The notes below the pieces were generated by a model, which did not search any database, was not told the DNA's origin, and worked only from the letters and a program-made list of their open reading frames with translations. The position numbers and the translations under genes are program-made. DNA of 41,002 nucleotides from Desulfurococcaceae archaeon (lineage in GTDB: Archaea > Thermoproteota > Thermoprotei_A > Sulfolobales > NBVN01), in NCBI GenBank assembly GCA_020833415.1, contig JAJHQJ010000007.1:1-41002 (forward strand), written 5' to 3'. Positions 1-41,002 of the stretch are shown in pieces. How positions within the stretch are numbered: the first letter of the stretch is position 1; each line of letters opens with the position of its first letter.

Positions 1-416
1 TAGTAGACCTACACCACACTATAAGAACAGCCTACGCAGCTAGGTCCTCACCCGGTTCAGCCCACGGACTCTTCCACAGACCGAGACCCCTCCACACCTC
101 CCTAGTAGTAGGTGGTGGTGACTGGAGAGAAGAGGAGCTCGTTGAGGAGACCAAGAAGGGGTTCCTAGTTGACGGTATAGCAGCAGCCTTCCTAGAGGAG
201 GGTGTGATCAGGATCGTACCGCAAGTTGCGTATAGGATTGAGGGAGGTGAGGTTAGGGAGCCTGTAGTAGTCCGAGCTATTAAGATACCTCTAGCCAGAC
301 CTATCAGAGTTCTAGGCCTCGGTCGGGGGGAGTACCTGAGGTTCTCCTATGAGGACTTTGCCTTCACTACGGAGGCAGCTCCTCCACTGAAGATCGAGGC
401 GTACGTAGAGATCTAG
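1..416 (+). CDS. TldE/PmbA-like protein, C-terminal part (truncated by window start)
   Basis: Reading from base 3, the frame is open from the left edge to a TAG at 414-416, about 137 residues. It reads like the C-terminal domain of TldD/TldE (PmbA) proteins: a 'PRPLHTSLVVGGGDWREEEL' stretch, then 'ETKKGFLV' and a 'YRIEGGEVREPV' stretch, which in the family form the conserved strand after the glycine-rich turn. TldD/TldE pairs process or degrade peptides; TldD carries the metal site and TldE does not. No metal motif lies in the visible part, so TldD or TldE cannot be decided strictly, though the layout is nearer TldE. A complete tldD-tldE pair lies at 10063-12820, so this would be a second copy of the family, next to a peptidase gene. 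Confidence 0.65.
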   Translation, partial: VDLHHTIRTAYAARSSPGSAHGLFHRPRPLHTSLVVGGGDWREEELVEETKKGFLVDGIAAAFLEEGVIRIVPQVAYRIEGGEVREPVVVRAIKIPLARPIRVLGLGRGEYLRFSYEDFAFTTEAAPPLKIEAYVEI

Positions 417-428
417 GGGACGGCAACC

Positions 429-438
429 GCTTTTAACC
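429..438 (+). promoter_or_regulatory. TATA box for the M24 peptidase gene
   Basis: The CTTTTAA core at 430-436 is centred 27 nt before the GTG start at 460. That is the spacing expected when transcription begins at or very near the start codon. Confidence 0.55.
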
Positions 439-459
439 CCACCTCCAGTTCGCAACTGG

Positions 460-1554
460 GTGGTCCTACTGAAGGTACGCGGGGTTCTGGAGCTGGTGGA
501 GTTCCACGGCCTAGAAGTTCTGGTGGTCGAATCCCCGGCTAACGTAACGTACCTAACCGGACTACCTAGGTCCTCGGGGACTGTCCTCCTAGTCTGGAGG
601 GATGGTAGGGTCCTGGCCCTAACCCCCGCCCTCGACTACTGGAGGGTCTTGAACTATGTGAAGGGTGTTGAGGTACTCCCGTACGCAACCTACAGCCTAC
701 CGGATTTCGAGGTAACCCTCGTGGAGCCTCCGCACACCTACATCCCGAAGCTCCTGAAGTCGGAGGGGGTTTCGAGGGTAGGGTCTGACAGCCCCTACAC
801 TAGGGTATCAGCTGAAGTAGGTAAGGCCCTAGATGTGGAGGTTAGGGACTTCTCGGAGGTCCTAGCCGATCTGAGGGCTGTTAAGACTCCGGAGGAGCTA
901 GAGCTGATGAGGAGGGCCCTAGCAATTACCGAGAAGGCTGTTGAGGAGGTTCTGGGTGAGGTAAGGGTAGGTACTACCGAGAGGACCATCGCGGCACTTG
1001 TAGAGTACAGGATTAAGTTAGGTGGAGCTGAGGGCCTAGCCTTTGAGAGTATAGTAGCGTCGGGCCCTAACTCCTCGTACCCCCACGCAACTGTAACTGA
1101 TAGGGTTATAGGGGGCGGGGAGCCGGTAACCATAGACGTAGGGGCGCGGTTTAGGGAGTACTGCTCAGACCTAACTAGGACTGTCCTAGTAGGTCCAGCA
1201 CCAGCTGAGGTTAGGAGGGTCTTAGAACTGGTAGCGGAGGCTGTGGACGAGGCTACGGATGCTGTGAAGGAGGGGGTCACTAGCGAGGAGGTTGATACCA
1301 GAGCTAGGGAGGTTATAAGGAGGGCCGGGCTAGGGAGGTACTTCATACACTCCCTAGGTCACGGAGTTGGTGTTGAAGTACACGAGAAGCCTAGGCTAGC
1401 CCAGGGATCTAAGGAAGTACTGAGGGAGGGTATGGTGGTAACCATTGAGCCGGGGGTTTACATACCGGGTAGGTTCGGTGTGAGAATAGAGAACATGGTC
1501 CTAGTAACGAAGACGCGTGGGGAGATCCTCAATAGGCTCAGCAAGATAGTCTAA
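460..1554 (+). CDS. pepQ: M24B metallopeptidase (Xaa-Pro dipeptidase/aminopeptidase)
   Basis: A 364-residue protein with the two-domain form of proline dipeptidases: an N-terminal creatinase-like domain (about 1-125) and a C-terminal pita-bread domain. All five metal ligands of the M24 family are present: D226 (TIDVGAR), D237 (SDLTRT), H301 (LGHGVG), E330 (TIEPG) and E344 (RIENM). It is expected to remove N-terminal residues before proline, or split Xaa-Pro dipeptides, in the cytoplasm using two divalent metals. Length is normal for archaeal prolidases. The GTG start is supported by a TATA box 27 nt upstream. It lies 43 nt after a TldE-like gene, so both neighbours concern peptide turnover. 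Dipeptidase and aminopeptidase specificity cannot be separated from sequence alone. Confidence 0.85.
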   Translation: MVLLKVRGVLELVEFHGLEVLVVESPANVTYLTGLPRSSGTVLLVWRDGRVLALTPALDYWRVLNYVKGVEVLPYATYSLPDFEVTLVEPPHTYIPKLLKSEGVSRVGSDSPYTRVSAEVGKALDVEVRDFSEVLADLRAVKTPEELELMRRALAITEKAVEEVLGEVRVGTTERTIAALVEYRIKLGGAEGLAFESIVASGPNSSYPHATVTDRVIGGGEPVTIDVGARFREYCSDLTRTVLVGPAPAEVRRVLELVAEAVDEATDAVKEGVTSEEVDTRAREVIRRAGLGRYFIHSLGHGVGVEVHEKPRLAQGSKEVLREGMVVTIEPGVYIPGRFGVRIENMVLVTKTRGEILNRLSKIV

Positions 1555-1615
1555 AAGTCTTTCCCCTAAGCTCCGCACCTAACTCCCCCATCCTCCCACG
1601 TACTCCGTACCAGCC

Positions 1616-3454
1616 TTACTCCCTGGGGCCCGTGGATGCTCTCAGGGTTAGTAGTGTTGAGGTATCGAAGTGACCTAGTAGGGGTTCGGAGGTCTTGAGT
1701 AGTGCGTAGCCAGACCTAATTACGTGGGACTTTAGGAGAGCTACCCTATCCGGTGCTAGCTCTAGTACCCGGGTGTACTCGCTGGGTACGTCGAGCATCT
1801 CCAGGTACTCCCTCTCGCTCCTGAATATCAGCTTAGTATTTGAGAGCTGGATAACGATCCTGTGGACGTCCTTGGGTGAGTGCGTGCTGAAGACTATCCC
1901 AAGGCCCCTAGCCCTACCGAGTCTAGCTATCCTAGCTATGAAGTCGGCCAGCATCTCTACCTCCTCAGCTGAGGTACCCTCGGAGGGGAAGAACCTGTGG
2001 GCCTCGTCTAGTACTACAATCGTAGGTCTGGTGAGAGCCCCACCTAACTTCTTCCACTCGTACAGGGACCTGAGGACCTCGTATGCTAGTAGGTTAGCTA
2101 TGAGGAAGTGGAGTCCCTGAGTAGTAGCGTAGTCGAGGTCTACTATGACGGGGCTCTCGAAGTTCTCGCTGAGTAGTTCGGGACCTGGTATACCCACCGG
2201 GACCCCCTCTAGGTAGGTGTCGACACACTCGGAGCTAGCTATGAAGTTCAGGACCCTCTCTATGTTGTCCAGGGTACTCCTATGTATCTTGAGGTTCCTC
2301 TCGAGTTCCCTACGTCTTGAGGTGAAGGCTGTAGATAGGTGGGTGAAGTTCCTAACCCCACCCTCCTCCTGCTCTATGTAGTCCACGACGTGGCGTAGGA
2401 ATATCTTAGCCTGCCTAGAGAACACTGGGAGGGCCTCTAGGTGAGCCCCGACCTGCTGGTAGCTGAGGGCTATGGGTACTATGGAGATCTCCACCTCACC
2501 GTAGTTACCCAGTCCGACCACAACCCTAGCTACCGGGGTACCGCGGACTGAGGTTACTTCAACCCTTACCTCCGGTTCAACCCCGTGGTAGGCCCTAGCT
2601 ATGCTTGAGACCCTCTCGACCACGTACCTCCTAGCAACGTACTCGAGGCTCTTAACATCCCTAGATACAGGTAGGAGTACGGTCACCCTCCTAAGTCCGA
2701 GCTCCCCCACGTCCCCGTAAACCTGGGAGTCCTGGGGTCTACGTGTAGGTGGGAGGACCGTCTGTGCGTAGTCTCCCGCAGCGTCGACTACCAGTACGTA
2801 GACCTCCGGGAAGTTCCTCCTCAGGTACCAGACGGTGTTCTTTATGAAGGTAGTCTTACCGGAGCCTGTAGTCCCTATAACCAGTACGTGCTTAAAGAAC
2901 TCCCTAAGGGGTAGTCTAACCGCTATCCTCCCCCCAGCAACGGACGAGGCCCCCGTGTGTAGGTGTCCCAGGACGACACCATCCTCCGGTAGCCCGGCAA
3001 TCCTCGAGACCAGGGAGGGGTCCTCGGGGAGTACTACGGGGGACTGAGGCTCTATAGGGGCTAGGTAGGGTAGCCCGTCTTCGTCTAGGAGCGGTAAGGC
3101 CTCCACCACTATCGGGGCTAGAAGGCCTTCGGGGCTTACACCGAGGGATACTGCTAGAGGTGTAGGTATCTCCGAGGCTATGTCGGAGCGCCTTACCGAG
3201 GTTATCCTAAGTCCTACAGCCTTCAGGGTCCTTATGTCTACAGCTACTAGGTAGTTACCTACATCGAACGAGTTTACGTTATCGTAGTAGGTCTGCTGCA
3301 ATACCTCAACGAAGACCCTGCTAACGCTATCCGATGACGAGGAGTAGGCCCTCCTACTAACGCTACCGACTAGGAGACCTAGTTTAGAGGCCTTGGAGTA
3401 GGCTGCGGAGATCAGCTCAGCTATACGCTTGGTAGCGTTACTCGTAGGTACCAC
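1616..3454 (-). CDS. herA: HerA DNA translocase/helicase
   Basis: A 612-residue FtsK-HerA superfamily ATPase. The Walker A motif GTTGSGKT is at about 194-201, followed by 'VVDAAGDY'; the Walker B motif 'VVLDEAHRF' is at about 480-488; a 'STHSPKDV' sensor segment and a C-terminal 'NTKLIFRSE' segment follow. An N-terminal HAS-barrel-like region comes before the ATPase core. HerA forms hexameric rings that drive the NurA nuclease in DNA end resection with Mre11-Rad50. Its GTG start at 3454 overlaps the end of nurA by 17 nt, so the two are translationally coupled. Residues 300-400 form a helical insertion typical of this group. Confidence 0.93.
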   Translation of the reverse strand: MVPTSNATKRIAELISAAYSKASKLGLLVGSVSRRAYSSSSDSVSRVFVEVLQQTYYDNVNSFDVGNYLVAVDIRTLKAVGLRITSVRRSDIASEIPTPLAVSLGVSPEGLLAPIVVEALPLLDEDGLPYLAPIEPQSPVVLPEDPSLVSRIAGLPEDGVVLGHLHTGASSVAGGRIAVRLPLREFFKHVLVIGTTGSGKTTFIKNTVWYLRRNFPEVYVLVVDAAGDYAQTVLPPTRRPQDSQVYGDVGELGLRRVTVLLPVSRDVKSLEYVARRYVVERVSSIARAYHGVEPEVRVEVTSVRGTPVARVVVGLGNYGEVEISIVPIALSYQQVGAHLEALPVFSRQAKIFLRHVVDYIEQEEGGVRNFTHLSTAFTSRRRELERNLKIHRSTLDNIERVLNFIASSECVDTYLEGVPVGIPGPELLSENFESPVIVDLDYATTQGLHFLIANLLAYEVLRSLYEWKKLGGALTRPTIVVLDEAHRFFPSEGTSAEEVEMLADFIARIARLGRARGLGIVFSTHSPKDVHRIVIQLSNTKLIFRSEREYLEMLDVPSEYTRVLELAPDRVALLKSHVIRSGYALLKTSEPLLGHFDTSTLLTLRASTGPRE

Positions 3455-4406
3455 CTGAGAATACTGCTAGGAGCCCCCTAGACCTGGCTGTGAGCTCTAT
3501 AAGCTCTAGGATCCTCTTAACCAAGCTCTTCGAGATCTTATCAGCTGTGTAAAGGCCGTAGGGTACCGGTATACCTAGGCTCGAGGAGGCTGTGTAGAGC
3601 TTTGATAGTAGTTCCCTAACCCCCCTACTCCCGAGGGACTCAACAACAGCTTTAGGTAGCTCCACCTTAGCTAGTACGTAGGTAGAGCTCTCGTGGGGTA
3701 GTGCTATGTAGTAGGAGTACACGTCGATACCACCTCTCGTAACCTCGGGTCCTACGGCCACCGCCCGACCGGTGCCGGCAACCCCTAGGGTCTCCGCCCT
3801 AACCCTCTTAACGACCCCAACAACTACCTTACCCTCAGCTGCGGCCCTGGATACTAGCTCAGCCCTCCTCCTAGCGTATAGGGCTAGCTCATCGGACCAG
3901 TAGCCGGAGCCTACATACCTGGCACTGGGTAGTAGGGGGCCGTCGACCACTACATAGCTGTACGGGGTTCTGAGGGCCAGCTCCAGTCCGTAGAGCTCCA
4001 GGGCTAGTCTAACATCGGACTCCATAATGCCTACGTCTACGTAGGGGTCGTCTACGTAGGGTATACCCAGTTCCACGTACCTATAGGTAGCTCCAGGAAC
4101 CTCCTCACCTAGGTAGAGAGACGATAGGAAGGGAGGTCCGCTGAGGTTCTCCGACGGTACTGTAGGGTAGGTGTAGAGTCCTCCGGAGGATACTACCGCG
4201 AGTGCAGCTACACCCACCGGGTTACCTCCAACGAAGATACTGGCCGATGCTACATCTACCGATACCGAGCTAGCTAGGAGGTCGGCGAAACCCGTAGTCT
4301 CCAGCTCTATGTACTCCGCAGAGCTAGTAAGCCTCCTCCTAGCTACAGCCCTACCCTCCGCACTAACAACGCTCTCAACTACCTTAATGAGCGCCTCGTT
4401 CACCAT
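3438..4406 (-). CDS. nurA: NurA 5'-3' nuclease
   Basis: The nuclease partner of HerA. Motifs fit the RNase H-like NurA fold: an early Asp in 'SVSVDVAS' (D51 from the chosen start), a glutamate-rich 'MESDVRLALE' segment, 'YVVVDGPLL' (D155), and 'VVGVVKR'. I chose ATG at 4406 because a TTAAAAA box at 4429-4435 is centred 26 nt upstream. The frame extends 16 codons further to a TTG at 4454 directly after the queC stop, but the TATA box would then lie inside the coding region. The product is 322 residues (338 from the TTG), normal for NurA. It overlaps herA downstream, giving the conserved archaeal end-resection pair. Confidence 0.88.
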   Translation of the reverse strand: MVNEALIKVVESVVSAEGRAVARRRLTSSAEYIELETTGFADLLASSVSVDVASASIFVGGNPVGVAALAVVSSGGLYTYPTVPSENLSGPPFLSSLYLGEEVPGATYRYVELGIPYVDDPYVDVGIMESDVRLALELYGLELALRTPYSYVVVDGPLLPSARYVGSGYWSDELALYARRRAELVSRAAAEGKVVVGVVKRVRAETLGVAGTGRAVAVGPEVTRGGIDVYSYYIALPHESSTYVLAKVELPKAVVESLGSRGVRELLSKLYTASSSLGIPVPYGLYTADKISKSLVKRILELIELTARSRGLLAVFSGGTYE

Positions 4407-4454
4407 ACGTAGAGGTTCTCGCAAGCTCTTAAAAACGGGTTCTGGGGTATGCAA

Positions 4455-5270
4455 TTACAGCTTGTAGGCCTCCCTACAGCTTACGTGTACATAGTACCTA
4501 CCGACCTTAGCGAACTCCCCGGCAGGTCCCGGCGGGTTCTCGTACTTAGTGCAGTCTGGGATTCCAGCTAACTTGAAGGCTCTATGCCTGTTGACACAGC
4601 TCTCACACCTACCGCAGTGGTACTCACCGGATAGGTAGCAACTCCAGGTCTCGTAGACTAGGTCCCCCACTAGGGTAAAGCACTTGGATAGGTTCTCGTA
4701 CTTCCTCAAACTCTCCCTACTCGGGCTCCATAGCTCAAGCCTCCTACTACTCCTAAAGTGGCAGAGCCTGAGGGAGGTCTCCAAGGACTCTATACACTCC
4801 GGGCTACAGTCCGGGTACCTAGGCTCCCAGGTATCGTCCCTAGGTGAGACATCGTCGTACTGGGCACCGAATACTACGTAGACCCTCTCAACCCCCTCCC
4901 TCTCCATAACTGTGTAGGCGTATGCCGAGGCTATGGTTAGCATGACCACGTTCCTCACCGGTACGACTACGGTCGGCACGTACCCGGACTCGACCCTAAC
5001 CTCCTCATCAGTAAGCTGCGTACCCCTCCAGAGCTCCTTCATGAACGACACGTCGACTACCCTGTGCTCAACTACCCTACCCCACCCCCTGGACCTGGAG
5101 AGCCCAGCAAGCCTCCCCAGGAGCTCCCTGAGGACCTCGACCTCCTTCACACCCTTCTGCCCGTAGACGAAGGTGAGTACGTGTGCGTCGCAACCCCTCT
5201 CCAACCACCTAACCAAGTAGCAGGTACTATCCAAACCACCTGAGACTACAGCTACTACGCGACACCCCAT
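4455..5270 (-). CDS. queC: QueC, 7-cyano-7-deazaguanine (preQ0) synthase
   Basis: An ATP-dependent enzyme that converts 7-carboxy-7-deazaguanine to preQ0, the precursor inserted into archaeal tRNA as archaeosine. The 271-residue protein has the PP-loop SGGLDST near the N terminus (residues 8-14), '[13 protein letters not shown]' in the middle, and a C-terminal zinc site with 'CGRCESC' preceded by another Cys, as in QueC. It is somewhat longer than bacterial QueC because of a central charged insertion. The ATG at 5270 lies about 33 nt from a TATA element at 5300-5307 that is shared with the divergent cation-efflux gene. It is the first gene of the leftward run queC-nurA-herA; I know of no functional reason for linkage to DNA repair. 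Confidence 0.9.
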
Positions 5271-5298
5271 ACCGACTCCACGCTCTACGGTAGTTCAA

Positions 5299-5308
5299 GC
5301 ATAAATCA
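5299..5308. promoter_or_regulatory. Shared TATA element between queC and the cation-efflux gene
   Basis: The CATAAATC sequence is 26 nt before the GTG of the rightward CDF gene (5329) and 33 nt before the ATG of the leftward queC (5270). No second TATA-like site is seen in the 58-nt gap, so one element probably serves both directions. Confidence 0.5.
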
Positions 5309-5328
5309 GCTTGTACTGTGGTCTAGGT

Positions 5329-6345
5329 GTGGAGGAGTCGACCGCGGGACTCAGCATGGCTAGGCAGTCTGCGGAGGGCGCAGCTAGGAGGAGGGCGGGC
5401 ATTCTTGAGGGTTCGGTATCCATAGTCGTTAACGCATCCCTCTTCATAGTTAAGTACGTACTCGGCGTAGAGCACAACTCCATAGCTGTAGTAGCAGACT
5501 CTGTCCATACGCTGTCGGATTCCCTAACGTCAGCTGTCGTCATAGTCGGGTTCCGGGTGTCCTATAAGCCGGCCGATGAGGAGCACCCACTCGGACACGG
5601 TAGGGCCGAGGCCATAGCTACCGTTATCATAGGTACGCTGCTGCTGGCGGTATCCTTCGACTTCCTTCAGAGGAGTGTTGCTAAGCTACTATCCGCCGAA
5701 CCCCTAGCCTTCAGCTGGGTTCTCGTAGTGGCCCTAACGGCCTCCACGGTAGTTAAGGAGGTCCTCGCCTCCTGGTCCCTAAGGCTGGGTAGGAGGTACG
5801 GAGCCCCCTCACTAGTAGCTGATGCGTGGCACCACAGGAGCGATGCTATAGCAACAGCCCTGCTAGCCCTAAGCATAGCCCTCGGCAGGGAGCTCTGGTG
5901 GCTGGACGGGGTCCTCGGGGTAGCTGTCTCGTGCCTCATAGCCTACACAGCCGTATCGCTCGTTACCTCAAGCTCTAGGGAACTCCTAGGTAGGGGCCCT
6001 ACGAGGGACGAGATCGAGAGACTCAGGGAGGTTGTCTACAGTACCTCCAGTAAGGTAGCAGACCTACACCACATCCACGTACATAGGTACGGGGGGCACA
6101 CCGAGGTAACGTTACACGTAAGGATGGACCCCTCTACAACTCTGGAGGAGGCCCACCGGGTAGCGTCGGAGGTGGAGAGGAGGATTAGGGAGGAACTAGG
6201 GTGGGAGGGGTTCAGCTCTCATATAGGTTCACATAGCTTGATGCGGTCATCGCATCATCTCCGTTCCCCCGCATCCCGCTCGGGACCTCATCGGGCTTGG
6301 GGGCGTTCAGGGCCACCCCGGAGACCCCACATCTTGAGTACCTAG
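5329..6345 (+). CDS. Cation diffusion facilitator (Zn/Co/Cd efflux), C-terminus replaced by element sequence
   Basis: A membrane transporter of the CDF family that exports divalent metal in exchange for protons. Site A ligands are visible: 'ADSVHTLSD' in the second helix and 'DAWHHRSDAI' in the fifth. Six hydrophobic helices lie between about residues 15 and 200, followed by a cytoplasmic domain with 'HHIHVHRYGGHTEV'. Family members normally end soon after a final 'TVHVEP'-like strand. Here the match stops at 'ELGWEG' (to 6210); the next 45 residues are antisense to the end of tnpB and unlike any CDF. The missing strand is found at 7648-7668, beyond the inserted element. I chose GTG at 5329, leaderless behind the TATA at 5300; an upstream ATG at 5311 is in frame. 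The protein may still work, since only the last strand is lost. Confidence 0.85.
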   Translation: MEESTAGLSMARQSAEGAARRRAGILEGSVSIVVNASLFIVKYVLGVEHNSIAVVADSVHTLSDSLTSAVVIVGFRVSYKPADEEHPLGHGRAEAIATVIIGTLLLAVSFDFLQRSVAKLLSAEPLAFSWVLVVALTASTVVKEVLASWSLRLGRRYGAPSLVADAWHHRSDAIATALLALSIALGRELWWLDGVLGVAVSCLIAYTAVSLVTSSSRELLGRGPTRDEIERLREVVYSTSSKVADLHHIHVHRYGGHTEVTLHVRMDPSTTLEEAHRVASEVERRIREELGWEGFSSHIGSHSLMRSSHHLRSPASRSGPHRAWGRSGPPRRPHILST

Positions 6346-7462
6346 ATACGTACTTCCCGTACAGGTTGAGTGTTGCTATAACATCCCTATCGCCTACGAA
6401 GCCACATTTCCCGCATCTCAGTACTCTGTATCCGCCCTCAGCTAGCCTACCACCACACCTAGGGCACCTCGAGGAAGTACCCCTAGGGTTGACCTTAACT
6501 ACCTCTAGGTTCCTCTCCCTAGCCTCGTACTCAACGCAGAACTGCACCCTACGGTAGAACCACAGCCCCAGCCTCTTGTTAAACTTCCTATCTCTCTTAC
6601 CGTTCTCTTTCAGCTTCTCCAGATCCTCGAGGATAATTAATGAGCGGTACTCAAGCGCTAGCTCAGCTACTAATTCCCCTAACTTGTGGGCGTAGTCCCA
6701 AGAGATGCTCCTAATCCTCTCGCCATGCCTCTCAATAGCCCTCCTAACGCCCCTGATGAACTTCCAAGACCTTGGGTATCTCCTCTGGATCCTCTCAATC
6801 CATATCCTGTGGGTCAGTACCTTCCTGTGAGGCGTCTTAAACCTCTTCAGCTTCACCGGTTTACCGCTAAGGGTGAACACTGCTAGCGTCACATTATCAA
6901 AGTTTAGGTCAACGGCCATAACTGTTCTGGGCTTCAACAGCTTAACGGTTCTCTTGAAGTATATCGAGACCCAGAACTCTCCATCCTCATACTTAACTAC
7001 TAGCTCGTAGTTACTCCAGCCCCTGAACCTCTCGACCCTCTCTTTAGATGTTACTAGCCTTAGCCTAACCTCGTAGTTGCTGTGTAGCTTCAGTGTTAGG
7101 GTCATGCTGTCTAGGTCTAGCCTGTAGTCGTACCTATCTACCCTAGCACTAAGCCTCCTGAGGACAGGCTTCCTACCACCGTTACCCCTAGCCGACTCCA
7201 CTAAACTATCAGCATATACGTACACCTCCTTAGCGTGGTGTGCCCTGAAACCAAGTCTCACTAAATCATCGTAGAACAGCCCGTGAAGCCTCTTCTTGGA
7301 TAACCTCTCACTGATACCCCAAATTCTATCAACGACCATCTGAACTGCATCACGGTACAGTCTCAGGAACTCCAGCAGCCTGTCACAGCTACCCTCGGGG
7401 AGAGCCCTCACCTTCAGGGCCTCGACAACTGCGGGCTCTTCACCCCTCACAGGGTAGCTCAC
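6212..7462 (-). CDS. tnpB: TnpB, RNA-guided RuvC nuclease of the IS605 group
   Basis: A 416-residue protein with the RuvC triad in order: D185 in 'VMAVDLNFDN', E279 in 'LIILEDLEKL', and the Asp of 'GDRDVIATLNL' (358/360). A zinc finger 'CPRCG...CGKCG' (C333, C336, C350, C353) sits between the last two. No key residue is missing, so it looks active. TnpB proteins use an omega RNA copied from the element's right end to cut the empty donor site and so keep the element in place. The stop codon is within 4 nt of the inferred element end, so any omega RNA must overlap the last codons. The start is GTG at 7462; a TTATACTTTATT stretch at about 7488-7500 is the likely promoter. It is antisense to the altered CDF tail. 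Confidence 0.9.
   Translation of the reverse strand: MSYPVRGEEPAVVEALKVRALPEGSCDRLLEFLRLYRDAVQMVVDRIWGISERLSKKRLHGLFYDDLVRLGFRAHHAKEVYVYADSLVESARGNGGRKPVLRRLSARVDRYDYRLDLDSMTLTLKLHSNYEVRLRLVTSKERVERFRGWSNYELVVKYEDGEFWVSIYFKRTVKLLKPRTVMAVDLNFDNVTLAVFTLSGKPVKLKRFKTPHRKVLTHRIWIERIQRRYPRSWKFIRGVRRAIERHGERIRSISWDYAHKLGELVAELALEYRSLIILEDLEKLKENGKRDRKFNKRLGLWFYRRVQFCVEYEARERNLEVVKVNPRGTSSRCPRCGGRLAEGGYRVLRCGKCGFVGDRDVIATLNLYGKYVSRYSRCGVSGVALNAPKPDEVPSGMRGNGDDAMTASSYVNLYES
6239..6257 (-). repeat. Right-end hairpin of the TnpB element
   Basis: TGATGCG and CGCATCA form a perfect 7-bp stem around a 5-nt loop, about 28 nt inside the inferred right end and within the last codons of tnpB. A subterminal hairpin at this place is the usual recognition structure of IS200/IS605 ends and would be part of the omega RNA. 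Confidence 0.5.
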
Positions 7463-7647
7463 CTACATACTAGAAACCAAGTGCTCTGTAATAAAGTATA
7501 AGGGTAGAGCGGTAGTCCTATACCCATTGGCAAAGTGCCAACCCGAGGTAAAGCCACTACACGGTAGAAGAGTACACGTAGTAGTAATAGCAGAGGAATT
7601 GCATCAAACTGCATAAACCGGTATGAAGCTCGAAACAGCTACGCTAG

Positions 7648-7716
7648 GCTACGGTACACGTTGAGCCAACTAGGGCAGGTACTAGCCGCCGGGAGGTAGT
7701 TGAAGACCGTACTTAA
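7648..7716 (+). pseudogene. Severed C-terminal codons of the cation-efflux gene
   Basis: Starting at 7648 the frame reads ATVHVEPTRAGT and continues to a TAA at 7714-7716. 'TVHVEP' is the usual last strand of CDF transporters and is exactly what is missing after 'GWEG' at 6210. It has no start codon of its own and would not be translated. The original end would have overlapped the convergent folP gene by about 35 nt. Confidence 0.5.
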
Positions 7717-8542
7717 TGTAGCCTTCGATAGCTTTAACGACATCCCTCGTAGCGGCTACGTCGTGGGTTCTCACCACGTGGGCTCCGTTGAGTACTGCTA
7801 CGGCGGTCATGGCTAGGCTACCGTAGAGCCTCTCCTCAGGTCTCTCCCGACCCGTTATAACTCCTATGAAGGACTTCCTGGAGACCCCCACGGCTATGGG
7901 CCTCCCCAGGGACCTGAGCTCCCTAAGGTTAGCCAGTACCCTTAGGTCCCAGATGTACCACGGCATGTCCCCGTACCTGAAGAAACCTATGCAGGGGTCG
8001 ACCACGACCTTCCTAAGGTCGTAGCCTATGTCGGTTAGTAGCTGGAGGGTCTCCCTAAGTGCCCCCACAACCCTCTCTATAGGGCTACCGTGGTGTGGTA
8101 CCCTCTCCCTAGCGCAGACTATTAGTGAAGGCTCGTACTCCCTGATAACCCTAACCATATCGCTATCCCCCCTAAGTCCCGTGACATCGTTAACCACCTC
8201 AGCACCTAGCTTAAGAGCCTCCTCAGCTACCCTAGCCCTGAAGGTATCTACGGATACGGGTACGTCTACTGAGTCCTTCACCGCCCTAATAGCTAGGGTC
8301 ACCCTCCTGACCTCCTCATCAAGCGGTACCTCAGTGGGTAGGTACGGGGCCGTCGACCTACCACCGATGTCCAGTAGGTCGGCACCCTCCCCAACCATCC
8401 TCAACGCCGCCTCAGCTATAGCCCTGGGGTCCGTTACGACGGACCCCTTGTAGAAGGACTCCGGCGAGACGTTGATTACCCCGATAACCCTAACCGGAAG
8501 TCCGTCACCGACCTCTACGCGCCCCAGGAGCCCCCGGATCAC
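7682..8542 (-). CDS. folP: Dihydropteroate synthase
   Basis: A TIM-barrel enzyme that joins a pterin diphosphate to p-aminobenzoate or a related arylamine in pterin cofactor synthesis. The 286-residue protein carries the family signatures in order: 'GVINVSPESF', 'DIGGRSTAP', 'VSVDTFRA', 'EVVNDVTG', 'VVDPCIGF', and 'GVSRKSFIG' with the binding Lys and Arg. In archaea the arylamine may belong to folate or a methanopterin-like cofactor; the sequence does not say which. The start is GTG at 8542, 12 nt after the archease stop, so the two are probably cotranscribed. The 3' end converges on the remains of the interrupted CDF gene. Confidence 0.88.
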   Translation of the reverse strand: MIRGLLGRVEVGDGLPVRVIGVINVSPESFYKGSVVTDPRAIAEAALRMVGEGADLLDIGGRSTAPYLPTEVPLDEEVRRVTLAIRAVKDSVDVPVSVDTFRARVAEEALKLGAEVVNDVTGLRGDSDMVRVIREYEPSLIVCARERVPHHGSPIERVVGALRETLQLLTDIGYDLRKVVVDPCIGFFRYGDMPWYIWDLRVLANLRELRSLGRPIAVGVSRKSFIGVITGRERPEERLYGSLAMTAVAVLNGAHVVRTHDVAATRDVVKAIEGYIKYGLQLPPGG

Positions 8543-8554
8543 GGGTGGCCCCCG

Positions 8555-8992
8555 CTAGATGTCTAGTACGAACCTAAGTATCCAGCGGTCGCCTAGGTTA
8601 AGTACCTCCATCTGGGAGTAGGTCACAGCCTTAACCTCGACCCTTGGTTCGTGCTTCTCAGAGTTGAAGACCTCGCCGAGGGCCCTACCCCTGAAGGCGT
8701 AGCCCCCCTCCTCAGCCCTGACGTAGTCTACCCTAAACTCGCTGAAGACGGTGTTGGACCTACCGTACTCCACTAGGAGGTCCTCGAGCCACCTGTAGAG
8801 GGCGTTCTCTAGGTCGAAGCCCCGGTCCTCGACTACGTACTCACGTACCGGCTCAACCCTGCTAGTATCCGTCATGACCTCGAACATAGCCTTGGCGGCC
8901 AGCTCGAAGGCCCTCTCGAGGGTCTTAGCGCAGACCTCTACGTATACGTCAGCCGTGTGCTCCAGGTACCTGAAGTAGTCGCAGACCTCCAC
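8555..8992 (-). CDS. Archease, RtcB RNA-ligase activator
   Basis: A small 145-residue protein with the archease signatures: 'YLEHTADVYVEV' near the N terminus, 'LYRWLEDLLVEY' in the middle, 'EVKAVTYSQMEV', and an acidic 'FVLDI' C terminus that ends at the metal-binding Asp. Archease speeds guanylylation of RtcB, the ligase that joins exons after the tRNA splicing endonuclease cuts. It matters here because cbf5 in the same window carries an intron of the type that endonuclease recognises. It sits 12 nt upstream of folP and 12 nt downstream of a DUF72 gene, likely one transcript; no rtcB is in the window. Confidence 0.9.
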   Translation of the reverse strand: MEVCDYFRYLEHTADVYVEVCAKTLERAFELAAKAMFEVMTDTSRVEPVREYVVEDRGFDLENALYRWLEDLLVEYGRSNTVFSEFRVDYVRAEEGGYAFRGRALGEVFNSEKHEPRVEVKAVTYSQMEVLNLGDRWILRFVLDI

Positions 8993-9004
8993 CGGTACCA
9001 GCCT

Positions 9005-9757
9005 CTACACTACCACGTCGCGGCAGATATCTCTAAACCTCTGCGCGTCCTGGAGCATCCAGACGTTGTTGAACATCACGTAGACCTCCCGACTACTAGT
9101 AGCCCTAACGAACTCGCAGAGCTTGGTGAGGTCCTCGTCGGTGTACTTGTACCTGTAGTTAACCTCCCCACCTCCTATCCCGTGGAGCCTGAAGTACCCC
9201 ACCTCCTTCTCCACCGCGGGCCTCGACCTGAACGGGTCCACCACATGTATAACCCTATCGCTGACCTCCACAACCCTCCTAACGTAGTCTAACCTCTCGA
9301 GCCAGTCTCCCCTAGGCTCCCAGCCGATTACGAACTCCCCAGTAGCTACGGTCCGCAGGAACTCCCTAGCGTTCCTGAAGTTCTCCTCCGAGAACCCGAA
9401 GCTAGGCGGTGTCTGGAGTACTACAACCCTAGCACCGATAGCTCTCGCCCTCTTGACAACCTCGTCCCAGAGCTCGAGGTTCTCCCTAGTAGGTCTTAGG
9501 AGCCCGATCCTATCCCTAAGCTCCTCCGGAGGCCTTGACCTAGCCCTCCTCCAGGTCGGTGAGTCTAGGCTGTGGGTAACCCCCTGCCAGGCCTTCATAT
9601 TGAACACGAAGCCCTCACCACCTAACTTACGTAGGGAGCTCAACCTCTCAACGGGAGGTAGGTCGTAGAATGTCTCCTGAAGCTCTACAGTCCTAAACGT
9701 ACTGAAGTACTTAGACCTACCTACGCAGAAACCACAGCACCCAACGTAGACCTGCAT
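9005..9757 (-). CDS. DUF72 family TIM-barrel protein
   Basis: About 250 residues. It begins 'MQVYVGCCGFCV', matching the usual start of DUF72 proteins (a glycine-aromatic strand after Met), with 'VELQETFYDLP' (family ETTFY-like), 'FVFNMKAWQGVTH', 'VVLQTPPSF', 'IGWEPRG', 'FRLHGIGG' and 'VYVMFNNVW' following. The family has a TIM-barrel fold with a conserved cleft, but its reaction is not established. I chose ATG at 9757 over the longer frame (to 9856) because homologs start there and a TTTTTATC box lies about 32 nt upstream at 9785-9793. The Cys pair near the start is unusual and could bind metal or form a disulfide. Confidence 0.8.
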   Translation of the reverse strand: MQVYVGCCGFCVGRSKYFSTFRTVELQETFYDLPPVERLSSLRKLGGEGFVFNMKAWQGVTHSLDSPTWRRARSRPPEELRDRIGLLRPTRENLELWDEVVKRARAIGARVVVLQTPPSFGFSEENFRNAREFLRTVATGEFVIGWEPRGDWLERLDYVRRVVEVSDRVIHVVDPFRSRPAVEKEVGYFRLHGIGGGEVNYRYKYTDEDLTKLCEFVRATSSREVYVMFNNVWMLQDAQRFRDICRDVVV

Positions 9758-10062
9758 ACACACCAAGGTAACTCCAGTGGTGCGGATAAAAACGGTACCG
9801 TAGGTCTTCCCTGTAATACGCTTTAAGTAGACCTTATTGAACCTAGGTACTAGCATAGGAACTCGGCTCTAAACTGCGGAGAGATAGCTAAGGTGGTTTC
9901 ACCCTAGGCAGTATGAATTTCCACCGAAAATCTTACTAGTGGCTTTCGGGCGGGGGTAGCGGGTTTACAGACTCTGAAGACAAAGGTACGCCAAGTAGGG
10001 GCGTGTATAGAGGTAGACTTAGATTTACCAGAGCTGGGTATTTATTGCTAGCTCGCAAGGTC
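9758..10062. other. Divergent intergenic region between the DUF72 gene and tldD
   Basis: Holds the leftward TATA box (9785-9793) for the DUF72 gene and a rightward TATTTATT box (10039-10046) in front of tldD. An imperfect inverted repeat, CCGAAA and TTTCGG, flanks positions of about 9925-9950. A reading frame from 10003 continues into tldD but would contain the TATA box. No tRNA or further gene was recognised. Confidence 0.5.
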
Positions 10063-11475
10063 ATGCTGGTGGTAGGCTTGCTAAGTAGGGACTTAGCTAC
10101 TCAGATCCTGGACGAGGTTTTGAGGAGGGGTGCTGAGGGAGCTGTTGTAAGGCTTCAGGAGAGGGTCTACGAACTCGTAGTATATGATAGCGGTGTACTG
10201 AGGGGCTACAGTATAAGTACTGTGCGGGGTGTTGGTATTAGGGCTGTAGTCGGTGGTGGTACTGGCTACGCCTATACTTCCTCTGTAGATAGGGAGAGTA
10301 TATCCAGGGCTATCGATAGGGCTATATCCCTAGCTAGGGTTGCCAGTAGCTACGGTAGGAAGTCCTTCGCCCCTGTTAAGCCGGTTAAGGCCTCGTACAG
10401 GGTTGAGTTTAAGGTAGACCCCCACGCTGTCGACCCGCAGGTTAAGGTTGGCATAGTTAGGGAGATTAACACCACGAGTATGAGGAGGGCTGGTATAGTG
10501 TCCGCGGTCACCAGGCTAGGGCTTGAGAGGGATAGGCGTATAGTGGTAGCAAGTGAGGGTACCGAGGTAGAGGTAGATGTAGTGGGGGTTGGGCTAGCCC
10601 ACACAGCTGTAGCTAGGTACGGGGCCATCATAGAGAGAGTAGGGGATAGGGAGTCCTACATAGGGGGGTTCGAGCACATAGAGAGGAGGGACTGGCTGAG
10701 GTTCGCTGAGGAGATCGACGAGTTAGCCATCAAGGCCTCCCAGGCTAAGACTCCCACTCCCGGTACCTACGTAGCTGTAGTAGATAACGAAGTAGTGGGG
10801 CTACTGCTACACGAGGCCTTCGGACACGCCAGTGAGGGTGATGGGGTAGTTGCGGGGGCCTCGATACTGCGCGGTAAGGTCGGTGAGAGGGTTGCGAGCG
10901 AGTTGGTAACCATAGTGGACGCGGGGTTGGTTGAGGGAGGGTACCCGGTACCCTACGACGACGAGGGGGTACCGAAGGGACGTACCGTCGTAGTCGAGAA
11001 CGGGGTCCTGAAGGGCTATCTAAACAGCCGTGATACCGCCTACGAGCTCGGTATGGAGCCTACCGGTAACGCTAGGGCCCAGGACGTCTCGTTCGACACT
11101 CTAGTGAGGCAGACAAACTACTACGCAGAACCCAGGGACTGGAGGGTTGAGGAGCTCTTCGAGGGTATTAGCTACGGGATCTACCTGAGGGGTAGGGGAG
11201 CTATGGGGGGTCAGGTAAACCCGTCGGTAGGTACGTTCACGTTCAGTATAGGGCCCTCCTACATCATTAGGAGCGGCGAGCCCGTGGAGCTGGTTAGGGG
11301 TGTGGTAGTAAGTGGAAACATACTGGAGACCCTGAAGGAGGTTGACGCAGTAGCCAGGGACCTTAAGGTAACTACCAGCGTCTTCGGTGGCTGCGGTAAG
11401 GGGGCTCAGATCGTTAGGGTTGGGGATGGCGGTCCGCACATAAGGACTAGGAGGATAGTTGTAGGGGGTGGTTAG
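10063..11475 (+). CDS. tldD: TldD metallopeptidase subunit
   Basis: About 470 residues. The TldD metal motif HEAFGH (HExxxH) is present in 'LLLHEAFGHASEGD', followed by 'PYDDEGVPKGRTVVVENGVLKGYL', and a Cys-rich segment 'VFGGCGKGAQ' near the C terminus, all as in TldD. TldD with TldE forms a hollow complex that degrades unfolded peptides or trims modified peptides. I chose ATG at 10063 because a TATTTATT box lies 17-24 nt upstream; an upstream ATG at 10003 adds 20 residues across that box. Its stop overlaps the tldE start by 8 nt, so subunit production is coupled. Confidence 0.9.
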   Translation: MLVVGLLSRDLATQILDEVLRRGAEGAVVRLQERVYELVVYDSGVLRGYSISTVRGVGIRAVVGGGTGYAYTSSVDRESISRAIDRAISLARVASSYGRKSFAPVKPVKASYRVEFKVDPHAVDPQVKVGIVREINTTSMRRAGIVSAVTRLGLERDRRIVVASEGTEVEVDVVGVGLAHTAVARYGAIIERVGDRESYIGGFEHIERRDWLRFAEEIDELAIKASQAKTPTPGTYVAVVDNEVVGLLLHEAFGHASEGDGVVAGASILRGKVGERVASELVTIVDAGLVEGGYPVPYDDEGVPKGRTVVVENGVLKGYLNSRDTAYELGMEPTGNARAQDVSFDTLVRQTNYYAEPRDWRVEELFEGISYGIYLRGRGAMGGQVNPSVGTFTFSIGPSYIIRSGEPVELVRGVVVSGNILETLKEVDAVARDLKVTTSVFGGCGKGAQIVRVGDGGPHIRTRRIVVGGG

Positions 11476-12820
11476 GGTGATACATGAGGTAGTTGAGAGG
11501 GCCTTAAGGGTAGCCGGTAGGTACGGGTTAGATGAGGTCGAGGTATACGCGGTAAGGTCCTCCACAACAGATGTGGTTGGGACCATTAGGGGGTTGGAGA
11601 GGGTAACGAGTGGTGAGAGGGTAGACGTAGGTGTTAGGGTAGTACTCGGTAAGAGGGTAACAGTTCAGGGAGGTATGGTCTCGAGGGTTGAGGACGTAGA
11701 CCCCATAGTTGAGGCGGCTGCTAAGGTCGTTAGAACACTCCCGGAGGATCCGAACTGGGTATCCCTACCTAGGAAAACTGGTAGAACCTCCGTTGAGGGG
11801 GTTATAGACCCGAAGCTGAGGAGCCCTGACGTAGGGTACTTCATAGAGGTGGTTAGGTACCTACTGGGTAGGGCCAGGGACATAGATAAGAGGGCGTACA
11901 CTAGCTCTGCAAGCGTTCGCAGTACCTACGTCGAGAGGGTTATAGTCAGTAGCCACGGGGGTCCTCAAGTTGATGAGCATACCGAGGTGGGGGTCTCCGT
12001 AAGCATTAAGGCAGTTGACGGTACTGAGGAGTCAGGTTACTACGACTTCTACTCCGCTACAACCCTCGGTAGGTTCAATCCGGAGGAGCTTGTGAGTAGG
12101 GCTGTTGAGGTATCCGTTAAGACCCTAGGTGCTAGGAGGGTTGATACGGGTACCTACGAGGTCGTCCTAGTACCTAGGGTATTCGCAAATGTGGTCCAGG
12201 CCCTACTCGTACCGGCGGTAAGTGCAGAATCCGTACAGAGGGGTAGGTCCCCACTAGCCGGTAAACTGGGGAGTAGGGTACTATCCGAGAGCTTAACCAT
12301 AGTAGACGACGGTACCTACCCGGAGCTGACAGGTACTAGGAGCTTTGATGACGAGGGGGTACCTACGTCTAAGAAGATAGTCTTCGACAGGGGTACTCTG
12401 AGGGAGTACCTCTACGATACCTACACAGCCTACATAGATAGGAGGGAGTCGACTGGCAACGCCTTTAGGCAGACCCCCTACTCACCGCCAACTCCGTGGA
12501 TTACGAATATACTTGTAGAACCCGGTAGCGGAGACCTCCAGTCCATGGTTAGGGACCTGAGGAGAGGTATAGTAGTGTACTCAACAATAGGTGAGTGGTT
12601 GTCTAACCCCGTAAGCGGTCTGCTGAACGCTACGGTAACAAACGGAGTGTACGTGGAGGGAGGTGAGGAGAGGTTCCCGGTTAAGGGCGTAGTCATAGCT
12701 GGTAACATCTACGAGGCTATGGGCTCCCCTGAGGTAAGGTTAACTGCAACTGTGGAGTCCTTCGCTAGGTTTAGGGTACCGGCAGTCTACATACCTAAGC
12801 TGACTGTAGCCGGTAAGTAG
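11468..12820 (+). CDS. tldE: TldE/PmbA subunit
   Basis: A 450-residue partner of TldD. It has the family layout: an N-terminal helical domain, a central 'RSFDDEGVPTSKKIVFDRGTL' hairpin matching the TldD segment, and the C-terminal domain with 'NILVEPGSGDLQSMVRDL' and 'KGVVIAGNIYEAM'. The HExxxH metal site is missing, as expected for TldE. The GTG start at 11468 lies inside the end of tldD; a second GTG at 11477 is an alternative. The C-terminal domain corresponds to the truncated gene at the left edge of the window. Confidence 0.88.
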   Translation: MVRVIHEVVERALRVAGRYGLDEVEVYAVRSSTTDVVGTIRGLERVTSGERVDVGVRVVLGKRVTVQGGMVSRVEDVDPIVEAAAKVVRTLPEDPNWVSLPRKTGRTSVEGVIDPKLRSPDVGYFIEVVRYLLGRARDIDKRAYTSSASVRSTYVERVIVSSHGGPQVDEHTEVGVSVSIKAVDGTEESGYYDFYSATTLGRFNPEELVSRAVEVSVKTLGARRVDTGTYEVVLVPRVFANVVQALLVPAVSAESVQRGRSPLAGKLGSRVLSESLTIVDDGTYPELTGTRSFDDEGVPTSKKIVFDRGTLREYLYDTYTAYIDRRESTGNAFRQTPYSPPTPWITNILVEPGSGDLQSMVRDLRRGIVVYSTIGEWLSNPVSGLLNATVTNGVYVEGGEERFPVKGVVIAGNIYEAMGSPEVRLTATVESFARFRVPAVYIPKLTVAGK

Positions 12821-12883
12821 GTTCCACATACTCTAAGCTAGTGCTTTTAACTCCTTTACTGGGTACTCTAGGGGTGCTCCTAG

Positions 12884-13360
12884 GTGTCTCAGAAGACTGA
12901 GAAGACGGTATCTAAGGAGATTAAGATAGTGACTAGACCTGTCGCTACATTGGAGGACGTATCCAGGGACCTGAGGAAGGTGTCCCTACTTGAGGTGGTT
13001 AGGAATTTAGGTGAGGTTTCCGAGAGGGGGCTGATCAGCTCCCTCTACATACTTAAGTCCGAGGTCGGTAAGGACCTCGGCTACCAGTTCCAGGTAGTTG
13101 GGAGCTCGGTAAGCAGTAGGGAGGTTCTTGAGGATGTGAGGGTCCTACTATACCTAGGTCTCCTAGAGGTATCACCGAGGAGAAAGCTTAGGCTTACCTC
13201 ACTCGGTAAGGAGTTCCTGGAGAAGCTAAGCGGTGGACTTAGGGAGAGGTTGGAGGATATAGCTAAGTCTGTGGAGGGAATCAAGCAGAGGGTTCTATCC
13301 GAGGATAGCCTCCTAAACCTAGCACCCGCCGGTGGACGTAGGGGGCGTAGGCGTAGGTAG
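12884..13360 (+). CDS. Winged-helix-like basic protein, function unknown
   Basis: A 158-residue protein with no recognised family name. Residues 30-120 are rich in helix-forming residues and end in 'YLGLLEVSPRRKLRLTSLGKEFLEKL', which resembles the recognition helix and wing of PadR/MarR-type winged helices. The C terminus is strongly basic ('GGRRGRRRR'), suggesting nucleic acid binding. A CTTTTAA box at 12844-12850 precedes the GTG start by about 37 nt, leaving a short leader with a GGTG site. It lies just before the eL21 gene but has a separate promoter. A DNA-binding regulator is a guess from shape and charge only. Confidence 0.55.
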   Translation: MSQKTEKTVSKEIKIVTRPVATLEDVSRDLRKVSLLEVVRNLGEVSERGLISSLYILKSEVGKDLGYQFQVVGSSVSSREVLEDVRVLLYLGLLEVSPRRKLRLTSLGKEFLEKLSGGLRERLEDIAKSVEGIKQRVLSEDSLLNLAPAGGRRGRRRR

Positions 13361-13361
13361 G

Positions 13362-13371
13362 GGTATATAAG
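13362..13371 (+). promoter_or_regulatory. TATA box for the eL21-rpo4 operon
   Basis: A clear GTATATAA box about 40 nt before the GTG of eL21. The predicted transcript has a leader of about 16 nt with a GTGAGGA ribosome-binding site, so this operon is probably not leaderless. Confidence 0.6.
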
Positions 13372-13408
13372 TTCTAGTCTAGTAGGGGTAGGTAGCTGGG
13401 TGTGAGGA

Positions 13409-13720
13409 GTGGTAAAGGCCTCCCAGGGCTTAAGGCACAGGACGAGGAGACTCTTCAGGAAGAGCGTTAGAGAGAGGGGGGCAATACCGAGACTCGGTCA
13501 GCTAATGATAGAGTATAAGATTGGCGATAAGGTCCATATAGTCCCCAACCCAGCTATACACGAGGCACTTCCCCATAGGCGGTACGTAGGTAAGACCGGC
13601 ACTATTATCGGTAAGCGAGGTAGGGCCTACCTAGTGGAGGTATTCCTAGGCAATAAGAGGAAGATCGTGATAACAGTCCCAGAACACCTCAAACCTGCAC
13701 AGACTAGTCAGATAGGCTAG
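13409..13720 (+). CDS. rpl21e: Ribosomal protein eL21
   Basis: A 103-residue basic protein matching eL21 over its whole length: 'SQGLRHRTRRLFRKSVRERG' at the N terminus, then 'YKIGDKVHIVPNPAIHEALPHRRYVGKTG' carried through in the family order, and 'VEVFLGNKRKIVITVPEHLKP' near the end. It is a large-subunit protein present in archaea and eukaryotes. It is the first gene of a rightward run eL21-rpo4-DUF655-trmJ; the first three are a conserved archaeal cluster. The start is GTG. Confidence 0.93.
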   Translation: MVKASQGLRHRTRRLFRKSVRERGAIPRLGQLMIEYKIGDKVHIVPNPAIHEALPHRRYVGKTGTIIGKRGRAYLVEVFLGNKRKIVITVPEHLKPAQTSQIG

Positions 13721-13730
13721 GGGCCTCGGC

Positions 13731-14054
13731 ATGAGGATTCTGGAGGTTAAGGACATCCCCCTAGCTGTAGCCCTAAAGAAGCTTAGAGAGTCTGAGGCTA
13801 AGGGGTTACCGATTAAGGGTATAGCTAAGAGGACCATGGAGCTGGCCATGACCTTGGTGAAGTGCGATAGTGCTGAGGAACTCTACGGTAAGCTCCTAGA
13901 GCTAGGTCTAAAAGGCTTAACTGTCTCCATGATTGTTGACGTAGCTCCTAAGAACCTAGATGAGCTTAGGACCCTCCTGAACTTCGAGCCCGCGAACATA
14001 CCTGAGGAGGTCCAACTCAAGGTTCTAGAGCTAGTGTCTACCTACTGTAGGTAG
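13731..14054 (+). CDS. rpo4: RNA polymerase subunit Rpo4 (RpoF)
   Basis: A 107-residue helical protein that pairs with Rpo7 to form the stalk of archaeal RNA polymerase. It begins 'MRILEVKDIPLAVALKKL' and ends with the helical bundle containing 'LLNFEPANIPEEVQLKVLELV', which is the conserved Rpo4/Rpb4 region where 'P..EE...IL..V' contacts the partner. It starts 10 nt after the eL21 stop. The eL21-rpo4-DUF655 order is typical of archaea and supports the call. Confidence 0.9.
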   Translation: MRILEVKDIPLAVALKKLRESEAKGLPIKGIAKRTMELAMTLVKCDSAEELYGKLLELGLKGLTVSMIVDVAPKNLDELRTLLNFEPANIPEEVQLKVLELVSTYCR

Positions 14055-14069
14055 CCCTCAAGTGATACC

Positions 14070-14729
14070 ATGGGTTATAGGGATAGGGATTACTGGAGAC
14101 GCTTAGTTAGTAGGGAGGAGTACGCACTAGTACTAGACTTCATGCCTAGGGGTAATCCAGCGGATACCCACCACCCATCCCACAGGGAGAGGCCTATAGC
14201 TCAGGCTATAGGGTGTGACTACTTCATCCTCCTAGAGTTCCACCCCAAGCCAGGTGTTGAGGTAGCTATAAACGAGAGGGTTTACGTGGGGTTCTCCAGG
14301 AGGGAGCTTAGGGATAAGGTGTCCTTCGTCTGGGGTGAGCCGATACTCTACGACGACCTAACGGCTATAGCTAGGTCTAATCTAACTGAGGCTGTGCAGA
14401 GGCTCGTACTGGAGAAGGAGAAGTACTTCGTTAAGTTCTTCAACATAGCACTCCCGCTAACGATAAAGTTCCACACCCTAGAACTACTCCCCGGGGTAGG
14501 TAAGAAGACTCTCTGGAGTATCCTAAACGAGAGGCAGGTGGAGGCCTTCAAGGACTTCGCTGATGTAAGGAACAGAGTTAAGGGCTTCGACCCGGTTAAA
14601 TCCCTCGTTGAGAGGATCGTGAGTGAGATTAAGGGAGTGGAGAGGTACTACTTGTTCGTCCACCCACCTAGGAACGTCCAGGCAGCAGTCTACCTAGACT
14701 ACCTTACCAAGCTCTACAGCGAGCTCTAG
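14070..14729 (+). CDS. DUF655 protein (OB-fold plus helix-hairpin-helix)
   Basis: A 219-residue protein of the archaeal DUF655 family. The N-terminal half contains 'EYALVLDFMPRGNP' and 'QAIGCDYFILLEFHPK', typical of the OB-like domain; residues about 130-160 contain a helix-hairpin-helix, 'HTLELLPGVGKKTLWSIL', which binds nucleic acid backbone without base preference. Its role is not established. The constant position beside rpo4 and eL21, and the domain make-up, point to RNA or DNA binding linked to transcription or ribosome work. Confidence 0.85.
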   Translation: MGYRDRDYWRRLVSREEYALVLDFMPRGNPADTHHPSHRERPIAQAIGCDYFILLEFHPKPGVEVAINERVYVGFSRRELRDKVSFVWGEPILYDDLTAIARSNLTEAVQRLVLEKEKYFVKFFNIALPLTIKFHTLELLPGVGKKTLWSILNERQVEAFKDFADVRNRVKGFDPVKSLVERIVSEIKGVERYYLFVHPPRNVQAAVYLDYLTKLYSEL

Positions 14730-14749
14730 AGCACCCGGGAACCTTAGCC

Positions 14750-15445
14750 ATGGAGTTACGCCTAGTCCTCGTAGAGCCCGAGGGGAGGGTCAACTTCGGG
14801 TACATACTCAGGCTCTGCAGGAACTTCGGTATAGGGGATATCTGCGTAGTGAAGCCTAAGTTCGACCTGAGGGATCCGGAGGTACTTAACTTCGCAGCTG
14901 GTGGTGCCAACCTAGTAGAGTCCGTTAAGGTCTTGGAAAGCCTGGAGGAGTGCCTTAGGGGTGTGGACTACAGTATATGCACTACAGCCGTAGCCGGAGC
15001 TAGCGACGACTACTTGAGGCAGGCCGTCAGCCCCTGGGCCATCCCCCTGGTGGTGCCTAGGGGATCTAAGGTAGCCCTAGTCTTCGGCCGCGAAAGCGTT
15101 GGGCTAACGAGGGCTGAGCTAGCTAGCTGCGACCTGATATCCACACTGGTAACACCCTCGGACTACAACGTCCTCAACCTATCCCACGCAGTTGCGGTAT
15201 ACCTCTACGAGCTGATGAGGGTGGGTACGACCGAGGTGGTGGTAGGTGAGAGGTGCGGTAGCGACTACATCAGGATCTTGATGAGGTACGTGGAGAACCT
15301 CGGTAGGGTCCTCAACCTAACCCAGGATGAGGTAGCCGCGGTTAAGCACTCCATAGCTAAGGCGATGCTGACCAAGCCGGAGTGTAGGGCTCTGTACAAG
15401 CTGCTTAAGGGGGCCCTAGCCCTTATTAGGAAGACCCCGCAGTAG
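14750..15445 (+). CDS. trmJ: TrmJ-type tRNA 2'-O-methyltransferase (SPOUT family)
   Basis: A 231-residue SpoU/TrmJ protein. It begins 'LRLVLVEPEGRVNFGYILR' (motif 1 with the conserved Asn), then 'VALVFGRESVGLTRAEL' (motif 2, S-adenosylmethionine knot) and 'NVLNLSHAVAVYLYEL' (motif 3). TrmJ methylates the ribose at position 32 of tRNA; the crenarchaeal enzyme prefers cytidine. The C-terminal helices from about residue 160 match the TrmJ extension. It follows DUF655 by 20 nt and overlaps the convergent nucS by 20 nt. Confidence 0.85.
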   Translation: MELRLVLVEPEGRVNFGYILRLCRNFGIGDICVVKPKFDLRDPEVLNFAAGGANLVESVKVLESLEECLRGVDYSICTTAVAGASDDYLRQAVSPWAIPLVVPRGSKVALVFGRESVGLTRAELASCDLISTLVTPSDYNVLNLSHAVAVYLYELMRVGTTEVVVGERCGSDYIRILMRYVENLGRVLNLTQDEVAAVKHSIAKAMLTKPECRALYKLLKGALALIRKTPQ

Positions 15446-16181
15446 GGGTGGCCCTAGCTACGTACCTAACGTACCTAAGTCCGTGGTCCTTAAGGTACTT
15501 GAGGGCCTGACCACTTATCTCTGGAGCTACTAGGACACCGGTAACCTCGAGCCCAAGCCTCGAGTAGTACTCAACGTACCGCCTTAGTTGGTGTGCTGCA
15601 TCTACATCAGCCCTCCCCCTCTTCACCTCAACGATAACGAGCCTACCGCTACCGTCCCTAAGGATCAGGTCCACCCTACCGTAGGGTGTACCCACCTCCC
15701 TAGCTACTAGGGTAGTGCCCTCTATGAACCTAGATGGGTTACCGGCTATATCGTTCACGATATCGTCCTCGCCACCGAATAGCTGGAGGCCTACATCCCC
15801 TAGCTTAGCTACAGTGACCCAGGCCCTACCACGTATACTTACGGTAAGTTCCTCGCGTGGACTATCTCTAGTAGCCCTCAGTACGGCACTATCCTCAGCA
15901 ACCACAACCCTAACATCAGCCCTCGGCTGCCAGTTAACCGGGTCCCTACCAGAGGCCTCGTGTACAGCTACGGTACCGTCCTGCTTTAGAAGCACCAACC
16001 TCACCGCCTCCCCAGCCCTACTTGATGCTCTACCCCGGTACTCTATGGAGCACCGGCAGAGTACTACGATGGTAGCCCTTCTAAACCACCTACTAATGAC
16101 CTCCGCAAGTTCCTCCGGACCTACATCAGCTGCTAGCAGAACTTCGACCAGCTTGGACGCCACGTAACTACTTGAGCTCAC
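15426..16181 (-). CDS. nucS: NucS/EndoMS mismatch-specific endonuclease
   Basis: A 251-residue nuclease that cuts both strands at base mismatches, replacing MutS/MutL in many archaea. The N-terminal dimerisation domain holds 'GRDPVNWQPRADV'. The C-terminal RecB-like nuclease has the full catalytic set: D171 in 'TPYGRVDLI', E185 and K187 in 'VIVEVKRG', and Q198 in 'AHQLRRYV'. Nearby 'FIEGTTLVAREVG' is also typical. The start (ATG 16181) overlaps the end of the DHH gene by 14 nt, so the pair is coupled. The C terminus lacks an obvious PCNA-binding box. Confidence 0.92.
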   Translation of the reverse strand: MSSSSYVASKLVEVLLAADVGPEELAEVISRWFRRATIVVLCRCSIEYRGRASSRAGEAVRLVLLKQDGTVAVHEASGRDPVNWQPRADVRVVVAEDSAVLRATRDSPREELTVSIRGRAWVTVAKLGDVGLQLFGGEDDIVNDIAGNPSRFIEGTTLVAREVGTPYGRVDLILRDGSGRLVIVEVKRGRADVDAAHQLRRYVEYYSRLGLEVTGVLVAPEISGQALKYLKDHGLRYVRYVARATPTAGSS

Positions 16182-17157
16182 CTAATTTAGGCGCTCTCAG
16201 ATTAGTTATTAAGGGCTCTATCAACTTAATCAGCTTACCTACTACCACTTCTAAGGGTTCCTTACCTAGGGTTATTGAGGAGGCCTCTGCGTGCCCCCCA
16301 TAGACACCCCCTAGGGACTCAGATATGGCTTTAGATAGCTCTAGAGCCCACCTCTCGGCAGACCTCACAGTTATTACCACCTTATCCTGCTCCTCCCTAA
16401 CCAGTACGACAGTCTTCCTATACGCCTTGGATAGCTCCGTCGCGGCCACCCCTATAAGACCTGCGAAGGCCCTGGATACGGGTAGACTGAGGAAGGATAA
16501 CTTAAGCCTACCGAAGTCTACGGAGTCTTCTGAGATCACCCTTAGGAGACCGGATAATAGTAGCTTAGCCCTCCTAGCTCTAGTCCTAACCACCTCGTCC
16601 TGGTGTATGTTCTTAGTCTTCATCATTAGGTCTATGAGGTGTCTCATGAACTCTACGTCACCTGGGTTAAACGCTACGGACATCCTAATGGAGTCCACCA
16701 CCTCCAGTGCAGACCTATCGTCAGTAGACGGCGGTGCCTCACCCTCACACACATCGGCTACGTCGACCAGTAGACTCTCGTAGGGGTTTAGAGGCATCGA
16801 GAAGTACTGTGCGAGTAGCCTAGGGGTTGAGGTGGACTTGGAGTATATTACCCTAGCATAGTTCTGGATCCTCCCCACGAAGGGTTCGGAGGTTGCGTGG
16901 TGGTCTACTACCACTACCTTGGGATGCCTAGTGGAGATAGATGCGATAGCTGAGGAGATCCTATCGTTAAGAGCTATATCTAGTACGATGAGCTCGCTCC
17001 CCGGCTGAGCCTTCTGCAGGTCTACGTGGGCCCTCCAAGGGTGGGTTACCACTAGGTTAATGTGGCTGGGGTACAGATCCCTGAGGAACTTCTTTATGTA
17101 TAGGTACGTTGCTATAACTCCGTCGCAGTCTCCGTGGAATACTACGGTCGCCCCCAT
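16168..17157 (-). CDS. DHH/DHHA1 family phosphoesterase (RecJ/GAN-like)
   Basis: A 329-residue protein with metal motifs 'VFHGDCDGV' (D10, D12), 'LIVLDIAL' (D60), 'VVVVDHHA' (D85, H86, H87) and a later 'LLVDVADV'. The C-terminal DHHA1 domain ends with a glycine-rich 'GGVYGGHAEASS' that contacts substrate. Members act as single-strand exonucleases (RecJ), nanoRNases or cyclic-dinucleotide phosphodiesterases. Archaeal relatives include the GINS-associated nuclease and Cdc45-like proteins, so a replication or repair role is plausible. Coupling with nucS suggests cleaning or resecting DNA after mismatch cutting, which is an inference. A TATA-like site at 17186-17193 precedes the ATG. Confidence 0.75.
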   Translation of the reverse strand: MGATVVFHGDCDGVIATYLYIKKFLRDLYPSHINLVVTHPWRAHVDLQKAQPGSELIVLDIALNDRISSAIASISTRHPKVVVVDHHATSEPFVGRIQNYARVIYSKSTSTPRLLAQYFSMPLNPYESLLVDVADVCEGEAPPSTDDRSALEVVDSIRMSVAFNPGDVEFMRHLIDLMMKTKNIHQDEVVRTRARRAKLLLSGLLRVISEDSVDFGRLKLSFLSLPVSRAFAGLIGVAATELSKAYRKTVVLVREEQDKVVITVRSAERWALELSKAISESLGGVYGGHAEASSITLGKEPLEVVVGKLIKLIEPLITNLRAPKLGELK

Positions 17158-17185
17158 CCCGCACCCACCTACAGAGGTCTAGAGG

Positions 17186-17228
17186 TCTATAAGAGCAGTA
17201 GTACGGGGTCCTCCAGAGAAATTTAAGG
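17186..17228. promoter_or_regulatory. Divergent promoters for DHH-nucS and aIF2-beta
   Basis: TCTATAAG (17186-17193) lies about 32 nt before the leftward DHH start at 17157. AAATTTAAGG (17219-17228) lies about 38 nt before the rightward aIF2-beta start at 17261, which has a GGGTGA ribosome-binding site just upstream. Here the two directions use separate boxes. Confidence 0.5.
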
Positions 17229-17260
17229 CCCCTACGGAGTAGTAGGGGGCGGGTGAGGAC

Positions 17261-17677
17261 GTGATCAAGCTCGACTACGAGGAACTACTGGAGAGGCTGT
17301 ACTCGAGGTTACCGTCTAAGCGGGTTGAGGTACCTATAGAGATACCTCCGCTGGAGGTAGAGTTCATCAGTACCCACACCAAGGTGAAGAACTTCAAGCA
17401 CGTCTGCGAGGTGATAAACAGAGACCCTAGGATAGTGCTCAGGTACCTACTGAAGAGTATGGGTGCTAAAGGGAGCTTGGATAGCGACGGTAACGCTGTA
17501 ATACACCAGAACATTAGTAGGACTTCGCTGAATAAGCTCTTCGAGAAGTTCCTAGAGCTCTACGTAAGGTGCCCAACCTGCGGCTCCTACCAGACGGAGC
17601 TTAGGAAGGGAGGTAAGGTGTGGGTACTTAAGTGCTTAGCGTGCGGTGCCGAGGCTACGGTAAAGCCTGCGTGGTAG
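17261..17677 (+). CDS. eif2b: Translation initiation factor aIF2 subunit beta
   Basis: A 138-residue protein with the aIF2-beta plan: an N-terminal helix that binds the gamma subunit ('DYEELLERLYSRLP'), a central alpha/beta domain with 'HTKVKNFKHVCEVINRDP' and 'YLLKSMGAKGSL', and a C-terminal zinc ribbon 'CPTCGSYQTEL...CLACGA'. It is part of the trimer that brings initiator tRNA to the small subunit. The start is GTG. The next gene, DUF424, overlaps its end by 7 nt, an arrangement common in archaea. Confidence 0.93.
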   Translation: MIKLDYEELLERLYSRLPSKRVEVPIEIPPLEVEFISTHTKVKNFKHVCEVINRDPRIVLRYLLKSMGAKGSLDSDGNAVIHQNISRTSLNKLFEKFLELYVRCPTCGSYQTELRKGGKVWVLKCLACGAEATVKPAW

Positions 17678-17988
17678 ACTTGAGGGTCTACGTGAGGGTT
17701 AAGGAGGTAGACGAGGGGGGTGTATTCCGGAAAGTAGTTGGTATGTGTGACGAGAACCTACTGGGTAAGATCTTCAGGGAGGGGGACCTAGTCCTAGAGA
17801 TCAACGAGGAGTTCTTCGGCGGAGACCTACTAGAGCTTGACGAGGCCCTCCACATCGCGGAGACCTCCGAGAACGTCATGGCCGTGGGGGAGGTAATAGT
17901 GGGTAGGTTGGTTGAGGTAGGTCTAGCTCACCCGGAGTCCGTCCTCAGGATTGCTGGGGTCCCCTACGTAATCCTACTGCAGGTGTAG
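17671..17988 (+). CDS. DUF424 family protein
   Basis: About 105 residues, matching the archaeal DUF424 family that usually follows aIF2-beta. The core 'VVGMCDENLLGKIFREGDL' is conserved, as is the hydrophobic 'SVLRIAGVPYVILLQV' at the C terminus. The function is not established; the neighbours suggest translation. I chose GTG at 17671, which overlaps the aIF2-beta stop (GTGGTAG). TTG at 17680 is an alternative, and a longer frame from 17632 runs well inside aIF2-beta and is unlikely. Confidence 0.8.
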   Translation: MVDLRVYVRVKEVDEGGVFRKVVGMCDENLLGKIFREGDLVLEINEEFFGGDLLELDEALHIAETSENVMAVGEVIVGRLVEVGLAHPESVLRIAGVPYVILLQV

Positions 17989-17992
17989 ACCT

Positions 17993-18829
17993 CTGAGGAG
18001 GTTCTGTGTTAGGTGTGGGAGTACCGAGGGTCCTGGAAATCCTCTAGTCGGTGGGCTATGCCTTAGGTGCCTAGTAGAGACTAGGAAGCTAGTGGAGCTA
18101 CCCAATACATTCGAGGTGGAGAGGTGCCCATTCTGTGGAGCTATTAGAGTGCACGGTAGGTACGTTGATAAGAATGTCGAGACCGTACTCCGGGAGCTAG
18201 CTGAGGAGTACGTAACTCGGGGTAGGGTTGTAGAGGGTTTAGACAGGATTAGAGTTCTGGAGGTTATGGTTCTAGGTAGTACAGTTGCAGTTAGGCTCTC
18301 CGCTGAGGTAAGCGGGGTTGAGGTAGTCCAAGAGCTACCAGTAGAGCTGAGGTTTAGGAAGTCGCCCTGCCCCAGGTGCCTGCGCGTAAAGAGTAGGAGC
18401 TACGAGGCTATAGTACAGCTCAGGGCCGGTAACCCGAGGGGGAGGGCCCTAGTCACCGAGATAGCCGAGAGCTTTAGGAATGCAGAGGGTGTGGTAGAGG
18501 TTAAGGAGGTGGATGAGGGTATGGATATCTACGTAGCCGATAAAGCCACGGCACTTAGTATAGTTAGGGAGGTGGAGTCGAAGTACGTAGTACGCGTAGT
18601 AGCTACGTGGAAGGACTCGAGAATACGAGATGGGCGTAGAAAGTCTAAGGCCGTCTACTCAGTTAGGGTATACTTCATAAGCTCCGGGGGTACGGTAGAG
18701 TTACGGGGAAGGGTGTACACTGTAGAGAAGTTCGGTACGTCCTCCGTCACCCTAGTAGACCGGGAGAGCGGGGAGAAGGTTACACTCAGCTTAAAGGAAT
18801 TCTGGAAGCTGGAACCTAACATCAACTGA
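17993..18829 (+). CDS. NMD3-like zinc protein (60S/50S export-assembly factor homolog), probable CTG start
   Basis: About 278 residues. The N terminus is 'RRFCVRCGSTEGPG', 'GLCLRCLVETRKLVELP', 'VERCPFCGA', and later 'SPCPRCLRVKSRSYEA', the repeated CxxC zinc modules of archaeal NMD3. In eukaryotes NMD3 binds the large ribosomal subunit; the archaeal role is less clear. The frame is open only back to a TAA at 17969 and contains no ATG, GTG or TTG before 18092. A GTG at 18092 would delete the first two zinc modules. CTG at 17993 gives a product starting M-R-R-F-C, exactly where homologs start, 4 nt after the DUF424 stop. The TGA stop coincides with the edge of an element relic. Confidence 0.8.
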   Translation: MRRFCVRCGSTEGPGNPLVGGLCLRCLVETRKLVELPNTFEVERCPFCGAIRVHGRYVDKNVETVLRELAEEYVTRGRVVEGLDRIRVLEVMVLGSTVAVRLSAEVSGVEVVQELPVELRFRKSPCPRCLRVKSRSYEAIVQLRAGNPRGRALVTEIAESFRNAEGVVEVKEVDEGMDIYVADKATALSIVREVESKYVVRVVATWKDSRIRDGRRKSKAVYSVRVYFISSGGTVELRGRVYTVEKFGTSSVTLVDRESGEKVTLSLKEFWKLEPNIN

Positions 18830-19005
18830 CCTCCTCCCCGCCCTGAAGGGCGAGGGTTCCCCTTAAAAGTTCACTTAGTGGCTCACAGCCCTGCGACTCT
18901 CAAAACCGGGGTCGTCGATAAGTAATAAGCCTCTGAAGTCTATAAGCTTCCGAGATAGACACATAAGCGTAAATACCACATGTAGTTATGAAAGCTGAAA
19001 CTACC
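18830..19005 (-). mobile_element. Small TnpB-less element relic (MITE-like) after nmd3
   Basis: At the nmd3 edge, on the minus strand, is a GC-rich hairpin followed by GGGGAGGAGGTCA, the right-end form seen again at 31663-31680. At the far side, 18987-19001, TATGAAAGCTGAAAC matches the terminal motif of the intact TnpB element (TATGAAGCTCGAAAC at 7622). No coding sequence lies between. It looks like an internally deleted, non-autonomous copy about 175 bp long. The TGA stop of nmd3 is formed with the element's terminal TCA. Exact ends are uncertain. Confidence 0.5.
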
Positions 19006-19040
19006 CTAAACGCATTGTAGGGGTTTAGTGGGGGTGTTCG

Positions 19041-20174
19041 GTGCTCCTGGCCTCTATAATGCCTCCGGGTATTGAGGAGGTTGCAGCTAGGGAGGTATCG
19101 GAGGTTTTGGGGCTCCCGGTCTTTGGTGTATCGGTCGGTAAGGTGTTTTTCAGGGCCTCCACTAGGGATATCTACAGAGCTAACTACCTCCTAAGGACCT
19201 CCACCCGCGTTCTGGTGGTCCTAGCTAACACCTCCTTCGGTACCCTCAGGGATATACGCGACGTAGCCTCATCCCTAGACTATAGGGAGTTCCTAGCTCC
19301 CGGTAGGAGCTTTGCTGTTAGAGCTGAGAGGGTTGGTGAACACGACTTTACTAGTGTAGACGTAGCTAGGGAGGTCGGTACAGCGGTTATAGAGAGCTAC
19401 AGCTCCCTAACTGGGGTCAGACCTACGGTGGATCTGGAGAACCCGGACGTAGTTCTCAGGGTGATAGTCCGCGGTAGTAGCCTACTAGTAGGCGTTGAGA
19501 CTTCGGGTAGGTCCCTACACAGGAGGGGCTACAGGGTCTACAACCACCCAGCAGCCATAAACCCCGTGATAGCGGCAGCCATGGTATACTCCGCCGGGGC
19601 TACTAGAACCCTCCTAGACCCCATGTGCGGTGGGGCTACGATACCGATAGAGTTCGTACACATCAGGAGGCACTACCCGATAGCCCTATTTAGGAGGGAC
19701 TTCGCCTTTAGGAGGTTCGGAATTTACGAGCCGGATGTGGATAGGGATGTCTTAGAGGAGCTAGTGGCTGGTGTAGATATGGATAGCCCTGTTGAGGCCT
19801 ACTGCATAGACATCAGCTGGAAGGCTATTGAGGGAGCTAGGGCCAACCTAGCCTCGAGCTACACCTCCGATGCGGTAAGGCTGATCGAGGGGGACTCCAC
19901 GAAGGTATCCACACACCCTAGAGTTAACGTAGATGCTGTAGTCTCCAACCCTCCCTACGGGTACAGGTCCCACAACATCAGGAAGATAGAGGGCTTCTAC
20001 AGGGAGGTACTAACCTCACTAAGGAACTCCTACCCAGGAGTTAGAGCGGTTATGGTAACGCTATCACATAGGCAGTTCAGTAAAGCAGCTGAGGAGGTAG
20101 GGGTTAAAGTAGTTGGATCCACCCCCGTTAAGCACGGGGGGCTACTAGCTAGGATATTCCAAACGATTCTCTAG
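19041..20174 (+). CDS. THUMP-domain RNA methyltransferase (Trm14/RlmL-like, guanine-N2)
   Basis: A 377-residue protein with an N-terminal THUMP RNA-binding domain (about 1-165) and a Rossmann methyltransferase domain. The SAM site is 'LLDPMCGGATIPIE', and the catalytic motif is 'VVSNPPYGYRSHN' (NPPY, for exocyclic amine methylation). The closest described archaeal enzyme is Trm14, which makes m2G at position 6 of tRNA; TrmG10 has a similar layout. The start is GTG at 19041. The gene follows the element relic, and no clear TATA box was found in the short gap. It ends 26 nt before a hairpin (20200-20231). Confidence 0.85.
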   Translation: MLLASIMPPGIEEVAAREVSEVLGLPVFGVSVGKVFFRASTRDIYRANYLLRTSTRVLVVLANTSFGTLRDIRDVASSLDYREFLAPGRSFAVRAERVGEHDFTSVDVAREVGTAVIESYSSLTGVRPTVDLENPDVVLRVIVRGSSLLVGVETSGRSLHRRGYRVYNHPAAINPVIAAAMVYSAGATRTLLDPMCGGATIPIEFVHIRRHYPIALFRRDFAFRRFGIYEPDVDRDVLEELVAGVDMDSPVEAYCIDISWKAIEGARANLASSYTSDAVRLIEGDSTKVSTHPRVNVDAVVSNPPYGYRSHNIRKIEGFYREVLTSLRNSYPGVRAVMVTLSHRQFSKAAEEVGVKVVGSTPVKHGGLLARIFQTIL

Positions 20175-20199
20175 CTGCGGAGCCGTAAGTCTAGGAGGT

Positions 20200-20231
20200 A
20201 CAGCCCACAGCAGTACCCGAAGTCGGGCTGT
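20200..20231 (+). terminator. Hairpin after the THUMP methyltransferase gene
   Basis: ACAGCCC (20200-20206) and GGGCTGT (20225-20231) form a 7-bp stem with an 18-nt loop, followed by TTTAATT. It may help terminate the upstream transcript, or simply separate it from the RNA-like locus that starts about 55 nt later. Confidence 0.3.
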
Positions 20232-20257
20232 TTAATTCCCAGTCTACTTGTAGTAGT

Positions 20258-20267
20258 GTTTATATCT
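20258..20267 (+). promoter_or_regulatory. TATA box for a probable RNA gene
   Basis: GTTTATATCT is one of the clearest TATA boxes in the window, yet no credible protein start lies within 200 nt downstream. The predicted transcript start is near 20287-20290. Confidence 0.5.
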
Positions 20268-20286
20268 ACCGGTGTCTGAGTCTTTT

Positions 20287-20560
20287 AGTGCTGTGAGGTA
20301 TTCTATTGCTGTGTGGGCAAGCCTATAAGGCTTTCTAGGTACGTGGATGAACTAGGTGAGGGGACTTCCGGCCCGTCTTCAGCGGGAGGGAGTGGGGTGA
20401 ACCACTAGGTAACTAGTGGTGACACACTTCCGTAGCTGGGGACAGCCGGTAGGGAAGCCGTTGAGAGGTAGATGGCGGGGAGCTGGAATTGACGAAATGG
20501 GAGGCGATGAACTGCCCATCTACTGAGAAACAGCAGCACTTATTACCTCCCTTGATAGTA
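20287..20560 (+). ncRNA. Structured RNA candidate, identity open (RNase P RNA possible)
   Basis: This non-coding stretch has nested complementary segments: GAGGTA/TACCTC (20295-20300 with 20544-20549) as a closing stem; GGGAGTG/CACTTCC (20388-20394 with 20425-20431); an 8-bp stem ACCACTAG/CTAGTGGT capped by a GTAA tetraloop (20401-20420); and GTAGATGG/CCATCTAC (20468-20475 with 20516-20523). A strong TATA box lies just upstream. Size and order vaguely resemble the RNase P catalytic domain: GAGGGGACTTCCGG near the 5' end, GGAATTGACGAAATGGG in the middle, and ACAGCAGCACTTATT near the 3' end. The strict RNase P P4 pairing (AAGTC type) is not seen. No SRP signature was found. Confidence 0.45.
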
Positions 20561-20686
20561 TCCTACTACGGGATGGTGGGGTCTGCGGAGAGCCTTATAG
20601 TACTGAGGAGTGATGTGGGGAACTCCACTGCTCTAAGTGCCTGCAGTAGCTCTAGGAACGGTTGGTCTACGCAGATAGTTACCTAG
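20561..20686 (+). other. Rest of the gap before the cis-prenyltransferase gene
   Basis: A frame runs from about 20465 to 20685 but starts within the folded region and resembles no family I know. CCTTATAGTA at about 20592-20601 might be a weak TATA element for the following gene. Nothing else is recognised. Confidence 0.3.
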
Positions 20687-21514
20687 GTGTTGCACGTGCT
20701 GGCTAGGCTCTTCGCTAGGCTACTGGAGAGCCCTCTGGGGGTCCTGGCTAGACCCATCTACAGGCTCTACGAGAGCCTACTGTGGGAGCAGGTAAGGTCG
20801 AGGCCCCCACCTAGGCACGTAGCGATAATCCCCGACGGCAATAGGAGGTGGGCTAAGCAGCGTGGTCTAAACCCGTTTGAGGGTCACGAGTACGGCTACA
20901 GGAAGCTTAGGGAGGTGCTGGAGGTCCTCTGGAAACTTGGGGTTAAGGTGGTTACCGTATACGCCATGTCCTACGAGAACTGCGTTAAGAGGGGTGTAGA
21001 GGAGCGTGAGCACCTCTACAGACTCCTCGAGAGGGCTATAGAGGAGGTGGTCTCCAGCGGGGAGTTGGAGTCCCGGGGTATTAGGGTTAAGTTCTTCGGT
21101 AGGCTCGACATGCTACCACCCAGCCTAGTAGATAGGATAAGGGAGGTCGAGGCCCTTACCGAGGGGTACTCCAACGCTACCCTAAACGTAGCTGTATGCT
21201 ACGGCGGTCGTGAGGAGATAGTCCAGGCTGTTAGGAGGATAGCCAGGGACTTCTCCCTAGGTAGGGTTAGGGCTGAGGAAATAGATGAGGAGCTCTTCAG
21301 GGCCTACCTCTACACTTCACACCTTGGTGGGTTAGACGAACCGGACCTAGTTATAAGGACCTCGGGTGAGGTGCGAATAAGTAACTTCTTACTGTGGCAG
21401 ATAGCCTACAGCGAACTCTACTTCTGCGACATCTACTGGCCAGAGCTGAGGACCATAGATATACTGAGGGCTATTAGGAGCTACCAGAGGAGGGAGAGGA
21501 GGTTCGGAGCCTAG
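20687..21514 (+). CDS. uppS: Cis-prenyltransferase (undecaprenyl/dehydrodolichyl diphosphate synthase)
   Basis: A 275-residue enzyme that adds isopentenyl diphosphate units in cis to make the long polyprenyl carrier for N-glycosylation. The family motifs are intact: 'VAIIPDGNRRWAK' (catalytic Asp), 'GHEYGYRKLREVLE', 'VTVYAMSYEN', 'DLVIRTSGEVRISNFLLWQ' within 'DEPDLVIRTSGE', and 'ELYFCDIYWPE'. An N-terminal extension of about 40 residues precedes the core. The TTG start at 20687 follows an in-frame TAG by 3 nt. A dolichol-kinase-like gene at 38878-39564 may act on the same lipid. Confidence 0.92.
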   Translation: MLHVLARLFARLLESPLGVLARPIYRLYESLLWEQVRSRPPPRHVAIIPDGNRRWAKQRGLNPFEGHEYGYRKLREVLEVLWKLGVKVVTVYAMSYENCVKRGVEEREHLYRLLERAIEEVVSSGELESRGIRVKFFGRLDMLPPSLVDRIREVEALTEGYSNATLNVAVCYGGREEIVQAVRRIARDFSLGRVRAEEIDEELFRAYLYTSHLGGLDEPDLVIRTSGEVRISNFLLWQIAYSELYFCDIYWPELRTIDILRAIRSYQRRERRFGA

Positions 21515-21530
21515 CCACCATCTAGGCACG

Positions 21531-21995
21531 CTACCTCTCACCTAGGTAGGTACCCCTGTAGGTCTTAGCTGATCTCTCCAGCATCCTCACGTAGACTAGC
21601 TGAGCTACCTGAGCCCCCCTCCTTATGCGGATACCGTTACAGAACACAGATAGTAGTCCGTAGCCCCTCCCCTCGTAGCCTGGGTCCCAGACAGCTGTGT
21701 AAAGGGTAGTGCAGGACCTTATCAGAGTCGACCTAGGTAGGGCTAACGCTAGGTAGTCCTCCGGTACCCTAACGTACTCACAGTACCTCACAACGTAGGC
21801 CCCCGGGCTGAGGTTGTAGAAGCCGTACTCATCAGGTTCTAGAGCTACATACTTCGGGAGTACCTTGCTGTCCAGGTCTATGGTAGCTGTACCCTGCGGT
21901 ACCAGTACCTCGCAAAGCGTTAACTTAATCCCGGCGCAGTCCAGTTGCTCAGTTGAGTAGCCTAGGTTGAGTAGGTACTGCGGTGGTGCGGCCAC
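21531..21995 (-). CDS. dcd: dCTP deaminase/dUTPase family protein
   Basis: A 154-residue beta-barrel protein of the trimeric dUTPase/dCTP deaminase family. The motifs 'LPRSTLIRSCTTLYTAVWDPGYEGRG' (shown across residues about 85-110) and 'RGAQVAQLVYVR' match nucleotide-binding motifs 3 to 5. These enzymes lower dUTP or make dUMP/dUTP for thymidylate synthesis. The conserved Glu that separates deaminase from pure dUTPase cannot be placed with certainty without alignment. The start is GTG. It diverges from an aminotransferase gene across an 80-nt gap containing TTTAGCTTAAAG. Confidence 0.8.
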   Translation of the reverse strand: MAAPPQYLLNLGYSTEQLDCAGIKLTLCEVLVPQGTATIDLDSKVLPKYVALEPDEYGFYNLSPGAYVVRYCEYVRVPEDYLALALPRSTLIRSCTTLYTAVWDPGYEGRGYGLLSVFCNGIRIRRGAQVAQLVYVRMLERSAKTYRGTYLGER

Positions 21996-22030
21996 GGCTA
22001 TCCCGCAGATCGGCTACTGGGGGTTTCTAC

Positions 22031-22042
22031 TTTAGCTTAAAG
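22031..22042. promoter_or_regulatory. TATA-like element between dcd and the aminotransferase gene
   Basis: TTTAGCTTAAAG is placed about 26 nt before a possible rightward transcript start near 22063, which leaves a short leader with GGTGGAG before the CTG at 22075. It also reads as a TATA-like box leftward for the gene starting at 21995. Confidence 0.4.
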
Positions 22043-22074
22043 CCCCATCCAGCCATATAGCTGGGTGGAGAGAC

Positions 22075-23169
22075 CTGATCAGGGTCAGCTCCCCGTACAT
22101 AGATGAGGATGATATCAAGGCCGTCGTAGAGGTCCTGAGGTCCGGTATGCTCGCCTTCGGTAGGGTCGGTGAGGAGTTCGAGAGGAGGTTCGCGGAGTTC
22201 ATCGGGGTTAGGCACGTAGTTGCCGTATCTAACGGCACGGTAGCCCTCTACTTAGGTTTTAAGGCCCTGGGGGTTGGTCCGGGTGACGAGGTTGTAGTAC
22301 CTGACTTCACTTTCGTAGCTACTGCCTCCGCGGCCATGCTCCTAGGGGCTATACCTGTACTCGTAGACATAGACCCGGAGACCTACACTGTAGACCCGGC
22401 TGAGGTTGAGAGAGCGGTCAGTGAGAGGACTAAGGTTGTGGTCCCGGTACATCTATACGGACATCCGGCAGACCTGGACCCCATAATTAAGTTGGGGGTT
22501 GAGAGGGGGTTCTACGTAGTGGAGGACTGCGCCCAGGCTATAGGGGCTGAGTACAGGGGTAGGAGGGTGGGTAGCCTCGGTACTGTAGCGGCCTTCAGTT
22601 TCTACCCGACTAAGAACATGACTACCGGTGAGGGAGGGGCTGTAGCTACTAACGACGACGGGGTAGCCGATACGGTTAGGCTACTCAGAAACCACGGGCA
22701 GAGGTGTAGGTACTACCACGTAGCCCTGGGCTGGAACTTCAGGATGACCGATATCCAGGCGGCCCTCGGACTTAGCCAGCTTAGGAAGCTTAGCTACATG
22801 AACGAGAGGAGGAGGGAGCTCGCCAGGATCTACCGCGAGGAGCTGGAGTCGGTACCGCAGCTTAGGTTACCCGAGGAGAAGCTGTGGGCTAAGCACGTGT
22901 ACAGCCTATACACGGTATGGGTTGAGGGGGAGGGTACTAGGGATAGGCTAGCCAACTACCTAAGGGAGAGGGGTGTTGAGACTGCGGTACACTACCCGAT
23001 ACCCCTACACCAGCAACCGATCCTCAGTAGGGCTAGGAGAACTCCGGGTTGCTGCAGAAACTCCGAGGAGGCCTCCAAGCACGTTCTATCCCTACCCCTA
23101 CACCCCGGTCTGAGTGTGGAGGACATACTCTACGTATCTAAGTTAGTGAAGAGCTTCTTCAGTAGCTAA
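22075..23169 (+). CDS. DegT/DnrJ/EryC1/StrS-type sugar aminotransferase, probable CTG start
   Basis: A PLP enzyme of about 364 residues that transfers an amino group to a nucleotide-linked keto sugar, typically for surface glycans or lipids. The catalytic Lys is in 'SFYPTKNMTTGEGGA'; 'VSNGTVALYLGFKALGV', 'VDIDPETYTVD', 'VVEDCAQAIGAEYRG' and 'NFRMTDIQAALGLSQL' are classic family segments. Homologs begin M-I-x-V-S-S-P. Here the codons for I-R-V-S-S-P-Y-I directly follow a CTG at 22075 with GGTGGAG 4 nt upstream. No ATG, GTG or TTG is in frame between the upstream TAG (22033) and an internal ATG at 22147, which would delete 24 conserved residues. Confidence 0.87.
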   Translation: MIRVSSPYIDEDDIKAVVEVLRSGMLAFGRVGEEFERRFAEFIGVRHVVAVSNGTVALYLGFKALGVGPGDEVVVPDFTFVATASAAMLLGAIPVLVDIDPETYTVDPAEVERAVSERTKVVVPVHLYGHPADLDPIIKLGVERGFYVVEDCAQAIGAEYRGRRVGSLGTVAAFSFYPTKNMTTGEGGAVATNDDGVADTVRLLRNHGQRCRYYHVALGWNFRMTDIQAALGLSQLRKLSYMNERRRELARIYREELESVPQLRLPEEKLWAKHVYSLYTVWVEGEGTRDRLANYLRERGVETAVHYPIPLHQQPILSRARRTPGCCRNSEEASKHVLSLPLHPGLSVEDILYVSKLVKSFFSS

Positions 23170-23215
23170 TCCGGTTCCCGCGTACCGGACCTACGGTACG
23201 CGGCTCAAACCCTTG

Positions 23216-23224
23216 CTTATAAGT
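23216..23224 (+). promoter_or_regulatory. TATA box for eS24-eS31-kae1-bud32
   Basis: CTTATAAGT lies about 36 nt before the chosen ATG of eS24. The predicted transcript begins near 23245 with GAGGG before the ATG. The four genes downstream are closely packed and need no further promoter. Confidence 0.55.
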
Positions 23225-23255
23225 TCTACCTCCCCAAGTTAGAGGGTTGAGGGAT

Positions 23256-23585
23256 ATGGGTAGCCCTAGCTCGGGGAAGGTCGCGGTAGTGAAGGAGGGG
23301 GCTGAGCTGAGGGTAGTGAGTGAGAGGTTCAACAAGCTCATCGAGAGGCTCGAGGTGGAGGCTGTGGTTGCTCACCAGGGTATGTCCACCCCCAGTAGGA
23401 GGGAGCTCATTGAGGTACTGAGTAAGCTGTACTCGAAGAGCCCGGAGCTGGTGATCGTGAGGAAGATCGAGAGCGAGTACGGCGTGGGGGTGTCCAGGGT
23501 CTACGCCCACATATACGAGGACCCCGACAGGCTTAAGTCCTTCGAACCCAAGCACATTTTAAAGAGGCACGGCGTGGGGGTGTAG
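23256..23585 (+). CDS. rps24e: Ribosomal protein eS24
   Basis: About 109 residues. The C-terminal two thirds match eS24: 'GMSTPSRRELIEVLSKL', 'PELVIVRKIESEYGVGVSRVYAHIYED', shown here as the conserved order, then 'RLKSFEPKHILKRHG'. It is a small-subunit protein. The ATG at 23256 has a GAGGG site just upstream; a TTG three codons earlier is in frame. It begins a conserved archaeal cluster with eS31, Kae1 and Bud32. Confidence 0.88.
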   Translation: MGSPSSGKVAVVKEGAELRVVSERFNKLIERLEVEAVVAHQGMSTPSRRELIEVLSKLYSKSPELVIVRKIESEYGVGVSRVYAHIYEDPDRLKSFEPKHILKRHGVGV

Positions 23586-23588
23586 TCC

Positions 23589-23771
23589 TTGGGGAAGGAG
23601 GGTAAGGTGTTTAGGAGTAGGCTCTACGAGATAAACCTTAAGAGGGGTACCGCTAAACTTAAGAATAGGGTCTGCCCTAGGTGTGGTAGGGTTATGGCAT
23701 TTCACAAGCAGCCAGTACCTAGGTGGCATTGCGGGTACTGTAGCTACGTAGAGATCGTGCGGAGTACGTAG
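23589..23771 (+). CDS. rps27ae: Ribosomal protein eS31 (S27ae)
   Basis: A 60-residue zinc-ribbon protein: 'CPRCGRVMAFHKQPVPRWHCGYC' spans the zinc site, with two CxxC pairs. It lacks the ubiquitin fusion found in eukaryotes, as expected for archaea. The TTG start is 3 nt after the eS24 stop. It is followed by kae1 after 8 nt, the usual archaeal order. Confidence 0.92.
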   Translation: MGKEGKVFRSRLYEINLKRGTAKLKNRVCPRCGRVMAFHKQPVPRWHCGYCSYVEIVRST

Positions 23772-23779
23772 GTGGTGAA

Positions 23780-24766
23780 GTGTTAGTTCTCGGAATAGAG
23801 TCTACAGCCCACACCTTCGGTGTAGGTATAGTATCTGATGAGCCTAGGATACTGGCTGATGCTAGGTACAACTACGTCCCTAAGGTAGGGGGTATACACC
23901 CTAGGGAGGCTGCTGAGAGCTTCATAAGTAACGCCCCCCGAGTTCTCTCCGAGGCTTTGAGGAGTGCCGGTATTTCCATAGAGTCCGTGGATGCCGTAGC
24001 CGTAGCCCTGGGTCCGGGGCTCGGGCCCTGCCTTAGGATTGGGGCTACTGTGGCCAGGGTCCTGGCGGTCTACTACAGTAAACCCCTAGTACCCGTTAAC
24101 CACGCAGTAGCCCACATAGAGATCGGTAAGATGCTTACTGGAGCTAGGGACCCTCTCGTAGTCTATATATCCGGGGGGAACACCGTTATAGCGGCCCTCT
24201 ACGGTGGTAGGTACAGGGTCTTCGGTGAGACCCTCGACATAGCCCTCGGGAACTTCATGGATACCCTAGCCCGGGAGCTCGGTATAGCACCTCCCTACGT
24301 AGTTGAGGGGGTCCACGCACTAGATAGGTGTGCTGAGGGCGGTAGGTATATAGAGATGCCTTACGTAGTTAAGGGGCAGGATACCTCGTACTCCGGACTA
24401 CTGACGGCCGCCCTGAGGGTCTACAGGAGCGGGGCTAGACTCGAGGATGTATGCTTCAGTGCTAGGGAGGTGGCCTACTCCTCGCTAGTTGAGGTAGCTG
24501 AGAGGGGTCTGAGTCAGCTAGGTAAGAGGGAGATACTACTAGTCGGCGGTGTAGCGGCCAGCAGGTACCTCGTAGAGAAGTTCGAGGTTATGGCTAGGTA
24601 CAGGGAGGTGGAGCTCTACGTAACCCCACCTAAGTATGCAGTAGACAACGGGGTTATGATAGCCTGGACGGGGCTCCTACTCTACAAGCACGGGGTTACC
24701 GTAGAGCCGGAGAGGGCCTACGTTAGGCAGAGGTGGAGGCTTGATAGCGTTGACGTGTACTGGTAG
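23780..24766 (+). CDS. kae1: Kae1/TsaD, tRNA t6A synthase subunit
   Basis: A 328-residue ASKHA-fold ATPase and catalytic subunit of the KEOPS complex, which transfers threonylcarbamoyl to A37 of tRNAs reading ANN codons. The metal ligands in 'VNHAVAHIEIG' (H108, H112) and the late Asp in 'YAVDNGVMIAW' are present, as are 'LGIESTAHTFGVGIV' at the start, 'LGPGLGPCLRIG' and 'YISGGNT'. Its stop overlaps the bud32 reading frame by 26 nt. In some archaea the two are one fused gene; here they are separate but coupled. Confidence 0.95.
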   Translation: MLVLGIESTAHTFGVGIVSDEPRILADARYNYVPKVGGIHPREAAESFISNAPRVLSEALRSAGISIESVDAVAVALGPGLGPCLRIGATVARVLAVYYSKPLVPVNHAVAHIEIGKMLTGARDPLVVYISGGNTVIAALYGGRYRVFGETLDIALGNFMDTLARELGIAPPYVVEGVHALDRCAEGGRYIEMPYVVKGQDTSYSGLLTAALRVYRSGARLEDVCFSAREVAYSSLVEVAERGLSQLGKREILLVGGVAASRYLVEKFEVMARYREVELYVTPPKYAVDNGVMIAWTGLLLYKHGVTVEPERAYVRQRWRLDSVDVYW

Positions 24767-25427
24767 GGTACTCAGGGTAATCTACCTAGGGGCCGAGGCT
24801 CTGGTAGCTGAGGGGGAGTTCCTAGGCTATGAGGCCGTGTTCAAGCTAAGACTCAGGAAGCCCTACAGGGTCCCGGAGCTGGATAGGGAGATAATCAGGC
24901 GTAGGACCCTGACTGAGGCTAGGCTACTCCTAGCCCTCAGGGAGCTCGGGGTTAGGGTTCCCGCAGTACTCTACGTAGACCCAGTGGAGGGACTCATAGT
25001 TATGGAGAAAGTGCGCGGAAGGACAATACTAAGTGCGGCCAGTAGCCTAAGTAGGGATGAACTCTGCTCAGCTATGAGTAAGGTCGGGGTGGAGCTAGCT
25101 AAGATGCATAAGGGTGGGGTAGCCCACGGTGATGTGACGACAGCCAACATGGTCCTAACGGATAGCAGTGACGTATACCTAGTAGACCTAGGGCTAGCTA
25201 AGCACGCCGAGGATCTGGAGGACCTAGCAGTTGACGTGCACCTACTCATAAGAGTTCTGGAGAGCTCCCACTACGCAGTTAAGGACGAGATGTTCAAGTG
25301 CTTCCTAGGTGGGTACCGCGAGGTCCTAGGGGAGGACCTTACCAGGGCCATCCTCGAGAAGGTTAGGGAGATAAGGCTTAGGGGTAGGTACGTAGAGGAG
25401 AGGAGGTTAAGAAGTAGAACCACCTAG
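24741..25427 (+). CDS. bud32: Bud32 atypical kinase/ATPase of KEOPS
   Basis: A small protein-kinase-like protein (up to 228 residues) that binds Kae1 and hydrolyses ATP to drive t6A formation. It has a Lys in 'AVFKLRLRKPYR' preceded by 'GAEALV', the catalytic loop 'HGDVTTANMVL' (D131), and the magnesium site 'YLVDLGLAK' (D149), with a C-terminal 'LRGRYVEERR' as in other Bud32 proteins. Two in-frame TTG codons (24741, 24750) could be starts, both inside kae1; the true one is unsettled. The last gene of the eS24 cluster. Confidence 0.9.
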   Translation: MIALTCTGRVLRVIYLGAEALVAEGEFLGYEAVFKLRLRKPYRVPELDREIIRRRTLTEARLLLALRELGVRVPAVLYVDPVEGLIVMEKVRGRTILSAASSLSRDELCSAMSKVGVELAKMHKGGVAHGDVTTANMVLTDSSDVYLVDLGLAKHAEDLEDLAVDVHLLIRVLESSHYAVKDEMFKCFLGGYREVLGEDLTRAILEKVREIRLRGRYVEERRLRSRTT

Positions 25428-25456
25428 TTTTAAAAACCTAACACTATTCTATTAAA

Positions 25457-25466
25457 GTTTATAAAC
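25457..25466 (+). promoter_or_regulatory. TATA box for the peroxiredoxin gene
   Basis: GTTTATAAAC is a palindromic, near-consensus TATA box 37 nt before the GTG at 25499. The leader of about 12 nt carries GGTGGG. The strong box fits a highly expressed stress gene. Confidence 0.6.
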
Positions 25467-25498
25467 CCCCGCTTAGATAAGTACCATGGTGGGTAAGT

Positions 25499-26194
25499 GT
25501 GCCCGGTCAGGTACCCCTAATAGGTGAGAAGTTCCCGGAGATGACTGTAATTACAACACACGGTGTTAAGAAGTTACCCGATGACTACGCAGGCAGGTGG
25601 CTAGTACTTTTCAGCCACCCAGCTGACTTCACACCGGTCTGTACTACCGAGTTCGCAGCGTTTGCGAAGAGGTACGAGGACTTCAGGAAGCTCAACGCTG
25701 AGCTCCTAGGGCACAGCGTTGACAGCGTTTTCGCTCATATAAAGTGGGTTGAGTGGATCGAGAAGACCCTAGGAGTTAGGATACCGTTCCCAGTAATAGC
25801 TGACCCAGCTGGTGAGGTAGCCAGGAAGCTGGGGTTCCTACACGCTCAGAGTGCTACTCACACAGTGAGGGCTGTAATGGTGGTAGACCCCAACGGTATC
25901 ATCAGGGCTATACTGTACTACCCGCAGGAGCTCGGGAGGAACATGGACGAGATCCTGAGGGTGGTTAGAGCTCTGCAGGTTAGTGATAAGCTTAAGGCGG
26001 CGATCCCGGCTAACTGGCCCAACAACGAGCTAATAGGTGACAGGGTTATTGTACCACCTGCTAGGACCGTCGACGAGGCCTCCGAGAGGCTTAAGCAGTA
26101 CACATGCTACGACTGGTGGTTCTGCCACAAGGAGGGCTCCCCCGAGGACGCTGAGGAGGCTAGGAAATACCTAAGGAGGGTTGCCGGGACCTAG
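25499..26194 (+). CDS. Peroxiredoxin (archaeal Prx6-type thioredoxin peroxidase)
   Basis: A 231-residue thiol peroxidase that reduces hydrogen and alkyl peroxides. The peroxidatic Cys is C48 in '[13 protein letters not shown]'. Two further Cys, C203 and C209, lie in '[13 protein letters not shown]', as in the well-studied ring-forming Aeropyrum enzyme, whose positions are nearly the same. '[17 protein letters not shown]' is also typical. The GTG start has a GGTGGG site. The downstream gap carries a T-run (26203-26207) followed by GC-rich element relics. Confidence 0.95.
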
Positions 26195-26223
26195 GTCTAG
26201 GTAGCTTTTTGGGTCTCATAACT

Positions 26224-26446
26224 GGAAGCCCCGCCTTTTAAGGCTGGGAGGTAAAAGCTTACAGGTCTCTACTCCAGCATCTCTTGGAGTTGGGTGTAGG
26301 TGAGTCTAGCAGGTTGTGAGCCAGCACCTCCCCGTAGCTGGCGGCGGGGCCTGAACAGTGATGCCGCACCCGTGGGGGCTCCCGATAGATGGGGGAAGGC
26401 CCCAGAGGGTGCAGAGCCCCCGCCCTTTAGTGCGGGGAGCCGCCAG
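26224..26446 (+). mobile_element. GC-rich TnpB right-end relic(s) between the peroxiredoxin gene and cbf5
   Basis: Two hairpin-rich blocks. The first (26224-26252) holds CCCCGCC-TTTTAAGG-CTGGGAGG; the second (about 26355-26446) ends with CCCCCGCCCTTTAGTGCGGGG. The second block, AGAGGGTGCAGAGCCCCCGC, closely resembles the corresponding part of 31608-31640 and is the shape of a TnpB omega RNA 3' end. The final arm supplies the last codons and stop of cbf5. No tnpB coding sequence remains. An 11-mer, GATGCCGCACC (26360-26370), recurs at 31768-31778. Confidence 0.45.
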
Positions 26447-27469
26447 CCCTCTTCCTCCAGCTCCTTGGGTACACGTCCCTAGGTATCACAACCCTCCTAG
26501 TTTTGAAGGCTATACCCCTATCCTTAGCCAGGATCTCCTCAGTACTCATCAGTGCCTCGGCTAGGGCTACGAGTTCACCCTTAAGTGAGAAGAGAGCTAC
26601 TAGGTCACCCCGTCTAATACCCTCACTAACTACGGAGACCCCGGGTACTGCTAGGTCAGCTCCGTGCGCTACGGCTGCGATAGCTCCATCAAGTATAGCC
26701 ACCTTCGGTAGCTGAGCCACTATGTATTCGTGGGGCAGTATTACTGACTTCACAGCATCCTCCCTACCTAACTCCCGGTAGAGGTAAATGGCCTCGGAGA
26801 ACTCGTGCATCCTAATGGAGGTGTCCTCCCTAAACGGCCCGGTCCTAATCCTCCTAAGCTCCCGCATGTGAGCCCCGGTCCCTAGGACCTCCCCTATATC
26901 GTGTATCAGCTTCCTGACGTAGGTTCCGTGCTGACAGGCAACCCTAATCAGGACGTACTCACCCTCGAACTCCAGTACCTCGATTGCGTAGACCTCCTTA
27001 ACCCTCAGGGTCCTCTTAACTGAGGACCTAACCGGAGGCTTCTGGTATATCCTACCTACGAACTCCCTAACTACCTCCTCAAACCTCTCCCTATCTACAA
27101 TCCTGTGGAGCTGGGCTAGGGCTACGTACTCCTTATCCGAGTGTGACAGTACTCCGATCAGCTTAGTAGCATTTCCGGTAGCTACCGGTAGTACGCCGGA
27201 GACCTTGGGGTATCCCCGCCCCCTGTAGGGGGCTCTAGGGTCCCCCCATGACCTGCCTTCCCGATCTTCAGTAGCTCCTTAATCCAGGCCACTACCTCAT
27301 GGCTAGTAGGTCCCGGGGGCTTATCGAGATTTATCACTCCCGAGGATATCAGCTCCTCGGCGCTCCTAGACTTAGGGTGCTTACCGTACCTAGGGTCTGT
27401 CCCAGCCTCCCTCTTAACTATGTACCTCCTCTGGATCCCAGCGAAGGAGTCCAACTCCGTGAGGAACAT
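26427..27469 (-). CDS. cbf5: Cbf5/TruB tRNA/rRNA pseudouridine synthase, interrupted by a 23-nt intron
   Basis: The catalytic subunit of H/ACA guide RNPs. Exon 1 (27235-27469) ends in 'GKAGHGG-TL' and exon 2 (26427-27211) begins 'PKVSGVLPVATGNATKLIG', then 'HRIVDRERFEEVVREFVGRI', 'ACQHGTYVRKLIHDIGE', and a PUA domain with 'YPRSWRKR'. Without splicing, translation ends at a stop soon after 'GGTLEP'. Removing 27212-27234 joins them as T-L-D-P-K-V and restores the catalytic Asp. ATG at 27469 has GGAGGAGG 5 nt upstream; a TTG at 27484 is in frame. The spliced protein has about 339 residues. The last residues (AGGSPH) come from an adjoining element relic. Confidence 0.92.
27212..27234 (-). other. 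Archaeal protein-gene intron (bulge-helix-bulge) in cbf5
   Basis: The RNA can fold as: exon-1 GGGG paired with exon-2 CCCC; a 4-bp helix CCCT/GGGG; a 3-nt bulge AGA at the 5' site and ATA at the 3' site; and an intron hairpin GCCCCC-TACA-GGGGGC. Cutting each bulge after its second base gives exon ends CTAG and ACCCC, which join to CTA-GAC-CCC-AAG. The outer helix has one unpaired A, so the motif is slightly relaxed. Other crenarchaeal cbf5 genes have an intron at this same GTLDP site, cut by the tRNA splicing endonuclease. Confidence 0.88.
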
Positions 27470-27507
27470 GATCCCCTCCTCCAACTACTACACCTGACCA
27501 GAAGATC

Positions 27508-27522
27508 CTTCAGAGGTAATTT
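27508..27522 (-). promoter_or_regulatory. Probable TATA element for cbf5
   Basis: On the minus strand, AACTAAATTACC lies about 45 nt before the ATG at 27469, so the transcript would carry a leader of about 20 nt holding the GGAGGAGG site. It lies between eL14 and cbf5, so cbf5 may have its own transcript. Confidence 0.35.
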
Positions 27523-27580
27523 AGTTAGCAGAATAGATGGGTACCAACCCGCCGATTAGGTGCAGGTGCGTAGGCTAAGA

Positions 27581-27904
27581 CTACCTCTCCCCAGGGACTA
27601 CCGTAGCCAGCTTCAGTAAGGTCCTTCTATCGATTTTAACCCTCTCCTTCATAAACTCCACGAGCCCTACGGCCTCTATAGCCTTAAGTACCTCCTCGTC
27701 TGACGCCCCCTTCTCGATCTCTACCTTCTTATCGAGGATCTCCAGGTGCCTTATGTTAGCCCTCCTCCTCTTTACCCCAGTTAGGCTCTTGGGTCCCGTA
27801 ACTACTACGAAGTTATCGTCGACTATATCCACTATAACACACTTCCTACCAGCCTCCCTACCCATTAGCTTAACGCACACCCTACCTACCTCGATTAGCG
27901 GCAT
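27581..27904 (-). CDS. rpl14e: Ribosomal protein eL14
   Basis: About 107 residues matching eL14: 'LIEVGRVCVKLMGREAGRK' at the start, 'CVIVDIVDDNFVVVTGP', 'VKRRRANIRHLEILDKKV' and a helical C terminus. The frame extends to 28024 and overlaps rbcL, but homologs start at the ATG at 27904, which has GGGG just before it and a CTTTTAAG box at 27936-27943, 36 nt upstream. eL14 next to cbf5 is a common archaeal order. Confidence 0.92.
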   Translation of the reverse strand: MPLIEVGRVCVKLMGREAGRKCVIVDIVDDNFVVVTGPKSLTGVKRRRANIRHLEILDKKVEIEKGASDEEVLKAIEAVGLVEFMKERVKIDRRTLLKLATVVPGER

Positions 27905-27999
27905 CCCCAGCACCTCATAGAGATATCGGGTAGGGCTTAAAAGCGTAGTTCCTAACTGGGAGGACCTAAGAAGCTGGGCTACCTCGGGTACTGCAACGG

Positions 28000-29334
28000 T
28001 TATACAGGTCTCGTATACCCCCACTTCTCGAGTGCTCTCCTAAGCTCCCGGTGCTCCTCAGCGTATACGTCGAGGGGTACCCCCTTTGCTATAGCCTCCA
28101 GGGCCTGCCTTACGGCTGCTGCACCGGCTCTAGGTCCGTCGGGGTGTCCTACAACCCCACCGCCTACCTGGATAACTACATCGGTACCCAGGTGCTTAAC
28201 TACCTCCGGTAGGGTCCCGGGGTGTAACCCCCCTGAGGCAACGGGGACTGCGGGCTTGATGTGGTGGAAGGATTGGTGTAGGTGTAGTACGTCTCCGGGT
28301 TCAGGTACGTAGGTACTCTCCCTGAGTAATCTGGAGTACCTAACCACGTCGACGGTCCTAGCCTCCAGCTTACCGACCTCCGGTGTACCTACGTGTAGCT
28401 GGTCCACCCCAACGACCCTGTAGAGCTTAGCTAGGGTGAACATGGATACCCCATGGAGGGGGTTCCTCGTGATAGCTGCGTGCATTGCCCTGTGTGCGTG
28501 TATGGCTAGTCCGTACTCCTCAGCTAGGTCCCTAACGTAGGTGAGGGAGGACCACCCGGCTATGACTACGTCGACCATTACGTAGGGGTTACCGTAGTCT
28601 GCCACCAGCTTAAGCCTCCTAGTCATCTCCCTAACGTCGGCAGTTATGTTGGCGAACCAGGCCTTCCTCTCACCAGTCTCCCTCTCGACCCTATCTATAG
28701 CCCTCATAATAGCCCTAGCCCTAGCCTCGAACCTACAGTAGCTTGGGCTAGCTAGGTTCTCATCGTCCTTAACGTAGTCGAGCCCCCCTACGAGGATCTC
28801 GTACGCAAGTCTCTCAACCTCCTCAGGTGAGTAACCGACCTTAGGCTTCGGCACCGTACCCGCTATAGGTCTACCGTAGACCCTGAAGATACTCCTAACC
28901 CCGTCCAACCCCTTCAGCGGCCCCTTAAACCACTCAAGGAAAACCCTGGGTAGGTAGATATCCTCAACCCTAAGCCACTTAACCCTCCTCATACCGAATA
29001 CGTTACCAGCTACAGATGCTAGGAATGCCGGTAGGTTCCCCTCCTCGAACAGCTCCACAGGGTAGGCTACGTAAACGGAGTAGCTACCGTCCCCTAGGTC
29101 TACGAAGCGGAAGGCCCTCCCCTTCAACCTCTCTAGCCGAGTCTCATCATACCAGGTGTAGAGGGTTGTCCAAGTACCTACGCTACTCTCAGCAGCTACA
29201 GCCCCAGCCGCGTCCTCAATACTGAACCCGCTAGCCGGTACCACTCTAAAGGATACCACGACGTAGCTCTCGAGGTCGGGGCTGAATGACCTATCTACGA
29301 AGGCGTTGTAAGGCTCAAACTCCTCGGTTTCCAC
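28000..29334 (-). CDS. rbcL: RuBisCO large subunit, archaeal form III
   Basis: A 444-residue carboxylase that turns ribulose-1,5-bisphosphate and CO2 into two 3-phosphoglycerate. Catalytic residues are complete: K163 in 'GTVPKPKVG', carbamylated K189 with D191 and E192 in 'YVKDDEN', H281 in 'HAHRAMH', H314 in 'QLHVGTP', K322 of loop 6 in 'VGKLEA', and 'ASGGLHPG' plus 'GGGVVGHP' for phosphate binding. There is no small-subunit gene, and the sequence is form III-like, so it most likely works in AMP/nucleoside salvage. It faces the isomerase genes across a single TATA box. Confidence 0.93.
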   Translation of the reverse strand: METEEFEPYNAFVDRSFSPDLESYVVVSFRVVPASGFSIEDAAGAVAAESSVGTWTTLYTWYDETRLERLKGRAFRFVDLGDGSYSVYVAYPVELFEEGNLPAFLASVAGNVFGMRRVKWLRVEDIYLPRVFLEWFKGPLKGLDGVRSIFRVYGRPIAGTVPKPKVGYSPEEVERLAYEILVGGLDYVKDDENLASPSYCRFEARARAIMRAIDRVERETGERKAWFANITADVREMTRRLKLVADYGNPYVMVDVVIAGWSSLTYVRDLAEEYGLAIHAHRAMHAAITRNPLHGVSMFTLAKLYRVVGVDQLHVGTPEVGKLEARTVDVVRYSRLLRESTYVPEPGDVLHLHQSFHHIKPAVPVASGGLHPGTLPEVVKHLGTDVVIQVGGGVVGHPDGPRAGAAAVRQALEAIAKGVPLDVYAEEHRELRRALEKWGYTRPV

Positions 29335-29361
29335 GGTCCCACCCGGAAAGCTACTGACTAC

Positions 29362-29372
29362 ATATATAATAA
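29362..29372. promoter_or_regulatory. Single TATA box shared by rbcL and the IF2B-like/isomerase genes
   Basis: ATATATAATAA lies 70 nt from gene to gene in the middle of the divergent gap. Its centre is about 33 nt from the rbcL ATG and 39 nt from the rightward ATG at 29405, so both transcripts would have leaders of roughly 6-13 nt. No other AT-rich box is present. Confidence 0.55.
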
Positions 29373-29404
29373 GCTGGAGACAACTAGGTAGTTAAGAGGT
29401 AGCT

Positions 29405-30412
29405 ATGGACTGCCCCAGAGCTGTTGAAGGCTATAGCAGGGTCGTCGGGGAGGTATCCGAGGCAAGGGTCCCCGGGTCTACGGAGGCTGCTCTGAGGGTA
29501 GTGCAGGCACTAGCCGACGTCCTGAGGTACTGCGATAGTGACGTACCTAAGCTACTACTGCAACTAGTCGGTAAGGCCCTCCAGGCTAGACCTGGTTCCC
29601 AGACTGTACGTAGTATTACCCACCTCTTCCTCAGGAGGGTACTCGAGTTCGTGCCAAGCTCCGGTACAGGTAACCCGCGGGGTGAGGCCGTCGATAGGGC
29701 CCTAGCCGAGGTTTTGAATTACGTTGAGGGGGTTAGGGAGGTTATATCTGAGATAGGCTCGAGGAGACTCGAGCCTGGGGACGTAGTCTTGACGTACTCG
29801 TACAGCACCACAGTCCTCAGAGTACTGGAGAGGGCAGCTAAGCGCGGGGTGGACTTCGAGGTGTACGTAGCTGAGTCCAGACCTATAGCTGAGGGTAGAC
29901 TGATGGCCTCAGCCCTCGGTAAGCTGGGTATTAGGACTACCCTAGTAGTCGACTCCGCCATCAGGTACGTAATGAAGAGAGTTAGTAAGGCATTCGTAGG
30001 TGCTGAAGCTGTAGCAGCTAACGGTGCTGTAGTAGGTAAGGTAGGTACATCGGTAGTTGCTCTAGTAGCTAAGGAGGCTAGGGTTAGGTTCTACGTAGCG
30101 GCAGGGCTCTACAAGTTCAGTCCGGAGACGGTCTTCGGGGACCTAGTAGCTATCGGGGAGCTGGAGAATCCCGAGCTCATCGTACCCCAGGACCGTCTAG
30201 GGGAGGTAGCACCGTACCTGGGTAGGGGTATAAGGACTAGGACCCCCCTCTACGATGTAACCCCTCCGGAGTACGTGGATGCCGTGATAACTGAGAGGGG
30301 GCTTATAGCTCCACAGCTGGTCTTCTACTTTGCTAGGGAGTTCTTCGGGGTAGATGCCCAGTACGTAGGTGTGGAGAAGTTAGCTGAGGAGGTGGGTAGG
30401 CTTTGGAGCTAG
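29405..30412 (+). CDS. IF2B alpha/beta/delta-like protein, ribose-1,5-bisphosphate isomerase paralog with altered active site
   Basis: A 335-residue protein of the eIF2B regulatory-subunit/R15P isomerase family: an N-terminal helical bundle and a C-terminal Rossmann-like domain with 'VVLTYSYSTTVLRVL', 'YVAESRPIAEGRLMA', 'FVGAEAVAANGAVVGKVGT' and 'YDVTPPEYVDAVITERG'. In its neighbour and in studied R15P isomerases the catalytic Cys sits in 'THCHS' and the Asp in 'GADTI'; here they are S132 and E201. It is therefore probably a regulatory or IF2B-like protein, or a partner subunit of the next gene. It overlaps that gene by 10 nt. Confidence 0.82.
   Translation: MDCPRAVEGYSRVVGEVSEARVPGSTEAALRVVQALADVLRYCDSDVPKLLLQLVGKALQARPGSQTVRSITHLFLRRVLEFVPSSGTGNPRGEAVDRALAEVLNYVEGVREVISEIGSRRLEPGDVVLTYSYSTTVLRVLERAAKRGVDFEVYVAESRPIAEGRLMASALGKLGIRTTLVVDSAIRYVMKRVSKAFVGAEAVAANGAVVGKVGTSVVALVAKEARVRFYVAAGLYKFSPETVFGDLVAIGELENPELIVPQDRLGEVAPYLGRGIRTRTPLYDVTPPEYVDAVITERGLIAPQLVFYFAREFFGVDAQYVGVEKLAEEVGRLWS
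30053..30099 (+). repeat. 47-nt tract identical to 31063-31109 in the next gene
   Basis: The segment coding 'VVALVAKEARVRFYV' in this gene is identical base for base to 31063-31109, including third codon positions. A 19-nt match TAGCAGCTAACGGTGCTGT also lies just upstream in both. Elsewhere the two genes differ widely, which suggests recent gene conversion over about 90 bp. Confidence 0.8.
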
Positions 30413-31404
30413 GTGGCTTCAGGATCCCGGAGGAGGTTGTGAGGATAAGGGAGGGTATAAGGACCATGAGGATAAGGGGGGCTGGAAACATAGCTAGGAA
30501 CGGGGCTCTAGCCCTCGCTATAGCTGCGGAGAGGTTCTCTGGGAGCGACCTAGAGGCTTTCCTGAAGTACATGGGGCTGGTCGCGGACTACGTGAGGAGC
30601 TCTAGACCTACAGCCGTATCCCTACCCAATGCGGTGTCCTACGTTATGAGTAGGCTGGAGCGGTCTAGGCCTACCTCAGTTGATGACGCTAGGAGGGCCG
30701 TGGTGGAGGCATCGAAGGAATTCATAGAATACTCCGAGAACGCTGTAAAGCTGATAGGGGAGCTGGGGGCTAGGAGGATAGAGCGTGGAGACATCCTAAT
30801 GACGCACTGCCACAGTACGGTAGCAGTATCAGTTATAGTTACAGCCTTTAGGCAGGGTAAGGTTGAGAGGGTCTACGTAAAGGAGACTAGGCCCGCCTTC
30901 CAGGGCCTGATAACGGCTAGGGAGTTAGCTAAGGAGGGGGTTGAGGTAGTCCTCATACCGGACTCGGCTGTAAGGTACTACATGAAGAAGGTAGATAAGG
31001 TCGTGGTTGGTGCAGACACCATAGCAGCTAACGGTGCTGTGGTGAACAAGATCGGTACCTCAGTAGTTGCTCTAGTAGCTAAGGAGGCTAGGGTTAGGTT
31101 CTACGTAGCTAGCGAGACGTACAAGTTCAGCCCCTACACCATCCTAGGCGAGCTAGTACCGATAGAGGTGCGGGACCCAACTGAGGTGGTAGACCCCGGC
31201 TGGTTAGCGGAGAACCCGAACGTCCAGGTATTCAACCCTGTCTTCGACGTAACCCCACCTGAGTACGTAGATGCTGTAATAACGGAGAGGGGGGTTATAC
31301 CACCTCAGCTAGCGGCACTAATCCTCATAGAGCAGTATGGTGTTAAGCTACTAGATGCCTACCCAGCACACCGTAGCCTAGGGCTACACGTAGACACGGA
31401 GTAG
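30403..31404 (+). CDS. e2b2: Ribose-1,5-bisphosphate isomerase
   Basis: A 333-residue enzyme that converts ribose-1,5-bisphosphate to ribulose-1,5-bisphosphate for RuBisCO. Key features of the archaeal R15P isomerase are present: 'IRTMRIRGAGNIARNGALAL' near the N terminus, catalytic C136 in 'LMTHCHSTV', D205 in 'VVGADTIAANGAVVNKIGT', and 'FDVTPPEYVDAVITERG'. Both catalytic positions are offset by +3 from the characterised Thermococcus enzyme. The start is TTG with GGAGGTGGG upstream, inside the end of the previous gene. AMP phosphorylase, the first enzyme of this pathway, is not in the window. Confidence 0.9.
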   Translation: MELGGFRIPEEVVRIREGIRTMRIRGAGNIARNGALALAIAAERFSGSDLEAFLKYMGLVADYVRSSRPTAVSLPNAVSYVMSRLERSRPTSVDDARRAVVEASKEFIEYSENAVKLIGELGARRIERGDILMTHCHSTVAVSVIVTAFRQGKVERVYVKETRPAFQGLITARELAKEGVEVVLIPDSAVRYYMKKVDKVVVGADTIAANGAVVNKIGTSVVALVAKEARVRFYVASETYKFSPYTILGELVPIEVRDPTEVVDPGWLAENPNVQVFNPVFDVTPPEYVDAVITERGVIPPQLAALILIEQYGVKLLDAYPAHRSLGLHVDTE

Positions 31405-31681
31405 AGCTACCTTACAACTGAAAGCCTAGCCTTTTAAGGTGGGGATGGGTAGAGAGGCTTATAAATCCTCCTTTGTTTAACTGCTATTGGTGATGATTGT
31501 TAAGATCTGTGAGCCTTAGGGCGATGATGGTTGGAGTACCCATAGCCCCGAGCCCCGCCTGGGGTAGGGGTAACGGGCCGGAGGCCCGGCCCGGGGTTGA
31601 ACCCTCGGGAAGAGGGGGTGTAGCCCCGAACCTCCCCGCCCTAGCGGGAACCCCCGCACTTCAGGGCGGGGAGGAGGTCAG
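31405..31681 (+). mobile_element. Orphan TnpB right end / omega-RNA-like locus with its own promoter
   Basis: The stretch 31488-31681 has the form of a TnpB omega RNA. It holds a series of GC-rich hairpins, then a perfect 12-bp stem CCTCCCCGCCCT (31631-31642) with AGGGCGGGGAGG (31663-31674) enclosing GCGGG/CCCGC (31644-31648, 31653-31657), and ends GAGGAGGTCA. A reading frame through it ends 'PALAGTPALQGGEEV', like the tails of archaeal TnpB proteins, but no nuclease domain remains. The segment 31421-31447 carries another decayed hairpin (GCCTTTTAAGG). A TATA box at 31457 could drive transcription. GTGATGA at about 31490 and GATGATG at 31522 also resemble C/C' boxes, but matching D boxes are poor. 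Confidence 0.5.
31457..31466 (+). promoter_or_regulatory. TATA box in front of the RNA-like relic
   Basis: GCTTATAAAT is a strong TATA box; the predicted transcript start is near 31488. It is followed by GC-rich hairpins and no credible gene. Confidence 0.5.
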
Positions 31682-31852
31682 GGGATCAAGATCCCTACGT
31701 AGTCACCAGGCTCTACGTAGTTGCTGAGCAACTTAAAAACCTCCGCGTCTAAGCTTCGCGTTGAGGCGATGCCGCACCTTTCCAGGAGGCTGGGTGTGGG
31801 TGTGGGCTCAGCTCTTTTTAGTTCCCCAGAGTAGATTTCTCCCGGTGGGTTC
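31682..31852 (+). other. Intergenic DNA before the endonuclease IV-like gene
   Basis: Contains a direct repeat CTACGTAG (two copies about 18 nt apart near 31694-31720), a CTTAAAAACC box at about 31731-31740 that could start a short transcript, the 11-mer GATGCCGCACC (31768-31778) shared with 26360-26370, and a CTCTTTTTAG stretch (31812-31821) that may be the TATA box of the next gene. A small RNA between 31760 and 31815 is possible but not supported by a recognised motif. Confidence 0.35.
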
Positions 31853-32686
31853 GTGGGCTTAGGAGGGGTTTACGTAGGTACGGCCGGTATACCGGTGTCA
31901 GCTAAGCGTAGGAACACTATCGACGGTATTAGGAGGGTTGCTGAGCTGGGGCTTAACGCTATGGAGCTGGAGTTCGTGAGGGGTGTAAACCTGAGTGCTG
32001 AGTCAGCAGCTAAGGCTAGGGAGGTATCGAGGGAGCTTGGGGTAGTTCTAACAGCACACGCGCCATACTACATAAACCTACTGTCCGAGAAGCCCGATGT
32101 TAGGAGGGCCTCTGTCGAGAGGATCGTTGAGTCAGCTAAGGTAGCCTACATAGCCGGTGCGTGGTCGGTCGTATTCCACCCGGGGTACTATGGGAGCTAT
32201 AGTTCTAGTGCAGCTGTTGAGGTAGTTAGGGAGGCTCTTAAGCAGGTCGTTAAGACCATCAGCGATATGGGTATTAGGATATGGGTTAGGCCGGAGACGA
32301 TGGGGGGTCTAGCTGAGGTGGGTTCCTTAGAGGAGGTCGTAGCTATAGTTGAGGGGATTGACTACGCACTACCAGCTGTAGACTTCGCACACATCTACGC
32401 TAGGAGTCTGGGCTCTGTAAACGATAGGGAGAGCTTCAGTAGGATACTCGAGACTATAGAGACTAGACTAGGGTCCGAGGCCCTTAAGAATATGCACGTA
32501 CACCTCTCCGGTATAGACTACGGGGAGAGGGGGGAGAAGTCTCACCTAAACTTCGACGAGTCTAAGTTTAACTGGGTGGACTCCATTAAGGTACTCAAGG
32601 AGTTCAGGATCGAGGGGGTGATAATTAGTGAGTCACCTAACCTAGAGGGGGACGCCCTCAAGATCCTCGAGGTCCTCAGGTCCTAG
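31853..32686 (+). CDS. nfo: Endonuclease IV (Nfo)-like TIM-barrel protein
   Basis: A 277-residue AP endonuclease 2 family barrel. Metal-site segments are visible: 'AMELEF' near the start, 'LTAHAPYYINL' (His), 'VVFHPGYYG' (His), 'VRPETMGG' (Glu), 'PAVDFAHIYAR' (Asp, His), 'HVHLSGIDYG' (His) and 'VIISESPN' (Glu). That is close to the nine-ligand trinuclear zinc set of endonuclease IV, which cuts DNA at abasic sites. A metal-dependent sugar isomerase of the same fold is less likely given the length and His pattern. The start is GTG with GGTGGG upstream. It overlaps the convergent xpb by 11 nt. Confidence 0.8.
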   Translation: MGLGGVYVGTAGIPVSAKRRNTIDGIRRVAELGLNAMELEFVRGVNLSAESAAKAREVSRELGVVLTAHAPYYINLLSEKPDVRRASVERIVESAKVAYIAGAWSVVFHPGYYGSYSSSAAVEVVREALKQVVKTISDMGIRIWVRPETMGGLAEVGSLEEVVAIVEGIDYALPAVDFAHIYARSLGSVNDRESFSRILETIETRLGSEALKNMHVHLSGIDYGERGEKSHLNFDESKFNWVDSIKVLKEFRIEGVIISESPNLEGDALKILEVLRS

Positions 32687-34325
32687 CCTCGTCCTGTAGA
32701 TCCTCCGGTAGTTCACTCACTACCGATAGGTCCTTCCTCCTCCTAGAGTGGATCTCCTCGGCAGTACCCCTAGCTATTACCTCATAGAGCCTGGCAACCT
32801 TACCGGGCCTAGGTCTTAGCAACCTACCTAACCTCTGAACGAACTGCCTAGGAGATGAAGTACCGGCTACCAGTATACCTACACTAGCATCCGGGATGTC
32901 CAGACCTTCATCACCTACGGTTGTAACTACGAGTACCCCCTCTCCAACCCCTCTAAACCTCCTGAGGATCTCGTCTCTCTTCGAACCCTCTACCTCACCT
33001 GTTAGTAGGAGACCACCCACGGCCTCAGCTATCTTCCTAGCTAGCTCTACGTAGTGAGCGAACACTATAATCTTCGAACCCCTCTCCCTCTCTACGATCT
33101 CCCTAACCTTCTCCACCTTGGACTCACTCATCTGGACTATCTTCCTCATCTCGGTAGCTATCTTAAGGGCCTCCAGGGCTCTCAAGTCACCGCTCCTAGC
33201 TGCTTTCAGGACCTCCTCAAACGTGGCTAATCCAACGAGTTCCCGGTACTTCTTACGTAGCTCAAGGTACCTCCTCCTCTCATCGGGCTTTAGGGAGACC
33301 CTTACGGTTATTACCTCGTAGGGTGCTAGGTACCCTGCCTCAGCTAGCTCTGTAGGTGTTTTGTAGTAGACTACACCACCCATAAGCGGGAAGAGCTCTA
33401 CGTGCTTCCCATCCTCACGGTACGGTGTGGCTGAGAGGCCCAGCCTCCTCGGTGCCGGGGACCCTAGAGCTATAGCTCTAAACCTATCAGCAGGTAGGTG
33501 GTGTACCTCATCAACTACTAGGAAGCTGAAGTATGGGGCTAGCTTACCTATGTACCTATAGGCGGACTGGTAGGTTGCTATAGTTATCGGGGCTATCCTC
33601 TTTTCCTCGGAGTAGTAGAACCCTATAAGCTCAGGCGGTATGTTCGTAGCCTTCTCTATCTCCTCATACCACTGCCTAACGTGATCCCTAGTTATAACCA
33701 CTACGAGGGTCCTAACCCCTAGGGTAGCTATAGCGGCTATGGCTACCAGGGTCTTACCGGAACCTGTCGGTAGGGCTACAACCCCTCTGTAACCATTCTG
33801 AGACCACCTCTCGAGAGCCTCCCTCTGGTAATCCCTAAGCTGCATCCTAAGGTCTACCCTAATACCCAGGCTATCCCTCTCGAAGAAGCCGGTCCTATCC
33901 ACTACCCTAATCCCCAGCTTCTCCAATGTCTCGGTGAACTCCCGGTAGTAGTAGGGTTGGAGTAGGAACTCCCTAGTCTCACGCCTATACCTAAGCTTAA
34001 ACTCTGACAACCTCCTCCTAAGTTCCTCTCCCAGTAGGAAGTTGAACTTAACACACACGTAGTTAGGGCAGTACCTAAGCTCAGCAACCCTACCTAGACC
34101 GGAGAGTAGCTCCCCTAGGTACTCCTCATCGTACTCAGCCTCCAGGTCCTTGAGGAGGGACTTAACGTCCTCTAGCGTAAGGCCGGACCTAGCTACCTTA
34201 GTCCTACTTATCCTAAAGAGGGAGTAACCGTTGCGGCGACCTACGTAGTCAGCTACCTTGAGGAGCTCCTGGAACTCTACATCGTCCAGCCACCTACTGA
34301 CTCTTACTACGTCCCTCTCCTCCAA
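32676..34325 (-). CDS. xpb: XPB/Rad25-type superfamily 2 DNA helicase
   Basis: A 549-residue helicase with an N-terminal damage-recognition-like region, Walker A 'ALPTGSGKT' (about 184-192), Walker B 'VVDEVHHLP' (D272-H275), motif III 'LGLSATPYRED' with the RED element (303-305) that marks XPB, a 'GVATFEEVLKAA'-like thumb segment near 350-380, and motifs V-VI 'TTVGDEGLDIPDASVGI' and 'QFVQRLGRLLRPRPG'. Archaeal XPB works with the Bax1 nuclease in repair or transcription; no bax1 is adjacent. The start is TTG with GGAG just upstream; a CTTATTTAAG box lies at 34360-34370. Confidence 0.92.
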   Translation of the reverse strand: MEERDVVRVSRWLDDVEFQELLKVADYVGRRNGYSLFRISRTKVARSGLTLEDVKSLLKDLEAEYDEEYLGELLSGLGRVAELRYCPNYVCVKFNFLLGEELRRRLSEFKLRYRRETREFLLQPYYYREFTETLEKLGIRVVDRTGFFERDSLGIRVDLRMQLRDYQREALERWSQNGYRGVVALPTGSGKTLVAIAAIATLGVRTLVVVITRDHVRQWYEEIEKATNIPPELIGFYYSEEKRIAPITIATYQSAYRYIGKLAPYFSFLVVDEVHHLPADRFRAIALGSPAPRRLGLSATPYREDGKHVELFPLMGGVVYYKTPTELAEAGYLAPYEVITVRVSLKPDERRRYLELRKKYRELVGLATFEEVLKAARSGDLRALEALKIATEMRKIVQMSESKVEKVREIVERERGSKIIVFAHYVELARKIAEAVGGLLLTGEVEGSKRDEILRRFRGVGEGVLVVTTVGDEGLDIPDASVGILVAGTSSPRQFVQRLGRLLRPRPGKVARLYEVIARGTAEEIHSRRRKDLSVVSELPEDLQDEART

Positions 34326-34364
34326 TAGCTCCAGCCTAGTTATAACATCGTTACCGGAACTTAT

Positions 34365-34709
34365 TTAAGCGGTGGGGGGGCCGTCAACGCCCTTACCGGG
34401 CCTTATCACCTCACCATCGCCTAAGATTACCATAGGCTCCTCTATAACCACCTCAGCACCCGGCTCTAGACTCGTCTTAAGGACTACCGTCAGTATCACG
34501 TAGTCACCGACCTTACTCACCTTGACCTTCCTCACGGTAGCCCGGGTAAGGGCGTCTGAGGCTATATCGCTACGCTGTGAACCCGGGACCAGACCCCAGC
34601 TCCTACTACGAGCTAGTACAACAGCCTTCAGTAGGGGCTTATCCAGTACGAGGGCTACTAGAGTGAGTACGGCGAGTATAGCCAGTACTACGTAGTCCAG
34701 CTCCAGCAC
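34365..34709 (-). CDS. Small membrane-anchored protein, function unknown
   Basis: A 114-residue protein with one N-terminal hydrophobic helix ('YVVLAILAVLTLVALVLD', about residues 6-23) and a short soluble domain of beta-strand character ('VKVSKVGDYVILTVVLKT', 'EVVIEEPMVIL'). No known family was recognised. The GTG start lies about 30 nt from a GCTTTTAAG box (34736-34744). It is upstream of xpb on the same strand, 40 nt away, but xpb seems to have its own promoter inside the end of this gene. A lone transmembrane anchor suggests a membrane-associated role only. Confidence 0.55.
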   Translation of the reverse strand: MLELDYVVLAILAVLTLVALVLDKPLLKAVVLARSRSWGLVPGSQRSDIASDALTRATVRKVKVSKVGDYVILTVVLKTSLEPGAEVVIEEPMVILGDGEVIRPGKGVDGPPTA

Positions 34710-34837
34710 CTACAGCCTACCTTACGCACCGGAGTGCTTTTAAGGTCTCCAAGCCTTTAGGTAGGACCTCCGTAGCTCTAGGTGTAGAGTAGATTAGCTG
34801 GGCAGTACGCTGGGTAAGCCGTTGCAAAGGTGCGAAA

Positions 34838-34848
34838 AGCTTATTAAG
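34838..34848 (+). promoter_or_regulatory. TATA box for alba
   Basis: AGCTTATTAAG lies 47 nt before the ATG of alba; the predicted leader is about 20 nt and holds GGTGGTAGGGG. A real leader with a ribosome-binding site fits a very highly expressed gene. Confidence 0.5.
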
Positions 34849-34889
34849 CCATACCTGTAGTACCCTGTGACTCAAGTAGGTGGTAGGGG

Positions 34890-35186
34890 ATGAGTGCTCC
34901 GACACCAGCAGCTACAAACGTAGTCCTAGTAGGTAAGAAACCCGTAATGAACTACGTAATGGCAACCCTAACTCTACTACACCAGGGAGTTCCAGAGATC
35001 GTGGTGAAGGCTAGGGGTAGGGCTATAAGTAAGGCCGTTGACGCTGTTGAGATAGTTAGGAGTAGGTTCCTACCCGACAAGGTCGAGATAAAGGACATCA
35101 AGATCGGGAGCCAGGTACTAACCACCAGCGATGGGAGGCAGTCCAGGGTATCCACCATAGAGATAGTACTAGTAGCTAAGAAGTAG
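34890..35186 (+). CDS. albA: Alba chromatin protein
   Basis: A 98-residue DNA/RNA-binding protein with the Alba fold: '[19 protein letters not shown]' includes the Lys in '[10 protein letters not shown]' that is acetylated in Sulfolobus Alba; '[17 protein letters not shown]' forms the nucleic-acid-binding helix; and '[12 protein letters not shown]' is the C-terminal strand. It coats DNA as dimers and also binds RNA. The ATG is preceded by a clear ribosome-binding site. The hexulose-phosphate synthase gene follows after 42 nt and could be cotranscribed. Confidence 0.95.
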
Positions 35187-35228
35187 AGCCCCACCCTACT
35201 AGGGAGAAGTAGAAACCAGTGTTTTTAG

Positions 35229-35912
35229 ATGAAGATTGAGGACATTAGAACACCCGCACTCCAGGTAGCCCTCGACTTCACCTCCCTTAACTCTGCCCTC
35301 TCAGTTCTAAGGCAGTTACTGGACCTAGGTGTAGGTATATTCGAGGTAGGTACCCCACTGATAAAGTCCGAGGGCATTAGGTCGGTATCCTATGTTAGAT
35401 CCTTAGTTGATCCCAAAACCTTTGTCCTAGCGGATACCAAGACAGTTGACGTAGGTGCTGTAGAGGCTGAGGTAGCTATAGGTGCTGGGGCAGACCTCGT
35501 AACAGTTCTAGCGGTAGCTGACGACGTGGTAATTAGCTCAGCCCTAGCTAAAGCTAGGGAGCTCGGTGGTGACGTGGTAGCAGACTTCATAGGCTTCAGG
35601 GGCGATGTCGTTGGGAGGGTTAAGGAGCTGAGGAACCTGGGAGTTAAGGCCATCAACCTACACGTAGGTATAGACGTTCAGAGGTCCTTAGGTATTAGAG
35701 CTACGTCCCTCGTAGACCTAGTCAGGGAGGTTAAGAAGGAGGTTCCGGAGGTACTAGTCTCAGCTAGTGGAGGTATTAGAGCTCAGGATATTCCCAGACT
35801 CCTGGAGATGGGGGTGGACATAGTAGTCGTAGGGGGGGCCATAACCCGGTCCCAGAACCCGAGGGAGGAGGCTCTCGAGTGCCTTAGGAAGCTGAGGGAG
35901 TTCTCCAGGTAG
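35229..35912 (+). CDS. hps: 3-hexulose-6-phosphate synthase (OMP decarboxylase superfamily)
   Basis: A 227-residue TIM barrel. The sequence 'LQVALDFT', 'FEVGTPLIKSEG', 'VLADTKTVDVGAVEAEVAIGAGAD', 'TVLAVADD', and 'SASGGIRAQDIP' follows hexulose-phosphate synthase rather than true OMP decarboxylase, where the Lys pair and 'DIK' pattern differ. In archaea the reverse reaction with the isomerase PHI makes ribulose-5-phosphate from fructose-6-phosphate, replacing the pentose phosphate pathway. No phi gene is adjacent. OMP decarboxylase remains the alternative. The TAG stop is at the edge of a GC-rich structured block. Confidence 0.8.
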   Translation: MKIEDIRTPALQVALDFTSLNSALSVLRQLLDLGVGIFEVGTPLIKSEGIRSVSYVRSLVDPKTFVLADTKTVDVGAVEAEVAIGAGADLVTVLAVADDVVISSALAKARELGGDVVADFIGFRGDVVGRVKELRNLGVKAINLHVGIDVQRSLGIRATSLVDLVREVKKEVPEVLVSASGGIRAQDIPRLLEMGVDIVVVGGAITRSQNPREEALECLRKLREFSR

Positions 35913-36192
35913 CGTCTCCCCGCTAACGGTACTCGATGGTATCTCTGTGTACCTGTAGCTCCGCTAGCGGGGTTGGGCCTCGGTGTGGGTTCACCAGCTT
36001 CACCCACACCCCACGGGCCCCCGTCGAGCCCAACACCACGGAGCTCCCACCCGATTCTCTACGTCACCGCAGTGCGGATCATCCGAGGAGACTATAGTGA
36101 GTATAGAGGTATCTAAGCGTTACTCTACGATACCAATATTTATAAATACTTAACTTACCGTCAGTTCTGCAACAACCTCCGGGTCCTTCGCG
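35913..36192. other. GC-rich structured non-coding block with promoters at its right side
   Basis: Directly after the hps stop, CCCCGCTA/TAGCGGGG (35918-35925 with 35965-35972) forms an 8-bp stem. Also present are GTTGGGC/GCCCAAC (35972-35978 with 36028-36034), a perfect 9-bp stem GGTGTGGGT/ACCCACACC (35982-35990 with 36002-36010), a CGGG/CCCG hairpin between them, and AGCTCC/GGAGCT (35957-35962 with 36040-36045). A box TATTTATAAATA (about 36136-36147) could drive a leftward RNA of about 200 nt through it. A decayed TnpB right end or an independent small RNA are both possible; no known class was recognised. Confidence 0.4.
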
Positions 36193-36200
36193 TATATATA
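36193..36200 (+). promoter_or_regulatory. TATA box for the small gene at 36226
   Basis: TATATATA is centred 30 nt before the ATG at 36226, giving a leaderless or nearly leaderless transcript. Confidence 0.5.
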
Positions 36201-36225
36201 GGGTTGCGTACCTATAGCTACGGGT

Positions 36226-36555
36226 ATGTGCATGGCTAAACTGAGTAGGCTAATACTGGTAACAGCTGATCATCACCCACTCCACAAGTACTTTAAGGAG
36301 ATAGCTGAGGAGTTGAGTAAGAAGTACGGCGTACCCCTGGAGGTTAGGATGGAGGACTACCTATTCCTAATCCAGTACGGGGATACGGATGAGTTCGGGA
36401 TGGCGTGGGTACCCCAGCTACTAGCTCAACTAGATACTGGGGAGATAGTTAAGGTACTCACTAAGCCCGTACTGGACTCCATGGGTAACATAAGTAAGGA
36501 AAACGACCTGAGGGAGTCTACGCGTAACATCGAGAGGGCTATAGGGTCTAGCTAG
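36226..36555 (+). CDS. Conserved-looking small protein, function unknown
   Basis: A 109-residue soluble protein with a beta-alpha start, 'SRLILVTADHHPLHKYFKEIAEELSKKYG', shown here as strand then helix, followed by a 'PLEVRMEDYLFLIQYGDTDEF' region and a hydrophobic 'WVPQLLAQL' segment. It is rich in charged residues and lacks a signal peptide or membrane helix. The pattern resembles thioredoxin-like half folds but has no CxxC. ATG codons at 36226 and 36232 are both possible starts. Its end overlaps the convergent nitroreductase by 8 nt. Confidence 0.6.
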   Translation: MCMAKLSRLILVTADHHPLHKYFKEIAEELSKKYGVPLEVRMEDYLFLIQYGDTDEFGMAWVPQLLAQLDTGEIVKVLTKPVLDSMGNISKENDLRESTRNIERAIGSS

Positions 36556-37081
36556 AGATCATCCTAACTCCGAACCTATTTAGGTAGACTATTTCCTCTA
36601 GGGGCTTTCTAGGCCTCGGCTGGGGCTTCTCGGCTGGGTAACCTAGGGCTACTATAGCTACAGGTACGTAGTTCTCGGGAAGCCCTACCAGCTTCTGGAT
36701 CTCCTCGGTATTTGCTAGGGCCTGAATCCATACAGTCCCCAGACCTAGGGCGTGTGCTGCTAGCATTATGTACATGGTTACACAGGCGCAGTCTACCTGG
36801 TAGGATAGCTGTGATGTACTCCTATCGCAGGCTACTACAATACCAACCGGTGCCCTAGCTAGAGGTGCGGCACCAGAGCGTAGGGAGGCTAGTTTACCCC
36901 TGACCTCCGGGTCTTTAACCACTACGAATACCCAGGGCTGGCGGTTACCGGCACTGGGGGCGTACCTAGCTAGGTCGAGAACCTTGAGGATTAGGTCGTC
37001 CGGTACTGGGTCGGGCTTGAACTGCCTAATACTCCTCCTAGTGAGTAGGAACTCGAGTAGGTCCTCCACCCTACAGCTCAA
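36548..37081 (-). CDS. Nitroreductase family flavoprotein
   Basis: A 177-residue FMN-dependent oxidoreductase. Typical motifs are 'LLTRRSIRQFKPDPVP' (FMN phosphate binding), 'ARYAPSAGNRQPWVFVVV' with the conserved Ser-Asn, 'MLAAHALGLGTVWIQAL', and 'VAIVALGYPAEKP'. Substrates vary widely in this family, from quinones to nitro compounds and flavin fragments, so none is assigned. The TTG start lies 34 nt from a TATA box at 37112-37119 shared with the divergent deoxyhypusine synthase gene. Confidence 0.85.
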   Translation of the reverse strand: MSCRVEDLLEFLLTRRSIRQFKPDPVPDDLILKVLDLARYAPSAGNRQPWVFVVVKDPEVRGKLASLRSGAAPLARAPVGIVVACDRSTSQLSYQVDCACVTMYIMLAAHALGLGTVWIQALANTEEIQKLVGLPENYVPVAIVALGYPAEKPQPRPRKPLEEIVYLNRFGVRMISS

Positions 37082-37111
37082 GGTCTCACCTCTAAGTAAT
37101 TGCCGGATAGG

Positions 37112-37119
37112 TATTTATA
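37112..37119. promoter_or_regulatory. Single TATA box shared by nitroreductase and deoxyhypusine synthase genes
   Basis: TATTTATA sits in the middle of a 70-nt divergent gap. Its centre is 36 nt from the ATG at 37152 and 35 nt from the TTG at 37081, a symmetric arrangement. A rightward transcript would begin near 37142, just at an ATG-AAG-TAG before the true start. Confidence 0.5.
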
Positions 37120-37151
37120 GCTCTACGGCTCTAGGTCCTTGGATGAAGTAG

Positions 37152-38186
37152 ATGAGTGAGAACCCGTACCTAAGGGAGAGACTGGTCTCGGTAGACGTTA
37201 GGAGTAGGAGGATCAGCGAACTACTGCACTCGATGGCCCGGACAGCCTACCAGGGTAGGAAGCTCGGTGAGGTCTACGAGATAATGCTGAGGATGTTCGA
37301 GGACCCGAAGGTTACGGTGTTCATGGGCCTAGCGGCCTCGATGTCTGTAGCTGGTATGTGGAAACTCATTAAGTGGCTGATCGACGAGGGCTTCATAGAC
37401 GTACTGGTCTCTACCGGGGCTAACATCTCGGAGGACATCATCGAGGCTATGGGGTTCAACTACTACATGGGGACCCCCTGCGTTGACGATAGCGAGTTAC
37501 TGAAGTACAAGGTGGATAGGTTCTACGACGTCTACGTATCCGAGCTGGACTACAGGAAGATGGAGAAACTCATAGCCGAGTTCATAATGGGTCTGGACAG
37601 CGGTATATACTCTACAGCCGAGTTCCTATACCTATTCGGTAGGTTCCTAGGTGAGAGGGGTATCGACGCTATAGTGACCTCAGCCTACAGGTACGGGGTA
37701 CCGGTATTCTCACCAGCCCTAGTCGACTCAGGCTACGGTATAGCAGCTGTACTAGCCGCTAGGGAGGGTAGGAGGCTGATCCTGGACATGGTTAAGGACT
37801 TCGACCAGCTCGTTAGGATAGCTGAGCACTCCGAGGAGACGGCGGTGATATACGTAGGTGGAGGGGTACCTAAGGACACTATAAACCTGGTAGCAGTAGC
37901 CCAGACACTACTAGCAGAGAGGAGGGGGGTTCACGACTACTACAAGCCGCATAAGTACGCTGTCCAGATAACCACAGACCTACCCCAGTGGGGAGGTCTC
38001 TCCGGAGCTACCCTCGAGGAGGCCGTTAGCTGGGGTAAGACCTCGCCAACGGGTCCTAAGGCTACGGTACACGTAGACGCTACTATAGCTCTACCGGTAC
38101 TGGTACACGCTGTAGCTGAGGAGGTAGTCACCAGGAGACCTAGGAAGAGGCTTGTAAGCCTAATACTCCCGGAGTTGGGTAGGTAG
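37152..38186 (+). CDS. dys: Deoxyhypusine synthase
   Basis: A 344-residue NAD-dependent enzyme that transfers the butylamine of spermidine to a lysine of aIF5A, the first step of hypusination. The active site is visible: 'AVSWGKTSPTG' with the catalytic Lys (about 296), 'VHVDATIALP', 'STGANISEDI', and 'VGGGVPKDT' for NAD binding. Length and order are normal for archaeal homologs. The ATG at 37152 follows a mini open frame ATG-AAG-TAG at 37143. The divergent TATA box lies 36 nt upstream. Confidence 0.93.
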   Translation: MSENPYLRERLVSVDVRSRRISELLHSMARTAYQGRKLGEVYEIMLRMFEDPKVTVFMGLAASMSVAGMWKLIKWLIDEGFIDVLVSTGANISEDIIEAMGFNYYMGTPCVDDSELLKYKVDRFYDVYVSELDYRKMEKLIAEFIMGLDSGIYSTAEFLYLFGRFLGERGIDAIVTSAYRYGVPVFSPALVDSGYGIAAVLAAREGRRLILDMVKDFDQLVRIAEHSEETAVIYVGGGVPKDTINLVAVAQTLLAERRGVHDYYKPHKYAVQITTDLPQWGGLSGATLEEAVSWGKTSPTGPKATVHVDATIALPVLVHAVAEEVVTRRPRKRLVSLILPELGR

Positions 38187-38239
38187 AGCTCTCTTAGGTT
38201 TTTACTGTTCGTAGCTACTCACTACCTACGGGTAGGAGG

Positions 38240-38875
38240 GTGTTCGAGGTAGGGGTTTCTCTAAGGCTTAGGGTAGGTGATACTGAGTACGTAGCTATCA
38301 AGGTACACGAGATCCTCAAAGAGATGGGGAGCTCTGAGCTGGATACTGTTTACTTCTCCGAGGTGGTGGGTAATGTAGGTGAGGTATCCGTAGCACTCTA
38401 CCTCTCGAGGTCTAACGTAGGTGTCCTAGCAGTTGCCGCGAGCTGCGAGGACGAGAGGGGGTGTATAGTTAAGTCCATCAGGGAGGTGGTATCCATAGCT
38501 AGAAGCATCGTAAAGGCTCTGGGGAACCTAGTTAGCGTAGCACAGGTAGAGTACGTGGTTAAGACTAGGGTAGGCTCCATCGTACCCCCCAGGGATGTGC
38601 TTAGACTACTCAAGTTAAGCGGAGTAGAGGTCTCCGAGGGGAACTCCTACGATGCTGGGTGGTACCGGGTTAGAACACTACGCGGTAAGCTCATCTCCTC
38701 GTCAATGAAGAGACTTGACGTAACTATAACCCTAGTCTACGAGAGGGGTGGGGAGTTCCTTGGGGCTCAGCTAGCGGTCTCTAGAATCTCGGAGACGGCT
38801 GGGGAGCTATCGGAGTCCGAGCTAGTGGAGTGTCTGAAGGCTACTTCGCAGGTCATAGCCTACATGGTCGCCTAG
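38240..38875 (+). CDS. Protein of unknown function (alpha/beta, 211 residues)
   Basis: No family was recognised. The protein has two similar-looking halves: each has beta strands ending in a 'VAIKV'- or 'TITLVY'-like strand followed by 'SEVVGNVGEVSVAL' or 'SRISETAGELSESEL', then helices. A Cys pair occurs in 'ASCEDERGCIV'. There is no signal peptide or transmembrane segment. The GTG start has GGAGG just upstream, and a GGTTTTTACT box at about 38195-38204 precedes it. It converges on the dolichol-kinase-like gene with a 2-nt gap. A duplicated ligand-binding fold is only an impression. Confidence 0.6.
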   Translation: MFEVGVSLRLRVGDTEYVAIKVHEILKEMGSSELDTVYFSEVVGNVGEVSVALYLSRSNVGVLAVAASCEDERGCIVKSIREVVSIARSIVKALGNLVSVAQVEYVVKTRVGSIVPPRDVLRLLKLSGVEVSEGNSYDAGWYRVRTLRGKLISSSMKRLDVTITLVYERGGEFLGAQLAVSRISETAGELSESELVECLKATSQVIAYMVA

Positions 38876-38877
38876 AG

Positions 38878-39564
38878 CTATAAAAAGCCGGCCAGCCGGC
38901 TCACCAGTAGCGTTACCACGCTGACTAGGGTTATCAGGGCGTTGTCGTCTAGTAGAGGGGGTATCTCAAAGTGCTCTACTATGCTAGCTAGTACAGCTGC
39001 TGCAAGCCCTATGTACCCAGCGTAGTAGAGCCCTATAACTGAGGTGACCAACGCCATACCTAGGTTACCGACCCAAGACTTAGTCCTCCTCCTGTAGATC
39101 GTGTTCCTTATAACCCCCGTTACGGCGTCCCCGAAGGACATGAAGGCTAGGGGTACTACTGCATAGTATGGGCTACCTAGGAGTAGCCAGAGTACTAGAA
39201 GTCCCAGGGCCCAGGCTATGCAGAAGTTAACCTCATACATGTTGTCCCTAACCTGGAACCAGTACATGAGTCTCCCGGTTCTATGGGGTATGTATGTGAG
39301 GACTGCTAGACCTAGTGCGAATAGTGTAGGTATTAGTGGAGAGCTGAAGATGTGTGGGACGAGTAGAGCTACCACACCCCCTGCTAGTACGTGGATCACC
39401 TTCCTATTGTAGTAGACGGCTACGTTGTGGTCGAGGCCTAGGGACCTCAGAGCGTGGTATATGTACTTAGTAGCTAGGAGTACGAGTAGTACGTAGACGA
39501 GGAGGACACCGGCAATTGAAACCTCCCTTAAGGGATCAGCTGGCAGTAGGTAGGGAAGGTACAC
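38878..39564 (-). CDS. Dolichol/phytol kinase-like membrane enzyme (CTP-dependent kinase family)
   Basis: A 228-residue integral membrane protein with about seven hydrophobic helices. It carries the marks of the Sec59/DGK1/phytol kinase family: 'YYNRKVIHVLAGGV' (RKxxH), 'MSFGDAVTGVIRN' (GDA), 'KSWVGNLGMAL' (KxxxGN/S) and a late 'EHFEIPPLLDDN'. Such enzymes use CTP to phosphorylate isoprenoid alcohols. It may recycle dolichol made by the cis-prenyltransferase at 20687, or act on geranylgeraniol for archaeal lipids. GTG start, GGGAGG upstream, TATA (CTTATATTT) at 39595-39604. Confidence 0.8.
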   Translation of the reverse strand: MYLPYLLPADPLREVSIAGVLLVYVLLVLLATKYIYHALRSLGLDHNVAVYYNRKVIHVLAGGVVALLVPHIFSSPLIPTLFALGLAVLTYIPHRTGRLMYWFQVRDNMYEVNFCIAWALGLLVLWLLLGSPYYAVVPLAFMSFGDAVTGVIRNTIYRRRTKSWVGNLGMALVTSVIGLYYAGYIGLAAAVLASIVEHFEIPPLLDDNALITLVSVVTLLVSRLAGFL

Positions 39565-39674
39565 CTAAACCTCCCTAGAGGTACCTTAACGCAGGAAATA
39601 TAAGCTACCTTAAGGCGTAAACCTAAAGCGTTGCTGATTGCAGGTCTCGGGGACCTAGGGTTTCGGTCTCGACC

Positions 39675-40325
39675 CTAACCCCCCATCTTAAGCACTTGGA
39701 CTACCTTTAGAGCTGCGTAACTATGGGTTAGTACAGCTAGAGCTACTAGAGAGCACCCTAGGGATCCTGGTAAGGCAGGCTCAGCTAGACTTGCGAGGAA
39801 TACTATGAAGAGCCTAACATCGCGAGAAGCTACTGCGGGGATACGCCCTACTAGAGCTGGGTGAACCCCTAGGTCGTGCTCCCCCCTTAGGTGTACGTAG
39901 CTAACTAGAAGGTTCCCAGCTAGAGCTAGTAGAGCTACGGGTAGTACCCAGAACCCTAAGAGCTGAGTTGAGTAGAGAGCTGCTGAAACTACTATAGCTA
40001 TGTCAGCATACCTATCCAGTACAGCATCTAAGAAAGCTCCACACCTGCTCTGAAGCCCTCTAATTCTCGCCAGCTCCCCGTCAACCCCGTCAACTATGGA
40101 GGAGAGCTGGACTAGTACTCCAGCTACCGCCGGTAGCCTAGCTAGGTATAGGTAGGATGAGAGTAGAGCTAGGAGGAAGGAGATTAGCGAAAGCTGGTTA
40201 GGGGTTATACCTATGTTCCTCCTAACTATGAGGTACGTAATACGCCTCGATACCCTCCTATTTATGTACCTAGCTACAGGTCCGTCGGTAGGTTTCCCCA
40301 GATCTAAACCGACCTCACGCCCCAC
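39675..40325 (-). CDS. CDP-alcohol phosphatidyltransferase, probably di-myo-inositol phosphate phosphate synthase
   Basis: A 216-residue membrane enzyme with the family signature 'DGVDGELARIRGLQSRCGAF' followed by 'LDAVLDRYAD' (DGxxAR...G...D...D). The N-terminal 'KPTDGPVARYINRRVSRRIT' matches the start of the DIPP synthase domain of archaeal bifunctional IPCT-DIPPS proteins. It would join CDP-inositol to inositol-1-phosphate to make the heat-protective solute di-myo-inositol phosphate. Several hydrophobic helices follow. It starts 14 nt after the nucleotidyltransferase, so the two domains are separate but adjacent genes, as in some Crenarchaeota. Confidence 0.82.
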   Translation of the reverse strand: MGREVGLDLGKPTDGPVARYINRRVSRRITYLIVRRNIGITPNQLSLISFLLALLSSYLYLARLPAVAGVLVQLSSIVDGVDGELARIRGLQSRCGAFLDAVLDRYADIAIVVSAALYSTQLLGFWVLPVALLALAGNLLVSYVHLRGEHDLGVHPALVGRIPAVASRDVRLFIVFLASLAEPALPGSLGCSLVALAVLTHSYAALKVVQVLKMGG

Positions 40326-40339
40326 AGGTCAACCCCTGG

Positions 40340-41002
40340 CTACACCCTCCAGCTCCCTACAACCTCTAGAGCTAACCTCCTCAAGGACCCCTCAGCTAGC
40401 TTGACGTAGTCCTCCCAGGTATCTACGTCTACCCAAGGCTCTCCGGTTAGGTCTACTACAGTTACGTCCCCCGTTCTTGTAGCAACGCACTCGTAGAGCT
40501 TAGCAAGCTCGGTAGGCTCACCACACCTACTGAAGTACCCTACCACATCCCCCGAAGCTATGTGAAGCCCCACGTCTACATAGTCCCAGGAGCTCAACCC
40601 CTTACTCACCCTCACAACGAGCCCCACTCTATCTACTACAACGAGAGTAGCTTCGGAGGGGTCGACGTAGAGAGGGCTTCTATCGACACCAATAGCTACC
40701 GTACCCCCTCTGTAGTTTTTGAGGAACCTCTCAACGGCTCTAGGTAGGTATACGTGGTCAGCCATGGAGACTAGGACCCTCTGGCTCTGGCATCTCTCAA
40801 GCCCTCTTACTAGGGAGTAGGCGTTACCCCTAGATACCTCGTCATTCACTACGTACTCCACCTCAACCGGCAGCTCCTTGAGTACCTCGGAGATGGGCTT
40901 TAGGAGGTAGCTAGCTGTTACTACCACAAATCTCCTCAGACCTGCAGAAGCTATACTCCTAACGGGGTACTCTACTAGGCTGTAACCGAGTACCTTCGCT
41001 AG
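40340..41002 (-). CDS. Inositol-1-phosphate cytidylyltransferase-like NTP transferase (truncated by window end)
   Basis: The frame is open to the right edge, giving 220 residues. The visible start reads 'LAKVLGYSLVEYPVRSIASA', the segment after the glycine-rich NTP motif of nucleotidyltransferases, so the true start lies a few dozen bases beyond 41002. Then come 'VVTASYLL', 'YVVNDEVSRGNAYSLVRGL' and 'SMADHVYLP' (metal Asp), and 'VGLHIASGDVV'. Together with the adjacent CDP-alcohol transferase it should form CDP-inositol from CTP and inositol-1-phosphate. A sugar-phosphate nucleotidyltransferase is the alternative if the pairing is a coincidence. Confidence 0.82.
   Translation of the reverse strand, partial: LAKVLGYSLVEYPVRSIASAGLRRFVVVTASYLLKPISEVLKELPVEVEYVVNDEVSRGNAYSLVRGLERCQSQRVLVSMADHVYLPRAVERFLKNYRGGTVAIGVDRSPLYVDPSEATLVVVDRVGLVVRVSKGLSSWDYVDVGLHIASGDVVGYFSRCGEPTELAKLYECVATRTGDVTVVDLTGEPWVDVDTWEDYVKLAEGSLRRLALEVVGSWRV

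Follow-up and report, generated by a model that had tools for sequence, protein, structure and literature searches.

Cbf5 is an RNA-modifying enzyme, and the host of the locus discussed here is a heat-loving archaeon. In addition to the study outlined below, the intron in archaeal cbf5 pre-mRNA was reportedly described by Watanabe in 2002 and Yoshinari in 2006. According to Yokobori 2009, cbf5 introns interrupt the codon of the catalytic Asp after its first letter, measure 16-44 nt (23 nt in S. shibatae) and mostly adopt unconventional bulge-helix-bulge (BHB) motifs, while spliced cDNA and endonuclease evidence are available for several species (PMC2738675). The gain of the intron was placed in the ancestor shared by Desulfurococcales and Sulfolobales, with none found in Thermoproteales, Thermofilum, Korarchaeum and Thaumarchaeota (PMC2738675). 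A 2020 paper cited cbf5 of Crenarchaeota as the only other BHB intron in an mRNA and added a case from a 5' UTR, Haloferax HVO_1309 (PMC7714728).

The window analyzed here, i.e. the whole stretch of 41,002 nucleotides, contains a cbf5 gene that is interrupted at this codon. Its host falls inside the published Desulfurococcales/Sulfolobales range, its nearest named relatives being MAGs titled Desulfurococcales or Sulfolobales archaeon. With the published introns, that of the window shares the gene, the phase within the Asp codon, a BHB-like motif, a length between 16 and 44 nt and the broad order; it differs in the sequence of its hairpin, and the genome is not in the 2009 list. The wider survey presented below departs further from the published introns, as it reaches 67 nt and lineages beyond the two published orders. 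BHB introns of archaeal pre-tRNA and pre-rRNA have the motif type and presumably the same endonuclease and ligase in common with the cbf5 intron, which differs in that it resides in an mRNA, is very short and lacks a homing endonuclease. In the Haloferax case, an mRNA likewise serves as substrate of the splicing endonuclease, but this intron is euryarchaeal and sits in a 5' UTR, whereas that of the window interrupts a coding codon. Judged from its sequence, the window's intron is itself already understood, its site and probable mechanism being those of the intron of Watanabe 2002 and Yokobori 2009. The remark in a preliminary description of this DNA that introns at this place are established in crenarchaeal cbf5 genes agrees with the published position (PMC2738675), whereas its impression that the length is specific does not hold, since a published intron, that of S. 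shibatae, has the same length of 23 nt, as do introns in relatives.

The interrupted cbf5 gene and its predicted splicing

On the minus strand, exon 1 of cbf5 (27235-27469) starts at ATG and ends with the G that opens the codon for the catalytic Asp79, comprising 78 codons plus 1 nt with the DKCLD domain; an alternative TTG start of the open reading frame lies at 27484. Exon 2 (26427-27211) begins with the remaining two bases of this codon, reaches to the stop and encodes the rest of TruB_N as well as TruB_C_2 and PUA. Between them lies the 23-nt intron AGCCCCCTACAGGGGGCGGGGAT (27234-27212, minus strand, by sequence check), which is supported by sequence, frame and relatives and occurs only once in the 1.25-Mb assembly. 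Around the cut sites, the minus strand reads ...GGG GGA CCC TAG, followed by agccccctacagggggcggggat and then ACC CCA AGG..., the Asp79 codon being split after its first base (G/AC). When AGA and ATA are each cut behind their second base, the junction reads CTA-G/AC-CCC-AAG, and joining 27469-27235 to 27211-26427 affords one open Cbf5 frame of 339 aa. The spliced protein harbors DKCLD, TruB_N, TruB_C_2 and PUA domains (Pfam) and matches the PDB Cbf5 2HVY at 1e-109; in an alignment, its TLDPK is in register with GGTLDPK of P. furiosus Cbf5. The preliminary description, which had placed 23 nt at 27212-27234 within cbf5 and proposed that their removal restores the frame and the catalytic Asp, was right about coordinates, length, cut sites and the resulting protein. 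It had miscounted the unspliced frame, which continues for 15 rather than 11 codons past GGTLEP (PTGGGDTPRSPAYYR) to a stop at 27184-27182 and totals 100 codons counted from the TTG at 27484. By itself, this single case is ordinary and mainly warns of gene callers splitting cbf5 in this genome.

Elsewhere in the window, a minus-strand gene for the RuBisCO large chain (PF00016) adjoins two tandem plus-strand genes within 28000-31404, the latter being assigned by eye as putative ribose-1,5-bisphosphate isomerase/eIF2B-type genes. An ORF at 6212-7462 with C-terminal zinc-finger motifs may, also by eye, encode a TnpB/OrfB-type transposon protein.

In the predicted RNA fold, the central helix consists of CCCT on the exon side (27237-27240, inside the Thr-Leu codons ACC CTA) paired with GGGG on the intron side (27214-27217), and the intron forms a GCCCCC-TACA-GGGGGC hairpin (27218-27233) that is backed by the fold and by covariation across relatives. 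The 5' bulge AGA (27234-27236) comprises A27236, G27235 and A27234 with a predicted cut after 27235, a phase common to 57 of 57 distinct sites; in the 3' bulge ATA (27211-27213), made up of A27213, T27212 and A27211, the predicted cut follows 27212. The fold is hence BHB-like with predicted cuts between bulge residues 2 and 3, in a version relaxed on the 3' side, where GGA opposite the ATA bulge generates a 3x3 loop instead of a clean 3-nt bulge. The earlier designation as a bulge-helix-bulge intron is supported by all sequence evidence; the motif itself is not of the canonical form. When a 54-nt segment is folded at 37 °C, a competing hairpin has the lowest energy; the BHB-like fold takes this rank for longer segments at the same temperature and also at 60 and 80 °C. 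With this competing fold and a z of only -2.0, folding energy was dropped as stand-alone evidence.

The genome encodes two PF01974 proteins. One has its best match in 3P1Z_B (A. pernix B chain, 6e-51) and shows, in an alignment read by eye, the Tyr, His and Lys that a catalytic subunit should retain; the other best matches 3P1Z_A (A. pernix A chain, 1.5e-11). These are predicted to be both subunits of a crenarchaeal-type (hetero-oligomeric) splicing endonuclease. The RtcB gene is found on contig 54, outside the window (4e-174), and the RtcB ligase activator archease is encoded at 8555-8992 on the minus strand (PF01951, E=3e-41), as had been noted previously. Endonuclease gene number was also considered as a reason for intron presence and rejected, as intron-bearing and intronless genomes both have about two genes.

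In the proposed mechanism, CCCU of exon 1 would pair with GGGG at the 3' end of the intron over 4 bp, and this helix would be flanked on either side by a bulge of 3 nt. Both bulges would then be cut behind their second base by the two-subunit endonuclease, before RtcB joins the exons with the aid of archease and thereby recreates the GAC codon of Asp79. From unspliced mRNA, only a peptide cut short at about 95-100 residues and lacking the catalytic domain would be made. By homology to the cDNA-proven cases, cutting and ligation probably take place in this organism as well.

Introns in relatives and alternative readings

All six genus siblings, each a separate assembly, have an intron at the identical base, with lengths of 20, 20, 20, 20, 20 and 47 nt and with different sequences, also among the five 20-nt introns. 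Every family member with a script-readable site carries an intron at the same place, the sequences again differing. A larger set comprises 57 distinct sites from relatives, nearly all of them of the window's class; it includes 'Thermofilum sp. ex4484_15' (L086), which groups with Thermofilales-like sequences in the tree discussed below. The pair adjoining the 5' bulge is GC at 43 sites, AT at 8, TA at 3 and GT at 3, with no mismatch in 57. Contiguous arm pairing averages 7.5 bp vs 0.7 in shuffled interiors, and sliding the partner by 1-2 leaves no more than 0.4. Intron lengths spread over all three frames (25/14/18), which argues against selection keeping an unspliced frame; frame conservation as a sign of an unspliced product was thus ruled out.

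A further pattern concerns the Thr-Leu codons, which are ACC-CTA in 51 of 57 intron-bearing vs 0 of 33 intronless genes, these being raw counts that ignore kinship. The intronless set, non-Thermoproteota included, displays 16 other Thr-Leu codon combinations; ACC-CTA does occur in two contiguous cbf5 genes (G433, G517) of the phylum-wide scan. Within the window's genes, ACC accounts for 43% of Thr and CTA for 35% of Leu codons. The synonymous ACC-CTA constraint is what an RNA-level constraint predicts and would be explained by the central helix.

On this sequence evidence, there is hardly any doubt that the 23 nt represent a BHB-type cbf5 pre-mRNA intron of Thermoproteota, which would be spliced by the endonuclease and RtcB/archease. 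An insertion caused by sequencing or assembly, with the 23 nt absent from the organism's real genome, deserves virtually no credence: the assembly is indeed a draft (82% complete, 85 contigs), but the six siblings have introns at the same base that differ in sequence and length, and the hairpin arms co-vary among relatives. Alternatively, full-length Cbf5 could come about without RNA splicing, by ribosomes hopping over the hairpin or by a programmed frameshift. A strong hairpin does sit at the frame break, and related cases were formerly annotated as frameshifts (PMC2738675). Yet, one frameshift could not serve introns of 18-67 nt whose lengths represent all three frames and are in part divisible by 3, the bulge and helix geometry suits the endonuclease, and splicing has been proven by cDNA in several species (PMC2738675), which renders this route very improbable.

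Regulated retention, in which the unspliced mRNA would be a deliberate down-regulating form of Cbf5, is compatible with splicing by the endonuclease and RtcB/archease. A negative regulatory role was proposed by the authors who studied the intron (PMC2738675), and the position in the catalytic codon fits with an inactive unspliced product; many relatives do without the intron, however, and such a function appears unlikely.

Distribution and origin of the intron

A pattern scan of 229 genomes from the window's class detected the intron in 140 and a contiguous cbf5 in 28. Two families, f7 and f6, have contiguous genes only; from this absence pattern it may be guessed that they resemble Pyrodictiaceae and Ignicoccus, in agreement with the literature (PMC2738675). 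The same type of scan over 398 genomes drawn across the phylum returned about 60 more matches outside the class. Fetching 46 of these out-of-class loci (L137-L182), from 27 families, gave, in all cases, a Cbf5 of 286-345 aa when spliced vs 36-112 aa unspliced, with introns of 18-34 nt. Three suspect pattern matches (G487, G247 and G005 contig 5) turned out upon fetching not to be Cbf5. The search pattern demanded CCCT, GGG and the phase, so that likenesses in these features are not independent and introns built otherwise escape; the arms, which it did not demand, pair over a mean of 4.35 bp vs 0.7 when shuffled. The out-of-class introns include Thermofilales-like and Bathyarchaeota-like branches (labels taken from the tree neighbours L094, L086 and L088), often beside intronless sisters.

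Some cbf5 introns exceed the published maximum of 44 nt, namely those of L109 (67 nt), L071 (57 nt), and L010 and L031 (47 nt). In addition, L005, L006 and L007 (family f1, genus g8) feature 27-nt introns that begin with T rather than A and whose central helix contains AGGG in place of GGGG.

As predicted from these genomes, the survey shows that the cbf5 intron is far more widespread than the Desulfurococcales/Sulfolobales range in the literature found. No published report of a wider range was encountered in the open-access papers searched. What is new here, with moderate novelty, is the phylum-wide range.

In a quick tree of 179 Cbf5 proteins, with SH-aLRT support only and low values at deep nodes, the intron state needs 22 changes vs a mean of 58 for shuffled labels (minimum 49 of 200). 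Intron-bearing sequences cluster with their own family-mates, which argues against contamination. In one genus (f17 g120, support 95), two species have the intron (G440, G286) and two do not (G541, G430). Parsimony at equal costs yields 13 gains and 9 losses, at a gain cost of 1.5-3 an intron at the root with 1 gain and 22 losses, and at a gain cost of 5 or more 27 losses; since the answer flips with the gain cost, parsimony was rejected as arbiter between gain and loss.

Hence, either the intron is much older than its published origin and underwent about 22 or more losses, or it was gained repeatedly at one codon. Conceivably, cbf5 of the Thermoproteota common ancestor already contained the intron, and some twenty or more precise losses followed, reaching down to species within a genus, a tentative scenario of slightly less than even probability. 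Taken together, the wide and patchy range casts doubt on a single ancestor of two orders as the origin of the intron, and the close pairs of intron-bearing and intronless relatives provide material for studying how an intron is precisely lost from, or gained at, a single catalytic codon.
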